Positions 1 to 64,000 of a stretch of 64,000 nucleotides of DNA are shown one piece after another. The stretch comes from Gordonibacter sp. An230 (GTDB taxonomy: Bacteria > Actinomycetota > Coriobacteriia > Coriobacteriales > Eggerthellaceae). The notes beneath the pieces were generated by a model, which had not been told where the DNA came from, made no database searches, and saw only the letters and a list, made by a program, of their open reading frames with translations. The stretch's first letter is position 1. Each line of letters begins with the position of its first letter. The stretch covers positions 62,001-126,000 of the forward strand of contig NZ_NFJP01000005.1 in assembly GCF_002159915.1 (NCBI RefSeq), read 5' to 3'. Made by a program: the position numbers and the translations under genes.

Positions 1-1
1 G

Positions 2-2386
2 GCGGTCGAAACGCGCCTGACGGGCGACGACGGCCGGTTCCTGTTCGACGGCCTTCCCTCTTCGCGCCTTGACGACGAGGGGGTTCGCCGCCTGGCGGGC
101 TACACGCTTTCAGTGGACGGCTCGTCGACGCCCCAGGGCGTGGGCGGGCTGCCGGTGACGGCGCTGCAGGTCGACTCGCCCGACGCCGACGACGCGAACT
201 CGAAGGCGCGCAGGCCCGGCGACGAAGGGGCGGTGGCGCCTCAAAAGCAGGGCGATTTCGCCTTGGCGTGGGCCGAGCGTGACGCCGCCACGTCCGAGCG
301 CTCGCTTTTGGACGGCCGCATCGTCTTGGCGCGCCCGGCGGCGTCCGGCGACCAGACGGTGAACGGGGCGTACGTGTTCGCGGGCTTCGATGCCGCGCGC
401 GGCAGAAGCGAGCTTCGCATGAACGGCGGCTTCGGGCCGTTCCCGACGGGCGCCCTCGAGGGCGTGGTGTGGGACGACGAGGACTACGATGGCGCGCAGA
501 ACCTGGAGGCCCCGGGCGAGGAGGGGCTGGAGAGCGGCGTGCCCGGCCAGGTGGTGCGCGTAACGCAGTGGTACCGCGAGGGCGGCGAGTGGGTGCAGAA
601 CCTCGCGTTCGGCGACGAGGGCCAGGGCGCTTCGCTGGCCGCGACCACCGACGACGGGGGACGGTACCGCTTCGAGGGGCTCCCCTCGTACGTGCAGATG
701 AAGGACGGGGCTCCGGTCGAGGCGGACGGCGTCGGCGACGACGACTTCCGCTTGGCCGCGTACCGCGTGTCCTTGGAGGGCGTGCCCGAGGGGTACGTGG
801 CGACGCGCTACCATGTGGGCGACGACCCCGCCGTCGACTCCGACTTGCTCGTGGACGAGGCGAATCGTTCGCTCAACGTGGTGGAGCGCTACGCCGACGG
901 CGAGACCGAGACGCTGCGAGGAGACGGGTTCGCCGTGCTTGCGTCGCCGGTGGACGAGGGGTTCGACTCCCAGTACCGGGACGTTTTCGCGGGCGTGGAG
1001 TACGATGTCGTGCGCAGCGTGGCGGCCCAACGCGGAGGCGACGCGGGCTTCACGTCGCCGCGCCTCGCGTCCATCGGCGGCCGGGCGTGGATCGATGCCG
1101 ACGGCAACGGCGCGCAGGACGAAGGCGAGGCGGGGCTCGCCGGCGTGCAGGTGCGGCTCGTGCGCTATCGGTACGAGCCGAGCGAGGACGGAGCCGTGCG
1201 CTGGGTGCTCGACCGGGCGTTCGGCGGCGGCGCGGCCGCGCGCACGGCCACGACGGCCGAGGACGGCTCGTATTTGTTCTCGGATCTGCCGGCCGTCGCG
1301 TGGACGGCGGCAGACGGTGCGGTTTCCAACGCGGTGTACGGCTACCGGGTGTCCGTCGAAGGGTTCCCGCACGGCTTCGACGTGGCGCCGCGCGATGCCG
1401 CTGACGCCTCGGTCGACTCCGATTTGGACGAGGTGACGGGCCGTTTGGCTCCCGACGCGGCAATCGAGGGCCTCATCGTCCTTGCCGACGAAGCGGACGG
1501 GGCGGATCCCGCCGACCTCCAGACGGGGCCGGGAGGCCGTGCGTACTCGCCGGCGCTCTCGCACGATTGCGTCAATGCGGATGCAGGCTTCGTTCCGCAT
1601 GGCACGACCGAGATCGAGGGTCGCGCGTGGGACGATGGCAACCGCAACGGCGTGCAGGACGCAGGCGAGCAGCTGCTCGTCGGCTTGGAGGTGCGCTTGG
1701 AGCGCATGGAGGTGCCTGCAGACGAGCTGCCCGAAGGCTTCGGCGCCGTGCGCGTCGAAGACGCCGCCGACGTGCTTGACGAGGCGGGCGACCCTGTCGA
1801 GGGCGATGTCGCGGAAGACTCTTCTGCCGACGAGCGCGGCGCTTCCGGGAACGAGTCGCCTTCCGGAGGGGAGGGGGCTCCGTCGGAGAGCGGATGGGAG
1901 GAGGTCGCCGTCGCCTGGTCGGGCGAGGACGGCTCGTACGCGTTCTCGGATCTGCCGGTGAGCTCGGATGCGGGTGTTCCGTACCGCTACCGGCTTCGCG
2001 CCGTAAAGCCCGACGGCTCGCACTTCACCGTCCTCGATGCGCAGGGCGGCGCGCGCGACGACGTGGACAACGACTTCGCCCAGTTGGGCGATGCCGCCGA
2101 CGGCTCGTCGGCCAACGAGGGCGCGACGGGGCTCTTGGAGCCCTCCCGCGTCCGCCTCGCCGAGGCGAACGCGTTTGGCCAGGCGTACGACTTGGTGAGC
2201 GTAGACAGATGGACGCGCGAGCGCGGCAATGCGGTCGACCTGGGCCTGTGGTTCGACGAGGGAGTTCCCAAGCCGCTGCCCACGACCGGCGACCGCTGGC
2301 TGGGGTTTGGCGCGCTCGTCTTGCTGGCGATCGGCGCTGCGGCCGCCGCGTTGCGCTTTCGCGGGAAAGCCGCGCGGCGCGGCTGA
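2..2386 (+). CDS. LPXTG-anchored surface protein with SdrD-B-like repeats (5' partial)
   Basis: The reading frame is open from the window edge, so the N-terminus, signal peptide and any binding domain lie outside. At least three SdrD-B-like (Cna-B superfamily) modules are visible. Each opens with a W-D-D/A-D-x-N-G-x-Q-D-x-G-E calcium-loop-like signature (near 449-520, 1062-1130 and 1604-1670) and closes with a D-G-S/R-Y-x-F-x-D/G-L-P strand. The protein is very acidic. It ends in LPTTG, a hydrophobic segment and an Arg/Lys tail (2277-2383), the classical sortase sorting signal, so the mature protein should be covalently attached to the cell wall. Adhesion or stalk function is inferred from the family. 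An internal GTG at 113 is not a credible start because the B-module homology begins upstream of it. Confidence 0.88.
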   Translation, partial: AVETRLTGDDGRFLFDGLPSSRLDDEGVRRLAGYTLSVDGSSTPQGVGGLPVTALQVDSPDADDANSKARRPGDEGAVAPQKQGDFALAWAERDAATSERSLLDGRIVLARPAASGDQTVNGAYVFAGFDAARGRSELRMNGGFGPFPTGALEGVVWDDEDYDGAQNLEAPGEEGLESGVPGQVVRVTQWYREGGEWVQNLAFGDEGQGASLAATTDDGGRYRFEGLPSYVQMKDGAPVEADGVGDDDFRLAAYRVSLEGVPEGYVATRYHVGDDPAVDSDLLVDEANRSLNVVERYADGETETLRGDGFAVLASPVDEGFDSQYRDVFAGVEYDVVRSVAAQRGGDAGFTSPRLASIGGRAWIDADGNGAQDEGEAGLAGVQVRLVRYRYEPSEDGAVRWVLDRAFGGGAAARTATTAEDGSYLFSDLPAVAWTAADGAVSNAVYGYRVSVEGFPHGFDVAPRDAADASVDSDLDEVTGRLAPDAAIEGLIVLADEADGADPADLQTGPGGRAYSPALSHDCVNADAGFVPHGTTEIEGRAWDDGNRNGVQDAGEQLLVGLEVRLERMEVPADELPEGFGAVRVEDAADVLDEAGDPVEGDVAEDSSADERGASGNESPSGGEGAPSESGWEEVAVAWSGEDGSYAFSDLPVSSDAGVPYRYRLRAVKPDGSHFTVLDAQGGARDDVDNDFAQLGDAADGSSANEGATGLLEPSRVRLAEANAFGQAYDLVSVDRWTRERGNAVDLGLWFDEGVPKPLPTTGDRWLGFGALVLLAIGAAAAALRFRGKAARRG

Positions 2387-2399
2387 TCGGAGCGCGCTG

Positions 2400-2432
2400 C
2401 CCCCGGCGCCGGTTTTCCGACGGCGCCGGGGG
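2400..2432 (+). terminator. GC-rich hairpin after the surface-protein gene
   Basis: A perfect 12-bp stem (2400-2411 with 2421-2432) closes a 9-nt loop 14 bp after the stop codon. There is no U-tract, so it is either a Rho-assisted/stem-only terminator or an mRNA 3' stabiliser. Confidence 0.6.
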
Positions 2433-2800
2433 CAAGGGCGCAGTGGAAGGAGGGGCGGGGCCTCGTCGTAGGACGCGCCGCGCGGGGAGCGCGTCCTGGC
2501 GATCCGGCGGCATTTCGGTCTTCGGGCCCGGCGGCGGGGCGTCGTGCGCGCCGCTGTCGCCGAGCCCTGGGAAAGCATGCGGTCGCAGCGCCTGCCTTTC
2601 GTGCCGGGGGTGCGGCCTTGAGTTTCCTTGCGCGATGCGCGTGAGAGGGGGCGAGGGGCGGGGTTTTCCGTTCCCGTCGGAAGAGCTCCCGCAACCCGCT
2701 TCGTGCGTTTGCAAGGCAATCCGCAGGCGTGCGACGCGCGAAGGGCGAGGCGTTTGACCGCCGGTCGACGGCGTGCGGGTCCTGCGACGATGCCGACCCC
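2433..2800. other. Intergenic spacer, no gene seen
   Basis: Frames open through this stretch are GC-rich run-through ORFs with no ribosome binding site and no recognisable protein. I see nothing else before the promoter at 2801. Confidence 0.5.
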
Positions 2801-2828
2801 TTGACCTTGCGGCCAAAATGCCTACAAT
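2801..2828 (+). promoter_or_regulatory. Promoter of the infA-rplQ operon
   Basis: TTGACC at 2801-2806, a 16-bp spacer and TACAAT at 2823-2828 form a near-consensus vegetative promoter, the best in the window. It would give a leader of about 260 nt before infA. Confidence 0.75.
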
Positions 2829-2975
2829 GAGAATGCGACGTCGCGCGCATCCTGCGTTTCCGCGTTCGTCGAGAGCCGACAAGGCGGCTGCGCACTGCGC
2901 GAATACCTGGCGGTCCCGCTTCCTCATGCGCGGACTGCGCGGCATCAGACCGCGAGCCTGGCAAGCAGGTACCAG

Positions 2976-2998
2976 AAACCAACAAGGTTTGTTGGTTT
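2976..2998 (+). promoter_or_regulatory. Leader hairpin upstream of infA (possible attenuator)
   Basis: A perfect 10-bp stem (2976-2985 with 2989-2998) with a 3-nt loop, an A-rich 5' flank and TTTT overlapping its 3' end lies inside the untranslated leader. The form is that of an intrinsic terminator placed before the first gene. This could attenuate the operon; alternatively it terminates an upstream transcript and a second promoter with a TACTAT -10 at 3045-3050 serves infA. Confidence 0.5.
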
Positions 2999-3093
2999 TG
3001 TGCGCTCATCCCGCTTTTTCCTCCACATCTCGTCAATAGTTTGGTACTATCCATGATTGCTGCTTAACGACGATTTCGCTTGGAGGAGCACCT

Positions 3094-3312
3094 TTGACCA
3101 AAGAAGATGTCATCGAGCTCGGGGGCACCGTCCTCGAGGCCCTGCCAAACGCCATGTTTAGGGTTGAACTCGAAAACGGCCACAAGATATTGGCCCACAT
3201 TTCCGGCAAGATGCGCATGCACTACATCAAGATCCTGCCGGGTGACAAGGTGACTGTCGAATTGTCTGTCTACGATCTGAATCGCGGGCGCATCACGTAC
3301 CGTTTCAAGTAG
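3094..3312 (+). CDS. infA: Translation initiation factor IF-1
   Basis: This 72-residue OB-fold protein, of the usual length, helps IF-2 and IF-3 select initiator tRNA in the ribosomal A site. The family core is intact: [14 protein letters not shown] near residues 10-24, then the G-H[11 protein letters not shown] segment. The start is TTG at 3094, preceded by GGAGGAG; no ATG lies in a plausible place. It heads the operon with rpmJ, rpsM, rpsK, rpsD, rpoA and rplQ, an order common in Gram-positive bacteria; secY, adk and map are absent immediately upstream. Confidence 0.97.
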
Positions 3313-3419
3313 CAAGCGAATCGGCGATTCGTCGTGCAAGCATCGTCGGGTAAGAGAATCATCGTCTGCGGCTGGGCGTGAAATATAGAACAGGTACGCA
3401 TAACCGAAAGGAAAATGAT

Positions 3420-3533
3420 ATGAAGGTACGTCCTTCGGTCAAGAAAATGTGCGACAAGTGCAAGATCATTCGACGCCATGGCAAGGTGCTCGTCATCTGC
3501 GAGAACCCGCGTCACAAGCAGCGTCAGGGCTAG
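3420..3533 (+). CDS. rpmJ: 50S ribosomal protein bL36
   Basis: A 37-codon gene too short for most ORF callers. The protein begins [11 protein letters not shown] and has the zinc-ribbon ligands Cys11, Cys14, Cys27 and His32, i.e. the zinc-binding (C+) form of L36. The ATG at 3420 follows a GAAAGGAAAATGAT Shine-Dalgarno region. It sits between infA and rpsM, its standard place. Length and sequence match the family closely. Confidence 0.97.
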
Positions 3534-3553
3534 GAAGAAGAGGAGATTAACCT

Positions 3554-3922
3554 ATGGCACGTCTTGTTGGCGTCGACCTTCCTCGCGACAAGCGCATTGA
3601 AGTCGGCTTGACCTACATCTACGGCATCGGCCTGACCACCTCCAAGAAAATCTTGGCGGAGACGGGCATCAACCCCGACACTCGCACGAACGATCTCACC
3701 GAAGAGGAGCTCGTGAAGCTGCGCGACTACATCCAGGCGAACCTCAAGGTCGAAGGCGACCTGCATCGCGAGGTTTCGCAGAACGTCAAGCGCCTCATGG
3801 AGATCGGCTGCTACCGCGGCCTCCGTCATCGTCGCGGCCTGCCCGTTCGCGGCCAGCGCACGCACACGAACGCTCGCACCCGCAAGGGTCCGCGCAAGCA
3901 AATCGGCGGCAAGAAGAAGTAA
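3554..3922 (+). CDS. rpsM: 30S ribosomal protein uS13
   Basis: This 122-residue protein of the small-subunit head contacts the P-site tRNA and the 23S bridge. It shows the N-terminal [13 protein letters not shown] motif, the Y-I-Y-G-I-G helix-turn-helix, and the C-terminal [19 protein letters not shown] basic stretch ending in polylysine. The ATG at 3554 is preceded by GAAGAGGAG. It is 20 nt downstream of rpmJ and 12 nt upstream of rpsK. Confidence 0.98.
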
Positions 3923-3934
3923 GGGAGCAGACAA

Positions 3935-4333
3935 GTGGCAGCTAAGAAAAACGTGCGCACGCGCATCAAGCGTTCCGAGCGTAAGAACATCGCCGTCGGC
4001 GCCGCGCATATCAAGTCTACGTTCAACAACACCATCGTGAGCATCACCGATCCCCAGGGCAATGTGATCTCCTGGCAGTCTGCCGGCACGGTCGGTTTCA
4101 AGGGTTCGCGCAAGTCCACGCCGTTCGCGGCGCAGATGGCCGCCGAAGCCGCCGCCAAGACGGCGATGGAGCACGGCCTGCGCAAGGTCTCCGTGTTCGT
4201 GAAGGGCCCCGGCTCGGGCCGCGAGACGGCCATCCGCTCGTTGCAGGCCGCCGGCCTCGAAATCGCCAGCATCCAGGATTGCACACCCATCCCGCACAAC
4301 GGTTGCCGTCCGCGCAAGCGTCGTCGCGTGTAA
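3935..4333 (+). CDS. rpsK: 30S ribosomal protein uS11
   Basis: A 132-residue platform protein near the E-site mRNA channel. It has the conserved [14 protein letters not shown] and [13 protein letters not shown] segments and ends in [15 protein letters not shown] at 3935 is the start, after GGGAGCAGACAA. Spacing to its neighbours is 12 and 19 nt, so translation is probably coupled. Confidence 0.98.
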
Positions 4334-4352
4334 CTGAAAGGATCGATTAACC

Positions 4353-4949
4353 ATGGCAATCAATAGGACCCCGGTTCTGAAGCGCTGCCGTCAGCTTGGT
4401 CTGGATCCGGTGGTGCTGGGCTACAGCAGCTCCAAGACGTCCATTCGTGAGCCGAAGCGCCGCCGCAAGGAGAGCGAATACGGCATGCAGCTTCGCGAGA
4501 AGCAGAAGGTCAAGTTCATTTACGGCGTGCTCGAGAAGCAGTTTCGCGGTTACTACAAGAAGGCGAAGTCCATGCCGGGCATCACGGGCGAGAACCTGAT
4601 GCGCATCCTCGAGTCGCGCTTGGACAACGTCATCTTCCGTCTGGGCTTTGCGCGCACGCGCAAGGAGGCCCGCCAGATCGTGACGCACGGCCACATCCAA
4701 GTGAACGGCCGTCGTGTGGACATCCCGTCGTTCCGCGTGAAGGCCGGCGACGTTGTGGCCGTCGCCCCCAAGTCGAAGGATCTGCTGGTCATCAAGAGCG
4801 CGCTTGTCTCCAACGAGCGCTTCCAGGTGCCCGCATGGCTTGAGGTCGACATCGAGAAACTCCAGGGCAGTGTTCTTTCGCTTCCGCAGCGCGATCAGAT
4901 CGATCTGGACATTCGCGAGCAGCTCATCATCGAGCTCTACTCGAAGTAA
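4353..4949 (+). CDS. rpsD: 30S ribosomal protein uS4
   Basis: A 198-residue primary 16S rRNA-binding protein. The C-terminal S4 RNA-binding domain is clear ([20 protein letters not shown], then [13 protein letters not shown] near residues 94-125). The N-terminal region lacks an obvious four-Cys zinc knuckle; only Cys12 is visible, so this is the zinc-independent form. ATG at 4353 follows GAAAGGATCG. In many bacteria S4 represses this operon by binding its own mRNA; I saw no clear equivalent site. Confidence 0.97.
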
Positions 4950-4979
4950 TCGCCGCGAAGTTAAGGAGGCTTATCCCAC

Positions 4980-5930
4980 ATGACAGAGTTCATGAGGCCT
5001 ACGGTTACAACGGAAGAAGTCAACGATACTGTCGCGCGTTTCATCGTCGAGCCGCTCGAGCGCGGTTACGGCTACACGCTGGGCAACTGCATGCGCCGCG
5101 TGCTGCTCTCCTCGCTGGACGGGGCGAAAGCCACCGCCATCCAGATCGAGGGCGTGCAGCATGAGTTCACCACGGCCGAAGGCGTCATCGAGGATATCAC
5201 CGACATCGTCCTGAACGTGAAGGGGCTCGTGTTCTCCGCGCTCAACGACGACATCGAGGAGGCCACGGCGCACGTGTCGGCCGAGGGTCCCTGCACGGTC
5301 ACGGGTGCGGATCTCGAGGTGCCTACCGAGTTCACGCTGATCAATCCCGAGCACGTCATCGCCACGGTGGCCGACGGCGGCCAGCTTGACATGACGGTGC
5401 GCATCGGGGTGGGCCGCGGGTACGTGTCGGCCGAGCGCAACAAGCGCACGGAGGATCCCATCGGGGTCATCCATGTGGATTCGCTGTTCTCGCCGGTTCG
5501 CCGCTGCACTCTCAACGTCACCGACACCCGTGTGGGCCAGCGCACCGACTACGACAAGCTCGTGCTGGAGGTGGAGACGGACGGCAGCATCGCGCCGACC
5601 GAGGCCGTGTGCCGCGCGTCCAACATCATCAACCAGTACATGGGGGCGTTCCTCAGCTTGTCCGACGTCATCGACGAGGAGGAAGGCGAGATCCCGTCCA
5701 TCTTCGCGCCGGAGGGCCAGGAATCCAACGCCGAGCTCGACAAGCAGATCGAGGATCTCGATCTGTCGGTTCGCTCGTACAACTGCCTGAAGCGCGCTGG
5801 TATCCACTCGGTGCGCCAGTTGGTCGAGTTCTCCGAGAACGACCTGCTGAACATCAGAAACTTTGGTGCGAAGTCCATCGAGGAAGTGAAGGATAAGCTC
5901 ATTTCCATGGACCTCAATTTGAAGCTATAG
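4980..5930 (+). CDS. rpoA: RNA polymerase alpha subunit
   Basis: 316 residues, normal length. The N-terminal dimerisation domain includes E-P-L-E-R-G-Y-G-Y-T-L-G-N-x-x-R-R-V-L-L-S-S (near 25-48), which contacts beta and beta'. An acidic linker follows (DVIDEEEGEIPSIF), then the helix-hairpin-helix C-terminal domain (LKRAGIHSVRQL and LLNIRNFGAKSIEEV) that binds UP elements and activators, relevant to the LuxR and PucR regulators nearby. ATG at 4980 follows AAGGAGG. It is the expected gene between rpsD and rplQ. Confidence 0.98.
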   Translation: MTEFMRPTVTTEEVNDTVARFIVEPLERGYGYTLGNCMRRVLLSSLDGAKATAIQIEGVQHEFTTAEGVIEDITDIVLNVKGLVFSALNDDIEEATAHVSAEGPCTVTGADLEVPTEFTLINPEHVIATVADGGQLDMTVRIGVGRGYVSAERNKRTEDPIGVIHVDSLFSPVRRCTLNVTDTRVGQRTDYDKLVLEVETDGSIAPTEAVCRASNIINQYMGAFLSLSDVIDEEEGEIPSIFAPEGQESNAELDKQIEDLDLSVRSYNCLKRAGIHSVRQLVEFSENDLLNIRNFGAKSIEEVKDKLISMDLNLKL

Positions 5931-5942
5931 GAGAGAGGTATC

Positions 5943-6545
5943 ATGCGACACAATTACAAGGGCCGCAAGCTGGGGACGGACTTCGCCCATACCAAGGCTA
6001 TGAAGAAGAGCCTGGTGAACGCCCTGTTCCTGAATGATCGCATCAAGACGATCGAGTCGCGCGCCAAAGAGATCCGCCCTGACGTGGACAAGATCATCAC
6101 GTGGGCGAAGCGCGGCGACCTGCACGCTCGCCGCCTTGCCATCGCCGCTTTGGGCGACAAAGAGCTCGTGCGCGAGATCTTCGAGAAGGTCGCGCAAGGC
6201 ATGTGGCAGGATCGCCAGGGTGGCTACACCCGCATCATGAAGCTCGGCCCCCGCAAGGGCGACAACGCTCCCATGGTCATCATGGAGCTTGTGACCGAGC
6301 CGGTGAAGAAGAAGGAGGAGGCCAAGCCTGCCGCAAAGAAGGCGGCGAAGAAGGCCGCTCCGAAGAAGGTTGAAGCGGCCAAGGATGCTCCGAAGGAGGA
6401 GGCCGCCGAGGCGAAGGCTGCCGAGGCTGCGGAGGAGAGCGCCGAGGCGAAGGCCGAGGAGGCTGCCGCCGAGAGTGCGGAGGGCGTCGAAGCCGAGAAG
6501 GCCGATGCTCCTGCCGAGGAGTCCAAGGAAGAGAAGGCTGAGTAG
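5943..6545 (+). CDS. rplQ: 50S ribosomal protein bL17 with a long Ala/Glu/Lys tail
   Basis: Residues 1 to about 117 are a normal L17 core (MRHNYKGRKLGT; a basic linker; GGYTRIMKLGPRKGDNAPM). The protein is 200 aa because of an added C-terminal tail of about 80 residues made almost only of Lys, Ala and Glu, basic first and then acidic. Such low-complexity L17 tails occur in several actinobacteria; their role is unknown. ATG at 5943 follows GGAGAGAGGT. It is the last gene of the operon and is followed by a strong terminator. Confidence 0.97.
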   Translation: MRHNYKGRKLGTDFAHTKAMKKSLVNALFLNDRIKTIESRAKEIRPDVDKIITWAKRGDLHARRLAIAALGDKELVREIFEKVAQGMWQDRQGGYTRIMKLGPRKGDNAPMVIMELVTEPVKKKEEAKPAAKKAAKKAAPKKVEAAKDAPKEEAAEAKAAEAAEESAEAKAEEAAAESAEGVEAEKADAPAEESKEEKAE

Positions 6546-6568
6546 CCTTTTTCCCACAATGCGCTTGC

Positions 6569-6601
6569 AGAGGGGGCCGTGGTCGCGGCCCCCTCTTTTT
6601 T
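6569..6601 (+). terminator. Intrinsic terminator of the infA-rplQ operon
   Basis: A perfect 11-bp GC-rich stem (6569-6579 with 6586-6596), a 6-nt loop and six T residues form a textbook rho-independent terminator 24 nt after rplQ. Confidence 0.93.
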
Positions 6602-7064
6602 CATACGGTGCGGTTCGCGGCGCTCTGCCGTGGAGCGCGATCAGGTTGGCTTTGGGCGTTGCGGTCGAGCTTCGTGTGGACGAAGGGGCGGATCCTGCAG
6701 GCGCTTCCCTCTTGCTCGGGCTGCCCGAGGGTTCGCGGGTTTCGATTTGGCTGGGGGTTCGCCGACTTCGGATCCGCTCAAACCCTGCCTCCTTGATTCG
6801 GTCGGACGGCTTCGTCGGTTTTGACTCGCTGATCCCTTTCAGATCGCGAACCTGCCGAGTGCTCCGTCGCAATCGCACCTGCCAGGTGCCTGTCGGCTTC
6901 GAGTTTTTCGAAGCTTTTGCCGGTCTTGGCTCGACGGGTTTTGCGGGCTTGGGGACGTGGCGAGTGGCAACGGCTTTGTCGTCAGGCGCGCTGGTGCCTC
7001 CGCATGGCGTCTCCGAGGCGTTTCGCAGCTGTAGGTCGCTGGTGGTCGCGCGCGTTCGCGAGCG
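6602..7064. other. Intergenic spacer, nothing recognised
   Basis: About 460 bp without a supported gene. Several frames stay open but their translations are Arg/Gly/Phe-rich and lack a ribosome binding site or domain. It could hold degraded coding sequence. Confidence 0.4.
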
Positions 7065-7076
7065 TTCTTAGAATGG
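7065..7076 (+). promoter_or_regulatory. Shared promoter-like 12-mer upstream of small acidic protein gene
   Basis: TTCTTAGAATGG occurs here and again at 7444-7455, in each case about 50 bp before the start codon of the next small gene. TAGAAT could be a -10 hexamer. No vegetative -35 is evident at 17 bp. TTCT-T-AGAA is also palindromic, so an operator is possible. Confidence 0.5.
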
Positions 7077-7123
7077 GGGTCCGAACAACGACGGGGCACA
7101 GGACGCCCTGGAAAGGAGCACTC

Positions 7124-7402
7124 ATGGTTAAGATCGACATAATGGAAGAGGACGTTGTGCTCGATGGCCAAACGTCCGAAGCCGACCGTGCGCGCATGGC
7201 CGCCGATGACTTGCAGAGCATAGAGGAAGAGGTGAGGCGGGAAGCCGAAGCCACAGTGGAAGATTGCGACGACGAGGGCGACGAGCAGTGCTCGGTGGAG
7301 GCGGCGGAAACCGCGTTTGACTTCAACCAAGCCCAAGAGCGTACCGGGAGGATCGCCGACAGCGCAGAGGATCGCCGGGAAAGCGGCAGCACCCAATCGT
7401 AG
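7124..7402 (+). CDS. Small acidic protein of unknown function
   Basis: A 92-residue, strongly acidic, hydrophilic protein with no predicted membrane segment and one Cys pair region (D-C-D-D-E-G-D-E-Q-C near the middle). The start is ATG at 7124 with GAAAGGAG 8 bp upstream; the frame is open further 5' but without another ribosome binding site. I do not recognise the family. It shares an upstream motif and a similar leader length with the next gene, suggesting co-regulation as small stress-type proteins. Confidence 0.7.
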   Translation: MVKIDIMEEDVVLDGQTSEADRARMAADDLQSIEEEVRREAEATVEDCDDEGDEQCSVEAAETAFDFNQAQERTGRIADSAEDRRESGSTQS

Positions 7403-7443
7403 CCGTTCCGTTGCCCTGCGTCATCCGACGGGTGCGCGCCCTT

Positions 7444-7455
7444 TCTTAGAATGGA
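7444..7455 (+). promoter_or_regulatory. Second copy of the shared promoter-like 12-mer
   Basis: TTCTTAGAATGG, identical to 7065-7076 and 51 bp before the next start codon (47 bp in the first copy). The flanking bases differ, so the match is not simply part of a longer duplication. Confidence 0.5.
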
Positions 7456-7506
7456 TTGCGGCGAACGAGAAGGCAAACTCGAATCGAACTCGAAAGGAGC
7501 ACCACG

Positions 7507-7872
7507 ATGGTTGATCGGGCTTTCAAGACCGGCGATGCGTCCGTCGATATGAAAACGGGTGCGAAGGATATGGCGCATGATGTGAAAAACAGCGTCAAGG
7601 ACGCATATCACGACGCCAAAGCCGGTATGAGCGAGCGCAAAGCAGAGGCCGAAGCGGCCAAGCGTGAGCACGAGGAGGCCCAGCGTACGGGCGATGCCCA
7701 GGCTGCGATGCGCGCGCGTCAACATGAGATGCGTGCGAGCGAGAAGAGCGAGGGCATCCTCGGCTCTGTGAAGGAATCGCTGGGCAAGGCCGGCGAGGCC
7801 ATTAAGGAAGCCGCCGTCGACGCGAAGGACAACGTGAAGCAGGGTGTCGGCAACATGCGCGAAGGTCGCTAG
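7507..7872 (+). CDS. Hydrophilic helical LEA/CsbD-like stress protein
   Basis: A 121-residue protein of Ala, Lys, Glu, Asp and Met with 11-residue-type amphipathic periodicity (repeats such as AKDMAHDVKNSVKDAYHDAK and KESLGKAGEAIKEAAVDAKD). There is no signal peptide, membrane segment or aromatic core. This composition is typical of group-3 LEA-like or CsbD-like proteins, generally linked to desiccation, osmotic or envelope stress; that assignment is by composition, not by a catalytic motif. ATG at 7507 follows AAAGGAGCACC. A terminator follows. Confidence 0.72.
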   Translation: MVDRAFKTGDASVDMKTGAKDMAHDVKNSVKDAYHDAKAGMSERKAEAEAAKREHEEAQRTGDAQAAMRARQHEMRASEKSEGILGSVKESLGKAGEAIKEAAVDAKDNVKQGVGNMREGR

Positions 7873-7942
7873 CCCTCAAGCGGCCTTCTGAGGTCGCCTC
7901 AAGACGAGCGCTTGGATGCGAGCGTGCCTGGCACCCTCCGGA

Positions 7943-7969
7943 AGCCCGCGGCGTTGGCCGCGGGCTTTT
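7943..7969 (+). terminator. Intrinsic terminator
   Basis: A perfect 10-bp stem (7943-7952 with 7957-7966), a 4-nt loop and TTTT, 70 nt after the LEA-like gene. Confidence 0.85.
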
Positions 7970-8083
7970 CCGCGCGCTCAGCGCGAACTGACCGGAGCGA
8001 CGTTGCGCGATTGACGCAGCTTCGGCGCACGTCGATATCGCGCGATTGTCACCCCGGATGACGACGGGACGTGATAGATGTGG

Positions 8084-8089
8084 CATACT
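8084..8089 (+). promoter_or_regulatory. Possible -10 for a leaderless ecfT transcript
   Basis: CATACT ends 6 bp before the ATG at 8096 and no Shine-Dalgarno sequence is visible. This is the spacing expected when transcription starts on the A of the start codon, as in actinobacterial leaderless mRNAs. Confidence 0.4.
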
Positions 8090-8095
8090 GCCTGC

Positions 8096-8959
8096 ATGCG
8101 CATCGACGTCAGCTCCTACATACCCGGCTCCTCACCCGTTCACCTCTGCGATGCAAGGGTGAAGATCGTGCTGCTCGCAGCCTATTCGGCAACGCTGTTT
8201 CTCGTGCGTGCTTGGGCGGGCCTCGGCCTCGCTGCGCTTGCGTTCGGCGTTGTCTCGGCGATTTCGGGCATCGGATGGAAGCGGTACTTCGGACTGCTCG
8301 TCCCGGTGTACGTGGTCGCGGCGCTTGCCGTGGCGTTCAACGGCTTCTCATTCGATGTGTGGCAGGCCGCAGGAGCCGCCTCTGGCGCGTCGGGTGGGCC
8401 GGGCGACGTGTCGGCGGGCGTGTTTGCGAACCTGCCCCCCGTAGCGCTGGTCGGATCGTTCGGCGTGGTGCCTGCGGGGTTTGCGCGAGGATGCTTCTTC
8501 GCCGTGCGCATCGTGCTTCTCGTGACGGCAAGCCTTGTGGTCGTCTACACCACCACCTCGACCCAGCTCACCGATGCGTTCGCCGTATTCGTGCGCCCGT
8601 TGGGGCGCCTGCGCGTGCCGGTGGACGATGCTGCCATGGTGCTCTCGCTGGCCTTGCGATTCATTCCCGTCACGGCGGAGGAGTTGGGACGCGTGCACGA
8701 TGCCCAGTGGGCGCGCTGCGCCGCGTTCTCCGAAGGTGGCTTGCGAACGCGCTTGGGAGCGTGGCAATCTGTGTTCGTTCCCTTGTTCGTTGGTTTGTTT
8801 CGGCGTGCCGACGCGCTTGCCATAGCCATGGACGCGCGGTGCTACGGGATAGGCGACGCGGTGCGAACGTCGCTGGGGCGCAAACGGTTGGCGGCGAGCG
8901 ACATTGCTGTGCTGGCAGTGGGCCTGGCGGCATGCATTGTGTTGGCTGTATGGCTGTAG
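8096..8959 (+). CDS. ECF transporter T component (EcfT/CbiQ family)
   Basis: About 287 residues. This is the transmembrane coupling subunit of an energy-coupling-factor vitamin/metal importer, which links a substrate-binding S protein to the ATPase pair. The N-terminal S-P-V-H-L-C-D-A-R-V-K segment and several hydrophobic helices are typical. The two cytoplasmic Ala-Arg signatures that dock on the ATPases are present as A-Q-W-A-R-C-A and A-M-D-A-R-C-Y-G. No ecfA ATPase or S component is adjacent, so it must use partners encoded elsewhere. An upstream in-frame ATG at 8078 is possible, but 8096 fits the family start and a leaderless promoter. Confidence 0.85.
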   Translation: MRIDVSSYIPGSSPVHLCDARVKIVLLAAYSATLFLVRAWAGLGLAALAFGVVSAISGIGWKRYFGLLVPVYVVAALAVAFNGFSFDVWQAAGAASGASGGPGDVSAGVFANLPPVALVGSFGVVPAGFARGCFFAVRIVLLVTASLVVVYTTTSTQLTDAFAVFVRPLGRLRVPVDDAAMVLSLALRFIPVTAEELGRVHDAQWARCAAFSEGGLRTRLGAWQSVFVPLFVGLFRRADALAIAMDARCYGIGDAVRTSLGRKRLAASDIAVLAVGLAACIVLAVWL

Positions 8960-9094
8960 GGTGCGGGAAACGATCGGATTCGCACCTCTTCTCGGCAACT
9001 TCTGAGCGCGCGGGGACGATCGGGGGTTGTGGGCTGCGCGGGGTCGGGGCCTGAGCGCGCGTGTGAAGGATTTCCGGTGGAGGCAGGGCGTGGG

Positions 9095-9316
9095 GGCAGC
9101 CTGTGGGAGCGCCTGCGCGCGTGGCAGACCGTGCTCATCCCCCTGTTCGTGGGCCTGTTCCGCCGCGCCGACGCGCTGGCCGTGGCCATGGACGCCCGCT
9201 GCTACGGCGCCGAGCCGTGTCGCACCTCCCTGCACGATCGCCGCCTTGCGGGTCCCAGCCTGGCCGTGCTCGCTGCCGGCCTCGCGCTGTGCGCAGCGGT
9301 AGCCGCGGCGCTGTAG
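9095..9316 (+). pseudogene. Truncated duplicate of the EcfT C-terminus
   Basis: The translation of 9095-9316 aligns over its whole length with the last 74 residues of the intact EcfT just upstream. It includes the stretch L-F-V-G-L-F-R-R-A-D-A-L-A and the A-M-D-A-R-C-Y-G signature, then a final hydrophobic helix. There is no matching N-terminal part and no ribosome binding site, and the DNA between 8960 and 9094 shows no EcfT homology. Synonymous sites differ widely (more G/C here), so this is an old or independently acquired copy, not a recent tandem duplication. Confidence 0.82.
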
Positions 9317-9344
9317 AGTAAGCCGCCTCCAAGGGCGTTCGCCG

Positions 9345-9393
9345 CCAAAAAAAACGAGGGATGCGGCCGTCGTGCGGCTGCATCCCTCGTTTT
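9345..9393. terminator. Bidirectional terminator between convergent genes
   Basis: A stem of about 19 bp (9351-9369 with 9375-9393, one G-U pair) has an A-tract on its left flank and TTTT on its right, so it works on both strands. It separates the EcfT remnant from the convergent flavoprotein gene. Confidence 0.9.
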
Positions 9394-9445
9394 CGAGGGC
9401 CCGGACGCCGGGGAGGGAGGGGGCGCCCGGGCCGAACGGGCCGGC

Positions 9446-11173
9446 CTACTCGGCGCCGGCCAGCTTGCGGCCGGTCACGTAGCCGAACGTGAGGCACGTG
9501 CCGCCCAGGTTATGGCCGGGGAAGTGCGTGGAGTAGCAGTTGGTGTACATATCGCCCACCGTGGAGCCCAGGCAGTACAGGCCGTCGATGACCTCGTCGT
9601 TGGCGTTCATGACCTGCAGGTCCTCGTTGCAGCGGATGCCGCCGGTGGTGGACAGGAACCATGGCGTGCACTCTATGCCGTAGAACGGACCCTTCTTGAT
9701 GGGCAGCAGCAGCTCCTTGCGCTTGCCGAACTCCTCGTCGACGCCTGTGTCGCAGTAGCCGTTGTACGCCTCGATGGTCTTGAGCGCCTCGTCCTTCGGC
9801 AGGCCGAGCTTCTCCACGAGCTCCTCCACGGTGTCGGCCTTGATCATCTTCACCGGGATGTCGCCCGAGCCGTTCATGTTGATGGTGCCGGGTCCGTCCA
9901 CCACGGTCTGCCAGTAGGCGCGCACGTCGTCGGGCGTGTCGAACACCTTCGGGCCGTCCACGTAGCGGTGGTTCTGCCAGCCCGGTTCGTTCGCGTAGTC
10001 GTCATCCCAGATGGCGAACGCGTGATTACCTTTCTGGTGCATGAGCGCCAAGCCGCCGTGCGAGATGACGTTGTCCTCGTTGTCGTAGCGGCGGCCGTCC
10101 TCGTTCACCATGAGGCCCTGGAACGCGCGCACCTGGCGCGTGATGGAGCGCCACTGGAAGCAGAAGATCATGGGCGCGGGCGTCTCGCTCTTGTCGACGG
10201 CAGCACCGGCCCAGTACGCCATCTTGTGGCCCGAGCCGTTCCAGATGCCGCCGAACTCGGTCTGGTGCGCCGCCCAGGGGATGAACTTCTCCAGCATGTC
10301 CTTGTCCTGGCCGAAGTCGCCCGTGGCGATGACCACGCCGTTCTTTCCGTTGAATCGCACGTAGCCGTCCTTGCCCTTCGCCACGACGCCCACCACCTTG
10401 TCGCCGTCCTTCGCGAGCTGCTGCGCCTCGGTCTCGTAGCGGATGTCCACGCCGGCTTTCTCGCAGTACAGCGCCATGTTCGCGCACACGTCCTGCTGCG
10501 GGTTGTCGTCGGGGCCCTTGCCGTTGGGGCCGTCGAGGAACTCGTGCGTGCCGGGGAACTCGCCGTTGATGTTCTCCGGATCCTCGTACCAGTGCTCCAT
10601 GACGGGGGTGAGGTCGTCGCCGCCCACGGAGCTGGCCGTGGTCATGCGGTCGATGAGCCAGTCCATGGCCTCGCCCGAGCGGTTGAAGTGCAGCATCCAT
10701 TTCCGGCCGTCCACGCGGTAGGAGTGGTAGCCCATCATGCGCTTGTAGCGCTGGGCCACCTCCTCGACGGAGCACTCGTAGCCCTTCTCCTTCGTGAGCT
10801 TCGAGTTCATGGCGTAGATGGAGCCGCCGCGTCCGCTGACGTGGTCCATGCGCTCGAGCAGCACCACTGAGGCGCCGTTTTCGGCGGCTGAGAGCGCACA
10901 GCATAGGCCTGAGAAGCCGGCGCCGATGACCACGACGTCGGCGTCCACCGTCTCGGCGATGTCGCTGTCGGGGATGGGATCGGGTGCGATCTCGAACTCG
11001 TAGGCGGTTGCGCCGTCGGCCTGGCCTTTCGAGGCGCCGTCCACGCTCCCTTTCGGCTGCGCGCCGCATCCGGCGAGCGCGCCCGCGCCGGTGACGGCGG
11101 CTGTGGCCATGGCGCCGGTGGCAAGCGCCCCCTTCAAAAAGCTGCGGCGATTCATGTTGGGGCTGTTCTTCAT
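9446..11173 (-). CDS. Tat lipoprotein FAD-dependent reductase (fumarate/urocanate-reductase-like)
   Basis: 575 residues. The twin-arginine signal NRRSFLKGA (8-16) is followed by a hydrophobic stretch and lipobox L-A-G-C with Cys36, so the enzyme is folded and flavinated inside, then exported and lipid-anchored. Next comes the FAD dinucleotide fold (ADVVVIGAGFSGLCCALSAAENGA, near 79-102) and the FAD_binding_2/fumarate reductase flavoprotein body, ending in a conserved L-G-S-T...G-G-T-C FAD-cap region. No covalent-FMN or multiheme domain is fused, so electrons must come from a separate carrier. Start ATG 11173 follows GGAAGGGATCGCC. It is divergent from a membrane LuxR regulator. The substrate cannot be told from sequence. 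Confidence 0.86.
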   Translation of the reverse strand: MKNSPNMNRRSFLKGALATGAMATAAVTGAGALAGCGAQPKGSVDGASKGQADGATAYEFEIAPDPIPDSDIAETVDADVVVIGAGFSGLCCALSAAENGASVVLLERMDHVSGRGGSIYAMNSKLTKEKGYECSVEEVAQRYKRMMGYHSYRVDGRKWMLHFNRSGEAMDWLIDRMTTASSVGGDDLTPVMEHWYEDPENINGEFPGTHEFLDGPNGKGPDDNPQQDVCANMALYCEKAGVDIRYETEAQQLAKDGDKVVGVVAKGKDGYVRFNGKNGVVIATGDFGQDKDMLEKFIPWAAHQTEFGGIWNGSGHKMAYWAGAAVDKSETPAPMIFCFQWRSITRQVRAFQGLMVNEDGRRYDNEDNVISHGGLALMHQKGNHAFAIWDDDYANEPGWQNHRYVDGPKVFDTPDDVRAYWQTVVDGPGTINMNGSGDIPVKMIKADTVEELVEKLGLPKDEALKTIEAYNGYCDTGVDEEFGKRKELLLPIKKGPFYGIECTPWFLSTTGGIRCNEDLQVMNANDEVIDGLYCLGSTVGDMYTNCYSTHFPGHNLGGTCLTFGYVTGRKLAGAE

Positions 11174-11535
11174 GGCGATCCCTTCCTTGCTCGATGTGCG
11201 TGCGCGCGGCTTTCGTGCGCGGAGCGTCTGCTTCCCTGTACGGCTTGCCCCTTCCTGCGTGTCGCGGCTTTACGGCTTCGGGAGCGGCCGTCCGCCCTCG
11301 CGCCGCGTTGCGGTTTCGTCGCATTCGCGCGTTGCGGCCCGATGTCTGGCTGTCTGGCCGACGCCTGATGCTGCATTCGGAGGGGCGAGGCGATGGCCCC
11401 ACCGTAGCATGGGGCGCGAGGACGTTTCGTCGCCCGCCGCAGGGAAAACGCCGCATCGCGTGTTTTCACCCCGGAGGGTGAGGCCCGGTGCGGCCAAGAG
11501 CGGTATCCTGAACGCAGGGAGGAAGGAGAAGGGAT
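11174..11535. promoter_or_regulatory. Divergent control region between flavoprotein and LuxR genes
   Basis: The 362-bp region carries no gene. The clearest element is the dyad TCACCC-CGGA-GGGTGA at 11466-11481, 55 bp before the LuxR start. A related TTTCACCC...GG..GGTG sequence recurs twice at 49458-49508 in the other flavoprotein/LuxR locus. It is a candidate LuxR operator. Confidence 0.45.
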
Positions 11536-13128
11536 ATGCCGAACGAGCATGTGCGCAATCTGTTCAACGCTGCGGGCGAGCGGCGAAGCGTGGCCTTCGG
11601 GGTGGGGAGGTCCGCCGCGGGCCGCGGGTGCATCGCGCTTTCGTTTGCGTGCTACACGGTGTGGATGATGGCGTGCTGCTTGGGGCCTGCGGTCGCAGTG
11701 CCGGTGCCGCCGGGCGGCGTGCTGTTTGCCGCGGGCGCTGGTTTCGGCGCGGAGCCGGTTTCGGCGCCAGATGCGCTCGGCGCGGTGGCGAGCGTCCCGT
11801 CCTGGGCGGGGCCGGTGCTTGCCATGGCCGTGTCGAGCGTCGTCATCGCCGTGCGGTTCAGGCGCACGCGTCGCGTGCCGAACGGTTCGTCGCAGCTCGT
11901 GGTGATGGCCTCCATCATGACGTTGGCGGCGGCGCTGCATCTGACGTGGGCGCTCGACCGGTCGCTGCCGGAAGTGGCCGATGCTGCGCTGTACGGGGCC
12001 GCCAGCACGCTGACGGGCATCGGAGCGGCGTTGTTTCGCGTGGAGATCGATCGGGCGTTCGGCTGGGTGGGCACGCAGCAGACGCTGTACCAGGGCATGT
12101 TGGGCGTCGTGGCGGGGACGGGACTTGCGGCCTTTCTGGCCTTCCCGACGGGGGGGGGTGCTGAAAGCCCGGTGATCCTGCAAGCGGGTGCCGTGGCGCT
12201 GCCGTTTGCGGCAGCGGCGCTCTTGCGCAGGGTTGTTCGCGGGTTTCCCCGTCGCCGCTATTACCGTTACGGCGCAGACGTGCCGTTGCCCTTTCCCGCC
12301 AAGTTCGTGGCGACATCGGCGGTGCAGGGCGTTGCAGCTGGCGTGCTCCATGCGATCCTGTTTTTGTTCGGAGCGCCTTTCGCTGTGGCGCCGGCCTTGG
12401 CGATCGGCCAGCTGGCCGCCGTGGGTCTGCTGTTCGCGACGCTCGTGTTCGTGCGGCTCGACTTCAATCGATTCATCTACAAGGTTGCGTTTCCGTTCGC
12501 GGCTGTGGGATTCTTGCTGCTGGCCGCCGCTTCGCAGACGCCTTGGGTTGGCATCACGGTGTTGTTCGCCGGGTTCTGCTATCTCGACCTTGTGCTGTGG
12601 AGCCTGGGCGCGTGCCTCATGAAGAATATGGGATTGCCCGCCACGTGGGTTGCCAGCTGCCCGGGTGCGGCGCTGTTCTTCGGCATGCTGGTGGGCGGGG
12701 CGGCGACATGCGCGGCGCTCGGCGGGCATCCTCGCGAGGATGCGGCGATGGCGGCGGGTTTCGTCGCGTGCCTTTTGTTCGCGTGCGCGCTGTTCCTGTC
12801 GAGCGACAGCAACTTGAAGCACGGATGGGGCACGGTGCTTCCCGGCGAGGGCGCCCTCGATACGGGCGACCTGGAGGGCATCGTGCGGTTCATGGCGACC
12901 GAGCGCGCGGTGACCCAGCGCGAGACCGAGGTCATGCTGCTTTTGGCGCAGGGGAAGTCGCGCCGCGCCATCTGCGAGGCGCTCACCGTGTCGCCCGACA
13001 CGGTGAAGACCCACGTGCGCGCCGTCTACCGCAAGCTCGATGTGCATTCTCAGCAAGAGCTTGTCGATCGCATCGTGGCAGAGCGCGAGCGATTGGCGGA
13101 CGACGCCGAGGAAGTTGCGCTGGGGTAG
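11536..13128 (+). CDS. Membrane-embedded LuxR-type transcriptional regulator
   Basis: 530 residues. Residues 30 to about 420 form roughly 10-12 hydrophobic helices in an MFS-like arrangement; a C-terminal LuxR/GerE helix-turn-helix follows (TQRETEVMLLLAQGKS, then TVSPDTVKTHVRAVYRKLDVHS, near 455-510). The membrane part presumably senses a ligand, and DNA binding occurs at the inner face of the membrane. This architecture is expanded in Eggerthellaceae, where such genes lie beside respiratory reductases. Here it is divergent from the Tat flavoprotein at 9446-11173, its likely target. ATG at 11536 follows AGGAAGGAGAAGG. Confidence 0.88.
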   Translation: MPNEHVRNLFNAAGERRSVAFGVGRSAAGRGCIALSFACYTVWMMACCLGPAVAVPVPPGGVLFAAGAGFGAEPVSAPDALGAVASVPSWAGPVLAMAVSSVVIAVRFRRTRRVPNGSSQLVVMASIMTLAAALHLTWALDRSLPEVADAALYGAASTLTGIGAALFRVEIDRAFGWVGTQQTLYQGMLGVVAGTGLAAFLAFPTGGGAESPVILQAGAVALPFAAAALLRRVVRGFPRRRYYRYGADVPLPFPAKFVATSAVQGVAAGVLHAILFLFGAPFAVAPALAIGQLAAVGLLFATLVFVRLDFNRFIYKVAFPFAAVGFLLLAAASQTPWVGITVLFAGFCYLDLVLWSLGACLMKNMGLPATWVASCPGAALFFGMLVGGAATCAALGGHPREDAAMAAGFVACLLFACALFLSSDSNLKHGWGTVLPGEGALDTGDLEGIVRFMATERAVTQRETEVMLLLAQGKSRRAICEALTVSPDTVKTHVRAVYRKLDVHSQQELVDRIVAERERLADDAEEVALG

Positions 13129-14877
<1,749 letters not shown>

Positions 14878-14965
14878 TCGCACAGCATGCGGTTGTCGTA
14901 CGGCATGCTACGCGCAGCGTTCCGTCTGCCATGAGCGTTGCACAGTAGCCGCTCGTTAACGATGG

Positions 14966-15000
14966 ATGCGGCGGGTTCCCGTGTTTGGGACCCGCCGCAT
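14966..15000 (+). terminator. Hairpin terminator after eno
   Basis: A perfect 11-bp stem (14966-14976 with 14990-15000), extended by three inner pairs, lies 88 nt after eno. There is no U-tract, so efficiency is uncertain. Confidence 0.65.
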
Positions 15001-15060
15001 TGCGTGCGGGGAGGGTGCTGCGCGCATGTCGCTTCGAGACGGCTGCGGCGCGCGGTCAGA

Positions 15061-15385
15061 GGAAGCTCGGCTCGATAATGGGAGAACGTAAGTTCGTGTC
15101 GATCCTTGTCTAGCAGAGGGAAGCGGATGCCTTTTTAGCACAAAAAAATGCGTAAGAACGATTATCCAACCGGGCAGGATTCTACGAACTGGCGTTTCCT
15201 CAAGAACGGCCTCGAAGGAAGCGATTAGATCGTTCTTAACCGTGATTTTATGCTGCCTCCTTCTTCTTCGGCCTCTGCTTGGCCGCCGTCGACTTTGGCT
15301 TGGTTGGATCGCCATGTCCGACCAGAGGATCTAGGCTCGATACGTGGCGAGCATGAGTTCGTGCCGATCATGGTTTAGCGTAGGC
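15061..15385 (+). repeat. Composite intergenic repeat, copy 1
   Basis: This stretch matches 36774-37117 on the opposite strand from end to end. Both copies have, in order: a GGCTCGA..AAT segment; the core TTCGTGTC.ATCC..G.TTAGCAGAG (here 15093-15120); the 116-bp inverted-repeat element (15138-15253); a linker containing TTGGCCGCCGTCGAC (about 15283-15297) and GGATCGCC; and a second core (here 15358-15385). No ORF is conserved between the copies. It looks like a non-coding mobile or RNA-level repeat. Confidence 0.75.
15138..15253 (+). repeat. 116-bp MITE-like inverted-repeat element, copy 1
   Basis: Ends 15138-15162 and 15229-15253 are inverted repeats (19 of 25 positions, the inner ten perfect: TAAGAACGAT). 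The second copy at 36922-37037 is also exactly 116 bp, in opposite orientation, and shares the internal block ACGAACTGGC.TTTC. There is no room for a transposase. Local base composition is AT-richer than the surroundings. Confidence 0.75.
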
Positions 15386-15399
15386 AACGGGCGAATCGC

Positions 15400-15525
15400 G
15401 CACGTTTTTTCGTTTTTGCGAGCGAACTCGCGTTGCTTTCGGTTGTTTTTCGAAACTGCGGCCGGAAAACCCCAGATGGTGAAATTCCCCTCTTTCTCTT
15501 CGTTCCCAAAAACGAAAAAACGTGC
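15400..15525. repeat. 126-bp element bounded by 27-bp inverted repeats
   Basis: 15400-15426 and 15499-15525 are inverted repeats matching at 25 of 27 positions, starting GCACGTTTTTTCG. It directly abuts the second core of the composite repeat at 15358-15385. It may be a non-autonomous transposable element or a long hairpin RNA. No ORF. Confidence 0.65.
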
Positions 15526-15817
15526 TGTTTATTGCGGTTTCGGGGCGACCGTTCCAGTTGCAAGGGGACCCGGCGCTGAAACCTTGCGCAAGGGGGCGAT
15601 TCGCGCTTGTGGCCTGTGCGCTTACGTCGCGTCCGCGCGCACGGGGGAGGGGGCTGTGCGCTTGCGTCGCGCCCGTCTACGCGAACACGATCCAGGCGTA
15701 CGGGGGCACGGATCGCGCTCGCGAGCTGTGCGAGAAGACGCGCCTGCACGCACGGGGCCGCATCTCCGTGACGCGCCCGTCCGTCCGAGCGCGTCACGCA
15801 TCTGCAAAGTGCCCGCC
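15526..15817. other. Intergenic spacer, nothing recognised
   Basis: The remaining 290 bp before the carbonic-anhydrase-like gene contain no supported gene, repeat or terminator that I can identify. Confidence 0.4.
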
Positions 15818-16378
15818 TTACGCTCCTAACTGCATGGCGAGATCGGGATCGGGGTGGACGAGGACACCTTCGCGCAGCATGGCGGCTCCCACCTCCACGT
15901 ATTCGTCGGCGGCGCTCGTGCAAAGGCGCTCAACCTCTTCGTCGTCGAGCGTCCGCACAGCGCGTGCGGGCATGCCCATGATCATCGTGCGTGGCGGGAA
16001 CTCCTTCCCTTCCGCGACAAGAGCTCCAGCCGCCACAACGCACTCTTCGCCGATTTTGGCCCCGTTCATGATGATCGCGCCCATGCCCACAAGCGTGTTG
16101 CGTCCGATCTCGCATCCGTGCACGATGGCGCCGTGGCCCACCGTGCAGCGGTCGCCGATGGACACGGGGCAGTCGACCTCGACATGCACAATGGCATTCT
16201 CCTGGATGCTCGTTTGCTCGCCGATGACAACCGGCGCATCGTCTCCTCGGATCTGCGCGCCGGCCAGCACGCAAGACTCGCTGCCGATGCGCACGTCTCC
16301 CACGATGCCGGCGGCAGGGGAGATGCGCGCGTTCGGATGGATGCGCACGCGGTGGTACAGGGTGGTTTTGATGCCCAT
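15818..16378 (-). CDS. Gamma-carbonic-anhydrase-like hexapeptide-repeat protein
   Basis: 186 residues forming a left-handed beta helix: repeated [I/V]-G-x-x hexapeptides run from about residue 15 to 130 (VRIGSESCVLAGAQIRG, CTVGHGAIVHGCEIG, TLVGMGAIIMNGAKIG). The conserved Q-E-N-A-I-V-H, G-H-G-A-I-V-H-G-C and N-T-L-V-G-M-G-A motifs supply the three metal-binding His positions of the gamma-CA/PaaY/YrdA group. Whether it hydrates CO2 or acts on an acyl-CoA cannot be decided. I choose the ATG at 16378 because AAAGG lies 8 bp upstream; the ATG at 16384 would overlap the Shine-Dalgarno. Divergent from the PucR gene. Confidence 0.85.
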   Translation of the reverse strand: MGIKTTLYHRVRIHPNARISPAAGIVGDVRIGSESCVLAGAQIRGDDAPVVIGEQTSIQENAIVHVEVDCPVSIGDRCTVGHGAIVHGCEIGRNTLVGMGAIIMNGAKIGEECVVAAGALVAEGKEFPPRTMIMGMPARAVRTLDDEEVERLCTSAADEYVEVGAAMLREGVLVHPDPDLAMQLGA

Positions 16379-16709
16379 GAGCATGTCCTTTCGACTAGAT
16401 TGCCATTCATTATACGGAGATGTGCGTTCGGGCGCTTGCCCAGATTCGAAAGACCGTGGGGTTGTTTGAGTGAGAGGCCCGCAGATGTTCGCGCATGGCG
16501 TCAAGGTTGGCGCGCCGATCGGCTGCGTTCCGGGCGGCGGGCGCTTTCTTCGGGGGAGGGGATATAGCGTGCCGCAAGGGTTTTGTCATTGTCGATGGAT
16601 GACGGAAATCTTTCGAATACTTGTCACCTTGGCACACGCGCGGACGCGCTACGATGGAAGGAGCTCGCTGTCGGCGAAAGTGAGAAACTCGTGGTCGGAG
16701 GGTGATTTT
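16379..16709. promoter_or_regulatory. Divergent region upstream of the PucR regulator
   Basis: 331 bp with no gene. A possible promoter toward PucR is TTGGCA (16629-16634) with TACGAT (16650-16655), though the 15-bp spacer is short. Nothing else is recognised. Confidence 0.35.
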
Positions 16710-18332
16710 ATGCTCAAAACGGTCAGGGATATGCTCGATTTGGACAGCTTCGACGGTGCCAAGGCGGTGGCGGGCTTCGAAGGGCTTTCCCGCACGGTCA
16801 CCGGAGCGTCGCTCATGGAGGTTCCAGACGTCTTCCCCTATTTGGAGCAGGGCACTTTGCTTCTGACCACGCTGTTTCCCATTGCCAATGACGATTCGCG
16901 CATGCGAGATTTTATCGCCCGCTTGAATGAGTGCGGCGTTGCGGGGGTGTGCATCAAGCCGCGACGCTATATCGAAGAGATCCCTGCGCATATACTCGAG
17001 CAAGCTGACGAGTTGGGATTGCCGGTGCTCGAGCTACCGCCCGACGCGAACCTGTCCAGAATGGCGAACAGGGTGCTCTCCCTGCAACTCGACGAATATA
17101 TTGTGCAGCTTCAGTTTCGAAACCACGTTCACAATGCGCTTGCGGAGCTTTTGTTGAACGATTCTGACGTGGAAGCGCTTGTCGGTCGCTTAGGAGAGCT
17201 CATCAGCCGCGATGTGTGCCTGTTGGACAGGGATATGAACGCGGTGTGCGCCGCCTCGTCCTCCGGCGCGCTGCGAGGTCCCAGCGATATGGCGGCGCTT
17301 TTCGACGGTGCCGAGGTGGTGCGGCGCAAGCGCAAGCTGCTGCTCGACCACAGCCTGTACCCCATCGTGGCGGGCAAGCACCGCTTCGGCTACATTTACG
17401 TGCCGGACTACCCGGGCGATCAGGATGAGCGCGTCAATCTGGACATCGCCGTGGAGCAATCCGCCATCCTGTTCGCCGCCCTGTTTCTGAAGACCGATGC
17501 CGTGCTCAAGAACCAGAAGAGTTTTCGAGACGTGTTCATCCGCGACCTTCTGCAAGGCAAGGTGAAGTCTCCCATCGAGATCGAGAACAAGATGCGGGCG
17601 TTCAGCATGTCGCTGGGGTTTCCCCAGCCGGTGGTGTGCCTCAAGGTGTTCACGGAGGACGAGACGGCGCGCAAGGAGTTCTACGACAACGTGATCAGCA
17701 CGGGATTGCTCGACGAGTGGTGCGGCCGGGCGGATGGACGCGTTTCGGACAGCGCGTACGTCGTGTATTTCAACGATGCGTTGGTGGTGCTCGGCGGCGT
17801 GTCGAGCGTGGAGGGCAACGTCGCGCTGTTCAACGACATGATGGCCGATCTTTTGAGGTTGACGCGCGGCAGGGGAACGAGGATCGGCGTGGGTATCTCG
17901 GACGCATGCGAGCGCGTGAGGGCCCTCGATGTGGCTTATGCGCAGGCGATGAGCATGCTCAAGACGGGAAGCGCGCTCAGCAGGTCGTCGTTCGTCGACG
18001 CCTACGGCCGACATCGAATTTTCCCGTTGATTGAAAGCGTGCAAGACGTCGACGCTCTGCAGCGGTTCGTGCGGGAAAAAATCGGCCAGCTCATCGATTA
18101 TGATCGCGAGAACGACGCGGATCTCATGGAGACGCTGGGGCACTTGATAGAGGGCGATCTGAACTATAAGCGGGTTGCGGAGCGCTCGTTCGTCCACTAC
18201 AACACAGTGCGCTACCGAGCGAATAAAATCGAGCAGATGGGGGTGAGCCTCAAGCCGGGGCGCGACTTCGCGGAGGTCGTGCTGGCGTACGACTGCTGGG
18301 TGTGGCTTCGCGCGTTGTCCGGCAACAAGTGA
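16710..18332 (+). CDS. PucR-family transcriptional regulator
   Basis: 540 residues. The N-terminal PucR ligand-sensing domain starts at once (MLKTVRDMLDLDSFDGAKAVAGFEGLSRTVTGASLMEVPD, through about residue 130), followed by a linker/GAF-like region and a C-terminal PucR-type helix-turn-helix (ETLGHLIEGDLNYKRVAERSFVHYNTVRYRANKIEQMGV, near 475-515). The family commonly controls purine, allantoin and amide catabolism. It lies directly upstream of, and in the same direction as, the amidohydrolase-carbamoyltransferase cluster, its likely regulon. The start is ATG 16710 after GGAGGGTGA; the longer open frame upstream lacks a ribosome binding site. Confidence 0.9.
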   Translation: MLKTVRDMLDLDSFDGAKAVAGFEGLSRTVTGASLMEVPDVFPYLEQGTLLLTTLFPIANDDSRMRDFIARLNECGVAGVCIKPRRYIEEIPAHILEQADELGLPVLELPPDANLSRMANRVLSLQLDEYIVQLQFRNHVHNALAELLLNDSDVEALVGRLGELISRDVCLLDRDMNAVCAASSSGALRGPSDMAALFDGAEVVRRKRKLLLDHSLYPIVAGKHRFGYIYVPDYPGDQDERVNLDIAVEQSAILFAALFLKTDAVLKNQKSFRDVFIRDLLQGKVKSPIEIENKMRAFSMSLGFPQPVVCLKVFTEDETARKEFYDNVISTGLLDEWCGRADGRVSDSAYVVYFNDALVVLGGVSSVEGNVALFNDMMADLLRLTRGRGTRIGVGISDACERVRALDVAYAQAMSMLKTGSALSRSSFVDAYGRHRIFPLIESVQDVDALQRFVREKIGQLIDYDRENDADLMETLGHLIEGDLNYKRVAERSFVHYNTVRYRANKIEQMGVSLKPGRDFAEVVLAYDCWVWLRALSGNK

Positions 18333-18369
18333 GGCAGGCGTGCGGGCGCTTCGCGCGGTGGCTCGCAGA

Positions 18370-18434
18370 GACAATGAAATGGCTTCTTTTTATCGATCCG
18401 TGACAATGACAGGCGGGAGCCGCCTCCATACAAT
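18370..18434 (+). promoter_or_regulatory. Promoter and possible operators of the amidohydrolase cluster
   Basis: ATGACA (18406-18411), a 17-bp spacer and TACAAT (18429-18434) form a good promoter. Its spacer contains the dyad GGCGG-GAG-CCGCC (18412-18424). GACAATGA occurs twice (18370-18377 and 18402-18409), 32 bp apart or about three helical turns, as expected for an activator binding one DNA face. PucR is the obvious candidate. Confidence 0.55.
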
Positions 18435-18500
18435 GAGCGCATCGGGACAGAAGCGTTGGCCAACGGATCGTCCAGTCATCTCACAGCAGGAGGATGCCGT

Positions 18501-19604
18501 ATGAGAAAGATCGATGTCCGCAAGATCGAAATGTCCGGCCCCGACGACACGCGCGCCCTGAAATCGCTTATCGACGAGGGCGCCGTCGATCCGAGAACCA
18601 TCATCGCCGTGCTCGGCAAGACCGAAGGCAACGGCTGCGTGAACGATTTCACGCGCGGCTTGGCCACGCTGGCGTTCAAGCGCCTCATCGCCGCCGAAAC
18701 CGGTTGGCCGGAAGAGGAGGTGTCCCGGAAGGTGGCTTTTGTCATGTCCGGCGGAACCGAAGGAGTGCTGGCTCCCCATGCGCTCGTGTTCTGCAGCATC
18801 GAGGCCGAGGGCGAGCCGAGCGCTGAGAAGACGCTTGCCGCCAGTTCGGGCTTCACCCGCGACTTTTTGCCCGAGGAACAGGGCACCATGGCCGTGGTGG
18901 AGGAGTGCCGCCGCGTGACGCTCGAGCTTATGGAGAAGGCCGGCATCGCCGATCCGGCAGACGTCCACTTCGTGCAGATCAAATGCCCGCTGCTCACGTC
19001 CGAGCGCATCTTGGACGCGCAGGAGCGCGGGTGCGAGGTTGTGGTGCACGACACGTACGAGTCCATGGGCTACAACCGCGGCGCGTCGGCGCTGGGCGTG
19101 GCGCTTGCGCTCGGCGAGATCCCCGAGGGCTCCGTGAGCGACGAGGTCATCTGCTCCGATTGGTCGCTCTACTCCAAAGTGGCGTCCACTTCCGCCGGGG
19201 TCGAGCTTTTGAACTGCGAGATCATCCTCATGGGCAACTCGACCGCTTTCGACAGCGACTTCGCCATCGGCCACAGCGTCATGAGGGACGCCATCGACAT
19301 CGAGGCCGTCATCGAGGCCGTCGAGAACGCCGGCATGAAGGTGGACGGCCTTCCCACGGCCGAGCAGAAAGCCCTGATCGTCAATGCGCTGGCCAAGGCT
19401 GAAGCCGACTCGACCGGCTACGTGCGCGCCCGTCGCAACACCATGCACACCGATTCCGACATCAACCACACGCGCCATGCGCGCGCTGCCGTGGGCGGTG
19501 TGATCTCCGCCGCGGTGGGCGATCCGATGGTGTACGTGTCCGGCGGCGCGGAGCATCAAGGACCCGACGGGGGCGGCCCGGTCGCCGTCATCGTAAGGCG
19601 CTAG
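18501..19604 (+). CDS. Ring-opening amidohydrolase (barbiturase/cyanuric acid hydrolase family)
   Basis: 367 residues, the usual length of the AtzD/barbiturase family, whose members open cyclic imide rings (cyanuric acid or barbituric acid) with Ser-Lys dyads in a threefold-repeated fold. Family signatures seen: [14 protein letters not shown] (near 33-46), [13 protein letters not shown] (near 85-97), and the C-terminal [13 protein letters not shown] metal/active-site loop. Barbiturase and cyanuric acid hydrolase cannot be separated by eye. The following genes encode FdrA/DUF1116/DUF2877, which points to a carbamoyl-bearing product. ATG 18501 follows CAGGAGGATGCC; the upstream GTG/TTG starts have no ribosome binding site. 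Confidence 0.87.
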
Positions 19605-19617
19605 GCGCCAGGTTCTT

Positions 19618-19640
19618 CGGGGCGGCGCAAAGCCGCCCCG
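19618..19640 (+). terminator. Intra-operon hairpin
   Basis: A perfect 9-bp stem (19618-19626 with 19632-19640) with a GCAAA loop lies between the amidohydrolase and permease genes. It has no U-tract, so partial termination or mRNA 3'-end protection is more likely than full stop. Confidence 0.5.
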
Positions 19641-19688
19641 ACCGCAGGCGCGTCGCGCCGTAATCCCATACTGTGAGAGGGTGAGAAA

Positions 19689-20945
19689 ATGGAGCTCGTT
19701 TTGAGTTTGATCCCCCTTGTCGTCATCATCGCGCTCTTGGTGCTGAAGAAGCACATGCTGTTCGCGGGGTTGGTGGGCGGCATCGTGGCCATGATCATCG
19801 GGGGCATCGCCGTTGGGGGCATGGGCGATGCCGTGACCGAGGGCTTGGGGACCATGTTCGGCAACGTCGCCCCCATCATGTACGCCGCCGCGGCGGCGAT
19901 GGCCGGCAAGGCGGGGTGCTTCAAGTCGCTCGTCGATCTGTGCGAGAAGCTGCTGAAGGGCAAGTTCGCCGTGCTGGCCGCCGTGTTGGTGATCGTGCAG
20001 GCGTGCGCCACGTACATGGCCGGCCTGTCGGCGGGCAACACGATGGTCATAGCCCCGCTCGTGTTCGCGGCCATCGGGGCGGTTCCCGAGGTGATCGCGG
20101 CTATGGCCATCGCGGGAGCTGTGTGCTTCATCACGTCGCCGGCCGGCGCCCAAGGCGTCGTGACGGCAGAGAACATCGGCATCGAGGTGACGGAGTTCGC
20201 CAACATCATGATGCCGTTCACCATCGTCTTGGTGCTGCTGGCCGCCGCCCTGGCCTTCTGGGGCGTGCATCGCCGCGGCTCGATGGTCGCGCAGGACGCC
20301 TCCTGCGAGAAGGCCGACGAGGAGCAGCTGTCCAACGGCAAGCTGTTCGTCCGCTCCATTCCCGTTATCGTGCTTCTGCTGATGGTGGTGCTGGGCGGCT
20401 GGATCAACGGCCTGGTGGGCTCGCACATCGTCGTTCCCGCCGTGACCGTGGCCGTGGTGTGCATCCTCATCGTCGTGTGCACGCCGCTCGACATCGAGGG
20501 CACCTGCGCCGCGCTCATCGACGGCTCGCAGTTCATCCTGACCACCATGTTCTCGGTCGGATTGTTCCTCGGGTTCATCAACCTCATGGAGCAGATCGGC
20601 ACGTTCTCCAACATCGCGTCGCTCACCGGGGGCGTGCCCACGTTCATCATGCTGCCCGTGGCCATGATCATCGGATTCTTGATCGCCATTCCGTCGGGCG
20701 CGTACTGCGCAGGCGTGCTCACGCTCATCCTGCCCACGATGTCGCTCATGGGCTTCTCGCCCGTGGCCATGGGACTGATCGCTTTGGCGACCGGCCTGGG
20801 CACGCAGATCAGCCCCGTTCAGATCAACGTGGTGGCGCTTTCCAACGGCTTCGACAAGAGCATCATGGACATCGTGAAGACCAACATGAAGTACATGATC
20901 GGCATGTTGGCGCTGCTGATCGCGGTGTCGTTCTTCTTCGCGTAG
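19689..20945 (+). CDS. Ion-transporter-superfamily permease (GntP/citrate-transporter-like)
   Basis: 418 residues with about 11-12 hydrophobic helices from residue 3 to the C-terminus and a short hydrophilic loop near 200-220. The layout and motifs (A-G-L-S-A-G-N-T-M-V-I-A-P-L in the first half, I-P-S-G-A-Y-C-A-G-V-L-T-L-I-L-P in the second) are those of IT-superfamily carboxylate/gluconate-type carriers with two inverted repeats. Substrate unknown; by position it could import the ring substrate or exchange/export an acidic product such as oxamate or malonamate. ATG 19689 follows AGAGGGTGAGAA. Confidence 0.8.
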   Translation: MELVLSLIPLVVIIALLVLKKHMLFAGLVGGIVAMIIGGIAVGGMGDAVTEGLGTMFGNVAPIMYAAAAAMAGKAGCFKSLVDLCEKLLKGKFAVLAAVLVIVQACATYMAGLSAGNTMVIAPLVFAAIGAVPEVIAAMAIAGAVCFITSPAGAQGVVTAENIGIEVTEFANIMMPFTIVLVLLAAALAFWGVHRRGSMVAQDASCEKADEEQLSNGKLFVRSIPVIVLLLMVVLGGWINGLVGSHIVVPAVTVAVVCILIVVCTPLDIEGTCAALIDGSQFILTTMFSVGLFLGFINLMEQIGTFSNIASLTGGVPTFIMLPVAMIIGFLIAIPSGAYCAGVLTLILPTMSLMGFSPVAMGLIALATGLGTQISPVQINVVALSNGFDKSIMDIVKTNMKYMIGMLALLIAVSFFFA

Positions 20946-20952
20946 GGGCGGC

Positions 20953-21873
20953 GTGGGCGACGTTATGGCGACGTTGCGTGCGGAGGCGTGCGACAGCCGC
21001 TTCGAGGCTGCGATCCGTGCTCGGATGACCCTTCGCGTGCTGCAGGTGTTCGACCATGCGGTGAACCTGGAGGGCGGCGGACAGCTGTGGACGGTGGTGG
21101 CGCGGCCGAGGTTCGCGGCGCCGTTCACAGCTTCCATCGCAACGCGGCGCTCGTTCGCGGATGCCCGCATCCGTCTCGGGAGCGTGGCGGGGTGGCGGGA
21201 AGGCCGGCTGGCGCTCTCCTCGGACGTGCGCATCGACTTTTCATCCTGCCGCACGGTGTCGACGGCGGGCGAGGAGATGGCGTGGGACGTCGCCGCCGTC
21301 CGTCGCGGGCTTGCGGCCCTCGACGAGGCGTTGGCGGCATCCGGCGAGGCGCGCGGCTGCCTCCTCGGGTATCGGCGGCGCTGGTTGGGCGAGACGCGCA
21401 CGCTCGACGCCGTGTCGGCGTTCGTTTGGCGGCGGGCTGACGACTTGATGCGGGCCGCGCTTGCCGGGGAGGGCGTCGAGGTTGCCGCGCGCGGGCTTGT
21501 GGGCGCCGGGCAGGGGCTCACACCCGCGGGCGACGACTTCATCGCAGGCGTGCTGTGCGTGCTGGGGGGCGTGGGCGGCTCCGACGCTCGGCGCGTGTGG
21601 CGGGCGGTTGCCGACGGCGTGGGCGCGCCCGGCGTGCTGGACGCCACGACGCGGGTGAGCCGCCATATGCTCGCCTGCGAGCTCGCTGGTCAGGCCGCCT
21701 CCACCCACCTGCGGTTTCGGCGGGCCCTGCTGCGCGACGCGCACGATGTGGGGCCGGCGCTGACCGAGCTGTTGTCGGTAGGGCACACCTCGGGGGCCGA
21801 TTTCGCCGCAGGCGCCGCTGACGTGCTGAGAAGGCTTGTACTGTTGACTGGCGTTTCGGGAAGGAGACGTTGA
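20953..21873 (+). CDS. DUF2877 protein, oxamate-carbamoyltransferase-type subunit (AllH/YlbF-like)
   Basis: 306 residues. It carries the DUF2877 hallmarks G-x-G-x-G-L-T-P-A-G-D-D-F-I-A-G (near 180-197) and V-G-H-T-S-G-A-D (near 275-282). In E. coli the DUF2877, DUF1116 and FdrA proteins together form oxamic transcarbamylase, the last step of anaerobic allantoin use that yields carbamoyl phosphate. All three are present here in a row. GTG 20953 is favoured because AGGGG lies just upstream; ATG 20965 is the alternative. Its TGA overlaps the ATG of fdrA by one base, indicating translational coupling. Confidence 0.82.
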   Translation: MGDVMATLRAEACDSRFEAAIRARMTLRVLQVFDHAVNLEGGGQLWTVVARPRFAAPFTASIATRRSFADARIRLGSVAGWREGRLALSSDVRIDFSSCRTVSTAGEEMAWDVAAVRRGLAALDEALAASGEARGCLLGYRRRWLGETRTLDAVSAFVWRRADDLMRAALAGEGVEVAARGLVGAGQGLTPAGDDFIAGVLCVLGGVGGSDARRVWRAVADGVGAPGVLDATTRVSRHMLACELAGQAASTHLRFRRALLRDAHDVGPALTELLSVGHTSGADFAAGAADVLRRLVLLTGVSGRRR

Positions 21874-23414
21874 TGCACCAGGTTACGGTGGTTCGAAGGA
21901 ATTCGTACTTCGATTCGGTGACGCTCATGTCCATCGGAAGCGAGATCAAGGGCCGCGAGGGGGTGGAGGAGGCCGTGGTGTCCATGGCCACCGAGCTGAA
22001 CAAGGAGATCCTTCTGAACGTGGGACTTGCGACCGAAGAGACGGACGCAGCCGGGCCCAACGACTTCGTCGTCGCCGTGCGCGCCGCATCGAAGGAGGCG
22101 TGCGATGCGGCGGTGGAAGCCGTGGACGAGCGCTTGACCCGCAAAGACAAGGGCGCCGGTGAGCGAGAGGTGGTGTGCCGGACGGTGCGCCAAGCTGCTG
22201 CGGAGGGCTTCGGGGACGTGGCCGTGCTGTCGGTGCCGGGCCGCTACGCCGCGCGCGAGGCAATGCTGGCGATGCGCCAGGGGTTGCACGTGATGATGTT
22301 CAGCGACAACGTGAGCATCGAGGACGAACGGCGTTTGAAGGAGTATGCGGCCGCGCACGGGCTGCTCATGATGGGCCCGGATTGCGGCACCGCGGCCATC
22401 AACGGTGTGGGGCTGTGCTTCGCCAACAAGGTGCGCCCCGGCCGCATCGGGCTGGTGGCGGCGTCCGGCACCGGGCTGCAGGAGGTCATGGTGCAGATCG
22501 ACCGCATGGGCGGCGGCGTGTCCCAGGCCATCGGCACGGGCGGGCGCGACCTGAAAGAGGCCGTCGGCGGCATCATGATGCTCGAGGGCGTCAAGGCGCT
22601 TGCGGCCGATGAGGGCACCGACGTCATCGTGCTGGTGTCGAAGCCTCCTGCGGAGTCGGTGAGCGCGAGGATCCTCGGCCTTTTGGAAATGCTGGGCAAG
22701 CCGGCGGTGGTGTGCTTTTTGGAGGGCGACGCGAGCATTGCGGTGCCGAGCCACGTTCATGTGCGCGACAACCTCTTCGATGCCGCTGTGGCCGCCGTGG
22801 CGCTTTCGCGCGGCGAAGAGGTGCCCGAGGCGGGCTCGACCGAGCTCGACGAGACGATGCGGGCCGCAGCCGCCGAGGCCCATGCCAAGCTGCGCGCCAG
22901 CCAGAGGAACCTGCGCGCGTTTTTCTGCGGAGGCACCCTGTGCGCCGAGGCCGTGTTCTTGCTGCGCAGCCGGCTGGACGCGCTGCGCAGCAACGTGTCG
23001 CATCGTCCGGGCGAGGAAATGGGCGGCTCGGAGGCGCGCGTGGGCAACGTGCTTCTGGATATGGGCGACGACGAGTTCACCAACGGCCGTCCTCATCCCA
23101 TGATCGAGCCGGCGCTTCGCAACGACATCATCGTGGAGCAGGGGTCCGACCCGACGGTGGGCGTGGTGCTGCTCGACTTCGAACTGGGCTTCGGCTCGCA
23201 CGACGATCCGGTCGGCCAGACGCTGCCCGCCATCCGCGCCGCCCGCGCGGCGGCCGCCGAAGGGGGCCGCGAGCTTGCGTTCGTGGGGTACGTGTGCGCG
23301 ACGGAGGGCGACAAGCAGGGGCTCGCTGCGCAGACCGCCCTTCTTGAGCAGGAGGGCGTCATCGTGGCGCGCAGCAATCGTGAGGCGGCCTTGCTGGCCG
23401 CGAGCATCCTGTAG
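21873..23414 (+). CDS. fdrA: FdrA-family acyl-CoA-synthetase-like protein (carbamoyltransferase subunit)
   Basis: 513 residues. It contains the CoA-ligase/succinyl-CoA synthetase alpha-like Rossmann part (GLVAASGTGLQEVMVQIDRMGGGVSQAIGTGGRDL, near 195-230) and the second ligase domain (GGSEARVGNVLLDMGDDEFTNGRPHPMIEP, near 385-415). FdrA is a subunit of the oxamate carbamoyltransferase complex with DUF1116 and DUF2877 proteins. The ATG at 21873 has AAGGAG six bases upstream; a TTG one codon earlier is less likely. Co-linear and overlapping with the DUF2877 gene and 18 nt from the DUF1116 gene. Confidence 0.88.
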   Translation: MHQVTVVRRNSYFDSVTLMSIGSEIKGREGVEEAVVSMATELNKEILLNVGLATEETDAAGPNDFVVAVRAASKEACDAAVEAVDERLTRKDKGAGEREVVCRTVRQAAAEGFGDVAVLSVPGRYAAREAMLAMRQGLHVMMFSDNVSIEDERRLKEYAAAHGLLMMGPDCGTAAINGVGLCFANKVRPGRIGLVAASGTGLQEVMVQIDRMGGGVSQAIGTGGRDLKEAVGGIMMLEGVKALAADEGTDVIVLVSKPPAESVSARILGLLEMLGKPAVVCFLEGDASIAVPSHVHVRDNLFDAAVAAVALSRGEEVPEAGSTELDETMRAAAAEAHAKLRASQRNLRAFFCGGTLCAEAVFLLRSRLDALRSNVSHRPGEEMGGSEARVGNVLLDMGDDEFTNGRPHPMIEPALRNDIIVEQGSDPTVGVVLLDFELGFGSHDDPVGQTLPAIRAARAAAAEGGRELAFVGYVCATEGDKQGLAAQTALLEQEGVIVARSNREAALLAASIL

Positions 23415-23432
23415 AGAGGGAGGGTGGATCGC

Positions 23433-24842
23433 ATGAGCATCAACGACCTGTTCGGCAAGGATCTCGGCTTCGTCAACATCGGCGCGCCGAATTTCATGGA
23501 GGACCTGGCGCTTCAGGGGCAGAGGGTCACGCAGCTGGCCTGGCAGCCGCCCACCATGGCCCCGGCGCTTCTGGAAGCGCTCGACGCGCTTGCGGACGAC
23601 GAGGAGGTGCGCGCGGCCAACGAGGAGGCGGCAAGCCGCATCATGGCGGCCCAGACGCGCCTGGTGGGCCTGGCGCCGGCGCGCGAGGTGGTTCCCGGCA
23701 TGACCGAGAACACCATCCTGCACGCGGGCCCGCCCATCTCCTGGGAGGACATGTGCGGCACCATGCAGGGCGCCGTTGTGGGCGCGCTTCTGTACGAAGG
23801 GCGCGCCGGCGACGAGCGCCAGGCGCGCGAGCTGGCCGCATCGGGAGAGATCGAGTTCGCGCCCTGTCACGAGCACGGCGCGGTGGGCCCCATGGCGGGC
23901 ATCGTGTCGCCATCCATGCCCGTGCACATCGTGGAGAATCAGATCCATGGCACCACGGCGTACTGCACGGTGAACGAGGGCCTGGGCAAGGTGCTGCGCT
24001 TCGGCGCGTTCGACGAGAGCGTGATCGAGCGCCTCAAATGGATCGAGCGGGAGTTCGCGCCGGCCATGGACAAAGCCGTGCGCGAGCTGGGCGGCATCGA
24101 CACCAAGGCCATCATCGCCCAGGCGGTCCAGATGGGCGACGAGTGCCACAACCGCAACAAGGCCGCCACGAGCCTGCTGTTCAAAGAGGTGGCGCCCGCA
24201 TTGCTCGAATGCGGCGTGCCGCTCGATGCGGCCAAGCGCGTCATGCGCTTCATGTCGGCCAACGAGCACTACTTCCTGAACCTGTCCATGCCCTCGTGCA
24301 AATGCGCGCTCGATGCGGTGTCGGGCATTCCGAACTCCACGGTGCTCACGGCCATGTCGCGCAACGGCGTGGAGTTCGGCATCCGCGTGAGCGGGCTGGG
24401 GGATCGGTGGTTCACCGGCCCGGCCAACCTGGTGGACGGGCTGCTGTTCCCCGGGTTCTCTCCCGAGGACGCCAATCCCGATCTGGGTGACAGCGCCATC
24501 ACGGAGACGATGGGCATCGGCGGCTTCGCCATGGGGGCGTCGCCGGCCATCGTGCAGTTCGTGGGCGGTTCGGTGGCCGATGCCATGCGCTATACCGAGA
24601 GCATGCGCGAGATCACCGTTGCCGAGAACGCGGGCTTCTCGCTGCCTCCGATGAACTTTCGCGGCACGGCCACGGGCATCGACATGGTGAAGGTGCTCGA
24701 GAGCGGTGTGCTGCCGGTTATCAACACGGGCATCGCGCACAAGGTGCCGGGCATCGGCCAGGTGGGCGCGGGCATCGTGAACCCGCCTATCGAGTGTTTC
24801 GAGCGGGCGCTCGAGGCGTTCGCGGACGCGCGCGCGAACTGA
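23433..24842 (+). CDS. DUF1116 protein, oxamate-carbamoyltransferase-type subunit (AllG/YlbE-like)
   Basis: 469 residues, spanning the DUF1116 domain. Conserved blocks are G-A-P-N-F-M-E-D-L near 17-25, PGMTENTILHAGPPISWEDMCGTMQGAV near 90-117, G-E-I-E-F-A-P-C-H-E-H-G-A-V-G-P-M-A-G near 140-158 (the His-rich segment is a candidate catalytic region), and Q-M-G-D-E-C-H-N-R-N near 230. ATG 23433 has AGGGAGGG eight bases upstream; the GTG at 23424 lies inside that sequence. It forms a contiguous unit with the DUF2877 and FdrA genes. Confidence 0.85.
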   Translation: MSINDLFGKDLGFVNIGAPNFMEDLALQGQRVTQLAWQPPTMAPALLEALDALADDEEVRAANEEAASRIMAAQTRLVGLAPAREVVPGMTENTILHAGPPISWEDMCGTMQGAVVGALLYEGRAGDERQARELAASGEIEFAPCHEHGAVGPMAGIVSPSMPVHIVENQIHGTTAYCTVNEGLGKVLRFGAFDESVIERLKWIEREFAPAMDKAVRELGGIDTKAIIAQAVQMGDECHNRNKAATSLLFKEVAPALLECGVPLDAAKRVMRFMSANEHYFLNLSMPSCKCALDAVSGIPNSTVLTAMSRNGVEFGIRVSGLGDRWFTGPANLVDGLLFPGFSPEDANPDLGDSAITETMGIGGFAMGASPAIVQFVGGSVADAMRYTESMREITVAENAGFSLPPMNFRGTATGIDMVKVLESGVLPVINTGIAHKVPGIGQVGAGIVNPPIECFERALEAFADARAN

Positions 24843-24895
24843 CGGCTGTGTTTGACGAGCGAGGACATGCGGAAGGGAGGGCGCGGAGGGCTCTG

Positions 24896-25528
24896 GTGGG
24901 GCTTGCCCGCGCCGCCCGCGTGGACGGGGCGCGGCCGGTTCGGCGCCTCGCGCTCGTGGCGGCGGGGTCGGCGGTGTCGGCATACGGCATAACGTTGGCC
25001 ATAGGGGCGGGGTTCGGCGGCGGGACGCTCGCCGTGCTGTGGCAGGGCGTCGCGCGCACGTTCGGCCTGACGCTGGGCCAGGCGTCGTTTGCGGTGGCGG
25101 CGCTCATGATCGCGTTCTCGCTGGCCTACGACAAACGTCAGATCGGCTTGGGAACGGTGCTGTACCAGGTGGTGTACGGCTTGCTCGTGGACGCGTTCTC
25201 GGGCGTTCACGGATACGTCGGGCATCCGTTCGCCGATGCGGCGCTCATGGCGGCGGGCATCGTGCTGTTCGCGGCGGGCACCGGGCTGTACGCATCCACC
25301 GACACCGGTCGAGGGTCCTACGAGGCCGTCACGTTCTCCCTGTCCGAGAAGAACGGCTGGCCCGTAGGGCGCGTGCGCGTGGTGTCGGATGCCGCGGTGG
25401 TGGCGCTCGGCGTTCTACTGGGAGGGGAGCTCGGTCTGTGCACGGTGTGCATGATGCTGGCGAGCGGTCCTGTCATCCAACGCTCGGCGAGGTTGGCGCG
25501 AAGATGGCTTTTGGGCTGCAGAGACTGA
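24896..25528 (+). CDS. YczE/YitT-like integral membrane protein
   Basis: 210 residues with five or six hydrophobic helices beginning near residue 18. The G-I-T-L-A-I-x-A-G-F-G segment and the overall layout match the YczE/YyaS membrane family, for which no transported substrate is established. I use GTG 24896 (GGAGGG five bases upstream); the open frame extends upstream to a GTG at 24794 inside the DUF1116 gene, but that part is Arg-rich and has no ribosome binding site. Position in the cluster suggests a transport or export role; this is an inference. Confidence 0.7.
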   Translation: MGLARAARVDGARPVRRLALVAAGSAVSAYGITLAIGAGFGGGTLAVLWQGVARTFGLTLGQASFAVAALMIAFSLAYDKRQIGLGTVLYQVVYGLLVDAFSGVHGYVGHPFADAALMAAGIVLFAAGTGLYASTDTGRGSYEAVTFSLSEKNGWPVGRVRVVSDAAVVALGVLLGGELGLCTVCMMLASGPVIQRSARLARRWLLGCRD

Positions 25529-25573
25529 CGCCGAAGCTCGCTTCGGCGCGTTCGAGAAGGAGGCGATTGCGAC

Positions 25574-26860
25574 ATGGTTGGTGCGAGAAAGCGGTTCACG
25601 ATAGGCGTGGACGACCGGGTGGCTCCTCCGCAGGCGGCGCTGCTCGGCGTTCAGCATTTTCTCTCCATGTTCGGCGGGACGGTGCTCGTGCCCTATCTCA
25701 CGGGCATGTCGGCGTCGTTGGCCATCATGTGCTCCGGCGTGGGGACTATCCTCTATCTACTGGTCACGCGCGGGAAGATTCCCAGCTATCTGGGGTCGTC
25801 GTTCGCCTACATCACGCCCATCGCCATCGTGGCGGCCAGCAGCGGCATCGGGGCGGCGTGCGGGGGCATCGTCGCGGCGGGCGTCGTGTACATGGGCGTG
25901 GCGGGGTTGGTCAAGCTCGTGGGAACGGGATGGATCGATCGATTTTTGCCCACAGTGGTGGTGGCGCCGGTGGTCATCGTCATCGGGCTCGGGCTGTCCT
26001 CCGACGCGGTGGAGATGTCGTTTTTCAACGGCGGGTACGACTCCGGCGGCGGATTCGTGGCCAGCGGTGCGGTGGTGGCGTTCATCTCGCTGGCGGTGAT
26101 CGTGGCCACGTCGTGCCTGCCGGGGATGTGGGCGGCCTTCCCCGTGCTCATCGGCATCGTGGTGGGTTATATCGCCGCCGTGTGCTTCGGGTTGGTGGAT
26201 TTCGCGCCGGTGATCGAGGCTCCGTGGGTGGGGCTTCCCAGCCTCGTCTTCCCCACGTTCGAACCGAGCGCTATGGTGCTCATAGCGCCTGTGGCGTTGG
26301 TGGCCATCGTGGAGCATATCGGACATCTTTTGGTGGTGGGACAGGTGGTGGGAAAGAACTACAACGGCATGCTGTCCCGGTCGCTTTTGGGCGACGGCCT
26401 GGCCACCACGGTGGCGGGCCTTGTGGGCGGGGCTCCGGCCACCACGTACGCGCAGAACATCGGCGTGATGAGCGTGACGCGCGTGTACTCGACGCAGGTG
26501 TTTTGGTACGCGGGCGCGTTCGCGTTCATCGTAGGCGGCTTCTGCCCCAAACTGGAGGCGCTGGTCAACTCCGTTCCCTCGTGCGTTATGGGAGGCGTGT
26601 CCTTGGCGCTGTTCGGCCTGATAGCCACGAACGGCATGAGCATGCTCACACCCGACAAGGTGGACTTCTCGGACTCGCGCGACCTGATGATCGTGGCGTC
26701 GGTGCTGGTGCTGGGGATCGGCATGGAGTGCGCGGGCATCGTCATACCGCTGGGCGACTACTCCATTCCCGGCATGGCGGCCTGCGCCATCCTGGGCGTC
26801 GTTTTGAACCTCGCCTTGCCGCGCTCCCAAGGCGATGGGCCGACGGAGGCTGCCGAATAG
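25574..26860 (+). CDS. NCS2-family xanthine/uracil-type permease
   Basis: 428 residues with about 14 membrane segments. The NCS2 landmarks are present: Q-H-F-L-S-M-F-G-G-T-V-L-V-P near the N-terminus, G-x-x-P-S-Y-L-G-S-S-F-A-Y-I helix, the E-H-I-G-H-L motif on TM8, and A-P-A-T-T-Y-A-Q-N-I-G in TM10. Members are proton- or sodium-coupled importers of purines, pyrimidines and related rings, which fits uptake of a substrate for the ring-opening amidohydrolase. ATG 25574 follows AAGGAGGCGATTGCGAC. It appears to close the cluster. Confidence 0.9.
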   Translation: MVGARKRFTIGVDDRVAPPQAALLGVQHFLSMFGGTVLVPYLTGMSASLAIMCSGVGTILYLLVTRGKIPSYLGSSFAYITPIAIVAASSGIGAACGGIVAAGVVYMGVAGLVKLVGTGWIDRFLPTVVVAPVVIVIGLGLSSDAVEMSFFNGGYDSGGGFVASGAVVAFISLAVIVATSCLPGMWAAFPVLIGIVVGYIAAVCFGLVDFAPVIEAPWVGLPSLVFPTFEPSAMVLIAPVALVAIVEHIGHLLVVGQVVGKNYNGMLSRSLLGDGLATTVAGLVGGAPATTYAQNIGVMSVTRVYSTQVFWYAGAFAFIVGGFCPKLEALVNSVPSCVMGGVSLALFGLIATNGMSMLTPDKVDFSDSRDLMIVASVLVLGIGMECAGIVIPLGDYSIPGMAACAILGVVLNLALPRSQGDGPTEAAE

Positions 26861-27224
26861 GCGCGCGAGTCGTGCTCCGGCCTCTCGCGGACCTGGCGGA
26901 CCGTGCGCGAAGGGCACGTCGCGGGGCGGGCCGTGCGGCTTTGCCGCTTTGCCGCGTGGAACGGGTTTTGCGCGCATGCGACGAAGGCGCCTGCGTTCGT
27001 GCCCGACTCCCCCGGATTCGGATGCGGGGCCTGACTGCGAGGGCGGGCGGTCGTCTGAGTCCGCGGGCGGGAGTGCGAGGATGCGAAAGCCGTGGGCGGA
27101 CTCTCTTTCACAGGATGGCACAGCGCTTTCATCCTGACAGCGGTATAATGCTCGCCAGCATATACGTGAAAGCGGCTCGGAGGCCGCGGCGAAGACGCAT
27201 CGCATGCTGCGGGAAGGGAAGGCC
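26861..27224. promoter_or_regulatory. Intergenic region with moeA -10 element
   Basis: About 280 bp of GC-rich sequence with nothing recognised, then a consensus TATAAT at 27144-27149, 76 bp before moeA. No good -35 hexamer is visible at 16-18 bp. Confidence 0.5.
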
Positions 27225-28481
27225 ATGTCGGAGATGATCTCGCTCGAGGAGGCGCGTGCGCTCGTGTTGTCGCACGTCGGTCCGCTGCCGGTGGAGACGG
27301 TGCCCGTGCTTGAGGCCGTGGGCCGTGTGGCTGCGGCCGACCTGGCGAGCGACATCGACATCGCGCCGTTCGCTCATTCGGCTATGGACGGGTTCGCGGT
27401 GCGCGCGTCCGAGTTGGCCGGGGCTTCGCCGGAGTCCCCCGTGGAGCTGGACGTCGTCGCCGAGGTGGCGGCGGGAGAGGTGTTCGAGGGCGTCATCGGG
27501 GCCGGCCAGTGCGTGCGCATCATGACGGGCGCGCCGCTGCCCGCCGATGCGGATGCCGTGGTGAAGTACGAGATCGTTGAGGCGGTGTCGGGCGACGGCA
27601 AGCCTGGCAGCCGCGTGGCGTTCCACGCGCCTGCGAACGTGCGCGCGAACGTGCGCGAGGCGGGCGAGGAGGCACGCGCAGGCGAGGTGGTGGTCGGGCG
27701 CGGCGAGGTTGTTGGCGCAGCCGGAGTGGGCTTTCTCGCAAGCTGCGGCATCGTGGAGGTGCCCACGTATCGCCGCCCGCGCGTGGCGGTGATCGCCATA
27801 GGGTCGGAGCTGGTCGCGCCCACCGAGGTGCCCGCGCCCGGCAAGATCCGCAATTCGAACAGCTACGCGCTGGCCGCATGCGCGCAGGCCGCAGGTGCCG
27901 CGCCCACCGTTTTGCCCATCGTGGAGGACACGCACGAGGCGCTTGCCGCCGCAATCTGCGACGCGGCAGCATCGTACGACTTCGTGGTGACGAGCGGCGG
28001 CGCGTCCAACGGCGACTTCGACTTCATCAAGCCGGTCGTCGAGGAGCTGGGTCAGCTGCTCATGACCACGGTGAACATGCGTCCGGGCAAGGCGCAGACG
28101 TTCGGCCTCGTGGACGGCACGCCCGTGTTCGGCCTTCCCGGCAACCCGGCGGCGGCCTACGTGGGCTTCGAGATGATCGTCCGTCCGGCGCTGCGCAAGA
28201 TGCAGGGATTCTCGCGCTTCGATCGGCCCGTCGTGAAGGCGCGCCTTGCGACAGACGCGAAGAAAAGGGATCCTCGCCGCGTCTTCTTGCGCTCGACGCT
28301 CTCCAAAGACGAGGCGGGCGGTTATGTGGTGACTCCGGCGAAGAACCAAAGCTCGGGGCTGTTCGGCCCCATTCAGCGCAGCAACTGCATGGCCATCTTG
28401 CCGGAGGGCTTGGAATCGCGTACAGCGGGATCCGTGGTGGAATGCGTGCTGCTCGACGTGTCCGAGGAAATCGTTCTGTAG
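27225..28481 (+). CDS. moeA: Molybdopterin molybdenumtransferase MoeA
   Basis: 418 residues. It inserts molybdate into adenylylated molybdopterin, the last step of Mo cofactor synthesis. MoeA signatures seen: A-P-F-x-H-S-A-M-D-G-F-A-V-R (near 47-60), R-I-M-T-G-A-P-L-P (near 103), the MoCF-binding S-G-G-A-S-N-G-D-F-D-F (near 262) and F-G-L-P-G-N-P-A-A-A (near 305). ATG 27225 follows GGGAAGGCC; an ATG at 27204 is less well placed. mogA follows 9 nt later. The cofactor is required by the two molybdoenzyme loci in this window. Confidence 0.95.
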   Translation: MSEMISLEEARALVLSHVGPLPVETVPVLEAVGRVAAADLASDIDIAPFAHSAMDGFAVRASELAGASPESPVELDVVAEVAAGEVFEGVIGAGQCVRIMTGAPLPADADAVVKYEIVEAVSGDGKPGSRVAFHAPANVRANVREAGEEARAGEVVVGRGEVVGAAGVGFLASCGIVEVPTYRRPRVAVIAIGSELVAPTEVPAPGKIRNSNSYALAACAQAAGAAPTVLPIVEDTHEALAAAICDAAASYDFVVTSGGASNGDFDFIKPVVEELGQLLMTTVNMRPGKAQTFGLVDGTPVFGLPGNPAAAYVGFEMIVRPALRKMQGFSRFDRPVVKARLATDAKKRDPRRVFLRSTLSKDEAGGYVVTPAKNQSSGLFGPIQRSNCMAILPEGLESRTAGSVVECVLLDVSEEIVL

Positions 28482-28490
28482 GAGGGCCGT

Positions 28491-28973
28491 ATGTCCGAGA
28501 ATCCCATCACCTTCGCCATCATCACGTGCTCTGACACGCGCGGCATGAAAGAGGACACGGCGGGCGCGGCGCTCGAAGCGCTCATCGCCGAGAACGGTTG
28601 GGAGTGCAAAAGCCATGTGGTGGTGCCCGACGAGCGGCCGTTCATCGCGTCGGCCATCGTGCGCGCGTGCGACGAGGCCGACGTTGACGTGGTGCTGACC
28701 TGCGGCGGCAGCGGCCTTTCGCTGCGCGATGTGGCGCCCGAGGCCACGATGGACGCATGCGAGCGCAACGTGCCCGGCATCGCCGAGGCCATGCGCGCGC
28801 ACTCGCTGGCCATCACCCCCTATGCGATGCTCTCGCGCGCCGTGTGCATGCAGCGGGGGCGCCACCTTGTGATCAACCTGCCGGGGAGCGAAAAGGCCGC
28901 GCGCGAGAACTGGGACGGCATCGTGGCCGCGCTATCGCACGCCGTCAAGATGATGGCCGGCGGCGGGCACTGA
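28491..28973 (+). CDS. mogA: Molybdopterin adenylyltransferase (MogA/MoaB family)
   Basis: 160 residues, a single MoCF-biosynthesis domain that adenylylates molybdopterin before MoeA acts. The core T-C-G-G-S-G-L-S-L-R-D-V-A-P-E-A-T (near 66-82) and the L-P-G-S-E-K-A loop (near 126) are intact. Nine nucleotides separate it from moeA, with GGAGGGCCGT before ATG 28491, so the two are co-transcribed. MogA and MoaB cannot be separated confidently by eye. Confidence 0.93.
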   Translation: MSENPITFAIITCSDTRGMKEDTAGAALEALIAENGWECKSHVVVPDERPFIASAIVRACDEADVDVVLTCGGSGLSLRDVAPEATMDACERNVPGIAEAMRAHSLAITPYAMLSRAVCMQRGRHLVINLPGSEKAARENWDGIVAALSHAVKMMAGGGH

Positions 28974-29384
28974 GACTTCGAGGTGGGGTCTTCCCTCAAA
29001 GAAGGGGCTGAAAAGGGCGGCTAAATCGCGATGGGGCATGGGTGCTGCGCGGTGCGCGAACTCGGGGAGGGGGTCTGCGCGTCGGTGCTGGAAGGAGCGT
29101 TGCGGTTGGCGTAGCGTGAGGATTCCGGGCCTCCCCAGTCGTTTGGGGTGGCTGCTTGCGCTTTGCCGACTTTGGCTTGGCGGTTGGCGCGGCAGACGAC
29201 TTTTAAATCGGGACTGGCAAGGGCGATCCTGGTAAGGGAGGTCTTCGAACCGAGGTTGCCGGAGCTGCTTGGTAAGTCCGGTCGTCTGCTCGCGTGAGGT
29301 TTTTGGACTCGAGATTCGAATTGCGGCATGCCGGGCCTTCCGGTTCTCTTTCTGATCCTGGCTTGGCGCGGTGCGTGGTCGTTT
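28974..29384. other. Intergenic spacer, nothing recognised
   Basis: No supported gene. A G/T-rich segment near 29150-29180 shares TTTGGCTTGG-type wording with the composite-repeat linker at about 15290, too weakly to annotate. Confidence 0.35.
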
Positions 29385-29547
29385 CTGTCGAAATTTGCGT
29401 TTGGTGAACGGTTTTGCTGCTTGGGGCGGCGTTTTGGTCTTTGCCGAGATCATGCGGAACGACATCGCCTGGGCTTTTTCTTCCGGCTTCTTCCCGCCGC
29501 TTTTCTCGCGGTCCCGAAACCGTTCACCAAACGCAAATTTCCGACAG
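29385..29547. repeat. 163-bp element bounded by long inverted repeats
   Basis: 29391-29414 and 29517-29540 are a perfect 24-bp inverted repeat (AAATTTGCGTTTGGTG...); just outside, CTGTCG pairs with CCGACAG, extending the arms to about 30 bp. The 102-bp interior encodes nothing convincing. It may be a MITE or a hairpin RNA, and it lies 80 bp before a copy of the dispersed repeat unit. Confidence 0.7.
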
Positions 29548-29626
29548 AGGGCGGCTTTTGTATTTGTTAAACCGCTGTTGACAGAGGTTGGGTTGGCTCG
29601 TCGAGCAAGGTTCTGTCGGCGCCGCA

Positions 29627-29750
29627 GGAGGCCCCGCCCGTCGGACTGGGAGGGGCCTTGCGAAGCGTCCGACCGGAGAAAGTCCGGCTCGAGAATAGGC
29701 GAGCGCGGGTTCGTGTCAATCCAGGCTTAACAGAGACCCGCGTTTTTGCC
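29627..29750 (+). repeat. Dispersed repeat unit (R unit), copy with terminator-like end
   Basis: It starts with GGAGGCCCC (hairpin 29629-29635 with 29652-29658), continues through GTCCGGCTCGAGAAT, and has the core 29710-29738. The same layout occurs on the minus strand at 37087-37200, with exactly 83 bp from the GGAG block to the core in both. Here CGCGGGT (29704-29710) can pair with ACCCGCG (29736-29742) just before TTTTT, giving a terminator-like 3' end. Confidence 0.7.
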
Positions 29751-29995
29751 ATCGAGTTGTGGCCGGTCTTGTGGGCGAACGGATTGAAAGCGGGATGTGT
29801 TTTGCTGCGATGAGGCGGGGTGTCGCGCGGCGTGCGGGATTTTGCGGCCATTTCTATTTCCAGTGCTCGTGCATGCGAAGTCCTCGAAAAACGGACGTAA
29901 GGGAGGTCGCGCTCGGATGGAGCGGCAAATTGGCGAGCTGTTATTTTGCAGGGGTTCTGGGGATCGTCGGAGGGTATGGGAGGGGAAGGAGGACG

Positions 29996-30850
29996 CTAGA
30001 ATCCCACGGTCATGTGGAGATGGTAGAAGCCGATGCGCGTGATGAAGACGGCGAGCAGCATGAGGGCGCTTGCAGCGATGCGCAGGCTCATCGCGAGACG
30101 CCTTGATTGCGCGCGCCGAATCGACCAAGCGGCCGCCCCCGCCCCGAGCGCTCCGAGCGCGAAATGCGCGACAACGGCGGTTTCGTAATGCGGGGCAAGC
30201 GAGGCTGCCGTGTACTCGTTGTTCGCGATGCCGTTGAGGCTTTCCGCGTGCATGCCCAAAATGATGGTGCTTGCGATGAGCGCACCGAACGAGATGATGA
30301 CGAGCGCCGTCTCCAGCCCGCGTGCCTGGACGCGGGCAGCTTCCAGGCATAGCAGCCCCAAAATGGGCCCTGCCAAAAGCGCCCCCAGCACGAGGTTCGC
30401 TGGCGTGAACGGGGTGTCCCAGGTGGGCACGGTGCGCACTGCGTACGCGAGGGACGTGCAGACGACGAGCATGCATCCCGCGCCAATGCCGAACAGAAGC
30501 CAGAGCCGTGCGAGCGCATCGGGGAACCGCTCTTTGAAAGACGCCATCCAGTACGACCCTGCGAGAAGCAGGAACGTCACGGCGGCCAGCACCTCGTTCG
30601 ACAGCGGTGAGCGTCCGATGCCCGAGAACACGTGCAGCGCGTTGGCGGGGGTGCCGAGGTGCGTTGCCGAGGCGATGAAGCCTCCGAGCGCGATGGAGAA
30701 CGGCAGCGCCACCGCGCGGTCGAGTCTCATAGCGGCTTCGCGTCCAGCCGCCCCGAGCCTCGCGAGCGCAAGCGCGACGAACGCCACCGCGCCCGCTGGG
30801 GCGAGCGTGGTGAACAGCGCAAGCGAAAACGCATCGAACCCGCTTGTCAT
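29996..30850 (-). CDS. DmsC-like membrane anchor subunit
   Basis: 284 residues with about eight hydrophobic helices, as in the DmsC quinol-oxidising anchor of DMSO reductases. Typical features are the T-L-A-P-A-G-A start of helix 1, G-x-x-A-S-A-T-H-L-G near 57-66, and a C-terminal R-I-G-F-Y-H-L-H-M-T segment. It would feed electrons from menaquinol to the iron-sulfur subunit. The start overlaps the stop of the upstream ferredoxin subunit by 4 nt, so the two are co-translated. Last gene of the minus-strand locus. Confidence 0.88.
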   Translation of the reverse strand: MTSGFDAFSLALFTTLAPAGAVAFVALALARLGAAGREAAMRLDRAVALPFSIALGGFIASATHLGTPANALHVFSGIGRSPLSNEVLAAVTFLLLAGSYWMASFKERFPDALARLWLLFGIGAGCMLVVCTSLAYAVRTVPTWDTPFTPANLVLGALLAGPILGLLCLEAARVQARGLETALVIISFGALIASTIILGMHAESLNGIANNEYTAASLAPHYETAVVAHFALGALGAGAAAWSIRRAQSRRLAMSLRIAASALMLLAVFITRIGFYHLHMTVGF

Positions 30851-31479
30851 AGGCCGATCTCCTTGCGGTTGACGATGCGCCCCTTTCCGTCCTCGGCTGC
30901 GAGCGCGGCAGGCGAAGGCTGGATGTAGAGGTTTGGGCTGGTCGCGTTTTTGTCCGGAAGCGGCATGATGGATCGCACGGCATTGGGGTGACGTTCGTGC
31001 AGTTCAAAGGCCGTGCCGAAGTCGAGGGCGCGCAAGGGGCACGCCTCGACGCAGACGGGCCGCGCGCCTTGCGCCACGCGGTTGCGGCATCCGTCGCATT
31101 TGCTTGAGCGTTTGAGGTGCGCGTCGATGTGCGGCGCATGGTAGGGACAGGCCATGGTGCAGTATCCGCATCCGATGCATTTGCCTGCGTCGGGCCACAC
31201 CAAATCTAGTTCGTCTTTGTGCATGGCGCCGGTAGGGCACACCTGCGCACATGCGGGGCTGTTGCAATGGTTGCATGCGAGCGAGATATGGTAGGCGAAC
31301 ACGCCGTGGGCCGAGATGCCGCCTCCGTCGCCCTCTTGTCGCGACCATGAGCCGCCTTCGTAGTCGATCACCATGCGAAATGCGCTGTCGACGCCATGGT
31401 CTTGGTAATCCTTGCAGGCAAGGACGCAGGTGCGGCAGCCGGTGCAGCGCGTGTTGTCGAAGAAGAATCCTCGTGGCAT
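30847..31479 (-). CDS. DmsB-like four-cluster ferredoxin subunit (second in the locus)
   Basis: 210 residues with four Cys groups: C-T-G-C-R-T-C-x3-C (near 11-21), C-N-H-C-x4-C-x3-C-P, C-I-G-C-G-Y-C-x3-C-P, and C-D-G-C...C-x3-C-P. All 16 ligands appear present, so four [4Fe-4S] clusters are expected. It passes electrons from the DmsC-like anchor to a molybdo-subunit. ATG 31479 is chosen because the family begins M-x-x-x-F-F-F-D-x-x-R-C-T-G-C; the longer frame to 31521 lacks this. It overlaps dmsC by 4 nt and is separated by 397 nt from the other ferredoxin gene. Confidence 0.88.
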   Translation of the reverse strand: MPRGFFFDNTRCTGCRTCVLACKDYQDHGVDSAFRMVIDYEGGSWSRQEGDGGGISAHGVFAYHISLACNHCNSPACAQVCPTGAMHKDELDLVWPDAGKCIGCGYCTMACPYHAPHIDAHLKRSSKCDGCRNRVAQGARPVCVEACPLRALDFGTAFELHERHPNAVRSIMPLPDKNATSPNLYIQPSPAALAAEDGKGRIVNRKEIGL

Positions 31480-31876
31480 GGCATCGCTTTCATGATGGTG
31501 GCAGGGTGCATTGTAGCGCATTTGGGGCCGAGGAGCCCTTCGGATGGCGGGCTCCCTTTCGCTCTGCAGCGCATCCGCGTTCTCCTCGCGTTTGTGCGCA
31601 TAGCTGCAAGACGAGGGGCGCTTGCTCGGCCTCGCAAGCGCCCCTCGTCCTTTTGGGACTTGTGCTGAGAAGGCAAGGCAATTGCTTCCTCAGCGTCCGC
31701 GAGACGGTGATGCGGTGCAAGTCCTTTGGCGCCTTCGTGCGTGGCGAAGGGCTTGCACCGCAGTGCACGGCACCGCATTCTTCAAAAAGCGCCTTGCGAT
31801 GCCGGGCGGTTGCTCAGGCTTTTCGAGGCGTCGGAAAACAGACGAGCGCCGCGTAAGCCTTTTAGTCCCATGCGAT
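31480..31876. terminator. Spacer between the two dmsB-like genes, with strong hairpins
   Basis: This 397-bp gap holds a perfect 16-bp stem (31610-31625 with 31634-31649, 8-nt loop) with TTTT on the plus-strand side. It also holds a second 11-bp stem (31711-31721 with 31752-31762) enclosing an inner hairpin. Read with the operon the first stem lacks a good U-tract. It may reduce read-through from dmsA-dmsB into dmsB'-dmsC. No gene is seen. Confidence 0.6.
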
Positions 31877-32518
31877 CTACGCGGCGGGAACCCCCGTCAC
31901 CTCTTTGCCGTTGGCGATGGCGCCGGTCGCATCGCCGGGTTCCTTCGCGGCGGGGCAGGGCAGGATGGCGATGGAGGGCGTCGTCTCGTCGGGCGAAGGC
32001 ATCGGCGCGATGCCGGCCACCGTGCCTTCGTGGGCGGCGCGCAACTCCTCGATGTCGCCGAACTCGAGCGCGCGCAGGGGACACGCCTCCACGCAGATGG
32101 GCTTCAGCCCCGCGCTCACGCGCTCGGCGCAGCCGTCGCACTTTACGCCCTTCTTCGTCTCTTCGTCGAGGGTGGGCACGTTGTAGGGGCATGTCTCCAC
32201 GCATGCGCCTGCGCCTGTGCACTTCTCCTCGTCGATGAACACGAGGCCCGTGTCGGTGTCCTTGGAGATGGCGCCCGACGGGCACTTGGCCATGCAGGCG
32301 GGCATCGCGCAGTGCTGGCAGCCCAGCGACACGTGGTAGGCGAACGCGTCGGAGGTGTACGTGCCGTCGCCGACGCCGGTCCAAGCGCCCCCTTCGTAGT
32401 CGTAGACGTGGCGGTAGGCGATGGTCTGCGGCAGGTTCTTGTAGTCCTTGCACGCCATCTCGCAGGTGCGGCAGCCCGTGCAGCGCGTGCTGTCGAAGTA
32501 GAATCCGTACTGGGTCAT
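31877..32518 (-). CDS. DmsB-like ferredoxin subunit with one altered cluster site
   Basis: 213 residues, four-cluster ferredoxin of the DmsB/PhsB group. Cys groups: C13-C16-C19-C23; C67-C70-C75-C79; C100-A103-C106-C110; and C127-C130...C142-C146. The third group has Ala103 where the second Cys should be (codon GCA), so this site may hold a [3Fe-4S] cluster. The other three look normal. ATG 32518 follows GGGGGAAGACG, 14 nt after the dmsA stop; the frame extends upstream within dmsA but without a start signal. It is the natural partner of the adjacent dmsA. Confidence 0.9.
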   Translation of the reverse strand: MTQYGFYFDSTRCTGCRTCEMACKDYKNLPQTIAYRHVYDYEGGAWTGVGDGTYTSDAFAYHVSLGCQHCAMPACMAKCPSGAISKDTDTGLVFIDEEKCTGAGACVETCPYNVPTLDEETKKGVKCDGCAERVSAGLKPICVEACPLRALEFGDIEELRAAHEGTVAGIAPMPSPDETTPSIAILPCPAAKEPGDATGAIANGKEVTGVPAA

Positions 32519-32532
32519 GTCGTCTTCCCCCT

Positions 32533-34983
32533 TTAAGCCTTCGTGACCTGGGCGATGATGGAGTGCGCCGGGCCGTTGCCCTTGGCCAGCGGCGTGGGCT
32601 TGTACGTGGTGAGCGTGTTCACGCACGCGCCCGTGTCCACGCGGTCGCCGTCCATGTCGGCGTTGTGCCACGCGCCTTGCGGGATGCCGACGGTGCCGGG
32701 GATGATGCGCGGCGTCACCTTCGCCTCGATGCGGATCTCGCCGGCGGGGCTCTTCACGGCCACCGTGTCGCCGTCGGCGATACCGCGCGGCTCGGCGTCG
32801 AGCGGGTTCATCCACAGCTGCTGGCGCGCCACCTGCTCGAGCTCTTCGATGAAGCCGAACGACGAGTGCGTGCGGCTCTTATGATGGAAGCCCGCGCAGT
32901 ACAGCGGGTACTCGTCGTTCACGCTGCCGTATCCTTGGAAGCCTGGCGTGAACACGGGGATGGGGTTGATGACCTCGTCGTCTTCCAGCTCCCACGTGGC
33001 GGCGATGTCGGCCAGCTGCTCGGAGTAGATCTCGATCTTGCCGGACGGGGTTCCCAACGGGTTCTTCTCGGGATCGGTGCGGAACGCCTCGAGCCCGATG
33101 ACCGGATCGAGGGTGCGCTTGTACACGCCCTGCTCGCGAATCTCGTCCCAGCTGGGCATGTTGCCGTCGGCCTCGGCTCCGGTTTCGTAGAGCTCTTGGA
33201 TCCACTGCTCTTGCGTCTTGCCCTCGGTGAAGGCGTCCTTCATGCCGAACTTGTCGGCGATGTCTGCGCACACATCGTAGCTGGAGCGGCACTCGCCAGG
33301 CGGCTCCTGGGCCGGACCGCCCACCACGACGGCTGTGTAGTACTCGGTGTAGCCTTGCGTCTGCATGTTCAGCTGCTCGGAGCGCATGGCGTCGGGGAGC
33401 AGGATGTCGGCGTATTTGGCCGAGTCGGTCATCACGGTGTCCCACACCAAAATGAACTCGCATTTGCTTTCGTCGGTCAACACGTCGTGGGTGTAGTTGA
33501 TGTCGCCGTGCTGGTTCGTCAGGCAGTTGCCCGCGTAGTTCCAGATGAACTTGATGTCGCTCGACAGCTTGTCGGCACCGCTGATGCCGGCGTTGGTGGC
33601 GGTCATCTCATGGCCGTGGTCTACGGCGTTCACCCATTGGTACACCGGGATGGCCGTCTTCACCGGGTTCTCGAACGGAAGGCCGCCGACGAGGCTGACA
33701 GACGGGCACGCCTCGCGCTGTCCGGTGTTCGTGCCTGGAAGGCCGATCTTGCCGATGAGGATGGGCAGCATGCAGATGGCGCGGCAGGTGTCCTCGCCGT
33801 TGGTGTGGCGCTGCGGCCCCCAGCCTTGCGCGATGAACGGGGCCTCGGCAGCTGCGATCTCGTCCGCGAGCGCGCGGATGGCATCGGCGGGAATCTGCGT
33901 GATGGGGGCGGCCCATTCGGGGGTCTTCTCCACCATGTCGTAGCCCTCGCCCATGAGGTAGGCGCGATAGGACTTGTTCTGGCCCTTGGCGCTCTCGGGC
34001 ATCGTCTCCTCGTCGTAGCCCACGCAATAGGTGTGCAGGAATTCGAGGTCGATCTGGTCGTTCACCACCCATTCGTGCGCGATGGCGCTTGCCAGGGCGG
34101 CGTCGGTGCCGGGTCGGATGGGCAGCCACTCGTCGGGGTGGCCCGAGGAGCTTTCGTTGAGGCGGTAGTCGATGTTGACGATGCGCCCGCCGCGCTCCTT
34201 GACGGCCTCGCGCACGCGGGCGAAGTCCCACACCGCGTTCGCGCCGCCCATGCGGGTTTCGGCGGGGCTGTTGCCGAACATCACCACGAGGTCGGAGGCG
34301 CGTTCGGCCTCTGAGAACGAGGAGGCGTTCAAGGCATCGTAGGGGCCGAAGACGCTGCCCTTCTCCTTGTCGCTGCCGTACATGAACGGCATGGCAGCCG
34401 AAAGCATGTTCGTCGAGTAATCGTAGGCTTGGTTGACGTAGCCTCCCAGCATTCCCAGCAGACGCAGCCCGGGCTGCTTGCCCGTGCACGAGTACATGCC
34501 GGTGGCGTAGTTCACGTAGACGGCCTCGTTGCCATAGGTGTCGATGATGCGTTTGAGCTCGCTGGCGATGGTGTCGATGGCCTCGTCCCAGCTGATCTCC
34601 TCGAACTTGCCCTCTCCGCGCTTGCCGACGCGCTTCATGGGCTTCGTCAGGCGATCGGGATGGTTGATCCAGCGGCGCATGGAGCGACCGCGCAGGCAGG
34701 CGCGGGCCTGCAGGGCGTCGTCGCCGGTGTTGTCGGATTCCATGTAGACGATCTTGCCATCGCGGCTGTGCCACTGGAAGACGCAGTTTCCACCGCAGTT
34801 CACATTGCACTGGCTCCAGGCGATCTGGTCGGCGGGCGCGTCGGCTGCGCCGTTCGCGCCGTCTCCCTGGCTTTGCGGTGCGCATCCGTAGAGCGCAGAG
34901 CCGGATGCCCCGGCAAGCGCAAGGCCTGCGAGCGACCCTTTGACGAACGTGCGGCGCGACAGCGCCGATTCGCGTGCGGTCAT
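32533..34983 (-). CDS. DMSO-reductase-family molybdopterin oxidoreductase, Tat lipoprotein
   Basis: 816 residues. Tat signal S-R-R-T-F-V-K-G (9-16), hydrophobic region and possible lipobox A-L-Y-G-C (Cys34). The [4Fe-4S] site is C59-x3-C63-x3-C67...C96. Next come the molybdopterin oxidoreductase domains and the C-terminal dinucleotide-binding domain (D-G-D-T-V-A-V-K-S-P-A-G-E near 745). A Ser in the Y-D-Y-S-T-N segment (about 190) is placed like the Mo-ligating Ser of DmsA. The substrate is unknown; S- or N-oxide or another terminal acceptor is possible. ATG 34983 follows AAAGGAGGGAACC. Divergent from a membrane LuxR gene, which probably controls it. Confidence 0.88.
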   Translation of the reverse strand: MTARESALSRRTFVKGSLAGLALAGASGSALYGCAPQSQGDGANGAADAPADQIAWSQCNVNCGGNCVFQWHSRDGKIVYMESDNTGDDALQARACLRGRSMRRWINHPDRLTKPMKRVGKRGEGKFEEISWDEAIDTIASELKRIIDTYGNEAVYVNYATGMYSCTGKQPGLRLLGMLGGYVNQAYDYSTNMLSAAMPFMYGSDKEKGSVFGPYDALNASSFSEAERASDLVVMFGNSPAETRMGGANAVWDFARVREAVKERGGRIVNIDYRLNESSSGHPDEWLPIRPGTDAALASAIAHEWVVNDQIDLEFLHTYCVGYDEETMPESAKGQNKSYRAYLMGEGYDMVEKTPEWAAPITQIPADAIRALADEIAAAEAPFIAQGWGPQRHTNGEDTCRAICMLPILIGKIGLPGTNTGQREACPSVSLVGGLPFENPVKTAIPVYQWVNAVDHGHEMTATNAGISGADKLSSDIKFIWNYAGNCLTNQHGDINYTHDVLTDESKCEFILVWDTVMTDSAKYADILLPDAMRSEQLNMQTQGYTEYYTAVVVGGPAQEPPGECRSSYDVCADIADKFGMKDAFTEGKTQEQWIQELYETGAEADGNMPSWDEIREQGVYKRTLDPVIGLEAFRTDPEKNPLGTPSGKIEIYSEQLADIAATWELEDDEVINPIPVFTPGFQGYGSVNDEYPLYCAGFHHKSRTHSSFGFIEELEQVARQQLWMNPLDAEPRGIADGDTVAVKSPAGEIRIEAKVTPRIIPGTVGIPQGAWHNADMDGDRVDTGACVNTLTTYKPTPLAKGNGPAHSIIAQVTKA

Positions 34984-35050
34984 GGTTCCCTCCTTTGGTT
35001 CGGTTGTTCCTCTCGCCATGCCCAAAACTACCGGAACCGCGCGGGAGGCG

Positions 35051-35096
35051 AATCACACCGTGCATGTGATTTAAGGACAAAACCCCAGGTTGTCCT
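35051..35096. promoter_or_regulatory. Two adjacent dyads in the dmsA/luxR divergent region
   Basis: AATCACA-N7-TGTGATT (35051-35071) and AGGACAA-N9-TTGTCCT (35074-35096) are both perfect inverted repeats, 2 bp apart, centred between the two divergent starts (34983 and 35183). Each has the size of a dimeric regulator site; one may bind the LuxR protein and the other an FNR/CRP-like protein, or the second may overlap a -35 region. Confidence 0.6.
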
Positions 35097-35182
35097 CTTG
35101 GCTTTGCAGAAACTCTGATCGGTTCGTCATCATGCGTATGCTACCATGCTGCCAGCGGGACGGCAGAGGGGGTGAGAGCGGG

Positions 35183-36724
35183 ATGGTGTGGACGAGCGCG
35201 CGCGTGCACGTGTCGAGTTGGGGTTATGCGTGCTTCCTCACGGTGAACGCCACGTCCATCTGGGGCGGCGTGTTCCCGTTTCTGCCGCTCGAGTTCCAAA
35301 CGGCGGAAGTCACGCTCACGTTTTTCTTGGCGCAAGCGCTTGCATTCGGCGGTACGTTCGCGGCGAGCATGCTGGGGGCGTATCTGTTTCCGCACGGCGC
35401 ACGGCGCATGCTCGTGTCGCTGAGCGCGCTGCTCGTGTTCGGTGGGTCGGCGTGCCTCATCGCGGCCATGTACGTGGCGACGGCGGCGCTTGCGCTGGTG
35501 GCGGGTGGCGGCGTGCTTTTGGGGACCGGAAGCGCGGGGCTGTTCATGTTGTGGCAGCGCTACTTCGCGTCGCTTCCGCCGGCTGTGGGGACCTTGCGGC
35601 TCGTGGTGGGCACGGCGGTTGCGCCGTTCGTCTACTTCGCGCTGTACCTCGTCCCCATCGCGTTGACGGCGTTTCTCGTGCCACTTGTGTTCGTGCCGCT
35701 GTGCGGCTTGTGCATCGCGTTGTCGGTGCGCGAGATGCAGGTGGATCAACCCATGTTCGAAGACGTGCCGCGCCAGCATCCGCGTGTGTACCGCCAGGCG
35801 GTGGCCGACTACTGGCGCAGTGCGCTGTGCGTGGGATCGCTTGCGTTCGCGAGCGGCGTCATCCGTGGCATTGCGATTCGCCATGAGGAGATAGCCGCAG
35901 TGGTGAACAGCGCTTCCATGGTGGGCTCGTTTGTTTCTGCGGCGGTGCTCTTGGTGCTGTGGTACCGCATGAGTTTCCGTTTCGGACTGACGTCGGTGTT
36001 CCGTGTGGTGTACCCGCTTGTCGTGACAGGGTTTCTGCTGCTGCCGTTTCTGGGGGCGGGCTATCTTAACCTGTTCGCTGGTTTCACGTATTTGGTCTTC
36101 TCCCTTGTGCAGATGCTCATGATGATGCAGTGCGCTCAGGTGTCGCGTGATCGCGGCATCAACCCCGTCTTCATCTACGGGTTCTTCGGGGGCGTGTCGT
36201 ACCTTATGCAGAGCGTGGGCTTTTTGCTGGGCTGGACGAGCGAATTCGTGTCGGCGGACGGGCGCGAGTGGCTCTTTTTCATCGCCATGGTGTCGAGCTG
36301 GGTTTTGGGCCTTACGTTGCTTGCTGCCACGGGCACGCTGTTCAGGCCGCTTGCGTCGAGGGGGACGACGTCGGCCGATCCCATTGAGTTCCTGCCATCC
36401 GCGGTGGGGGCGAAGGGGGGCGGGTCCGTCGACGCGCCTGCGAAGCCCGCGGCCAAGCGCCGTCGCAACCGCCCTTCGGCCTCGGACGGCGCCGGCGCCA
36501 TCCGCGACCGCACGTCAAAGCAGTGTCGACAGCTGCAGGAGGCGTACGGGCTGTCCACGCGCGAAACGGAGGTCATGGAGCTCATCGCTCGCGGCAACAG
36601 CATGGCGAGCATCGCAGAGCGCCTGGTCATCAGCGAGAACACGGTGCGCACGCATGCGAAGCACATCTACACGAAACTCGATATTCACAAGCGCCAGGAG
36701 CTGCTGGACATGCTGGGCGAATGA
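35183..36724 (+). CDS. Membrane-embedded LuxR-type transcriptional regulator
   Basis: 513 residues: about 10-12 N-terminal transmembrane helices (residues 10-395), a basic, Ala/Arg-rich linker, and a C-terminal LuxR helix-turn-helix (LSTRETEVMELIARGNSMAS, then LVISENTVRTHAKHIYTKLDIHKRQELLDM). It has the same layout as the proteins at 11536-13128 and 47227-48780. It is divergent from dmsA, so likely the substrate-responsive activator of that locus. ATG 35183 follows AGGGGGTGAGAG; earlier in-frame starts lie over the operator region. Confidence 0.88.
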   Translation: MVWTSARVHVSSWGYACFLTVNATSIWGGVFPFLPLEFQTAEVTLTFFLAQALAFGGTFAASMLGAYLFPHGARRMLVSLSALLVFGGSACLIAAMYVATAALALVAGGGVLLGTGSAGLFMLWQRYFASLPPAVGTLRLVVGTAVAPFVYFALYLVPIALTAFLVPLVFVPLCGLCIALSVREMQVDQPMFEDVPRQHPRVYRQAVADYWRSALCVGSLAFASGVIRGIAIRHEEIAAVVNSASMVGSFVSAAVLLVLWYRMSFRFGLTSVFRVVYPLVVTGFLLLPFLGAGYLNLFAGFTYLVFSLVQMLMMMQCAQVSRDRGINPVFIYGFFGGVSYLMQSVGFLLGWTSEFVSADGREWLFFIAMVSSWVLGLTLLAATGTLFRPLASRGTTSADPIEFLPSAVGAKGGGSVDAPAKPAAKRRRNRPSASDGAGAIRDRTSKQCRQLQEAYGLSTRETEVMELIARGNSMASIAERLVISENTVRTHAKHIYTKLDIHKRQELLDMLGE

Positions 36725-36773
36725 GGCGCAGCGGTGCGCGACATGCGGCGTGTGCTGTGCGGGAAAACGGCGC
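36725..36773. other. Short spacer before the repeat cluster
   Basis: Nothing recognised between the LuxR stop and the first repeat core. TTTTCCC on the minus strand after the core at 36774 gives that copy a terminator-like tail. Confidence 0.35.
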
Positions 36774-36921
36774 GGTCTATGCTAAACCAGGATTGAAGCG
36801 AAATTGTGTTCGCCGTATCTTGAACGGGGCTCTCTGGTCGAATCGGAGTTCTCTGATGGAGGGCGGCGATCCGACCTAGCCTATGTCGACGGCGGCCAAG
36901 CGGAGGTCGACGAGGGCGATG

Positions 36922-37037
36922 GCGCAAAATCACGATTAAGAACGATTTTCTCGTTCCTATCGAAATCATTTTTGGTGAAATGCCAGTTCGTGAAATTTTA
37001 TCCAATCAAAAAATCGCTCTTGACCGTGATTTTGCGC
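36922..37037 (-). repeat. 116-bp MITE-like inverted-repeat element, copy 2
   Basis: Terminal inverted repeats 36922-36948 and 37011-37037 match at 24 of 27 positions, beginning GCGCAAAATCACG. Length is identical to copy 1 (15138-15253) and orientation is opposite. The interior is AT-rich and non-coding. Confidence 0.78.
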
Positions 37038-37043
37038 TAAAAA

Positions 37044-37092
37044 GACACCGGCCCCTTATGTCAATCCCGGTTTGACATAAGGGGCCGGTGTC
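37044..37092. repeat. Perfect 21-bp hairpin
   Basis: 37044-37064 pairs perfectly with 37072-37092 around a 7-nt loop. On the minus strand it is followed by TTTTTAGC, so it could act as a terminator. The loop region (TGTCAATCCCGGTTTGACA) is itself a variant of the repeat core. Confidence 0.8.
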
Positions 37093-37200
37093 TCTGTTGA
37101 GACAGGATCGGCACGAGTTTGCGGTCGCTGATCTCCGAGCCTAGCTTGTTCTGGTTGGATGCTTCGGGAGGCCCCTCCTGCCCGACGGGCGGGGCCTCCC
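37087..37200 (-). repeat. Dispersed repeat unit (R unit), minus-strand copy
   Basis: Minus-strand homologue of 29627-29740. It has a 10-bp hairpin GGGAGGCCCC/GGGGCCTCCC (37166-37175 with 37191-37200), the GGCTCGGAGAT segment, and the core at 37117-37087. The hairpin-to-core distance is 83 bp, as in the other full copy. Confidence 0.72.
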
Positions 37201-37240
37201 GAGATGTCGGCGGAGCCTCGTCCATCGGGCCGATCTGTCC

Positions 37241-37269
37241 TATGTCGGTTCTGGTTGAGCAGAGACGCG
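37241..37269 (+). repeat. Additional repeat core
   Basis: TATGTCGGTTCTGGTTGAGC then AGAGACGCG matches the 29-nt core in most positions. A weaker minus-strand copy may lie at about 37285-37325. Confidence 0.55.
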
Positions 37270-37706
37270 ACGTGAAAATGGCCACGGAGCCGCGTTCTGG
37301 CGCAAAACCGGCTCAAGATAGAGATGCGCTTGCCCAGTCGATTTGCGCGACCGGGGGCTTCGACGAGGCTCGGGCGGCGAAAGGGAGCCGTCGGGGTCGC
37401 GATCCGTGCCAGAGCGCGGCCCGTGGCCATTTTCGGCGTTCGCGCGTTCACGAAAGGGCGAGAAGCCGTTTTTTGGGTTGGGGGGCGATCAGACGCGGGA
37501 GGGGGAGGGGTCGAACGTTCGAGGGCCTTCCGTGCTGACCGGCCGACGGTTGCCGCTTTTGCCTGGCCGAGGCGCTGTTTGTGCGCTCGGCATGCAGGGC
37601 CGAACGCTTGCGGGAGGCGAATCGTCGCAGGTCTGCCGCAGTCGCCCTCCTTTACCGCCTGCGCGCCGCATGCGGGGTGTGTCCCGACGTATCGGGCTTG
37701 TCCGAG
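37270..37706. other. Intergenic spacer upstream of alr, nothing recognised
   Basis: The frame is open through much of this region toward alr, but it lacks a ribosome binding site and conserved sequence. Confidence 0.35.
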
Positions 37707-37715
37707 TGCTATACT
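37707..37715 (+). promoter_or_regulatory. Extended -10 promoter of alr
   Basis: TGC-TATACT is an extended -10 (TGn) without a clear -35, 31 bp before the alr start. The same arrangement precedes nfnA at 41210. Confidence 0.6.
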
Positions 37716-37746
37716 GATGCGCGTTCCAACAGGAAAGGCGCACAGT

Positions 37747-39168
37747 ATGACGGCACAAGAGCTTCCCAACGGATTCACAGGCTTCTCGCAGCGCAAGCCC
37801 GAGGGCTTCGTCTCCGCGCGCGACGCGATGGGCGGGCCGCCGCTGACGGACGGTCCCGGCGCGTTCGGCGCGCGGCCGCGCGCGACGACGGCGGTTCCTA
37901 GCGCCTACGAGGCCGGGACGGCCGCGTTCGGCAGCGGGGCGCAGGGCGCGTTCCAGTACGCGCGCGACCATGCGCGGCCTGAGGGCGGTGCCGCGCAGTT
38001 CGATCCCGAGAAGTTGCGCATGATCTCGCCGGCCGACCGTCGCTGGGCCTGGACGGAGATCGACCTGAACGCCATCCGCCACAATGTGGCCTCCCTGCGC
38101 CAGCGCATAGAGGGGGGCGTGCGCCTCATGGCCGTGGTGAAGGCCGATGCGTACGGTCACGGTGCGGTGCGTGTTGCCAAGACCGTGCTCAACTCCGGTG
38201 TCGATTACCTGGGCGTCGCCACCGTCGACGAGGCGATACAGCTGCGCGAGGGCTTGGTGAACGCGCCCATCCTCGTGCTCTCGCAGCCTCCTGAGTCGGC
38301 CATACCCTTGCTTTTGGCCTACAAGGTGATGCCGAGCGTCTACACGCCCGACTTCGCCATCCAATACGCAGAGACGGCCGACGCGTTCGGGCTGCGCGCT
38401 CCATATCATCTGGCGGTGAACACGGGCATGAACCGCATTGGCGTGCGTCATGACGAGGTGGTGGAGTTCATGGGTCAGGTGAGCTTCCATCGAGCGCTCG
38501 ACCTTGTGGGCACGTTCACGCACTTCGCCACGGCGGATAGCGCCGAGTCGCTGGACTTTCAGATCCAGACGAAGCGCTTCATCGAGGCGATCACGGCGCT
38601 GCGGACGGCCGGCTTCGATCCCGGCATCGTGCACGCGGCCAACACCGCTGCCGCCATCCGCTACCCGGATGTGCACTTCGACATGGTGCGCCTTGGCATC
38701 GGTATGTACGGTTTGCAGCCCTCTCCCGCGACGAGGCCGCTGGTCGATCTGCGGCCCGCCATGAGCGTGCATGCGCGCATCACCGATGTGCGAACCGTGC
38801 CCATGAGCGAGGGCGTGAGCTATGGCATGACCTACCGCAGCCCCGGCAGCGTGAAGATATGCACCGTGCCCGTGGGCTATGCCGATGGCCTGCGCCGCGG
38901 GCTGTCGGGCCGAACGGACGTCATCCTGCAGGGCCAACGGTGCCGGCAGGTGGGCAGCATCTGCATGGACCAATGCATGTTCGAGGTCGATCTGCGCGTG
39001 TACGGCATGCGTCGGCGGCTTGATCCGCAGATAGGCGATGAGGTGCTGCTCATCGGGCGCGACGGAGATGCCGCGATCACGCTCGACGACATGGCGAGCA
39101 CATTGGGGACCATCAACTACGAGTTGGCCATCGGCTTCTCGCATCGGATGCCCCGGTTGTACGTGTAG
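37747..39168 (+). CDS. alr: Alanine racemase with N-terminal extension
   Basis: 473 residues; PLP enzyme making D-alanine for peptidoglycan. The catalytic fold begins near residue 97 (R-R-W-A-W-T-E-I-D-L-N-A-I-R-H-N). PLP-lysine motif A-V-V-K-A-D-A-Y-G-H-G follows at about 127-137, and the C-terminal catalytic Tyr region is G-V-S-Y-G-M-T-Y. Typical Alr proteins are 360-390 aa; the first 95 residues are an added Gly/Ala/Pro-rich, low-complexity segment of unknown role. The start at ATG 37747 (GGAAAGG upstream) fits the promoter at 37707, so the extension is probably translated; an internal start could also exist. Confidence 0.93.
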   Translation: MTAQELPNGFTGFSQRKPEGFVSARDAMGGPPLTDGPGAFGARPRATTAVPSAYEAGTAAFGSGAQGAFQYARDHARPEGGAAQFDPEKLRMISPADRRWAWTEIDLNAIRHNVASLRQRIEGGVRLMAVVKADAYGHGAVRVAKTVLNSGVDYLGVATVDEAIQLREGLVNAPILVLSQPPESAIPLLLAYKVMPSVYTPDFAIQYAETADAFGLRAPYHLAVNTGMNRIGVRHDEVVEFMGQVSFHRALDLVGTFTHFATADSAESLDFQIQTKRFIEAITALRTAGFDPGIVHAANTAAAIRYPDVHFDMVRLGIGMYGLQPSPATRPLVDLRPAMSVHARITDVRTVPMSEGVSYGMTYRSPGSVKICTVPVGYADGLRRGLSGRTDVILQGQRCRQVGSICMDQCMFEVDLRVYGMRRRLDPQIGDEVLLIGRDGDAAITLDDMASTLGTINYELAIGFSHRMPRLYV

Positions 39169-39192
39169 GCTGTGCCGAGGAGGAGGACGGAC

Positions 39193-39915
39193 ATGCCGAA
39201 ACCGCATATTCCCCTGGAGGAGATCCGCGCGCAGGTGGAGGGGTGCCGCAGGTGCCCGCTTGCTGACGGGCGCACGCAGACCGTGTTCGGGGTGGGCAAC
39301 CCCGCAGCGCGCGTGCTGATTGTGGGCGAGGCGCCTGGCAAGAACGAGGACTTGCAGGGCGAGCCGTTCGTGGGGGCGGCGGGCAAATACCTCAACGAGC
39401 TTTTGTCCATCGCGGGGTTGCGTCGCGAGGACGTGTTCATCGCGAACGTGCTGAAGTGTCGGCCTCCGGGAAACCGCGATCCGCGTCCCGAGGAGATCGA
39501 GCTGTGCACGCCGTATCTGCGCGAGCAGACGCGCACCATCGATCCGGAGTTCATCGTGACGCTGGGGAACTTCTCCACGAAGTTCATCCTGAAGACCGAG
39601 GTCGGCATCACGCGACTGCACGGCACGTTGCAACGGGCGGGGCGTTTCAAGGTGTTTCCCATCTTCCATCCGGCGGCCGCGCTCTACGACAGCTCGAAGC
39701 GCGAGGCGCTGGAGAACGACTTCACGACGCTCGGCCAGCTTTTGCGTGAGAGCGACGCTGCGGCAGGCATGCACGAGGTCGATGCGGGCAACGCGCAGGG
39801 TTCGCCGGCGGCCTTGAGCACGCCTGCGGTCCCGACGGATTCGAACGCAGGGGAGGGGCAGGCGGAAACCCAGCCCGATCCCGCTTCGCATGTCGAGCAG
39901 CCCCATCTGCTATAG
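39193..39915 (+). CDS. Family-4 uracil-DNA glycosylase
   Basis: 240 residues. N-terminal C-R-R-C-P-L-A pair, then the UDG motif A G-E-A-P-G-K-N-E-D-x-x-G-E-P-F-V-G-A-A-G (near 47-65), N-V-L-K-C-R-P-P-G-N-R-D-P, and motif B-like H-P-A-A-A-L near 160. Cysteines at the N-terminus, in K-C-R-P and in E-L-C-T-P are spaced for the [4Fe-4S] cluster of this family. It removes uracil from DNA. The last 60 residues are a low-complexity tail. ATG 39193 follows AGGAGGACGG, 24 nt after alr. Confidence 0.93.
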   Translation: MPKPHIPLEEIRAQVEGCRRCPLADGRTQTVFGVGNPAARVLIVGEAPGKNEDLQGEPFVGAAGKYLNELLSIAGLRREDVFIANVLKCRPPGNRDPRPEEIELCTPYLREQTRTIDPEFIVTLGNFSTKFILKTEVGITRLHGTLQRAGRFKVFPIFHPAAALYDSSKREALENDFTTLGQLLRESDAAAGMHEVDAGNAQGSPAALSTPAVPTDSNAGEGQAETQPDPASHVEQPHLL

Positions 39916-40105
39916 CATCCGGCACCTTTGTTGGCGCGTGCGGCTGCGTCGCAAAGCGGTTGGCCTGTCGGCTTGCTGTAGAGGAGTCAGCTTCGCAACT
40001 CCGTTCAGAGCCTGCATCGTATTCGTCGAATACCGTTCGAACTCCATTTAGTCCCGTATTGCGAATGCGGCGCCGATCTCGTCCTTTCTGTGCTTGGAGG
40101 GTCGG

Positions 40106-41029
40106 CTACAGCCAGTGCTTGCGCTTGAAGACCACCAGTTCGACGGCTACGATTCCCAGCGACACGCCGATGACGGCGGGGTAGCCGCCTTTCCAATCGA
40201 GCTCAGGCATGTTCGTGAAATTCATGCCGAACCAGCTGGTGAGCAGGGTAAGCGGAGCGAACAACGTGGTGATCACGGTGAAGAACCTCATCGTGTCGTT
40301 CTGTTTGATGTCGATGTGCGTTTGGTACAGCTCTCGCAGCTGCAAACTGTACTCCTTGAGCGTGAGCGAGCGTTTGAGCAGCCGCTCGGCTTGGCGTTCG
40401 AACAGGTGGAACAGATGGCTTTCCTCTTGCGTGAGAAGCTTGCTCTCGTTTTCGGCCAAGGTGCTTGCCATATCTACGAGCTGCTGATAGTACGTGTCGA
40501 TGCGCAGAAGCTTGCGTCGAAACGCCAGCATCTGCTTGTTCGCGCCTTCTGCGCCGCGGTCGATGATCGACTCTTCCACGTCCTCCATGCGGTCCTCGAG
40601 GTTTGCGAGGAACGTTAAGTCGTCCTTTACGAGCAGCTTCATAAGTTCGAGCAGGCAGTGGGCGGCGGTGGGCTGCATAACGTGGTCTTGCTGGGCGATG
40701 TCGTCGAGCATTCGTGCGCAGGTGTCTCCTTCGTCGAGGAGCACGAGGCGCGACTTGTCCAGGTAGAACGCAAAGCAGAACGGCTCGTGCGAAAGATGTG
40801 CTTTGTCCGGTACGGCAAACGAGCCTACGAAGCATCGGGGTAGCGCGTCGAGATAAGTGTTTTCCGCAGTTGCCAGGAGATGCAAAGCCTCCTGCGTGTC
40901 CTTGTCCGCCAGGCCCAAGGAGGCAAGCTCGCGCGATGTGAGCGCTTCGACCACCGGTCGGTCGGGAGGAGCGGCCTCGTTTGCGGGGACGGGCTCGAAA
41001 CGGTTCGTCAGCACGTAGGCATGAGACAT
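40106..41029 (-). CDS. corA: CorA-family divalent cation transporter
   Basis: 307 residues. A cytoplasmic alpha/beta N-terminal domain leads into the long helical funnel (about 140-240), then two C-terminal membrane helices with the signature W-F-G-M-N-F-T-N-M-P between them (near 267-276) and a basic end. The GMN motif defines the Mg2+/Co2+ channel family. ATG 41029 has GAAAGAG upstream; the much longer open frame upstream overlaps the nfnA promoter and is not coding. Convergent with the glycosylase gene. Confidence 0.92.
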   Translation of the reverse strand: MSHAYVLTNRFEPVPANEAAPPDRPVVEALTSRELASLGLADKDTQEALHLLATAENTYLDALPRCFVGSFAVPDKAHLSHEPFCFAFYLDKSRLVLLDEGDTCARMLDDIAQQDHVMQPTAAHCLLELMKLLVKDDLTFLANLEDRMEDVEESIIDRGAEGANKQMLAFRRKLLRIDTYYQQLVDMASTLAENESKLLTQEESHLFHLFERQAERLLKRSLTLKEYSLQLRELYQTHIDIKQNDTMRFFTVITTLFAPLTLLTSWFGMNFTNMPELDWKGGYPAVIGVSLGIVAVELVVFKRKHWL

Positions 41030-41209
41030 GGCGCGGCTCTTTCGGACGAGATGGTTCGACGCTTCGTCCAGCTTAGCATGCGGCGCGTCGACATGCTCGC
41101 GGTTGTGGGAGGGTTGTTGGGCGCTTGCGGATCGTTCGTGGGAATTCCCCGGAATCCTCGCCGTCGAGCGCATGGAAACACGCTCGTAACAATCCCGGCC
41201 ACCGGCGTT

Positions 41210-41218
41210 TGCTATACT
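41210..41218 (+). promoter_or_regulatory. Extended -10 promoter of nfnAB
   Basis: TGC-TATACT, 74 bp before nfnA, with no recognisable -35; it matches the alr promoter form. Confidence 0.6.
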
Positions 41219-41291
41219 TGCAGGAATCCCTACGAAACGGCACCGCACACGGTGCTGCTTTTGTATCTGAGACGAGAGGGGCGAAGGCGAC

Positions 41292-42155
41292 GTGTATCCC
41301 ATCGAACGAGTAGAGCCGCTCAATGCGGAAGTGACCCGAATGGTCGTGCGCGCGCCCGAGATAGCGCGCAAGATCAGGCCGGGCCAGTTCATCATGCTGC
41401 GCATCGACGAGTGCGGCGAGCGCATCCCGCTCACGATGAACGAATGCGACCCCAAGGCGGGCACCGTCACCATCGTGTTCCAAGCGGTGGGCGCCACCAC
41501 GATGCGCCTCGCGCAGCTGAAGGCGGGCGACGCGCTGCTGGACTTCGCAGGGCCGCTCGGCAACCCCACCGAGCTCGAGGGCGCGCGCCGCGCGTGCGTC
41601 ATCGGCGGCGGTCTGGGAACGGCCATCGCGTACCCGCAGGCCAAGTGGCTGTACGAGCACGGCTGCGAGGTGGACGTGATCACGGGTTTTCGCACCAAGG
41701 ACCTCATCCTGCTCGAGGACGAGATAAACGCGTGCTCCACGCGCCAGATCGTCATGACCGACGACGGCTCGAACGGCAACAAGGGCCTTGTGACGCAGGC
41801 GCTGCAGCAGCGTATCGACGAGGGCGCGGATTACGACTTGGTGCTGGCCGTGGGCCCTGTCATCATGATGAAGTTCGTGGCCGCCACCACCAAGCCCTAC
41901 GGCATCAAGACGCTCGTGAGCATGAACCCGCTCATGATCGACGGCACCGGCATGTGCGGCGGCTGCCGCGTGAAGGTGGGCGACGAGTACCTGCACGCCT
42001 GCGTGGACGGGCCGGACTTCGATGGACATTTGGTGGACTACGACGACGCCATGCGCCGTGGCGTGATGTACCGCAGCTTCGAGGGCGCGGCGCGCGAGGC
42101 GGCCGAGGGCCGCGACTGCAACGGCGGGACCGACGGCGAGCGGAAGGGGGCGTAG
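41292..42155 (+). CDS. NfnA-like FAD/[2Fe-2S] subunit of ferredoxin:NADP+ oxidoreductase
   Basis: 287 residues of the DHOD electron-transfer/sulfide dehydrogenase beta family. FAD-binding region R-P-G-Q-F-I-M-L-R-I and R-I-P-L-T-M lies near 32-50, NAD-binding G-G-G-L-G-T-A-I-A-Y-P near 104-114, and the C-terminal C-G-G-C-R-V...H-A-C [2Fe-2S] ligands near 221-239 (with C at M-C-G-G-C). With NfnB it forms an electron-bifurcating transhydrogenase coupling NADH and reduced ferredoxin to NADP+ reduction. The start is GTG 41292 after AGAGGGGCGAAGG. NfnB starts 1 nt after its stop. Confidence 0.9.
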   Translation: MYPIERVEPLNAEVTRMVVRAPEIARKIRPGQFIMLRIDECGERIPLTMNECDPKAGTVTIVFQAVGATTMRLAQLKAGDALLDFAGPLGNPTELEGARRACVIGGGLGTAIAYPQAKWLYEHGCEVDVITGFRTKDLILLEDEINACSTRQIVMTDDGSNGNKGLVTQALQQRIDEGADYDLVLAVGPVIMMKFVAATTKPYGIKTLVSMNPLMIDGTGMCGGCRVKVGDEYLHACVDGPDFDGHLVDYDDAMRRGVMYRSFEGAAREAAEGRDCNGGTDGERKGA

Positions 42156-42156
42156 C

Positions 42157-43620
42157 ATGGCGACCAGCTACGAGGTGAACCGGCAGAAGGAGAAGGTTCC
42201 CATGCCCGAGTTGGATCCCGCGGAGCGTGCGAAGACGTTCGACGAGGTGGCGAGAGGCTATTCCGAGGAGGATGCCATGGCCGAGGCGCGCCGGTGCATC
42301 CAATGCCCGAATGCCCCCTGCGTGGGCGGCTGCCCAGTGGGCGTGCCCATCCCGCAGTTCATCGCACAGGTGGCCGAGGGCGATTTCGCGCGCGCCTACG
42401 CCATCGTGAAGGGCGCGAACGCGTTGCCGGCCATCTGCGGGCGCGTGTGCCCGCAGGAGACGCAGTGCGAGGGCGTGTGCACGCGCGGCAGGAACGGCGA
42501 GCCGGTGGGCATCGGACGTTTGGAGCGCTTCGTGTCCGATTGGGCGCTCGCCCATCCGGAGGAGGCCGCGGTCGCGCTGGGGAAGATGCGCGATGAGCGT
42601 GCGGCGTGCGGCGTCGTCGAGGTGGAGCCGAAAGACCTTGCCGGCAAGCGCGTGGCCGTCATCGGGTCGGGCCCGGCGTCCCTCACATGCGCAGGCGAGT
42701 TGGCTAAGCTCGGTTGCGGCGTGACTGTGTTCGAGGCGTTGCACAAGGTGGGTGGCGTGCTGACCTACGGCATTCCCGAGTTCCGTCTGCCGAAGGCGCT
42801 TGTGGAGCGCGAGGTGGCGGAGCTTGGCGAGAGCGGCGTGTCCTTCGAAACGAACGCTTTGGTGGGGAAGCTCTACGATGTCGATGAGCTTTTGGGCGAG
42901 CGTGGATTCGATGCCGTGTTCGTGGGCACGGGCGCGGGGCTTCCGAGCTATGTGGGCATCGAGGGGGAAGGGCTCAATGGCGTAATGGTGGCCAACGAGC
43001 TGCTCACGCGCGTGAACCTCATGAAGGCGTACGAATTTCCCGAGTACGACACGCCGGTGTACGCCGGAAAGCGCTGCGTCGTGGTGGGCGGCGGCAACGT
43101 GGCCATGGACGCGGCGCGCACTGCGAGACGCCTTGGTGCCGACGTGCGCGTGGTGTACCGCCGCGGTCGCGAGGAGATGCCCGCTCGCGCGGAGGAGATC
43201 CATCACGCCGAGCAGGAGGGCGTCAAGTTCGAACTGCTCACGAATCCGGTGCGTGTTCTCGGCGACGACAAGGGCTGGGTGCGCGGGCTCGAATGCGTGC
43301 GCATGGAGCTGGGCGCGCCGGACGAGAGCGGCCGAAGGCGGCCGGAAGCCGTCGCCGGTAGCGAGTTCGTCATCGACGTCGACATGCTGGTGATCGCGGT
43401 GGGCTCGAAGACCAATCCGCTCATTGCGCAGTCCACGTCGGGGCTTGAGATGACCTCGCGCAACCTCATCGTTGCCGACGAGCGCACGTGCGCCACGTCG
43501 AAGCCGGGCGTGTTCGCCGGCGGTGATGCGGTCATCGGCGCGGCCACGGTCATCTTGGCTATGGGCGCTGGCAAGCGCGCCGCTGCGGGGATCGCGGAGT
43601 ATCTGGCTTCGAAGGCCTGA
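42157..43620 (+). CDS. NfnB-like flavin/iron-sulfur subunit (GltD/homotetrameric GltA family)
   Basis: 487 residues. N-terminal double [4Fe-4S] region (C-I-Q-C-P-x-x-P-C-x-x-G-C-P; C-G-R-V-C-P-x-E-x-x-C-E-x-x-C) is followed by FAD (V-I-G-S-G-P-A-S-L) and NAD(P) (V-V-G-G-G-N-V-A-M-D-A-A-R-T) dinucleotide folds. It could alone be annotated glutamate synthase small subunit, but the fixed pairing with NfnA indicates NADH-dependent reduced ferredoxin:NADP+ oxidoreductase. ATG 42157 is separated from the nfnA stop by one base. Important for redox balance in an anaerobe. Confidence 0.9.
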   Translation: MATSYEVNRQKEKVPMPELDPAERAKTFDEVARGYSEEDAMAEARRCIQCPNAPCVGGCPVGVPIPQFIAQVAEGDFARAYAIVKGANALPAICGRVCPQETQCEGVCTRGRNGEPVGIGRLERFVSDWALAHPEEAAVALGKMRDERAACGVVEVEPKDLAGKRVAVIGSGPASLTCAGELAKLGCGVTVFEALHKVGGVLTYGIPEFRLPKALVEREVAELGESGVSFETNALVGKLYDVDELLGERGFDAVFVGTGAGLPSYVGIEGEGLNGVMVANELLTRVNLMKAYEFPEYDTPVYAGKRCVVVGGGNVAMDAARTARRLGADVRVVYRRGREEMPARAEEIHHAEQEGVKFELLTNPVRVLGDDKGWVRGLECVRMELGAPDESGRRRPEAVAGSEFVIDVDMLVIAVGSKTNPLIAQSTSGLEMTSRNLIVADERTCATSKPGVFAGGDAVIGAATVILAMGAGKRAAAGIAEYLASKA

Positions 43621-43633
43621 CGGCCTTCGAAGC
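43606..43633 (+). terminator. Hairpin spanning the nfnB stop codon
   Basis: A perfect 12-bp stem (43606-43617 with 43622-43633) has TGAC as loop, which includes the stop codon. There is no U-tract. It may end or protect the nfnAB mRNA. Confidence 0.6.
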
Positions 43634-43972
43634 TCGCCGACGCTGCGGCCGCTTGTGGTGCCCGATCTCGTGGCGATGCCGGAGCCCCGCCTCGACTTCG
43701 CCGATCGGCGCGCGTCCGCTCGGGCGCATAGCAAGGGATCGAACAGCCCGGTGGGGTGTTCGGCGCATGCCGAAGCACGCTTCGTCCCCGTCATCCCCAC
43801 GATCTCAGGTGCCACGGGCGCCCTCGCTGGCTTGCTACGCCAATCCGGGCTTTTGCTCCCGCGTTCCGTGCGAGGCGCAGAACGTTTCGCTCCTGCGCGG
43901 TCGCGCTGAGCGCGAGCAGATGTTTTATGTGAAGCATCTGCGTTCAGCTCACGATGTCGTTTGGAGGTCTTT
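43634..43972. other. Intergenic spacer, nothing recognised
   Basis: About 340 bp without a supported gene. A short imperfect hairpin GCAGATG/CATCTGC lies at 43915-43940. Confidence 0.4.
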
Positions 43973-45427
43973 GTGTCGTTCGATCCGATAGCGTACATTA
44001 ACGAGCCGCGTTGGCTTGAATCGCGGCTCGGCCTCGGCCGTATTGCCGAGCTGCTCGATCGATTGGGTCGGCCGCAGGACCGTCTCAAGTTCGTGCATGT
44101 GGCCGGCACGAACGGCAAAGGGTCGACCTGCGCCTACCTCGCGGCCATCCTGCAGGCGGCGGGCTTTCGCACGGGGCTGTTCACGAGTCCGTACCTCGTT
44201 GCATTCGAGGAGCGCATTCGCGTGGACGGCGCGAACATCTCGCTCGCGGACTTGACCGAGGCGACGCTGATCGTGAAAGAGCGCGCCGAGGCCATGGCCG
44301 ACCATCCCACCGAGTTCGAGCTGATGACCGCCGTTTCCCTCGTACATTTCGCACGCCGGAATTGCGACGTCGTGGTGCTGGAGGTGGGATTGGGCGGAAG
44401 GCTGGATTCCACGAACGTCATCGATGCGCCCGAGGTGGCCGTCATCGCGCGTATCGGTCTCGATCATACGGCACTGCTCGGCTCGACGTTGGCTGCCATA
44501 GCGGGCGAGAAGGCTGGCATCGTGAAGCGGGGTTCGGCCGTGGTGTCGTGGCCGCAGGAACCCGAGGCGATGGCTGTGGTGGAGCGCGCGGCCGCCGAAT
44601 GCGGCTGCGAAGTCGCGATCCCTGATTTTACGGCGCTCGAGGTGGGGAGCGTGTCGTGGGAAGAGTCTGAGGCGCATGGAACGGTCGCGTTGGGCGAGAA
44701 TAAAGGAGCGGTCGGGGTTGCCAGAGCGTTGGATGCGCCTGGGGCGGATGCGCCGGTCGATATGCTTGAAGCGACCTGCACGTCCAATTCGACCGCTGCA
44801 CCCGAAGTGCTTGCGCGATCGTTCACCTACCGTGGCGAGCGCTATACGACGCGGCTCCTGGGCAGCTACCAGCCGGCGAACGCGGCGCTTGCCATCGAGG
44901 TGGCGTGCGCGCTGCGGGATCGCGGCTGGCGGATCGGCGCGGCGGCGGTGCGGTCGGGCATCGCTTTTGCAGAATGGCCGGGACGCTTCGAAGTGCTCGC
45001 CGACCCCGCGCCCGACGCAGCGGGTCGGCGCTTCGTGGTCGATGGCGGTCACAACCCGCAGGGCGCGCGTGCGTTGGCGGACTCCCTCTCCGACGTGTTT
45101 CCCGGCGAGAGGCCCGTGTTCATCGTTGGCGTTTTGGAGGACAAGGATTACCCTGCCATGGTGCGAGCCGTGCTGCCGCTCGGTGCGGCGTTCGTGTGCG
45201 TGTCGCCCGAAAACCCCCGCGCCCTTCCAGCCGAGAAGCTGGCGAGTGCCATACGCAGGGAAGAGCAAGATGTGCCAGGTCGCTCTGCGCGTGCGAGGCT
45301 GCACGTGGCGAGCGATTTCAACGATGCGGTGTCGCGTGCTCGCGACTTGGCCGGTCCCGGAGGACTGGTATGCGCATTCGGCAGCTTGTACTCGGTCGCG
45401 GCGATCAAAGAAGGGCTAAGGGCCTGA
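43973..45427 (+). CDS. folC: Folylpolyglutamate synthase/dihydrofolate synthase
   Basis: 484 residues. Mur-ligase-type ATP site V-A-G-T-N-G-K-G-S-T (near 43-52), folate-loop F-T-S-P-Y-L (near 71), E-V-G-L-G-G-R-L-D-S-T-N (near 140) and the C-terminal D-G-G-H-N-P-Q-G-A region. It adds glutamate to (dihydro)folates. The protein is about 50 aa longer than usual because of an insertion near 215-280, Ala/Glu/Thr-rich, just before the C-terminal domain. GTG 43973 has GGAGG six bases upstream; a TTG at 43961 overlaps that site. Confidence 0.93.
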   Translation: MSFDPIAYINEPRWLESRLGLGRIAELLDRLGRPQDRLKFVHVAGTNGKGSTCAYLAAILQAAGFRTGLFTSPYLVAFEERIRVDGANISLADLTEATLIVKERAEAMADHPTEFELMTAVSLVHFARRNCDVVVLEVGLGGRLDSTNVIDAPEVAVIARIGLDHTALLGSTLAAIAGEKAGIVKRGSAVVSWPQEPEAMAVVERAAAECGCEVAIPDFTALEVGSVSWEESEAHGTVALGENKGAVGVARALDAPGADAPVDMLEATCTSNSTAAPEVLARSFTYRGERYTTRLLGSYQPANAALAIEVACALRDRGWRIGAAAVRSGIAFAEWPGRFEVLADPAPDAAGRRFVVDGGHNPQGARALADSLSDVFPGERPVFIVGVLEDKDYPAMVRAVLPLGAAFVCVSPENPRALPAEKLASAIRREEQDVPGRSARARLHVASDFNDAVSRARDLAGPGGLVCAFGSLYSVAAIKEGLRA

Positions 45428-45457
45428 TCGCAGCCTCCGATGCGCCGCTATAACACT

Positions 45458-45485
45458 CCTGCCGTCTCAATAATGAGACGGCAGG
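45458..45485 (+). terminator. Terminator after folC
   Basis: A perfect 12-bp stem (45458-45469 with 45474-45485) with an ATAA loop and a weak T-rich tail (TAATTTCTAAT) lies 30 nt after the stop. Confidence 0.8.
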
Positions 45486-45496
45486 TAATTTCTAAT

Positions 45497-45515
45497 CCCC
45501 CCCCCCCTTTTTTTT
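45497..45515 (+). repeat. C11-T8 homopolymer tract
   Basis: Eleven C followed by eight T lie 114 bp before the membrane-protein start. A similar C9-T9 tract is at 56254-56271. Such tracts are slippage-prone. Confidence 0.8.
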
Positions 45516-45628
45516 CCCGTTGCACGATACAATGGCAAATTGCGCTTTTGGAGCGTGTGGGACGGATAATGCGATGGAACGTCGTTTTGCCCGCGGTCGG
45601 CGGCGACGGAGAAGAAAGGGACGCTTTC

Positions 45629-47164
45629 GTGAAGACTCGTGTACTCGAGTGGATTGGCAAGCCACAGACGAAGTACATCATCCTTGTGCTCGGCATGGTT
45701 TTCCTGGGCACTTCTCTGATATGGGATTTAGGCGCCAACGTCGATATCTACCATGTGCTTAATACCGGTCGCTTCATCTGGGAGAACGGTTTCACGAGAG
45801 AAGAGCCGTTCTCCATGCACGAGGGCCTCTCCTATCTTCCCCAGCAATGGCTTTCCGCGGCGATCTTCTATGCGGTGTGGAGCGTTTCAGGATATCTCGG
45901 CCTAGCCATTTTCCTCTATCTTATTCTCGCGGTAGCGGTGTGGGTGGCCGTTCTCGCCGGTTGCATGCAAAGCGGTTCGAAAGTCGGAACGGTTCATGTT
46001 GTTGTGGCGATACTGGTTTTCTTACCGCTATGCCTGACCGTCGGCTTTCGTCCGCGCGTGTTCGACGCGCTCGCGTTCTCGTGCACCATGTATTTGATTC
46101 AGAAGGCGCGCATACAGAAGGATGCGAGGTATCTCGTCCCCATTCCGTTCTTGTCGTGCGCTTTGATCAACCTTCATGCAAGCATGTGGCCGATAATCTT
46201 CATGGTGGGGGGCGGTTTCTTTTTGGCTGCGCTCGTGCGCAAGGAGTTCCGGTTTGCGGGGCGTTTGGCTTTGACGGGCGCGGCGTCCGCCGTGGTGCTT
46301 TTGTGCAATCCGTACGGCATTGATGCCGTGCTGTACATTTTCCGGTCGATGTCTCCTTTGATCACGCAGTACATAGGCGAATGCCAGCCTTTGATCGAGT
46401 TTTGGTTTTCGTTGGTGGGCGTCGGCCCCTATTTCGCTTTCGTGTCGATTGTGATTATTTTGATCGTTGTCGGACTGGCGCTGTCCATTGTTTTTGTGCG
46501 GCGTGGCGATATCTGGCTCCCTGTCCTCTGGGCGATATTCGCGGCTTTCGCGCTGTGGTCTTTCAGAAACTCCTTTTTCGTTCTGCTCGTCGTTCTGGCT
46601 TTGGCATCCCAGTGGGCGTCCGTTTTTTTCCGGGACGAGAAGAGCAGGTTCGACGGGAATGTGGTTCTGCCCGTGGGGCTCTCGCTCGTATTCCTTTTTT
46701 CGGGATTCTTCGCTTCGCCATTGGTAAAGGGAAGGAGCGCATACGAAATAGTGGAATCAAATTCGGGTGCGTTCATCGTCGAAGATGCCATGCCGCGCTT
46801 CGGGAAAGAGGTATCGGATCTGGACGTGTATGCTTACGATGGAAGCTACCTTGAGTTCGCGTATCGCATACCATGCTATTACGATGGGCGAGCCGAGGTG
46901 TTTTTGGAATCGTTGAACGGCCGCAGCGAGATTCGCGGGGAGATCGTGGGGCTCGGTCGCAGGGAGGATCAGGGACGGACGGTCTCTTTCGATGACGAGA
47001 GCCTCCGCAGCTTCATCGAGAAATATTGGTTCGATTACCTTGTTTTGTCCAATGGCGGGCTGGACGATGCGATAGATACGCATTTGATGCATGCCGCCGA
47101 AGGGCTCGGATACCAAACGGTGTACGAAGACGAGGGGAGAAAGGTCATGGCGCGTCCGGAATGA
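45629..47164 (+). CDS. Polytopic membrane protein of unknown function
   Basis: 511 residues from the GTG at 45629 (GAAAGGGAC upstream). About 10-12 hydrophobic helices occupy residues 15-400, followed by a soluble C-terminal domain of about 110 residues. The first extracytoplasmic loop has D-I-Y-H-V-L-N-T-G-R-F-I-W-E-N-G, which resembles GT-C-fold glycosyltransferase-type membrane proteins, but no catalytic motif is certain. Base composition is lower in GC than its neighbours (many TTT, ATT and ATA codons), suggesting transfer. Upstream in-frame ATGs (45440, 45569) lack ribosome binding sites. The homopolymer tract upstream could modulate expression. Confidence 0.7.
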   Translation: MKTRVLEWIGKPQTKYIILVLGMVFLGTSLIWDLGANVDIYHVLNTGRFIWENGFTREEPFSMHEGLSYLPQQWLSAAIFYAVWSVSGYLGLAIFLYLILAVAVWVAVLAGCMQSGSKVGTVHVVVAILVFLPLCLTVGFRPRVFDALAFSCTMYLIQKARIQKDARYLVPIPFLSCALINLHASMWPIIFMVGGGFFLAALVRKEFRFAGRLALTGAASAVVLLCNPYGIDAVLYIFRSMSPLITQYIGECQPLIEFWFSLVGVGPYFAFVSIVIILIVVGLALSIVFVRRGDIWLPVLWAIFAAFALWSFRNSFFVLLVVLALASQWASVFFRDEKSRFDGNVVLPVGLSLVFLFSGFFASPLVKGRSAYEIVESNSGAFIVEDAMPRFGKEVSDLDVYAYDGSYLEFAYRIPCYYDGRAEVFLESLNGRSEIRGEIVGLGRREDQGRTVSFDDESLRSFIEKYWFDYLVLSNGGLDDAIDTHLMHAAEGLGYQTVYEDEGRKVMARPE

Positions 47165-47226
47165 CCTCGTTGCGGACGCGCCTTCGCCCCGCTCGCGCAT
47201 GATGCCGATGCGGGCGGGGCGCGGCG

Positions 47227-48780
47227 CTATTTTCCGCCGAGGACGAGGTCGATGAGATCCTGCTTCGAGTGAACCCCCATCTTCGCATAGGCGTTCTTCG
47301 CGTGCGTGCGCACGGTGTTCTCCGAGAGGAACAACGTATCGGCGATGTAGGCTTTGCTGCGGCCTTGTGCGATGAGCAAGGCCACCTGCGTCTCTCGCTC
47401 GGAGAGGTCGAACGCGTCGCGCAGCCAACTGCCGTCCATGGTTGCGTCGGCCTGTGTCTTCGCCGAGCACCTCGTGCCGGAGCGCTCGCCCGGTGCCTTT
47501 TCCGCGTCGACGCGTCCGCCTCCCTCGGCATTCGCGGCTCCTGCCGAGGTCGTTTTTGCGTTCGAGCCCGCTCCCGCATCTTCGTGTGTTCGGCGTTCGT
47601 CTTGCTCGAACAGCGGCCGCAGTCGTGGAATTCCGTCCGAGAGCAGCAGCGCCATGCTTACGGCGAGCGCGAACACCACGATGCCGATGACCGCCGTCAC
47701 CGCATACGAGGACAGCCCTGCCGTGCCGAGAGCCATGACGAGCACGCGTCCCGCGTCTCTCGACAGTATGCGCGATGCCCATGCGAACCCGTACACGGCG
47801 TACACGTCGGTGGTGGTATGGCGCGCCACGTCCTGCAACGTCACCCACAGCACGCCCAGCATGAGCGTGTCGGCGATATTGACCACGGCGATGGCCAGTC
47901 CGGTGAAGTGGCCCGGCAGCACTGACAGCACAAGCATCCCTGCCGCCACGAGCATGATCTCGATGCGCCACAGGAATGAGAAGCTCAGCCTCTTGCGCTT
48001 CACGATGAACCACCAGATGACGAACAGGCTGATGACCACGACGCCCATTTGGTGCACGATACGCTGCGTGGCGTCCATGGGCACCGGCTCGCCCGCTGGA
48101 AAGCCACGCGACACGCCCAGTGCCAGACCGAACACGGCCAGCCCTCCGAAGATGAACAGCATGGTGGTGCGCGGTTCGCGGTCGTACACCGGCTCGGGTG
48201 CGGGATGCGCTCCCACATCCGCCTTCATGGCGCGTTGATAGCATAGAAGTGCGATGGCGGGCATGAACATGCTGGTCGTGTAGCCGAGCGTTTCGGGCAG
48301 GAAGCTGAGAACAAGCCCTCCTACCGATCCCAGTGCAAGCGACAGAAACCCGTACAGCACCGATTGCCGCAGTCCCAAGCGCGCATAGGCCGCCGTCCAC
48401 ATGCCGCCGCCCAATGCACTGCCGATGCCGGCGGACACGCTTGCCGCAACGAGGATCGCGACGGCGTTCGCTTCCTTTCCTGCGAGGATGAGCACGGTGG
48501 AGAACGTCATGATCGCGAAGCCGAGCCATGCCACGGCTGTGCGGGCGCGTTTCGAGAAGGGCTTGTGCAGCGCCATGGCTCCGCCGACCACCATCGCGAG
48601 GCCGTAGAACAGCTGGTTGACAATCGTGAACATGCCGTCGTCGCTTTGCGTGTAGGAGGCGAAGAGGTTGCTTTGCAGCCATACGCGCGTGGCCGCCAGT
48701 CCCAGAAACGAGGGCAGAAACGGGCCGTCCGTCAGCACGGTCAGCGTGTTCGTTCGGGCGATTTGGTCCGTGTTGGACAT
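47227..48780 (-). CDS. Membrane-embedded LuxR-type transcriptional regulator
   Basis: 517 residues with about 12 membrane helices (residues 20-380), an acidic/Ala-rich linker, and a C-terminal LuxR helix-turn-helix (LSERETQVALLIAQGRSKAY, then LFLSENTVRTHAKNAYAKMGVHSKQDLIDLV). ATG 48780 follows GAGGATCA. It is divergent from the Tat flavoprotein at 49596, its likely target. Third protein of this architecture in the window; the three share layout, not close sequence, in the membrane part. Confidence 0.88.
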   Translation of the reverse strand: MSNTDQIARTNTLTVLTDGPFLPSFLGLAATRVWLQSNLFASYTQSDDGMFTIVNQLFYGLAMVVGGAMALHKPFSKRARTAVAWLGFAIMTFSTVLILAGKEANAVAILVAASVSAGIGSALGGGMWTAAYARLGLRQSVLYGFLSLALGSVGGLVLSFLPETLGYTTSMFMPAIALLCYQRAMKADVGAHPAPEPVYDREPRTTMLFIFGGLAVFGLALGVSRGFPAGEPVPMDATQRIVHQMGVVVISLFVIWWFIVKRKRLSFSFLWRIEIMLVAAGMLVLSVLPGHFTGLAIAVVNIADTLMLGVLWVTLQDVARHTTTDVYAVYGFAWASRILSRDAGRVLVMALGTAGLSSYAVTAVIGIVVFALAVSMALLLSDGIPRLRPLFEQDERRTHEDAGAGSNAKTTSAGAANAEGGGRVDAEKAPGERSGTRCSAKTQADATMDGSWLRDAFDLSERETQVALLIAQGRSKAYIADTLFLSENTVRTHAKNAYAKMGVHSKQDLIDLVLGGK

Positions 48781-49595
48781 TGATCCTCAATTCGCGCAGG
48801 GGAAGCGGTGCGCTGTCCAGTATATACGAGCGTCGCCAACCGCGCTGATTTCGCAACTTGCCTGATCGGTGCTTGCGGATTCGCTTGAGAGCGGGTTGCG
48901 TTCTTCATCTGCGACAAGCATCATCTTCGCGCAGGCGAAAGACGTTCGGGCATTCTGGTTCGCGGGGTCGCAAAACGCTCCTTGGACGGCGTGCTCACGA
49001 AGCTCCGTCGGAGCCGTCGTGCGGCCATTTTGCCATTTGGCGATGGTCCGCCAACTCGTTTTCCCGCGATTTGCCGCTTCCGCCCTCTTCTTCCGATGCT
49101 TTCGTATGGTCGAGGCCGATTCTGCCGTAAGGGCGGCGCGTGGATCGCGCTTCGCGTCCGCTTCCCGCTCCTCGGAGCCGAATTCGGTGCGATGCATGCG
49201 AGGGGCCTCGATCCTTTGCAAGCCGCCGTCGATCAGTCTTGCCCGCAAGACGAATCGGATGGCCGGCGGGCCTCAAGAACGGCGGATTGGCTCTTCCCCC
49301 GGCGTTCTTTCTTGCGCCCGTCATCGGGCAAGCCCGCACCGCTCGCCCTTCCAGGCTTCCCTTCTTCTCGACGCGTCGCAGCCCCGCCTCCTCGTGCATC
49401 TGCCTGGTGCTTCCGTCGCGGCAAGGGTCCCTTGCGGCATCGGAGACGCTCGGCTCACACCTTCCGGGTGAAACCGGTCGGCGCTGCGGGCGTTTCACCC
49501 GGAAGGTGGCTTCCGGCAAGCAGTCGTCGCGCGTAACGTGCGCAACGCGGCAAGCCGCATTGCTCATCAGTGCATCAGGGAGGAAAGGAACGATC
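48781..49595. promoter_or_regulatory. Divergent control region between LuxR and flavoprotein genes
   Basis: 815 bp without a supported gene. CACCTTCCGGGTGAAAC (49458-49474) and its perfect inverted copy (49492-49508) flank a 17-bp spacer, giving two facing operator-like sites or one very stable RNA hairpin 88 bp before the flavoprotein start. Toward LuxR, TATACT on the minus strand (48824-48819) is a possible -10. The rest shows nothing recognisable. Confidence 0.55.
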
Positions 49596-51173
49596 ATGAG
49601 GAGAGTGGAAGACGGGATGGGGTCGAGCAGCGCGGAGGGCTGCGGCGGTGAAGGTTCAGCTGCGCCGCTTCGCAGCAGGGGCGAAGGAGCCGCCCTGTCG
49701 TTATCGCGACGTCAGTTCGCTCGTGCGCTGACGGGCGGTTTGGCAGCGATGGCGGTGGGCGGCCTGGGCTTGCTCGGCTGCGCTCCGCACAAGGCCGTCG
49801 CCACCGAGGCGCGTGAGACGAGGGACTACGACGTGGTGGTGCTGGGCGGCGGCGGAGCCGGAGTGACCGCTGCGGGTTGGGCTGCCACGACTGGTGCGAA
49901 AACGGTGCTGTTGGAGAAGATGGCGTGGCTTGCCGGGTCCAGCTCGCTTGCGCTCGGCGGGTTCTACGGAGCGGGGACGAGCGTGCAGAAGGCGGCGGGC
50001 ATCGAGGACGATCCGGCGGCGCTTTTGGAGTACTTCCTGTCGTGCGGCGGCGACAAGCTCGACTACGATATGCAGGAGTTCTGCGCCTACCATTTCGGCG
50101 AGACGATCGACTGGCTTGCGAACGATCTGCACGTCGATTTCCAAGAGGAAGTGCTGCTCAAAGGTAAGGACACCATCCCTCGTCAGGCGAAATGCCGTAC
50201 GAGTGGCATGGATGCGCTCAATCCGGTGACGGCGTTCGCCCAGCAGGCGGGCGCGGAGTTCCATTTCGGCATGGCAGCGGAGAGGCTCGTGGTGGACGAT
50301 GCCGGAGCGGTGACGGGAGTGATTGCGCGCAGCAGCGCAGGAGAGCTCGTCCAGTACAATGCGAAGAGCATCGTCGTCGCCACAGGCGGGTTTTGTCGCA
50401 ATGCGGAGATGATCGATGCGTACTGCCCCGATTATTCTGGCGTGTACACCGAGGTGGGCGTGGGCTGCACGGGCGAGGGCTTGCAGATGGGCCTCGATAT
50501 CGGTGCCGACTACGTGGGCCACGGCGGTACGAACGGCATCCTCGCCTGTCCGGTTGAGGCAGGGCAGTCAGAGCTCATCAGCAACAAGGCGCTGTGGATC
50601 GATTCCAAGGGCGAACGCTTCGCCAACGAGGCGGGCCAGACCCACGACATCTATTACAGCGTTGCGCATTTCGACGATCAGAAGTTCTTCGCGGTGTACG
50701 ATCAGGCTATGGTGGATGCGCTCGACGACGATCTGCGCTCGAAGTTCGATCTTGGCCTTGACCGGGGGCTGTTCGCGCAGGGCCAAACTGTGGCCGAAGC
50801 TGCTGAAGCGCTGGGCATCGGCGGCGCGCGTGCCCAAGAGACGTTCGATGCGTACAGCAAGATGGTTGCCGCAGGCGAGGACACTCAATTCGGCAAGAAG
50901 GCCAAGAGCCTCGTCCCGCTTGTGCAGGCGCCGTATTATGTCCTGACGATGGGAGTGTGCACGCATGGCAGCTTCGGGGGCTATCGCGTGAACACGTCGT
51001 TTCAGGTGCTCGACACGGCGGGCGAGCCCATCCCGAACCTGTACTCCGCGGGCGAGGTGTGCTGCGGCACGTTCATCTACGACGATTATCCGGCGGGTGG
51101 TTGTGGTCTCAACTGGTCGTACACGTCGGGTCGCTGGGCCGGGACAAACGCTGCGGAGGCGGCGCTGGCGTAA
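49596..51173 (+). CDS. Tat lipoprotein FAD-dependent reductase (fumarate-reductase-like)
   Basis: 525 residues. A Gly/Ser-rich start is followed by Tat motif S-R-R-Q-F-A-R-A (38-45), a hydrophobic region and lipobox L-L-G-C with Cys62. FAD-binding D-Y-D-V-V-V-L-G-G-G-G-A-G-V-T is near 77-91. The body is FAD_binding_2, including a Y-P-A-G-G-C-G-L-N C-terminal FAD cap. No heme or FMN domain is fused. ATG 49596 follows AGGGAGGAAAGGAA. It is divergent from a membrane LuxR regulator, as is the other flavoprotein in this window. Electron acceptor unknown; cinnamate, urocanate, fumarate or steroid-like enones are all possible for the family. Confidence 0.86.
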   Translation: MRRVEDGMGSSSAEGCGGEGSAAPLRSRGEGAALSLSRRQFARALTGGLAAMAVGGLGLLGCAPHKAVATEARETRDYDVVVLGGGGAGVTAAGWAATTGAKTVLLEKMAWLAGSSSLALGGFYGAGTSVQKAAGIEDDPAALLEYFLSCGGDKLDYDMQEFCAYHFGETIDWLANDLHVDFQEEVLLKGKDTIPRQAKCRTSGMDALNPVTAFAQQAGAEFHFGMAAERLVVDDAGAVTGVIARSSAGELVQYNAKSIVVATGGFCRNAEMIDAYCPDYSGVYTEVGVGCTGEGLQMGLDIGADYVGHGGTNGILACPVEAGQSELISNKALWIDSKGERFANEAGQTHDIYYSVAHFDDQKFFAVYDQAMVDALDDDLRSKFDLGLDRGLFAQGQTVAEAAEALGIGGARAQETFDAYSKMVAAGEDTQFGKKAKSLVPLVQAPYYVLTMGVCTHGSFGGYRVNTSFQVLDTAGEPIPNLYSAGEVCCGTFIYDDYPAGGCGLNWSYTSGRWAGTNAAEAALA

Positions 51174-51350
51174 AGTCTCACCCGAAGCCGGTGCGGTAGG
51201 GCGGCGCGGCTTCTGGCGGCCTGACTTCGAACGAGGATCGTTGCGCTTTGCGGCTTGGCGCGCTTGGCGCCGAAGCGCGCAGCGCGGCGATCCCTGTAGT
51301 CGGGGCTTTGCGGGATGCTGGCTCGTCTCGGCGGGCGGCGAGACGGCGGC

Positions 51351-51569
51351 CTATAGGGAATCGATGTACTTCACGAGGTCGCCTACGCTGGCAAGGCCCT
51401 CGGGTTCTCCGAAATCCACTTCGCAAGCTTCCTCGAGGTCGCAGATGAGCTCCACCATGTCGAGCGAGTCGATGCCGAGCGATTCGAACGTCGACGATTC
51501 GTCTACGGTGGTCGGGTCGATGTCGAGGTTCTTTTCGAGGACGGTTCTGATGGTGTCGATGGTCGCCAT
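51351..51569 (-). CDS. acpP: Acyl carrier protein
   Basis: 72 residues, acidic, four-helix ACP. The phosphopantetheine serine lies in G-I-D-S-L-D-M-V-E-L (near 35). ATG 51569 is preceded by AGGAGGCGAC; a longer frame to 51626 has no ribosome binding site. It stands alone, without fab genes on either side, so it may serve general fatty-acid synthesis from a separate locus or a dedicated acylation system. Confidence 0.92.
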   Translation of the reverse strand: MATIDTIRTVLEKNLDIDPTTVDESSTFESLGIDSLDMVELICDLEEACEVDFGEPEGLASVGDLVKYIDSL

Positions 51570-51922
51570 GTCGCCTCCTATCTTCGATAACGTTGCCATC
51601 CATGGTAGCAGATGTCGGAACTGCAAACTTGCGCCGCGCGCGCTATCCGAAGTTGCGGCAAGGTCGAACCGGCCTTTCTTTAAATATAATTAAAATGATC
51701 ATGTATAGAAAAGCGACGTTTACTCCGGTTTTTCGACTCGGAAAGGTCTGCTGCCGACGCATCGCAACCTATGTTCGAGAAAAGTGCCTGATGGAGAACG
51801 AGCACGTTTTTATCTCTGAGCGAGAATAGAGAAGCCGTGCGTTTTTGTCCAGAATAAGAAGAAGGGGCCCGAAAGCCCCTTCGCGCGTTCTCGTTTGCCA
51901 TGCGACCGAACTGGCCGAGCGC
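51570..51922. terminator. Spacer with minus-strand terminator of hpf
   Basis: The 353-bp gap holds a perfect 8-bp GC-rich stem (51861-51868 with 51875-51882); on the minus strand it is followed by TTCTTATTCT, an acceptable U-rich tail for hpf. The AT-rich stretch 51670-51720 may contain the acpP promoter. No gene is seen. Confidence 0.7.
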
Positions 51923-52504
51923 TTACCCTTCCGTCTGCTTAAGCAAGCCGTACCCGCCGTCGTCGCGACGGTACAGCACGTTCACCAATCCCGAGTCGCG
52001 GTCGGTGTAGGCGAAGAAGTCGTGTCCCAGAAGGTCGATCTTCACGAGCGCTTCCTCCTCGGTCAGCGGCTCGAACGCTATCTCCTTCACGCGCACGACC
52101 TCGTCGTCCGAGGCAAGCTCCTCCATGAGCCCCTCGACATCAAGCTCTCCTGCGGCGGTGGGTTCGATCGCGCGAGCCGACTCGTCTGTGGCGCGCAGCT
52201 TGCGGTCGATGACTTTCGTCTTGTACTTGCGCAGCTGGCGCACCACTTTGGCGGCGGCCACGTCGATGGCTGCGTACATGTCTTCCTCGCACTCCTCCAC
52301 ACGAATGATGTGGCCCTTCGTGCGCAAAGTCACCTCGCAGCAGGCGGGGCGGGGGTTGGCAGGGTTCTTTTCGACGAACAGGACGACCTCGGCGACGAGC
52401 GGGTCGATGTCCATGACTTTCATGGAGTTGCCGATCTTCTCTTCGGCGTACTGACGCAGTGCATCGGTTACGGGCATTTTGCGTCCGGTGACGGTAATGC
52501 TCAT
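51923..52504 (-). CDS. hpf: Long-form ribosome hibernation promoting factor
   Basis: 193 residues. The N-terminal S30AE domain (SITVTGRKMPVTDALRQYAEEKIG through about 105) binds the 30S decoding region. A variable linker leads to the C-terminal dimerisation domain (E-I-A-F-E-P-L-T-E-E-E-A, G-H-D-F-F-A-Y-T-D, V-N-V-L-Y-R-R-D-D-G-G-Y-G-L), so this is the long form that makes 100S ribosomes. ATG 52504 has AGAGGTGA six bases upstream; the GTG three codons earlier overlaps it. Terminator downstream. Confidence 0.95.
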   Translation of the reverse strand: MSITVTGRKMPVTDALRQYAEEKIGNSMKVMDIDPLVAEVVLFVEKNPANPRPACCEVTLRTKGHIIRVEECEEDMYAAIDVAAAKVVRQLRKYKTKVIDRKLRATDESARAIEPTAAGELDVEGLMEELASDDEVVRVKEIAFEPLTEEEALVKIDLLGHDFFAYTDRDSGLVNVLYRRDDGGYGLLKQTEG

Positions 52505-52779
52505 GGCGATCACCTCTTTACTCGAAGCGAATAAAAAACAGCCAACCGCAAGTAACGCCCCAGTTCATGCGGGCAGACACGATATGCCCCTCACGCATGT
52601 TCCAAGCCGACTCCTCACGCCTCAGCTGCCAGGTACAGGATAACGCAATTCATCGACTTTTGCCCGGGCATTTTGCCCTGTGTTATGAAATCGGTTTAAA
52701 AACGTGCGACAATTGAGCGGGCGCGCAGGCGTGATCGGAGATAATATGATGATCTCCTATGCGGAAGGCGAAGGCTGAC

Positions 52780-54648
52780 ATGGCGGACACGAACATCGAT
52801 GGCACCCAGCGCATTTTCATCAGCGAGGTGCAGGGCCATCAGGCGCGTTACAGGAAACTCATCAAGTTCACCCATTCCTCCACGAAAGCGGCCGGCTTTA
52901 TGCTGCTCGCCGCTGTGGTGGCGCTTGTCGTGGCTAACACGGGTGCGTACGAGGCGTTCTTGGAATTCTGGCACACGGAGGTCGGTCTGTTTTTCGGCAG
53001 ATCGTTCGCCGGCATGTCGCTCGCGCACGTGATCAACGACATTTTCATGGCCGTGTTCTTCCTGCTCGTGGGATTGGAAGTGAAATACGAGCTGACGGTG
53101 GGCGAGTTGACGAACATCCGCCAGGCTCTTTTGCCCATCATGGCGGCTGTGGGCGGCGTGATCGCGCCCATCGTCATCTACCTGCTGTTCAACGCCGCAA
53201 ATCCTGGCACGGCGCATGGATGGGGCGTGCCCACTGCCACCGACATCGCGTTCGCTCTCGGCATCTTGGCCCTTTTGGGCAATCGCGTGCCGAGCGGCGT
53301 GCGCGTGTTCCTGAGCACGCTCGCCGTGGCCGACGACATCATCGCCATTCTGGTGATCGCAATCTTCTACGGTCACAGTCCATCGCTGTTCTGGCTGGGC
53401 GCGGCCGCCTCGGTGCTGGTGGCGTTGGTGCTGATGAACCGTATCCACATCTATTCGCTTGTGCCGTATTTGCTGGTGGGTGGCGTGTTGTGGTACTGCG
53501 TGTTCATGTCGGGCGTGCACTCCACCATCGCTGGCGTGCTGCTGGCGTTCGTCATTCCGTCGGGTTCTCGCGTGAACCTCAAAAGCTTCACCGCCTGGTC
53601 GGGGGACAAAGTTCGCGAGGCGCACGATGCCTTCCAGCCTGAAACGCCCGTCATTGCGCAAGGCGAGTACATAGAGACGGTGTCGTCTCTGTCGCGCGTT
53701 GCTCGTCAGGTGGTTCCGCCCGCGACGCGCTTGGAACATCGGCTGTACCCGTGGGTGTACTTCGGCATCTTGCCTTTGTTCGCGCTCACGAACGCGGATG
53801 TGAGTTTCTCCGGCATGGACGTGGGCGCCATGTTGGCCGATCCCGTTCTGTACGGAGTCATGCTGGGCCTTCTTCTGGGCAAGCCGATAGGCATCATGCT
53901 CATGAGCTTCGCCATCGTGAAGAGCAAGCTGGCATCGCTGCCCGAGAACGTGAACTGGTTCCATATGCTGGGTGCATCCATCTTGGGCGGCGTCGGATTC
54001 ACCATGGCCATCTTCGTGGCGAACCTCGCGTTTACCGATGAGGCTCACGTGGCTACGGCCAAGCTGGGCATTTTGGCTGCGTCGCTTTTGGCCGGCGTGC
54101 TGGGTTTCGTGTTTTTGCTGCTGCAGGCGAAAGCGGCGCAGAGGCGCGGCGTGGCCTACCTGTCGGCCAGCGGCGACGACGTGGCGCGTCAGACAGCGGG
54201 TGATGAGGCGACGCGCGATGCCGAGGAGCTGTTGCGCGACATCGAGAGCCCGGCTCTCCAAAGCGAGGTTGAGGCTGCGAAGAGGCGCGGCGGTGTGTTC
54301 GAGATCGTCGTCGATCTGGGCGAGAGTGGGCTTTTGGAAGACGGCTCGATCAACCAAGTGCGCGAGGCGTTGCGCGATGAGGCGGTGCGCGTGCTGAGCG
54401 AGGAGGGCGAGAACGATTCGGCGAAAGAGGTGCGGCGCGAGTTCGAGGAGCGCGAAGGCAAGTCGCCGCTCGTCGGAGTTGAGGAGACGTTGCGCCGGTC
54501 GGGAGACGAGGGTCGTTTGCGCGGCGTGTCCCGTGGGGGCGAGGGCGCGGAGGGCGTCTCTGGTGAAGCTGAGGAAGCCGATGGGGCTGGCGGATCCGGC
54601 GGGATCGAGTGGTCCGACGGCTCCGATGGGCGGAAATCCGATAAATAG
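52780..54648 (+). CDS. nhaA: Na+/H+ antiporter NhaA with long C-terminal cytoplasmic tail
   Basis: 622 residues. Residues 25 to about 440 are NhaA: H-V-I-N-D-I-F-M-A-V-F-F, G-W-G-V-P-T-A-T-D-I-A-F (ion-site Asp), and S-T-L-A-V-A-D-D-I-I-A (the paired Asp of TM5). The remaining 180 residues are a hydrophilic Glu/Arg-rich tail ending in a Gly/Ser/Asp-rich stretch, absent from most NhaA proteins (390-440 aa). ATG 52780 has GGAAGGCGAAGG just upstream; ATG 52759 is in frame but has no clear Shine-Dalgarno. glmU follows 25 nt later. Confidence 0.92.
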   Translation: MADTNIDGTQRIFISEVQGHQARYRKLIKFTHSSTKAAGFMLLAAVVALVVANTGAYEAFLEFWHTEVGLFFGRSFAGMSLAHVINDIFMAVFFLLVGLEVKYELTVGELTNIRQALLPIMAAVGGVIAPIVIYLLFNAANPGTAHGWGVPTATDIAFALGILALLGNRVPSGVRVFLSTLAVADDIIAILVIAIFYGHSPSLFWLGAAASVLVALVLMNRIHIYSLVPYLLVGGVLWYCVFMSGVHSTIAGVLLAFVIPSGSRVNLKSFTAWSGDKVREAHDAFQPETPVIAQGEYIETVSSLSRVARQVVPPATRLEHRLYPWVYFGILPLFALTNADVSFSGMDVGAMLADPVLYGVMLGLLLGKPIGIMLMSFAIVKSKLASLPENVNWFHMLGASILGGVGFTMAIFVANLAFTDEAHVATAKLGILAASLLAGVLGFVFLLLQAKAAQRRGVAYLSASGDDVARQTAGDEATRDAEELLRDIESPALQSEVEAAKRRGGVFEIVVDLGESGLLEDGSINQVREALRDEAVRVLSEEGENDSAKEVRREFEEREGKSPLVGVEETLRRSGDEGRLRGVSRGGEGAEGVSGEAEEADGAGGSGGIEWSDGSDGRKSDK

Positions 54649-54673
54649 GAAGGCTACGGAGCGAAGGAGCAAC

Positions 54674-56053
54674 ATGGAAGCAGCTGCTGTCGTGTTGGCT
54701 GCGGGCGCAGGAACCCGCATGAAGTCGAAGACGCCGAAGGTCGCGCACGAGATCTTGGGCAAGCCTCTTGTCCGTTGGGTGGTGGATGCGGCGCGCGAGG
54801 CCGGCATCGAGCGCGTGATGTCTGTGGTAGGGCATGCGCGCGAGCAGGTGATCCCGCTTGTGGAAGCAGACACGGACGTGGTGGTGCAGGAGGAGCAGAA
54901 CGGCACGGCGGGCGCGGTGGCTGTCTGCGCCGATGCTTTGGCGGACTACGACGGATCGCTTGTGGTGCTCTCCGGGGACTGTCCGCTCATCGCGTCTGAG
55001 ACGATCGCCGAGCTGGTGCGCGTCCGTGAGCGGGCGGGCGCTGCTGCGGTGGTGCTCACGATGGAGCTGAACGACCCCTTCGGCTACGGACGCATCGTGC
55101 GTGACGCCGACGGAGCCGTGGCGCGCATCGTGGAGCAGAAGGACGCGACGCCAGAGGAGGAGGCCATCCGCGAATGCAACTCCGGTTTCTACTGCTTCGA
55201 TGCTCGCGCGCTGTTCTCGGCTTTGCGGCAGGTGGGCAACGATAACGCCCAAGGCGAGTTCTATCTCACCGACGTGTTGGAGATATGCCGCAACGCAGGT
55301 CGTCCTGTGCTGGCGCTTCCCTGCGGGGATCCCGCCGAGTGCTTGGGCGTGAACTCGCGCATCCAGCTGGCCGAGGCGACGAAGCACTTGCAGCGTCGTA
55401 TCAACCTTGCGCATATGGCGGCCGGTGTGACCATGACCGATCCCGACCAGGTGTGGATCGGTCCCGATGTGCGCATCGAACGCGACGTGGAGCTGTTGCC
55501 GCAGACGTTCCTTTTGGGTTCCACGACTGTGGGCGAGGACAGCGTGATCGGCCCGAACTCGCGCCTCACCGACACGGTGGTGGGACGGAGCTGCATCGTG
55601 GACGAGACGGTGGCCGTCGAGGCGCGCATCGACGACGGCGCTACGTGCGGACCGCGCGCCTACCTGCGCCCGGCAGCGCATCTGTGCGAGGGCGCGAAGG
55701 CCGGCACGCACGTGGAGATCAAGAAGTCCACGATTGGCAGGGGCTCGAAGGTGCCGCACCTATCCTACATCGGCGATGCGACCATCGGCGAGGGCGTGAA
55801 CATCGGAGCCGGGTCGATCACCTGCAATTACGACGGCAGGAAAAAGCACGCCACCACGATAGGCGACGGCGCGTTCATCGGCAGCGACACCATGATGGTG
55901 GCGCCGGTCGACATCGGCGCGGGCGCCATCGTGGGCGCGGGCTCGTGCATCACGAAGGACGTTGCGGCCGATGCGCTTGCCCTCACGCGTCCCGAGCAGC
56001 ATGAGATTCCCGGTTGGGCCGCCAAGAAGCGCGCTCGGCAGATCGAGGGGTAA
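54674..56053 (+). CDS. glmU: Bifunctional UDP-GlcNAc pyrophosphorylase/GlcN-1-P acetyltransferase
   Basis: 459 residues. The N-terminal nucleotidyltransferase domain has L-A-A-G-x-G-T-R-M-K-S (near 8-18) and the Q-x-E-Q-N-G-T-A-G substrate motif. The C-terminal left-handed beta helix carries the acetyltransferase site (Y-D-G-R-K-K-H-A-T, I-G-S-D-T-M-M-V-A-P). It makes UDP-GlcNAc for peptidoglycan. ATG 54674 follows AAGGAGCAAC. Full length and intact. Confidence 0.96.
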   Translation: MEAAAVVLAAGAGTRMKSKTPKVAHEILGKPLVRWVVDAAREAGIERVMSVVGHAREQVIPLVEADTDVVVQEEQNGTAGAVAVCADALADYDGSLVVLSGDCPLIASETIAELVRVRERAGAAAVVLTMELNDPFGYGRIVRDADGAVARIVEQKDATPEEEAIRECNSGFYCFDARALFSALRQVGNDNAQGEFYLTDVLEICRNAGRPVLALPCGDPAECLGVNSRIQLAEATKHLQRRINLAHMAAGVTMTDPDQVWIGPDVRIERDVELLPQTFLLGSTTVGEDSVIGPNSRLTDTVVGRSCIVDETVAVEARIDDGATCGPRAYLRPAAHLCEGAKAGTHVEIKKSTIGRGSKVPHLSYIGDATIGEGVNIGAGSITCNYDGRKKHATTIGDGAFIGSDTMMVAPVDIGAGAIVGAGSCITKDVAADALALTRPEQHEIPGWAAKKRARQIEG

Positions 56054-56121
56054 GGAGCTCGGCTCCTTCCTCTTTGAAAACGAGCTCTCGAGTCACGGAA
56101 ATCGTCGCTTTGAAGCCCTTA

Positions 56122-56154
56122 GTCGCGTCCGGACAGCTTCCGGACGCGACTTTT
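56122..56154 (+). terminator. Intrinsic terminator of glmU
   Basis: A perfect 12-bp stem (56122-56133 with 56139-56150), a 5-nt loop and TTTT, 68 nt after the stop. Confidence 0.9.
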
Positions 56155-56253
56155 CGTAGGACGAAGCGCGTTTTCCCAGGTAGGAGAAAGCGCGCCTTCT
56201 TCCTCATGCGCCCATGAGCTTCAAATCGTCAAAAACTGTGCATCCGCCTCCCG

Positions 56254-56271
56254 CCCCCCCCCTTTTTTTTT
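56254..56271 (+). repeat. C9-T9 homopolymer tract
   Basis: Nine C then nine T, immediately at the 5' edge of a LuxR gene remnant. It resembles the C11-T8 tract at 45497-45515. Confidence 0.8.
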
Positions 56272-56394
56272 CGAACGCCGAAGTGGCTTTCCTCGTTTTC
56301 AGCACGGCGAAAAAGCCACATCCGCAACGTCTACGCCAAGGCGGGCGTGCACTCCAAGCAGGAGCTGCAAAGCCTCATCGAGGACGTGCGCTGA
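56271..56394 (+). pseudogene. LuxR helix-turn-helix remnant
   Basis: The frame from 56271 reads SNAEVA-FLVFSTAKK. After one extra C at 56316 it continues HIRNVYAKAGVHSKQELQSL and ends IEDVR-stop at 56394. This is the recognition-helix half of a LuxR output domain, ending like the intact proteins at 47227 and 35183 (V-H-S-K-Q-x-L). The N-terminal sensor is absent, there is a small internal deletion plus a frameshift, and homology stops at the C9-T9 tract. Confidence 0.75.
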
Positions 56395-56443
56395 TCCCGG
56401 ATTCCGAGGCGGGCCGGAAGGACGTGCCCTCTGTCCTCCGAAG

Positions 56444-56513
56444 CGCAAGGTTCCTACGTTTTGCCCACTTGCATCGCGAGAATCGCCGAAAACGCGAGGT
56501 TCCTTCGTTTTGC
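56444..56513 (+). repeat. Short direct repeat
   Basis: CGCAAGGTTCCTACGTTTTG (56444-) and CGCGAGGTTCCTTCGTTTTG (56493-) match at 19 of 21 positions over 21 bp, 49 bp apart. Function unknown. Confidence 0.5.
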
Positions 56514-56599
56514 GCGCTCCGGAACGACTTCTAAGGGCGGTGCGGGTCCCGTGCCGTTCTGGGCTGAGGCGCGCAACACCAAGGTCGAGAGCTGCCGCG

Positions 56600-57117
56600 C
56601 GACACTGGCGGATGCGCCGTGCTTTGTCTCGGTTTGCTGCGTCGCTTGCAGCAGCGCGAGCGCGTCATGGGACGTGAGCGCAGCTACGGGGGCATGTTTT
56701 ACGAGCAGCTCGTCATCGGCGATCAAATGCATTGCGCTCAACCGCTGCGCGGCGGCGATCAGGTTGTCCTCAAGGTCGTTGCGGAGATTGCGGAAGCCGC
56801 ATGCCGTCCATGGCCCGATTCGTCTGCTTCTGCGGCTGTGGCCTGTTCTCGCATGCTGCTTGCGCATTCCCAGGCCGTTTCGGTCGCCGTCGCCGTGTCG
56901 CGTTCGGAGCGCGCCTCTCTCGTTGCGCATGTCTCGTTTAAAGGCATTCGCGGTCGGGTGGAGCTCGTCTTTGGCGACGCCGGGTGCGGCAGCAGAGAGC
57001 CGTGCTCATGCGCGCACAGCATGAGGGACGTTGCTAGGCCATGTCATGGACGGTTGGCGAAAAATAGTTGAGTCGGATGTTCGCGTCGATCGAAAGGGGA
57101 ATTTGCCGGTTAGGCAT
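56600..57117 (-). pseudogene. Degenerate PIN-domain toxin
   Basis: On the minus strand ATG 57117 gives MPNRQIPLSIDANIRLNYFS, where S-I-D-A-N-I is the PIN-domain first-Asp motif, but a stop follows after 27 residues. Other frames supply the rest in order: A-K-D-E-L-H-P-T-A-N-A-F-K-R-D-M-R-N-E-R (near 56960-56910), T-A-W-E-C-A-S-S-M-R, and D-L-E-D-N-L-I-A-A-A-Q-R with L-I-A-D-D-E-L-L (near 56780-56700). Several frameshifts and a stop make it inactive. The 3' limit is approximate. Confidence 0.7.
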
Positions 57118-57471
57118 CGAGAAGCCGTTCCCGAAGGCGCTCGAGCGGGGCGTTGTCGCGCACCTCTTCGCACGATGCGTTCGTTGCTCAATTCGAAGGT
57201 TTGATCCCGTACTGTTCGTACGGATAGGCGACGATGTTCGCCCCCCCCCTGGGTGCAATCTCCCGTCCCCGCTCTCTCTTCCTCGGCTTCGGGTTTGCCC
57301 GCTTCATCTTCGGTGTCGAACAGGCTTTGTGCGGCATGCGGGTTGTGCGCGTTGCGCGCGGCGTTGTCCCGCAGTTTGCGAATCGCCTGCGACGGCGTGT
57401 AACCGACGCGCTCCTTGAGCGAGCGGCTGATACGCGTGTTCTTCTGCACGGAGTCCGTTGCCGTAGCGCAT
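57110..57471 (-). pseudogene. Degenerate RelB/DinJ-type antitoxin
   Basis: The minus-strand frame gives ATDSVQKNTRISRSLKERVG then YTPSQAIRKLRDNAARN, close to RelB/DinJ antitoxins (T-P-S-Q-A-I-R core). The original ATG is probably 57471, now out of frame by one base. A second frame break falls at the G9 run (plus-strand C9, 57241-57249), and an in-frame TGA occurs at about 57190. The tail E-V-R-D-N-A-P-L-E-R-L-R-E-R-L-L-D-A ends at a TAA overlapping the toxin ATG, the usual coupling of such pairs. Confidence 0.68.
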
Positions 57472-57489
57472 CTCCTGCACGTGATCTGC

Positions 57490-57506
57490 TATACGTATGG
57501 TATAAC
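57490..57506. promoter_or_regulatory. Dyad and -10 upstream of the antitoxin remnant and hydrolase
   Basis: TATAC-N5-GTATA (57490-57504) is a perfect dyad just upstream of the former antitoxin start, typical of antitoxin autoregulation. Its right half forms TGG-TATAAC, an extended -10 toward the hydrolase at 57599. A relic operator may now serve the neighbouring gene. Confidence 0.5.
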
Positions 57507-57598
57507 TCTGTTCCGGACAGCTTGGGAAAGGAGAGCCCTTCGCCCACCAGGTGTCAGGTATGCCGACGACAGCATCGTGCTCGAGGGAGGTGGCAGCT

Positions 57599-58693
57599 AT
57601 GGAAAACAAATCCGTTCGCAGGCATCGTTGGAAGCATGCGGCCATCGCTTTGGGCATCGTTGTAGTGCTGGCGCTGCTCGTGGTTCCCTTTGCGCTGGCT
57701 GTGGCCATCTACGAGGGCAACTTCGGCTCGCGCATGCAAACGCCGGCGTTCATGGAGCGCACCCTCGATGAGTTTCCGGCCCTGAGTGAGAGTGCGTCCA
57801 CGTTTGTTTCGGACAAGGGCCAGCGGCTCGCGGGCTACCTCTACACGTCGACCGATGCGGGCGTGGCCGAGGACGGCACGGGTGCGAAGGGCGTCGTCGT
57901 GATCGCGCACGGCCTGGGCGGCGGGTGCAATACGTACATGGACGTGGCGAACCGCTTCGCGGCCAGCGGCTATGCGGTGTTCGCCTACGACGCCACGGGC
58001 AACGACCGCAGCGAGGGCGACGCCGTCGGCGGGCTGCCGCAGGGCGTTATCGACCTCGATCGCGCCCTCGATGCCGTGGCGCAGGACGACCGCCTGCGCG
58101 ACCTTCCCGTCATGTTGTTCGGCCATAGCTGGGGCGGCTACGCGGTGGGCAGCGCACTCGCCGACCATCCCGAGGTGAAGGCAGTCGTGTCCGTTGCGGG
58201 TTTCGACACCTCTTCGGCAATGCTCGAAAGCCAGGGCCGGCAGATGGCGGGCGGCGCCATCGCGCTGCTGATGCCGTACCTGTCGCTGTACGAGCATTTC
58301 AAGTTCGGCTCCTACGCCGACGCGTCCTCCCTCGAGGGGTTCGCGTCGTCGCAGGCCCAGGTGCTCGTGCTGCACAGCGCCGACGACGCCACTGTGCCGC
58401 CCGAGACGGGCATCGACCGGTATCGCGAGGAATTCGGCGACGATCCGCGCTTCACGTTCGTCGAGTTCGAGGATCGTGGTCACAGCTTCCTGTACTATTC
58501 AGATGAAGCGCGCGACAACATCGCCGCGTTCAACGAGGGCTACTACGCGTATCGGGAGGCCAACGACGGTGCGAACGACGCCGACCTGATGAACGCATGG
58601 CGCGCCGAGCATTTCGACAAGAGGACCTGCCTCATGCTCGACGAAGACCTCATGAGCAACATCGTGTCCTTCTACGACGAGCAGGTGCGTTAA
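57599..58693 (+). CDS. Membrane-anchored alpha/beta hydrolase
   Basis: 364 residues. A basic N-terminus and one hydrophobic helix (about 13-38) form a signal anchor, so the hydrolase domain faces outward. Fold landmarks: oxyanion-region A-H-G-L-G-G-G-C-N-T-Y (near 104), nucleophile elbow G-H-S-W-G-G-Y (Ser near 180), acid region H-S-A-D-D-A-T-V and the catalytic His in D-R-G-H-S-F (near 300). The substrate is unknown; esterase, peptidase or lysophospholipase-like activity is possible. ATG 57599 follows GAGGGAGGTGGC. Confidence 0.85.
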   Translation: MENKSVRRHRWKHAAIALGIVVVLALLVVPFALAVAIYEGNFGSRMQTPAFMERTLDEFPALSESASTFVSDKGQRLAGYLYTSTDAGVAEDGTGAKGVVVIAHGLGGGCNTYMDVANRFAASGYAVFAYDATGNDRSEGDAVGGLPQGVIDLDRALDAVAQDDRLRDLPVMLFGHSWGGYAVGSALADHPEVKAVVSVAGFDTSSAMLESQGRQMAGGAIALLMPYLSLYEHFKFGSYADASSLEGFASSQAQVLVLHSADDATVPPETGIDRYREEFGDDPRFTFVEFEDRGHSFLYYSDEARDNIAAFNEGYYAYREANDGANDADLMNAWRAEHFDKRTCLMLDEDLMSNIVSFYDEQVR

Positions 58694-58882
58694 GCGCCTA
58701 TTACCCCAGGTCGTTCGTTTCGCTCATCCATTATTGGTGGCGTTTTCGCCCCCTCGGTCACCCATAAATATCCGCCCGTCCGCCGCGTTTTCACGAACAA
58801 CGGACGTTTCCCCTGCGCCCGTCGCCCCGTAAGGTGAAGCCGCTCGATACCGATGACGAACGAGCGGAAACGGAGGGGAACC

Positions 58883-59500
58883 ATGGATCGGGAAACGTCG
58901 AACGCCGCAGCACCGGACGCCGTCGAGGCCGTCGTCAAGCGACTCAACGCCAACCATGCCAACACGCTCGCGCTGTGCGCCGTGCTGTCCGTGTGCGAGG
59001 CGCGCATGCCGTACCGCGAGGCCGAGGCGCTCATCGACGCGCGTCCCGAGCTGCGCCTCAGCACGCAGAACGCCCACGCGCTCGTGCGCATCATGATCGA
59101 CTGCGGCGGTGTGGAAGCCGTCGAGGTGTCCGAGCCCGACTGTGCGCCGGACGCGCAGCCCGAGGACATGCCCGTCGGCTACACCGTGGAAACCACCGCG
59201 GCCGGCCGCGCCGCGCTCGAACGCTTCGAGCCCACGCGGCGCTTCGCGGAAACGCTGCGCGACGAGCCCGCGGGCTACGCGCACGTGTACGCCGCCGTGC
59301 TTGCCCTCTGCGCCGAAAACGGCGGCGCCACGAAGACCGCCATCGAGCGCGCGCTTTCGGGCGATGAGGCGCTCAGCGCGCCGAAGCAGGTGTACCCCAG
59401 CCACTTCATCTCCAAGCTGGAGACCGTAGGAGGTCTTGCATGGGACGGCTCGTGGAAAACCACGGAGCCCGGCCGGCAGATGCTGGCCATGGTCGGGTAA
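58883..59500 (+). CDS. Unknown soluble protein next to a molybdoenzyme operon
   Basis: 205 residues, no membrane segment or signal. Two related halves seem present: V-V-K-R-L-N-A-N-H-A-N-T-L-A-L-C-A-V-L (20-38) and A-H-V-Y-A-A-V-L-A-L-C-A-E-N-G-G-A-T-K-T-A-I-E-R-A-L (near 133-158), each helical with a helix-turn-helix-like spacing. A winged-helix-type DNA-binding role is possible; I do not recognise a family. ATG 58883 follows GGAGGGGAACC. It lies 108 nt before the molybdoenzyme gene in the same direction and may regulate it. Confidence 0.72.
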   Translation: MDRETSNAAAPDAVEAVVKRLNANHANTLALCAVLSVCEARMPYREAEALIDARPELRLSTQNAHALVRIMIDCGGVEAVEVSEPDCAPDAQPEDMPVGYTVETTAAGRAALERFEPTRRFAETLRDEPAGYAHVYAAVLALCAENGGATKTAIERALSGDEALSAPKQVYPSHFISKLETVGGLAWDGSWKTTEPGRQMLAMVG

Positions 59501-59608
59501 AGCGCTGCCCGGCCTCATCGGCGCCGAGAGCGCGAGCGCCCCATTCGGGATAGAGAACCGCAGAACACCCAGAACCATCAGCGAAGACGAGACGAAGGAG
59601 GAGGGAAT

Positions 59609-62305
59609 ATGACACAGCCTACCATCAGCAGGCGCAGTTTCGTGAAGTCGGCGGCGGCGCTCGGCGCCGCGTGCGGCCTGGGCGTCGCCGTGAGCGACGA
59701 CCTCGTGCACGTCGATGCGGCGCACGCCGATACGGGCGGCGACGTGAAGATCGTGAAGACGGCCTGCCGCGCCTGCATCGCAAGCTGCGCCGTGCTGGCC
59801 CATGTGAAGAACGGGCGCGTCATCAAGATCGAGGGCAATCCCGAAAGCCCCATGAGCCGAGGAGGCCTGTGCGCGAAGGGCATGGCCGGCATCCAGGCGC
59901 TCTACCATCCCAACCGCAACAAGTACCCTATGCGGCGCGTGGGCGAGCGCGGCCAGAACCAGTGGGAGCGCATCACCTGGGACGAGGCCATCACCGAGAT
60001 CGCGACGAAGCTCATCGAGATCGACGAGAAGTACGGCTCCGAATGCGTGGCCGTGTCCACCGGCGGTGGCGGCAACCCGCACTTCAGCAACGTGAAGCGC
60101 TTCGGCGAGGCCATCAACACGCCCAACGTGTGGGAGCCCGGCTGCGCGCAGTGCTACCTGCCGCGCATGGGCGCCTCGCAGCTGTCGAACGGCATGGGCA
60201 AGCCCAACAACCTGTCCTTTGCCGACTCGAACGGCTGGGACTACTACTTCACCGATTCGCCGGTCGACTCCATCGTGCTGTGGGGCACCGACCCGTCGAA
60301 CAGCTCGGTGGCCACGGGCGGTCGCGCGCTGGCCGAGCTGCGTGCCCGCGAGAAGGGCCTCAAGACGGTGGTCATCGACCCGCGCATGACGATGGACGCC
60401 GCCAAGGCCGACGTGTGGCTGCCCATCCGCCCCGGCACCGACGCGGCGCTGCTCATGGCGTGGACGAAGTGGATCATCGACAACGAGAAGTACGACAAGG
60501 ACTTCTGCACCACCTGGACGAACATGCCCTACCTCGTGAACCCCGAGACGCGCCTCACGCTCAAGCCCACCGAGTGCGGCCTCGAGGGCACCGAGAAAGA
60601 CTACGTCGTCTGGGATCCCGTCGAGAACAAGCCCGTTGTGCTCGAGTACCCCATGAACGAGGGCATCGAGCCGCCTCTGTTCGGCAGCTACGAGATCGAC
60701 GGCAAACAGTATCCCACGGGCGGCCAGCTGCTCAAGGAGAGCGTCGAGGAGTTCACGCTGGCGAAGGCGGCCGAGATCTGCTGGCTCGACGAGGGCCAGA
60801 TCGAGAAGGCGCTGGAAATCTACACGACGGGCCAGTCCGGCATCATGCAAGGTGTTGCCATCGACCAGTACGAGCAGTCGCAGCAGTGCGCCCTCGGCGC
60901 CCTCAACCTCGAGTACCTCATGGGAAACGTGCAGAGGCCCGGCTCCATGCTGCAAAGTTTCAAGCTTTGCCCGGCGCGCGATCAGATCCCCAACACCCCT
61001 CGCTTCATGAAGAAGGAGAAGATCCTCAAGCGTTTGGGCGTGCAGGAGCACAAAGGCCTGCTCAGTTGGGATATGGCGTTCATCCCCGCGGTGTTCAAAG
61101 CCATGAAGGACGGTGATCCCTACCAGATCCACGCATGGATCGAGCGCTCGGGCAACAAGCATGTAATGCTGGGCAACGCCACCTGCCTCGACGAGATCGT
61201 TCCCAACCTCGATTTCATCTGCCATGTGTTCATGTACCCAACAGCATTCAGCGTGCTGTGCGCCGACATGCTGCTGCCCTCCGCGGAGTGGCTTGAGACC
61301 AACCTGGTCATCCCGCAGCTCAACGCCGTCGTCATCCGCCAGGCGGTCACCCACCTGTTCGAGACGGTGGAGGAGGGCCTCATCTGGACGCAGATCGTGC
61401 AGAAGATGGCCGAGATGGGCAACGTGCACGCGCAGGAGGCCTTCACAGCCGAGGGCACGAACGGCATCCCCATGTACAAAAACGAGTACGAGAAGCAGAA
61501 GCTTCATCTGGACAAGTTGGATATGACATGGGAGGAAGCGGCCGAGAAGGGCGTGTTCGAGTGGTGCACCGAAGAGGAGTACCGCACGTACTACGTGTAC
61601 GAGAGCATCGACGAGGCCACCGGCAAGCCCAAGGGCTTCGGCACCCCGTCCAAGAAGTGCGAGGTGTACTGCGAGTCGAACACCATCCTGGGCCGCACGG
61701 GCTTCCCCTGGTCGCAGTGCTTCGAGGAGAAGGCCCTGGTCCTGGAGCCGGCGTCGAAGGACTACGAGCCCTTGTGCTACTACAAGGAGCCGGCGGAAAG
61801 CCCGCTCACGGATGACGAGTACCCCCTCGTGCTGACCGAAGGCCGCCTGCCGATGTACCACCACGGGACGCTGCGCAACATCCCGTACCTGCGCGAGATC
61901 TACCCCGTGCCCGAGATGTGGATCCATCCGGACGACGCGGAGAAATACGGCGTGGAAGACGGCCAGTGGTGCACCATCGCCAGCCGTCGCGGCGAGACGC
62001 ACGGGAAGGCGCGCGTGACCACGGCCATCGCCAAGGGCGTCATCTACCAGGAGCGTTTCTGGGCGCCCGAGCTCTTGGACAGCGATCCCGAGCGCGCGTA
62101 CAAGGTGATGAACATCAACGTGCTGACCAAGAACGACGAGCCGTACAACCCCGAGTACGGCACCTATACCCTGCGCGGCTTCCAGGTGAAGGTCACGCCT
62201 GACGCGGCCGCTCCGGAAGGCGTGTGGACCGAGCCCGAGCAGTTCGAGCCCTGGATGCCGCAGCCGAGCGATCCCACCGAGGAGGTGTTCGAATATGGCG
62301 CATAA
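59609..62305 (+). CDS. DMSO-reductase-family molybdopterin oxidoreductase, Tat-exported
   Basis: 898 residues. Tat signal S-R-R-S-F-V-K-S (8-15) ends near A-H-A-D (about 40). [4Fe-4S] site: C53-x2-C56-x3-C60...C88, followed by the K-G molybdopterin motif. The G-C-A-Q-C-Y segment near 175-180 sits where the Mo ligand is expected, so a Cys ligand is possible. The C-terminal dinucleotide-binding domain carries E-G-R-L-P-M-Y-H-H-G-T-L-R (near 750). Closest family types are thiosulfate/polysulfide reductase, acetylene-hydratase-like and catechol-dehydroxylase-like enzymes; the substrate cannot be assigned. ATG 59609 follows AAGGAGGAGGG. The ferredoxin gene overlaps its end by 11 nt. Confidence 0.88.
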   Translation: MTQPTISRRSFVKSAAALGAACGLGVAVSDDLVHVDAAHADTGGDVKIVKTACRACIASCAVLAHVKNGRVIKIEGNPESPMSRGGLCAKGMAGIQALYHPNRNKYPMRRVGERGQNQWERITWDEAITEIATKLIEIDEKYGSECVAVSTGGGGNPHFSNVKRFGEAINTPNVWEPGCAQCYLPRMGASQLSNGMGKPNNLSFADSNGWDYYFTDSPVDSIVLWGTDPSNSSVATGGRALAELRAREKGLKTVVIDPRMTMDAAKADVWLPIRPGTDAALLMAWTKWIIDNEKYDKDFCTTWTNMPYLVNPETRLTLKPTECGLEGTEKDYVVWDPVENKPVVLEYPMNEGIEPPLFGSYEIDGKQYPTGGQLLKESVEEFTLAKAAEICWLDEGQIEKALEIYTTGQSGIMQGVAIDQYEQSQQCALGALNLEYLMGNVQRPGSMLQSFKLCPARDQIPNTPRFMKKEKILKRLGVQEHKGLLSWDMAFIPAVFKAMKDGDPYQIHAWIERSGNKHVMLGNATCLDEIVPNLDFICHVFMYPTAFSVLCADMLLPSAEWLETNLVIPQLNAVVIRQAVTHLFETVEEGLIWTQIVQKMAEMGNVHAQEAFTAEGTNGIPMYKNEYEKQKLHLDKLDMTWEEAAEKGVFEWCTEEEYRTYYVYESIDEATGKPKGFGTPSKKCEVYCESNTILGRTGFPWSQCFEEKALVLEPASKDYEPLCYYKEPAESPLTDDEYPLVLTEGRLPMYHHGTLRNIPYLREIYPVPEMWIHPDDAEKYGVEDGQWCTIASRRGETHGKARVTTAIAKGVIYQERFWAPELLDSDPERAYKVMNINVLTKNDEPYNPEYGTYTLRGFQVKVTPDAAAPEGVWTEPEQFEPWMPQPSDPTEEVFEYGA

Positions 62306-62879
62306 CTGCATCGTCGTGAACCTCGACCGTTGCACGGGCTGCTATTCCTGCGAGATCACGTGCAAGATGGAAAACGACGTCGCCTTGGGCGAGTATTGGA
62401 ACAAGATGCTGCAGCGAGGGCCCTTCGGCGAGTACCCGAACATGGTTCGCTATCCGCTGCCCACCATGTGCCAGCAGTGCGCCGATGCGCCGTGCGTGCA
62501 CGTGTGCCCGACGGGCGCGAGCTACCGCGACGGCAACAACGTGGTGCTTATCGACCGCGAGAAGTGCATCGGCTGCAAGTACTGCATGATGGCCTGCCCC
62601 TACGGCGTGCGCGACTGGAACAAGGCGTCTCAGACGGTGGAGAAGTGCACGTTGTGCGGCCATCTGACCGCGAACGGCGAGCTTCCCGCCTGCGTGAAAA
62701 GCTGCAGCGCCGGCGCCCGCTTCTACGGCGACCTCGACGATCCGAACTCGGATGTGTCCCAGGAGCTTGCGAAGTACGACGAGGCGGACATCCACGAGCT
62801 TCCGAACGTGGGCAACAACCCCTGCACGAAGTACATCATGACCAGCATGCACGGCGAGTGGATGGAAGGGGTTGAGTAG
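62295..62879 (+). CDS. Four-cluster ferredoxin subunit of the molybdoenzyme
   Basis: 194 residues. The Cys groups C-T-G-C-Y-S-C-x3-C, C-Q-Q-C-x4-C-x3-C-P, C-I-G-C-K-Y-C-x3-C-P and C-T-L-C...C-x3-C are all complete, giving four [4Fe-4S] clusters. It carries electrons between the membrane subunit and the catalytic subunit. It overlaps the catalytic gene by 11 nt and is followed after one base by the membrane subunit gene, so the ABC unit is tightly coupled. Confidence 0.93.
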   Translation: MAHNCIVVNLDRCTGCYSCEITCKMENDVALGEYWNKMLQRGPFGEYPNMVRYPLPTMCQQCADAPCVHVCPTGASYRDGNNVVLIDREKCIGCKYCMMACPYGVRDWNKASQTVEKCTLCGHLTANGELPACVKSCSAGARFYGDLDDPNSDVSQELAKYDEADIHELPNVGNNPCTKYIMTSMHGEWMEGVE

Positions 62880-62880
62880 C

Positions 62881-63690
62881 ATGGAGATCCAATGGTCCCT
62901 CGTTCTGTTCACGGCTGTCGCCGGCTGCGGAACCTGGGCGTCGGTGGGTGTTGCGGTGGACGAGCTGCGTGGCCTGACCGAGCGCACGAATCGTTTGGCA
63001 TCGGCGGTGGCTTTGGTGCTGGCCGTGGTTGGCGGCATCGCGTCGGTGACGCACTTGTCGCATCCCGACCGCATCATGGCGGTGCTCGGACATCCCACTC
63101 CGGGTATCTTCCTTGAAGCACTCCTCATCGGCTTGTTCATTTTGGCAGAGGTCGTGTATCTGATCCTGCTCGCCCGCGGCGTTTCGGCGGGCGTGCGCAA
63201 GGCCGTGGCGGTGGCGGCCGCCGTCATCGGCGTCGTGTTCAGCTTCGCGAGCGGTTACTCCTACATGATGGAGGCTCGTCCCACGTGGAACACCATCGCG
63301 TTGCCGTTTGGCTACCTGGGATTCGCTGCGGCGAGCGGTTTGGCGCTGTACCTGCTGCTGGCCGCTCTGAAGAAAGAGCGCGACGAGGCCCTTAAGCTGG
63401 CCGGCATCGAAACGGTTGTCGGCGGCGTGCTTGCAATCGCATCGGGTTTGGCCTTCGGGTTCGCGTCTGGCGCGGCTATGGGCGATTCCGCAGCCGTGTT
63501 CTGGGTTTCGCTTGCATGCGGCGGTGTGGTGCCTGCGGTGTGCGGGTGGCTTGCTTGCAGCAAGCCGGCATCGACGCTCGCGCTTGGGGTTGTTGCGTTT
63601 GCGGGCGGCATCGCCGGCTCGGTCGCTTTCCGCGCCGTCATGTGGATGGTGGGCACGGCGGTGGCCAACTATTTCGGAATCGCGCTGTAG
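62881..63690 (+). CDS. DmsC-like membrane anchor subunit
   Basis: 269 residues with about eight hydrophobic helices, of the DmsC type. Landmarks include I-A-S-V-T-H-L-S-H-P-D-R near 58-69 and the second-half helices ending at V-A-N-Y-F-G-I-A-L. It should oxidise menaquinol and pass electrons to the ferredoxin subunit. ATG 62881 has GGAAGGGG upstream and lies 1 nt after the ferredoxin stop. Confidence 0.9.
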   Translation: MEIQWSLVLFTAVAGCGTWASVGVAVDELRGLTERTNRLASAVALVLAVVGGIASVTHLSHPDRIMAVLGHPTPGIFLEALLIGLFILAEVVYLILLARGVSAGVRKAVAVAAAVIGVVFSFASGYSYMMEARPTWNTIALPFGYLGFAAASGLALYLLLAALKKERDEALKLAGIETVVGGVLAIASGLAFGFASGAAMGDSAAVFWVSLACGGVVPAVCGWLACSKPASTLALGVVAFAGGIAGSVAFRAVMWMVGTAVANYFGIAL

Positions 63691-63844
63691 CGACGCTTGC
63701 AAGGTGGGGGCTGTGCGCTACGTGGGCGGCAGCCTCCACCTGCCGTGGTTGGTCGCGCGGCCAGGCCGCAAGCGCCTTTCTCTCCAGGCGCAGGGCTTAG
63801 CCGAACGATCGAGGCAAGGGCAAGCAGGATCACGACGAATCTAA

Positions 63845-63880
63845 GAGGTTGAGAGGCTGAGAGGACGAGAGGCGAGGAGG
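63845..63880 (+). repeat. 8-bp tandem repeat rich in Shine-Dalgarno-like GAGG
   Basis: GAGGNNGA is repeated three times (63845-63868), then GAGGCGA and GGAGG, ending 5 bp before the torD-like start. Each unit contains a GAGG, so unit number could change ribosome binding. Confidence 0.6.
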
Positions 63881-63885
63881 ACGGC

Positions 63886-64000
63886 ATGGGGCTGCACGAG
63901 CGCGAAGAGCTGGTCGCGATGAACACCGCTCGCAAGGGCTTTTACGAGTTTTTGGCAAGCGTGTACAAAGTGGAGTTGACCGAAGAGCAGATCGAGTCGT
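63886..64000 (+). CDS. TorD/DmsD-family molybdoenzyme chaperone (3' partial)
   Basis: The first 38 residues are visible (MGLHEREELVAMNTARKGFY, then EFLASVYKVELTEEQIES). The R-x-x-x-Y-x-F-L-A-x-x-Y start is typical of TorD-family chaperones, which bind the Tat signal of the catalytic subunit and help load the cofactor. Position after the ABC genes supports this. ATG 63886 follows AGGAGGACGGC. The gene runs off the window. Confidence 0.78.
   Translation, partial: MGLHEREELVAMNTARKGFYEFLASVYKVELTEEQIES

Follow-up and report, generated by a model that had tools for sequence, protein, structure and literature searches.

The composite locus and its parts

The DNA analysed here, a 64-kb window from the 3.88-Mb draft genome of Gordonibacter sp. 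An230 (G000), carries two composites, copies A and B, which share the layout E2-E1-E2, lie in opposite orientation and align over their length, with copy A retrieving copy B at E=1.4e-21 and 73% identity when used as a query against the genome. An earlier note on this DNA had correctly recognised the pair, within limits (15061-15385 and 36774-37117) that prove too tight: copy A starts at ~15013 and runs on its right side into a further hairpin, I8, and copy B is a 492-bp insertion spanning 36775-37266. Briefly, E1 is a long hairpin that, with its terminal bases included, measures 120 bp in both copies, and E2 is a separate unit of ~172 bp, the ends of which account for the ‘cores’ and the GGCTCGA segment previously described. 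The inverted repeat that had been given as exactly 116 bp is indeed so for copy B (36922-37037), the figure being that of E1 minus its last bases. The two cores were said to share one orientation within each copy, and the E2 matches agree, both being on the minus strand at A and both on the plus strand at B. What has to be given up is the idea of one element with a single layout; each copy combines two kinds that are independent of each other, E1 and E2.

Read from left to right, copy A consists of a partial E2 unit, an IS1595-type MITE (15013-15118, minus strand; R2 model, 30.3 bits, E=8.4e-5), the E1 hairpin (15136-15255, plus strand; R1 model, E=8.5e-20), with the loop box GAACTGGCGTTTC, and a shortened E2 unit (15273-15383, minus strand; 53.9 bits, E=4.7e-10). 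The repeat finder places I8, a 126-bp hairpin of a second family with 27-nt arms, 16 bp past this unit, at 15400-15525, and also a hairpin of a third family, I9 (29390-29541, 152 bp, with perfect 25-nt arms), which lies 20 bp from an E2 unit that stands apart from E1 (29562-29735, minus strand; 141.1 bits, E=1.8e-29). Copy B holds an E2 unit (36777-36905, plus strand; 50.8 bits, E=2.2e-9), the E1 hairpin (36920-37039, minus strand; R1 model, E=1.6e-27), with the loop box GAACTGGCATTTC, and a full-length E2 unit (37092-37264, plus strand; 118.8 bits, E=1.7e-24). The E2 model thus matches five units in the window, two at A, one by I9 and two at B. Adjoining copy B at ~37274-37435 is E4, of a fourth hairpin family, which is too decayed for the hairpin finder and is known by its likeness to an intact hairpin in Rubneribacter badeniensis (83% identity). 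The long hairpins of the window therefore fall into four families, E1, I8, I9 and E4, and the last three each lie at an E2 edge. Rfam returned no match above gathering in the 64-kb window.

Between E1 and the second E2 unit of copy B lies a short hairpin with 25-nt arms (37043-37093, inverted-repeat pair I15), its arm reading ACCGGCCCCTTATGTCAA... and followed by TTTTT; it has E2-end-like sequence inside and could serve as a terminator. In a R. badeniensis stretch (L356), two closely similar 163-bp hairpins of the E4 family are found ~7 kb apart, at 2908-3070 and 9970-10132.

Orthologous sites

R. badeniensis (G089) lacks the composite at its counterpart of site B, where the sequence runs uninterrupted as GGGAAAACGGCGCG/AAAATGG; at this point the window carries an additional 492 bp (36775-37266) followed by 8 bp. 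These 8 bp (GCGACGTG, 37267-37274) are a decayed, position-matched counterpart of ACGGCGCG at 36767-36774, identical at five of eight positions, an arrangement consistent with the geometry of an 8-bp target duplication. As the sequence adjoining site B is hairpin E4, insertion B, too, lies at a hairpin foot. A second genome, G088, has 47 bp at site B versus 988 bp in the window. For site A, the comparison is 47 bp in R. badeniensis versus 785 bp in the window, with a junction that is not clean. The gap that holds I9 and its E2 unit in the window (28980-29991) is occupied by another hairpin family in G089 and G088, two congeneric genomes (L356 9842-10251 and L357 11094-11680), and the hairpins of these two gaps align end to end as diverged versions of one family. 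We take the composite to be mobile, and not one element.

E2, a miniature element of the IS1595 family

The length of E2, ~172 bp in general and about 163-178 bp in R. badeniensis, with most model matches elsewhere spanning 100-230 bp, makes it too short to encode its own transposase. A pattern describing its ends has 56 matches in five genomes and none in the reversed control, and at some places such ends face inward 1.1 kb apart and enclose full insertion sequences (L315 in G053; L316 and L317 in G055). The latter two have an open 339-aa IS1595 transposase frame, matching NF033547 at E=9e-32 in L316; the frame in L315 looks broken. Among 13 elements bounded by E2 ends, the flanking 8-mers match at 7-8 of 8 positions in seven, against 1 of 156 mismatched-pair controls, and the other six show no duplication at that level. 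The available passages of one paper give 8 bp as the usual target duplication of the IS1595 family (PMC8101967). By these signs E2 is best described as a miniature, non-autonomous element derived from an insertion sequence of the IS1595 family, which is a known kind of element. The possibility set out at the start, that both regions derive from a known insertion sequence, thus holds for the E2 part; E1 belongs to the nuclease-linked hairpin class described below.

Of 30 extracted E2 units, 25 are in alignment A1. The R2 model, built mostly from units beside E1, matches in 16 of 138 Eggerthellaceae genomes, with at least 20 matches each in G000, G088 and G089; in other genera, the ends of E2 are kept and the interior is different. 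Folding of mixed E2 subtypes with RNAalifold gave 26 pairs, six of them with two-sided changes, on which account we claim no RNA role for E2. One other identity was considered and set aside. Integron attC sites have the consensus end GTTRRRY, in which GTT is invariant, and E2 ends read GTT, GTC, GCC and GCG, so that this invariant is not kept. A separate partner gene for E2 was also sought, and the 25 E2 loci, compared by eye, share open reading frames only where they overlap, form E2 arrays or bear the nuclease gene; it was the pairs of E2 ends 1.1 kb apart that led to the partner.

Some E2 units and ends in G066 enclose other sequences. At L318 (503-2035), two E2 ends separated by 1.5 kb have an IS110-family transposase gene between them, and a hairpin follows 20 bp past one of the ends. 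In L283, L319, L320 and L325, the E2 interior holds the hairpin CCTGAGCGGAG...CTCAGGATGAC, as if another repeat had been captured.

Placement of E2 at hairpin feet

The spacing between E1 and the E2 end, measurable on 27 sides in R. badeniensis and G000, is exactly 18 on 22 of them, and the sequence in between differs. Of 46 sides, 19 had no E2 end within the mismatch permitted. The association extends beyond E1. Of 22 E2 loci, 10 have a long hairpin no more than 40 bp from E2 (at 2-21 bp as observed), versus six hairpins in 64,262 bp elsewhere; the hairpins near E2 belong to several unrelated sequence families. The remaining 12 loci have no hairpin at that distance. Three of 25 loci were left out of this census because of their length, and L287, cut by a contig end so that its E2 limits are misplaced, was scored as a miss. 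Similarly, a hairpin stands 10-20 bp from the GTTAAACC core in seven of the 13 bounded elements, two of these sharing one hairpin, and all five E2 units of the window have a hairpin within ~9-20 bp on at least one side.

The simplest reading of the near-constant spacing and of the several unrelated hairpin families is that E2, and perhaps also its parent insertion sequence, inserts at the hairpin foot, and an element placed at a nearly fixed distance from hairpins would produce the repeated E2-E1-E2 layout. The reverse, in which hairpins choose E2 ends, is less likely because, of 13 E1 copies examined in G055, just one has an E2-like end no more than 40 bp away.

The E1 hairpin family

E1 is composed of two complementary arms of ~29 nt around a loop of ~60 nt, within which the box GACCTGG..TTT is conserved. 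A search of the GTDB-220 collection, from which records of the window’s own genome were possibly excluded, found the exact arm pattern in 18 stretches, all from R. badeniensis; no viral contig contained it. The covariance model R1 is more permissive, locating E1 at 20 places in R. badeniensis (E<=1e-20) and at 11 in G000 (E<=2e-6), and E1-like elements in 31 of 138 Eggerthellaceae genomes. The prospect that no further copies would exist in related genomes, under which the original proposal was to be abandoned, is thereby removed. Most copies examined are 118-120 bp long, with subtypes of 130, 141-143 and 151-152 bp.

While the arm sequences vary widely between copies, their complementarity is kept. 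In an alignment of 41 diverse copies (A4; L146, which nearly duplicates L142, was omitted, as were L167, the subtypes of 130-152 bp and the majority of the copies from R. badeniensis), 94.9% of arm cells are paired, versus 32.6-40.1% when the arms are slid against each other, and two-sided compensatory cells number 190 versus 54.6 in shuffles, with two-sided changes at 21 of the 29 pairs. As each copy keeps its hairpin while the arms drift, the arms are under hairpin-level constraint or undergo arm-to-arm correction, rather than plain decay. The earlier suggestion of an element maintained by mobility or by a function at the RNA or DNA level is therefore upheld in part: site B is interrupted by a mobile composite and arm covariation reveals a constrained hairpin, and only the notion of one element family falls away.

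One alternative is that the hairpins are ordinary MITEs of DDE insertion sequences, which share permissive intergenic spots with the nuclease genes described below. E1 has the terminal inverted repeats and near-constant length of such elements, and often TA at each end, and IS1595 MITEs do accumulate beside hairpins; its arm changes are nevertheless compensatory and not those of independent decay, and the nuclease loci provide further evidence against this alternative. For E1 alone, we obtained neither a clean empty site nor a target duplication.

An insertion-sequence end like GGGGTGCGGAC... breaks E1 hairpins in R. badeniensis at L064 (near 160) and L068 (near 201); a related one adjoins a hairpin near the end of L017, on contig C41 of G000. 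Hairpins may thus attract a second kind of insertion sequence.

A DUF559-type nuclease beside E1

Relatives of a protein of ~311 aa, encoded next to E1, were present in eight of 74 sequences searched, and at three loci the gene has E1 on both sides: L059 in R. badeniensis, L144 in G068 and L165 on contig C37 of the window’s own genome. The R. badeniensis protein, P0001, matches Pfam DUF559 at 25.7 bits (cut-off 20.6) and has no Pfam match in its N-terminal two thirds; two other members tested alongside it fall below the DUF559 cut-off. Across 60 paralogues of 295-345 aa (alignment A3, drawn from 70), DUF559 is matched at E<=0.01 in 20 and REase_MTES_1575 in 34. Y1_Tnp is absent from the Pfam matches of the 60 members at E<=0.01 and from those of three members at E<=1. 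The alignment has 12 invariant columns, among them D220, W223, E231, Y232, H237, D246 and R249, as expected for an active nuclease. A single-sequence structure model of P0001 reached a pLDDT of only 35, and the best match among solved structures is a weak one, to 3r3p, ‘Mobile intron protein’ (E=0.11). One DUF559 protein is described, in the available part of its source, as Vsr-like PD-(D/E)XK (PMC12907096), and the hairpin-linked protein is probably likewise a DUF559-type predicted nuclease of the Vsr-like PD-(D/E)XK kind.

Homologues occur in 110 of 138 Eggerthellaceae genomes at E<=1e-5 and, at E<=1e-8, in 269 of the 396 Coriobacteriia genomes that were sampled, a distant relative being found in Collinsella aerofaciens. 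Phage records yielded none and plasmid records only two, both from Collinsella. Nuclease genes are often syntenic between genomes (L204/L211, L215/L228, L216/L229 and L219/L242), which indicates that the gene itself seldom jumps.

The strong expansion of paralogues across those 269 Coriobacteriia genomes, together with the weak restriction-type matches (PADLOC mREase_II in 23 of the 60 members and MTES_1575 in the 34 mentioned above), would suit a restriction-like or addiction module, for which the hairpins would be decoys or tolerated sites and their spread a by-product of cutting and repair. Modules of this type are not known to have a pair of hairpins on their flanks, and we regard this explanation as very improbable.

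Nuclease paralogues and their own hairpins

The association of nuclease genes with hairpins is not confined to E1. For this part of the analysis, 70 Eggerthellaceae nuclease loci were picked by protein match, 30 as the best in their genome and 40 from the match list. A hairpin of 100-200 bp lies within 700 bp of the gene in 49 of them, on both sides in 11, and 21 have no detectable hairpin within that distance; the 700-bp limit was fixed after first looks at the loci, and six of the 70 had previously been seen beside E1, without which the count becomes 43 of 64. Within the same loci, 60 hairpins occur in 97,256 bp near nuclease genes versus two in 112,721 bp farther away, and five shuffled windows contained no such hairpins. 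The pattern recurs outside the Eggerthellaceae, where nine of 25 nuclease loci have a hairpin, with 10 near and 0 far, and 16 have none that was detectable.

Most of the paralogue hairpins are 117-190 bp long with arms of 23-51 bp, and their sequences differ between paralogues. At the two-sided loci, both hairpins agree in sequence in every case (11 of 11, with arm scores of 19-29, versus an all-pair mean of ~6 for distant paralogues). More generally, the more alike two nuclease proteins are, the more alike their hairpin arms tend to be (Mantel rho 0.33, p<=0.001), and this extends to proteins less than 50% identical (rho 0.21, p 0.001). The correlation is in part the shared ancestry of linked DNA. 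The orthologous nuclease genes of L194 and L246 have adjoining hairpins that differ. The commonest 6-mer in the loops is ACCTGG or its complement, in 21 of 60 hairpins, where shuffled loops reach a maximum of 12 for any 6-mer; CGAAAA (20 of 60) and GCGTTT (19 of 60) are nearly as common.

For E1, I8 and I9, the three window families that the search covered, the window’s own genome has a nuclease paralogue with a matching hairpin at or near it: besides the E1-flanked gene on C37, an I8-family hairpin lies ~270 bp upstream of the nuclease gene C38:10520-11440, and the nuclease gene C5:67315-68169, at a locus below the threshold of the 70-locus census, has copies of I9 at ~0.6 kb on its upstream side and at 1 kb on its downstream side. 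Away from these genes the families are dispersed, I9 being present at nine places in G000, with one further 25-bp interior match, and I8 at five. On C52, a nuclease fragment of the E1 type has an arm of the I9 type next to it, so that neighbourhood alone is no proof of pairing. The genome G066 has 17 E1 matches, yet its best nuclease match is just 43% identical to the E1-type protein.

These data bear on the view that the hairpins are ordinary MITEs, which offers no ready place for hairpins that are ~35-fold denser near nuclease genes than at least 0.7 kb away in the same loci, nor for two-sided hairpins that belong to one family at all 11 loci while the family differs between paralogues; taken with the compensatory arm changes, they leave it rather unlikely. 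A second alternative concerns regulation, with the hairpins acting in cis on the nuclease gene as operators, attenuators or RNA hairpins, and the dispersed copies forming the regulon of a DNA-binding nuclease. It would account for the upstream hairpins, which at many loci end 17-49 bp before the matched gene start, and for the conserved length and loop box of E1. Hairpins are found downstream of the nuclease gene too, however, and the orthologous sites (B, A and the I9 gap) differ in their hairpins between congeneric species, which fits turnover better than a conserved regulon; we therefore think a regulatory role of this type unlikely.

A proposed explanation

The explanation that we favour, and consider probable, is that the composites unite two unrelated mobile partners, namely hairpins paired with paralogues of a DUF559-type nuclease and an IS1595-type MITE that inserts at hairpin feet. 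Its direct support comes from the flanking of nuclease genes by hairpins, the dispersal of three hairpin families, the complementarity of the arms, the correspondence between protein and hairpin, the identity of E2 and one interrupted site.

In mechanistic terms, each nuclease would recognise its own cognate hairpin and cut it, probably in the single-stranded form that arises at replication, thereby copying or maintaining the hairpin in trans, as RAYT is thought to do for REP/REPIN. That the nuclease moves hairpins is something we infer. E2, carrying the terminal repeats of its insertion sequence, would then insert at the feet of hairpins of several families, duplicating 8 bp. A broader version, to which we give roughly even chances, envisages an expanded DUF559/Vsr-like family in which each paralogue propagates its own hairpin of ~120-190 bp in trans, with compensating changes in the arms and the loop box as a common handle, and an IS1595 lineage that has specialised on hairpin feet.

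If true, this would suggest a function for a large uncharacterised group of DUF559-type proteins and explain part of the intergenic repeats of Coriobacteriia. Each pair of paralogue and hairpin would amount to a natural experiment in specificity, and the targeting of hairpin feet by an IS1595 lineage is a separate claim that can be tested.

Comparison with known systems

E2 resembles the IS1595-family MITEs in having the same terminal repeats as insertion sequences with an IS1595 transposase, and in its 8-bp duplications, as far as these are covered by the available passages of PMC8101967; it is unlike them in inserting at the foot of several hairpin families. Titles and opening parts of abstracts in the open-licence literature yielded no case of IS1595 with REP targeting. 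Other insertion sequences, IS1397 and similar ones, insert in or beside REP palindromes. ISPpu9 is described, in the accessible part of one report, as inserting in or beside repeated palindromes (PMC8450116). Unlike these REP-targeting elements, E2 sits beside the hairpin and not inside it, and its hairpins are of unrelated sequence.

Among hairpins, E1 is comparable with ERIC and Correia (NEMIS) elements, which are intergenic inverted-repeat elements of ~105-160 bp. These have, to our knowledge, no associated nuclease gene, and arms that are more constant within a genome. On the side of the protein, there is a likeness to Vsr-like/EDxHD homing endonucleases, through the Vsr-like DUF559 protein described in the available passages of PMC12907096 and the weak match to 3r3p (E=0.11), from which the present genes are set apart by their flanking hairpins and by an N-terminal two thirds devoid of Pfam matches.

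The closest parallels are REP/REPIN-RAYT and the TIRtrons with their TIRYTs. According to the accessible passages on these systems, a gene is flanked by copies of a palindromic repeat, which also occurs scattered where the gene is absent, several paralogues each have their own repeat family, and hairpin changes are compensatory (PMC3733652, PMC3116915), all of which recurs here. The phylogeny of RAYTs is there said to be largely congruent with that of species (PMC3116915), which may be compared with the syntenic nuclease genes found here. The differences lie in both partners. RAYTs and TIRYTs are HUH/Y1 enzymes, whereas the protein here is of the DUF559 type and has no Y1 match, and REPs, in the passages available, are 20-40 bp long with a GTAG or CGTC tag (PMC3733652), unlike the present hairpins of mostly 117-190 bp with their 23-51-bp arms.

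Titles, opening parts of abstracts and passages in the open-licence literature held no description of a system of hairpins plus a DUF559 protein, which does not prove its absence from print; the hairpin-nuclease pairing thus appears to be new, apparently undescribed and widespread in Coriobacteriia, with E2 being of a known kind. As judged from sequence, the pairing would work like REP-RAYT and the TIRtrons and yet be no member of either, having no Y1 enzyme and no REP-type repeat. REP-RAYT is the best-known bacterial case of a chromosomal enzyme tied to dispersed hairpin families, and if our explanation is true, the Coriobacteriia contain a nuclease-driven counterpart that arose with no HUH enzyme involved. 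Resting on an unrelated enzyme, this second solution would provide an independent test of why such pairs of enzyme and hairpin persist.
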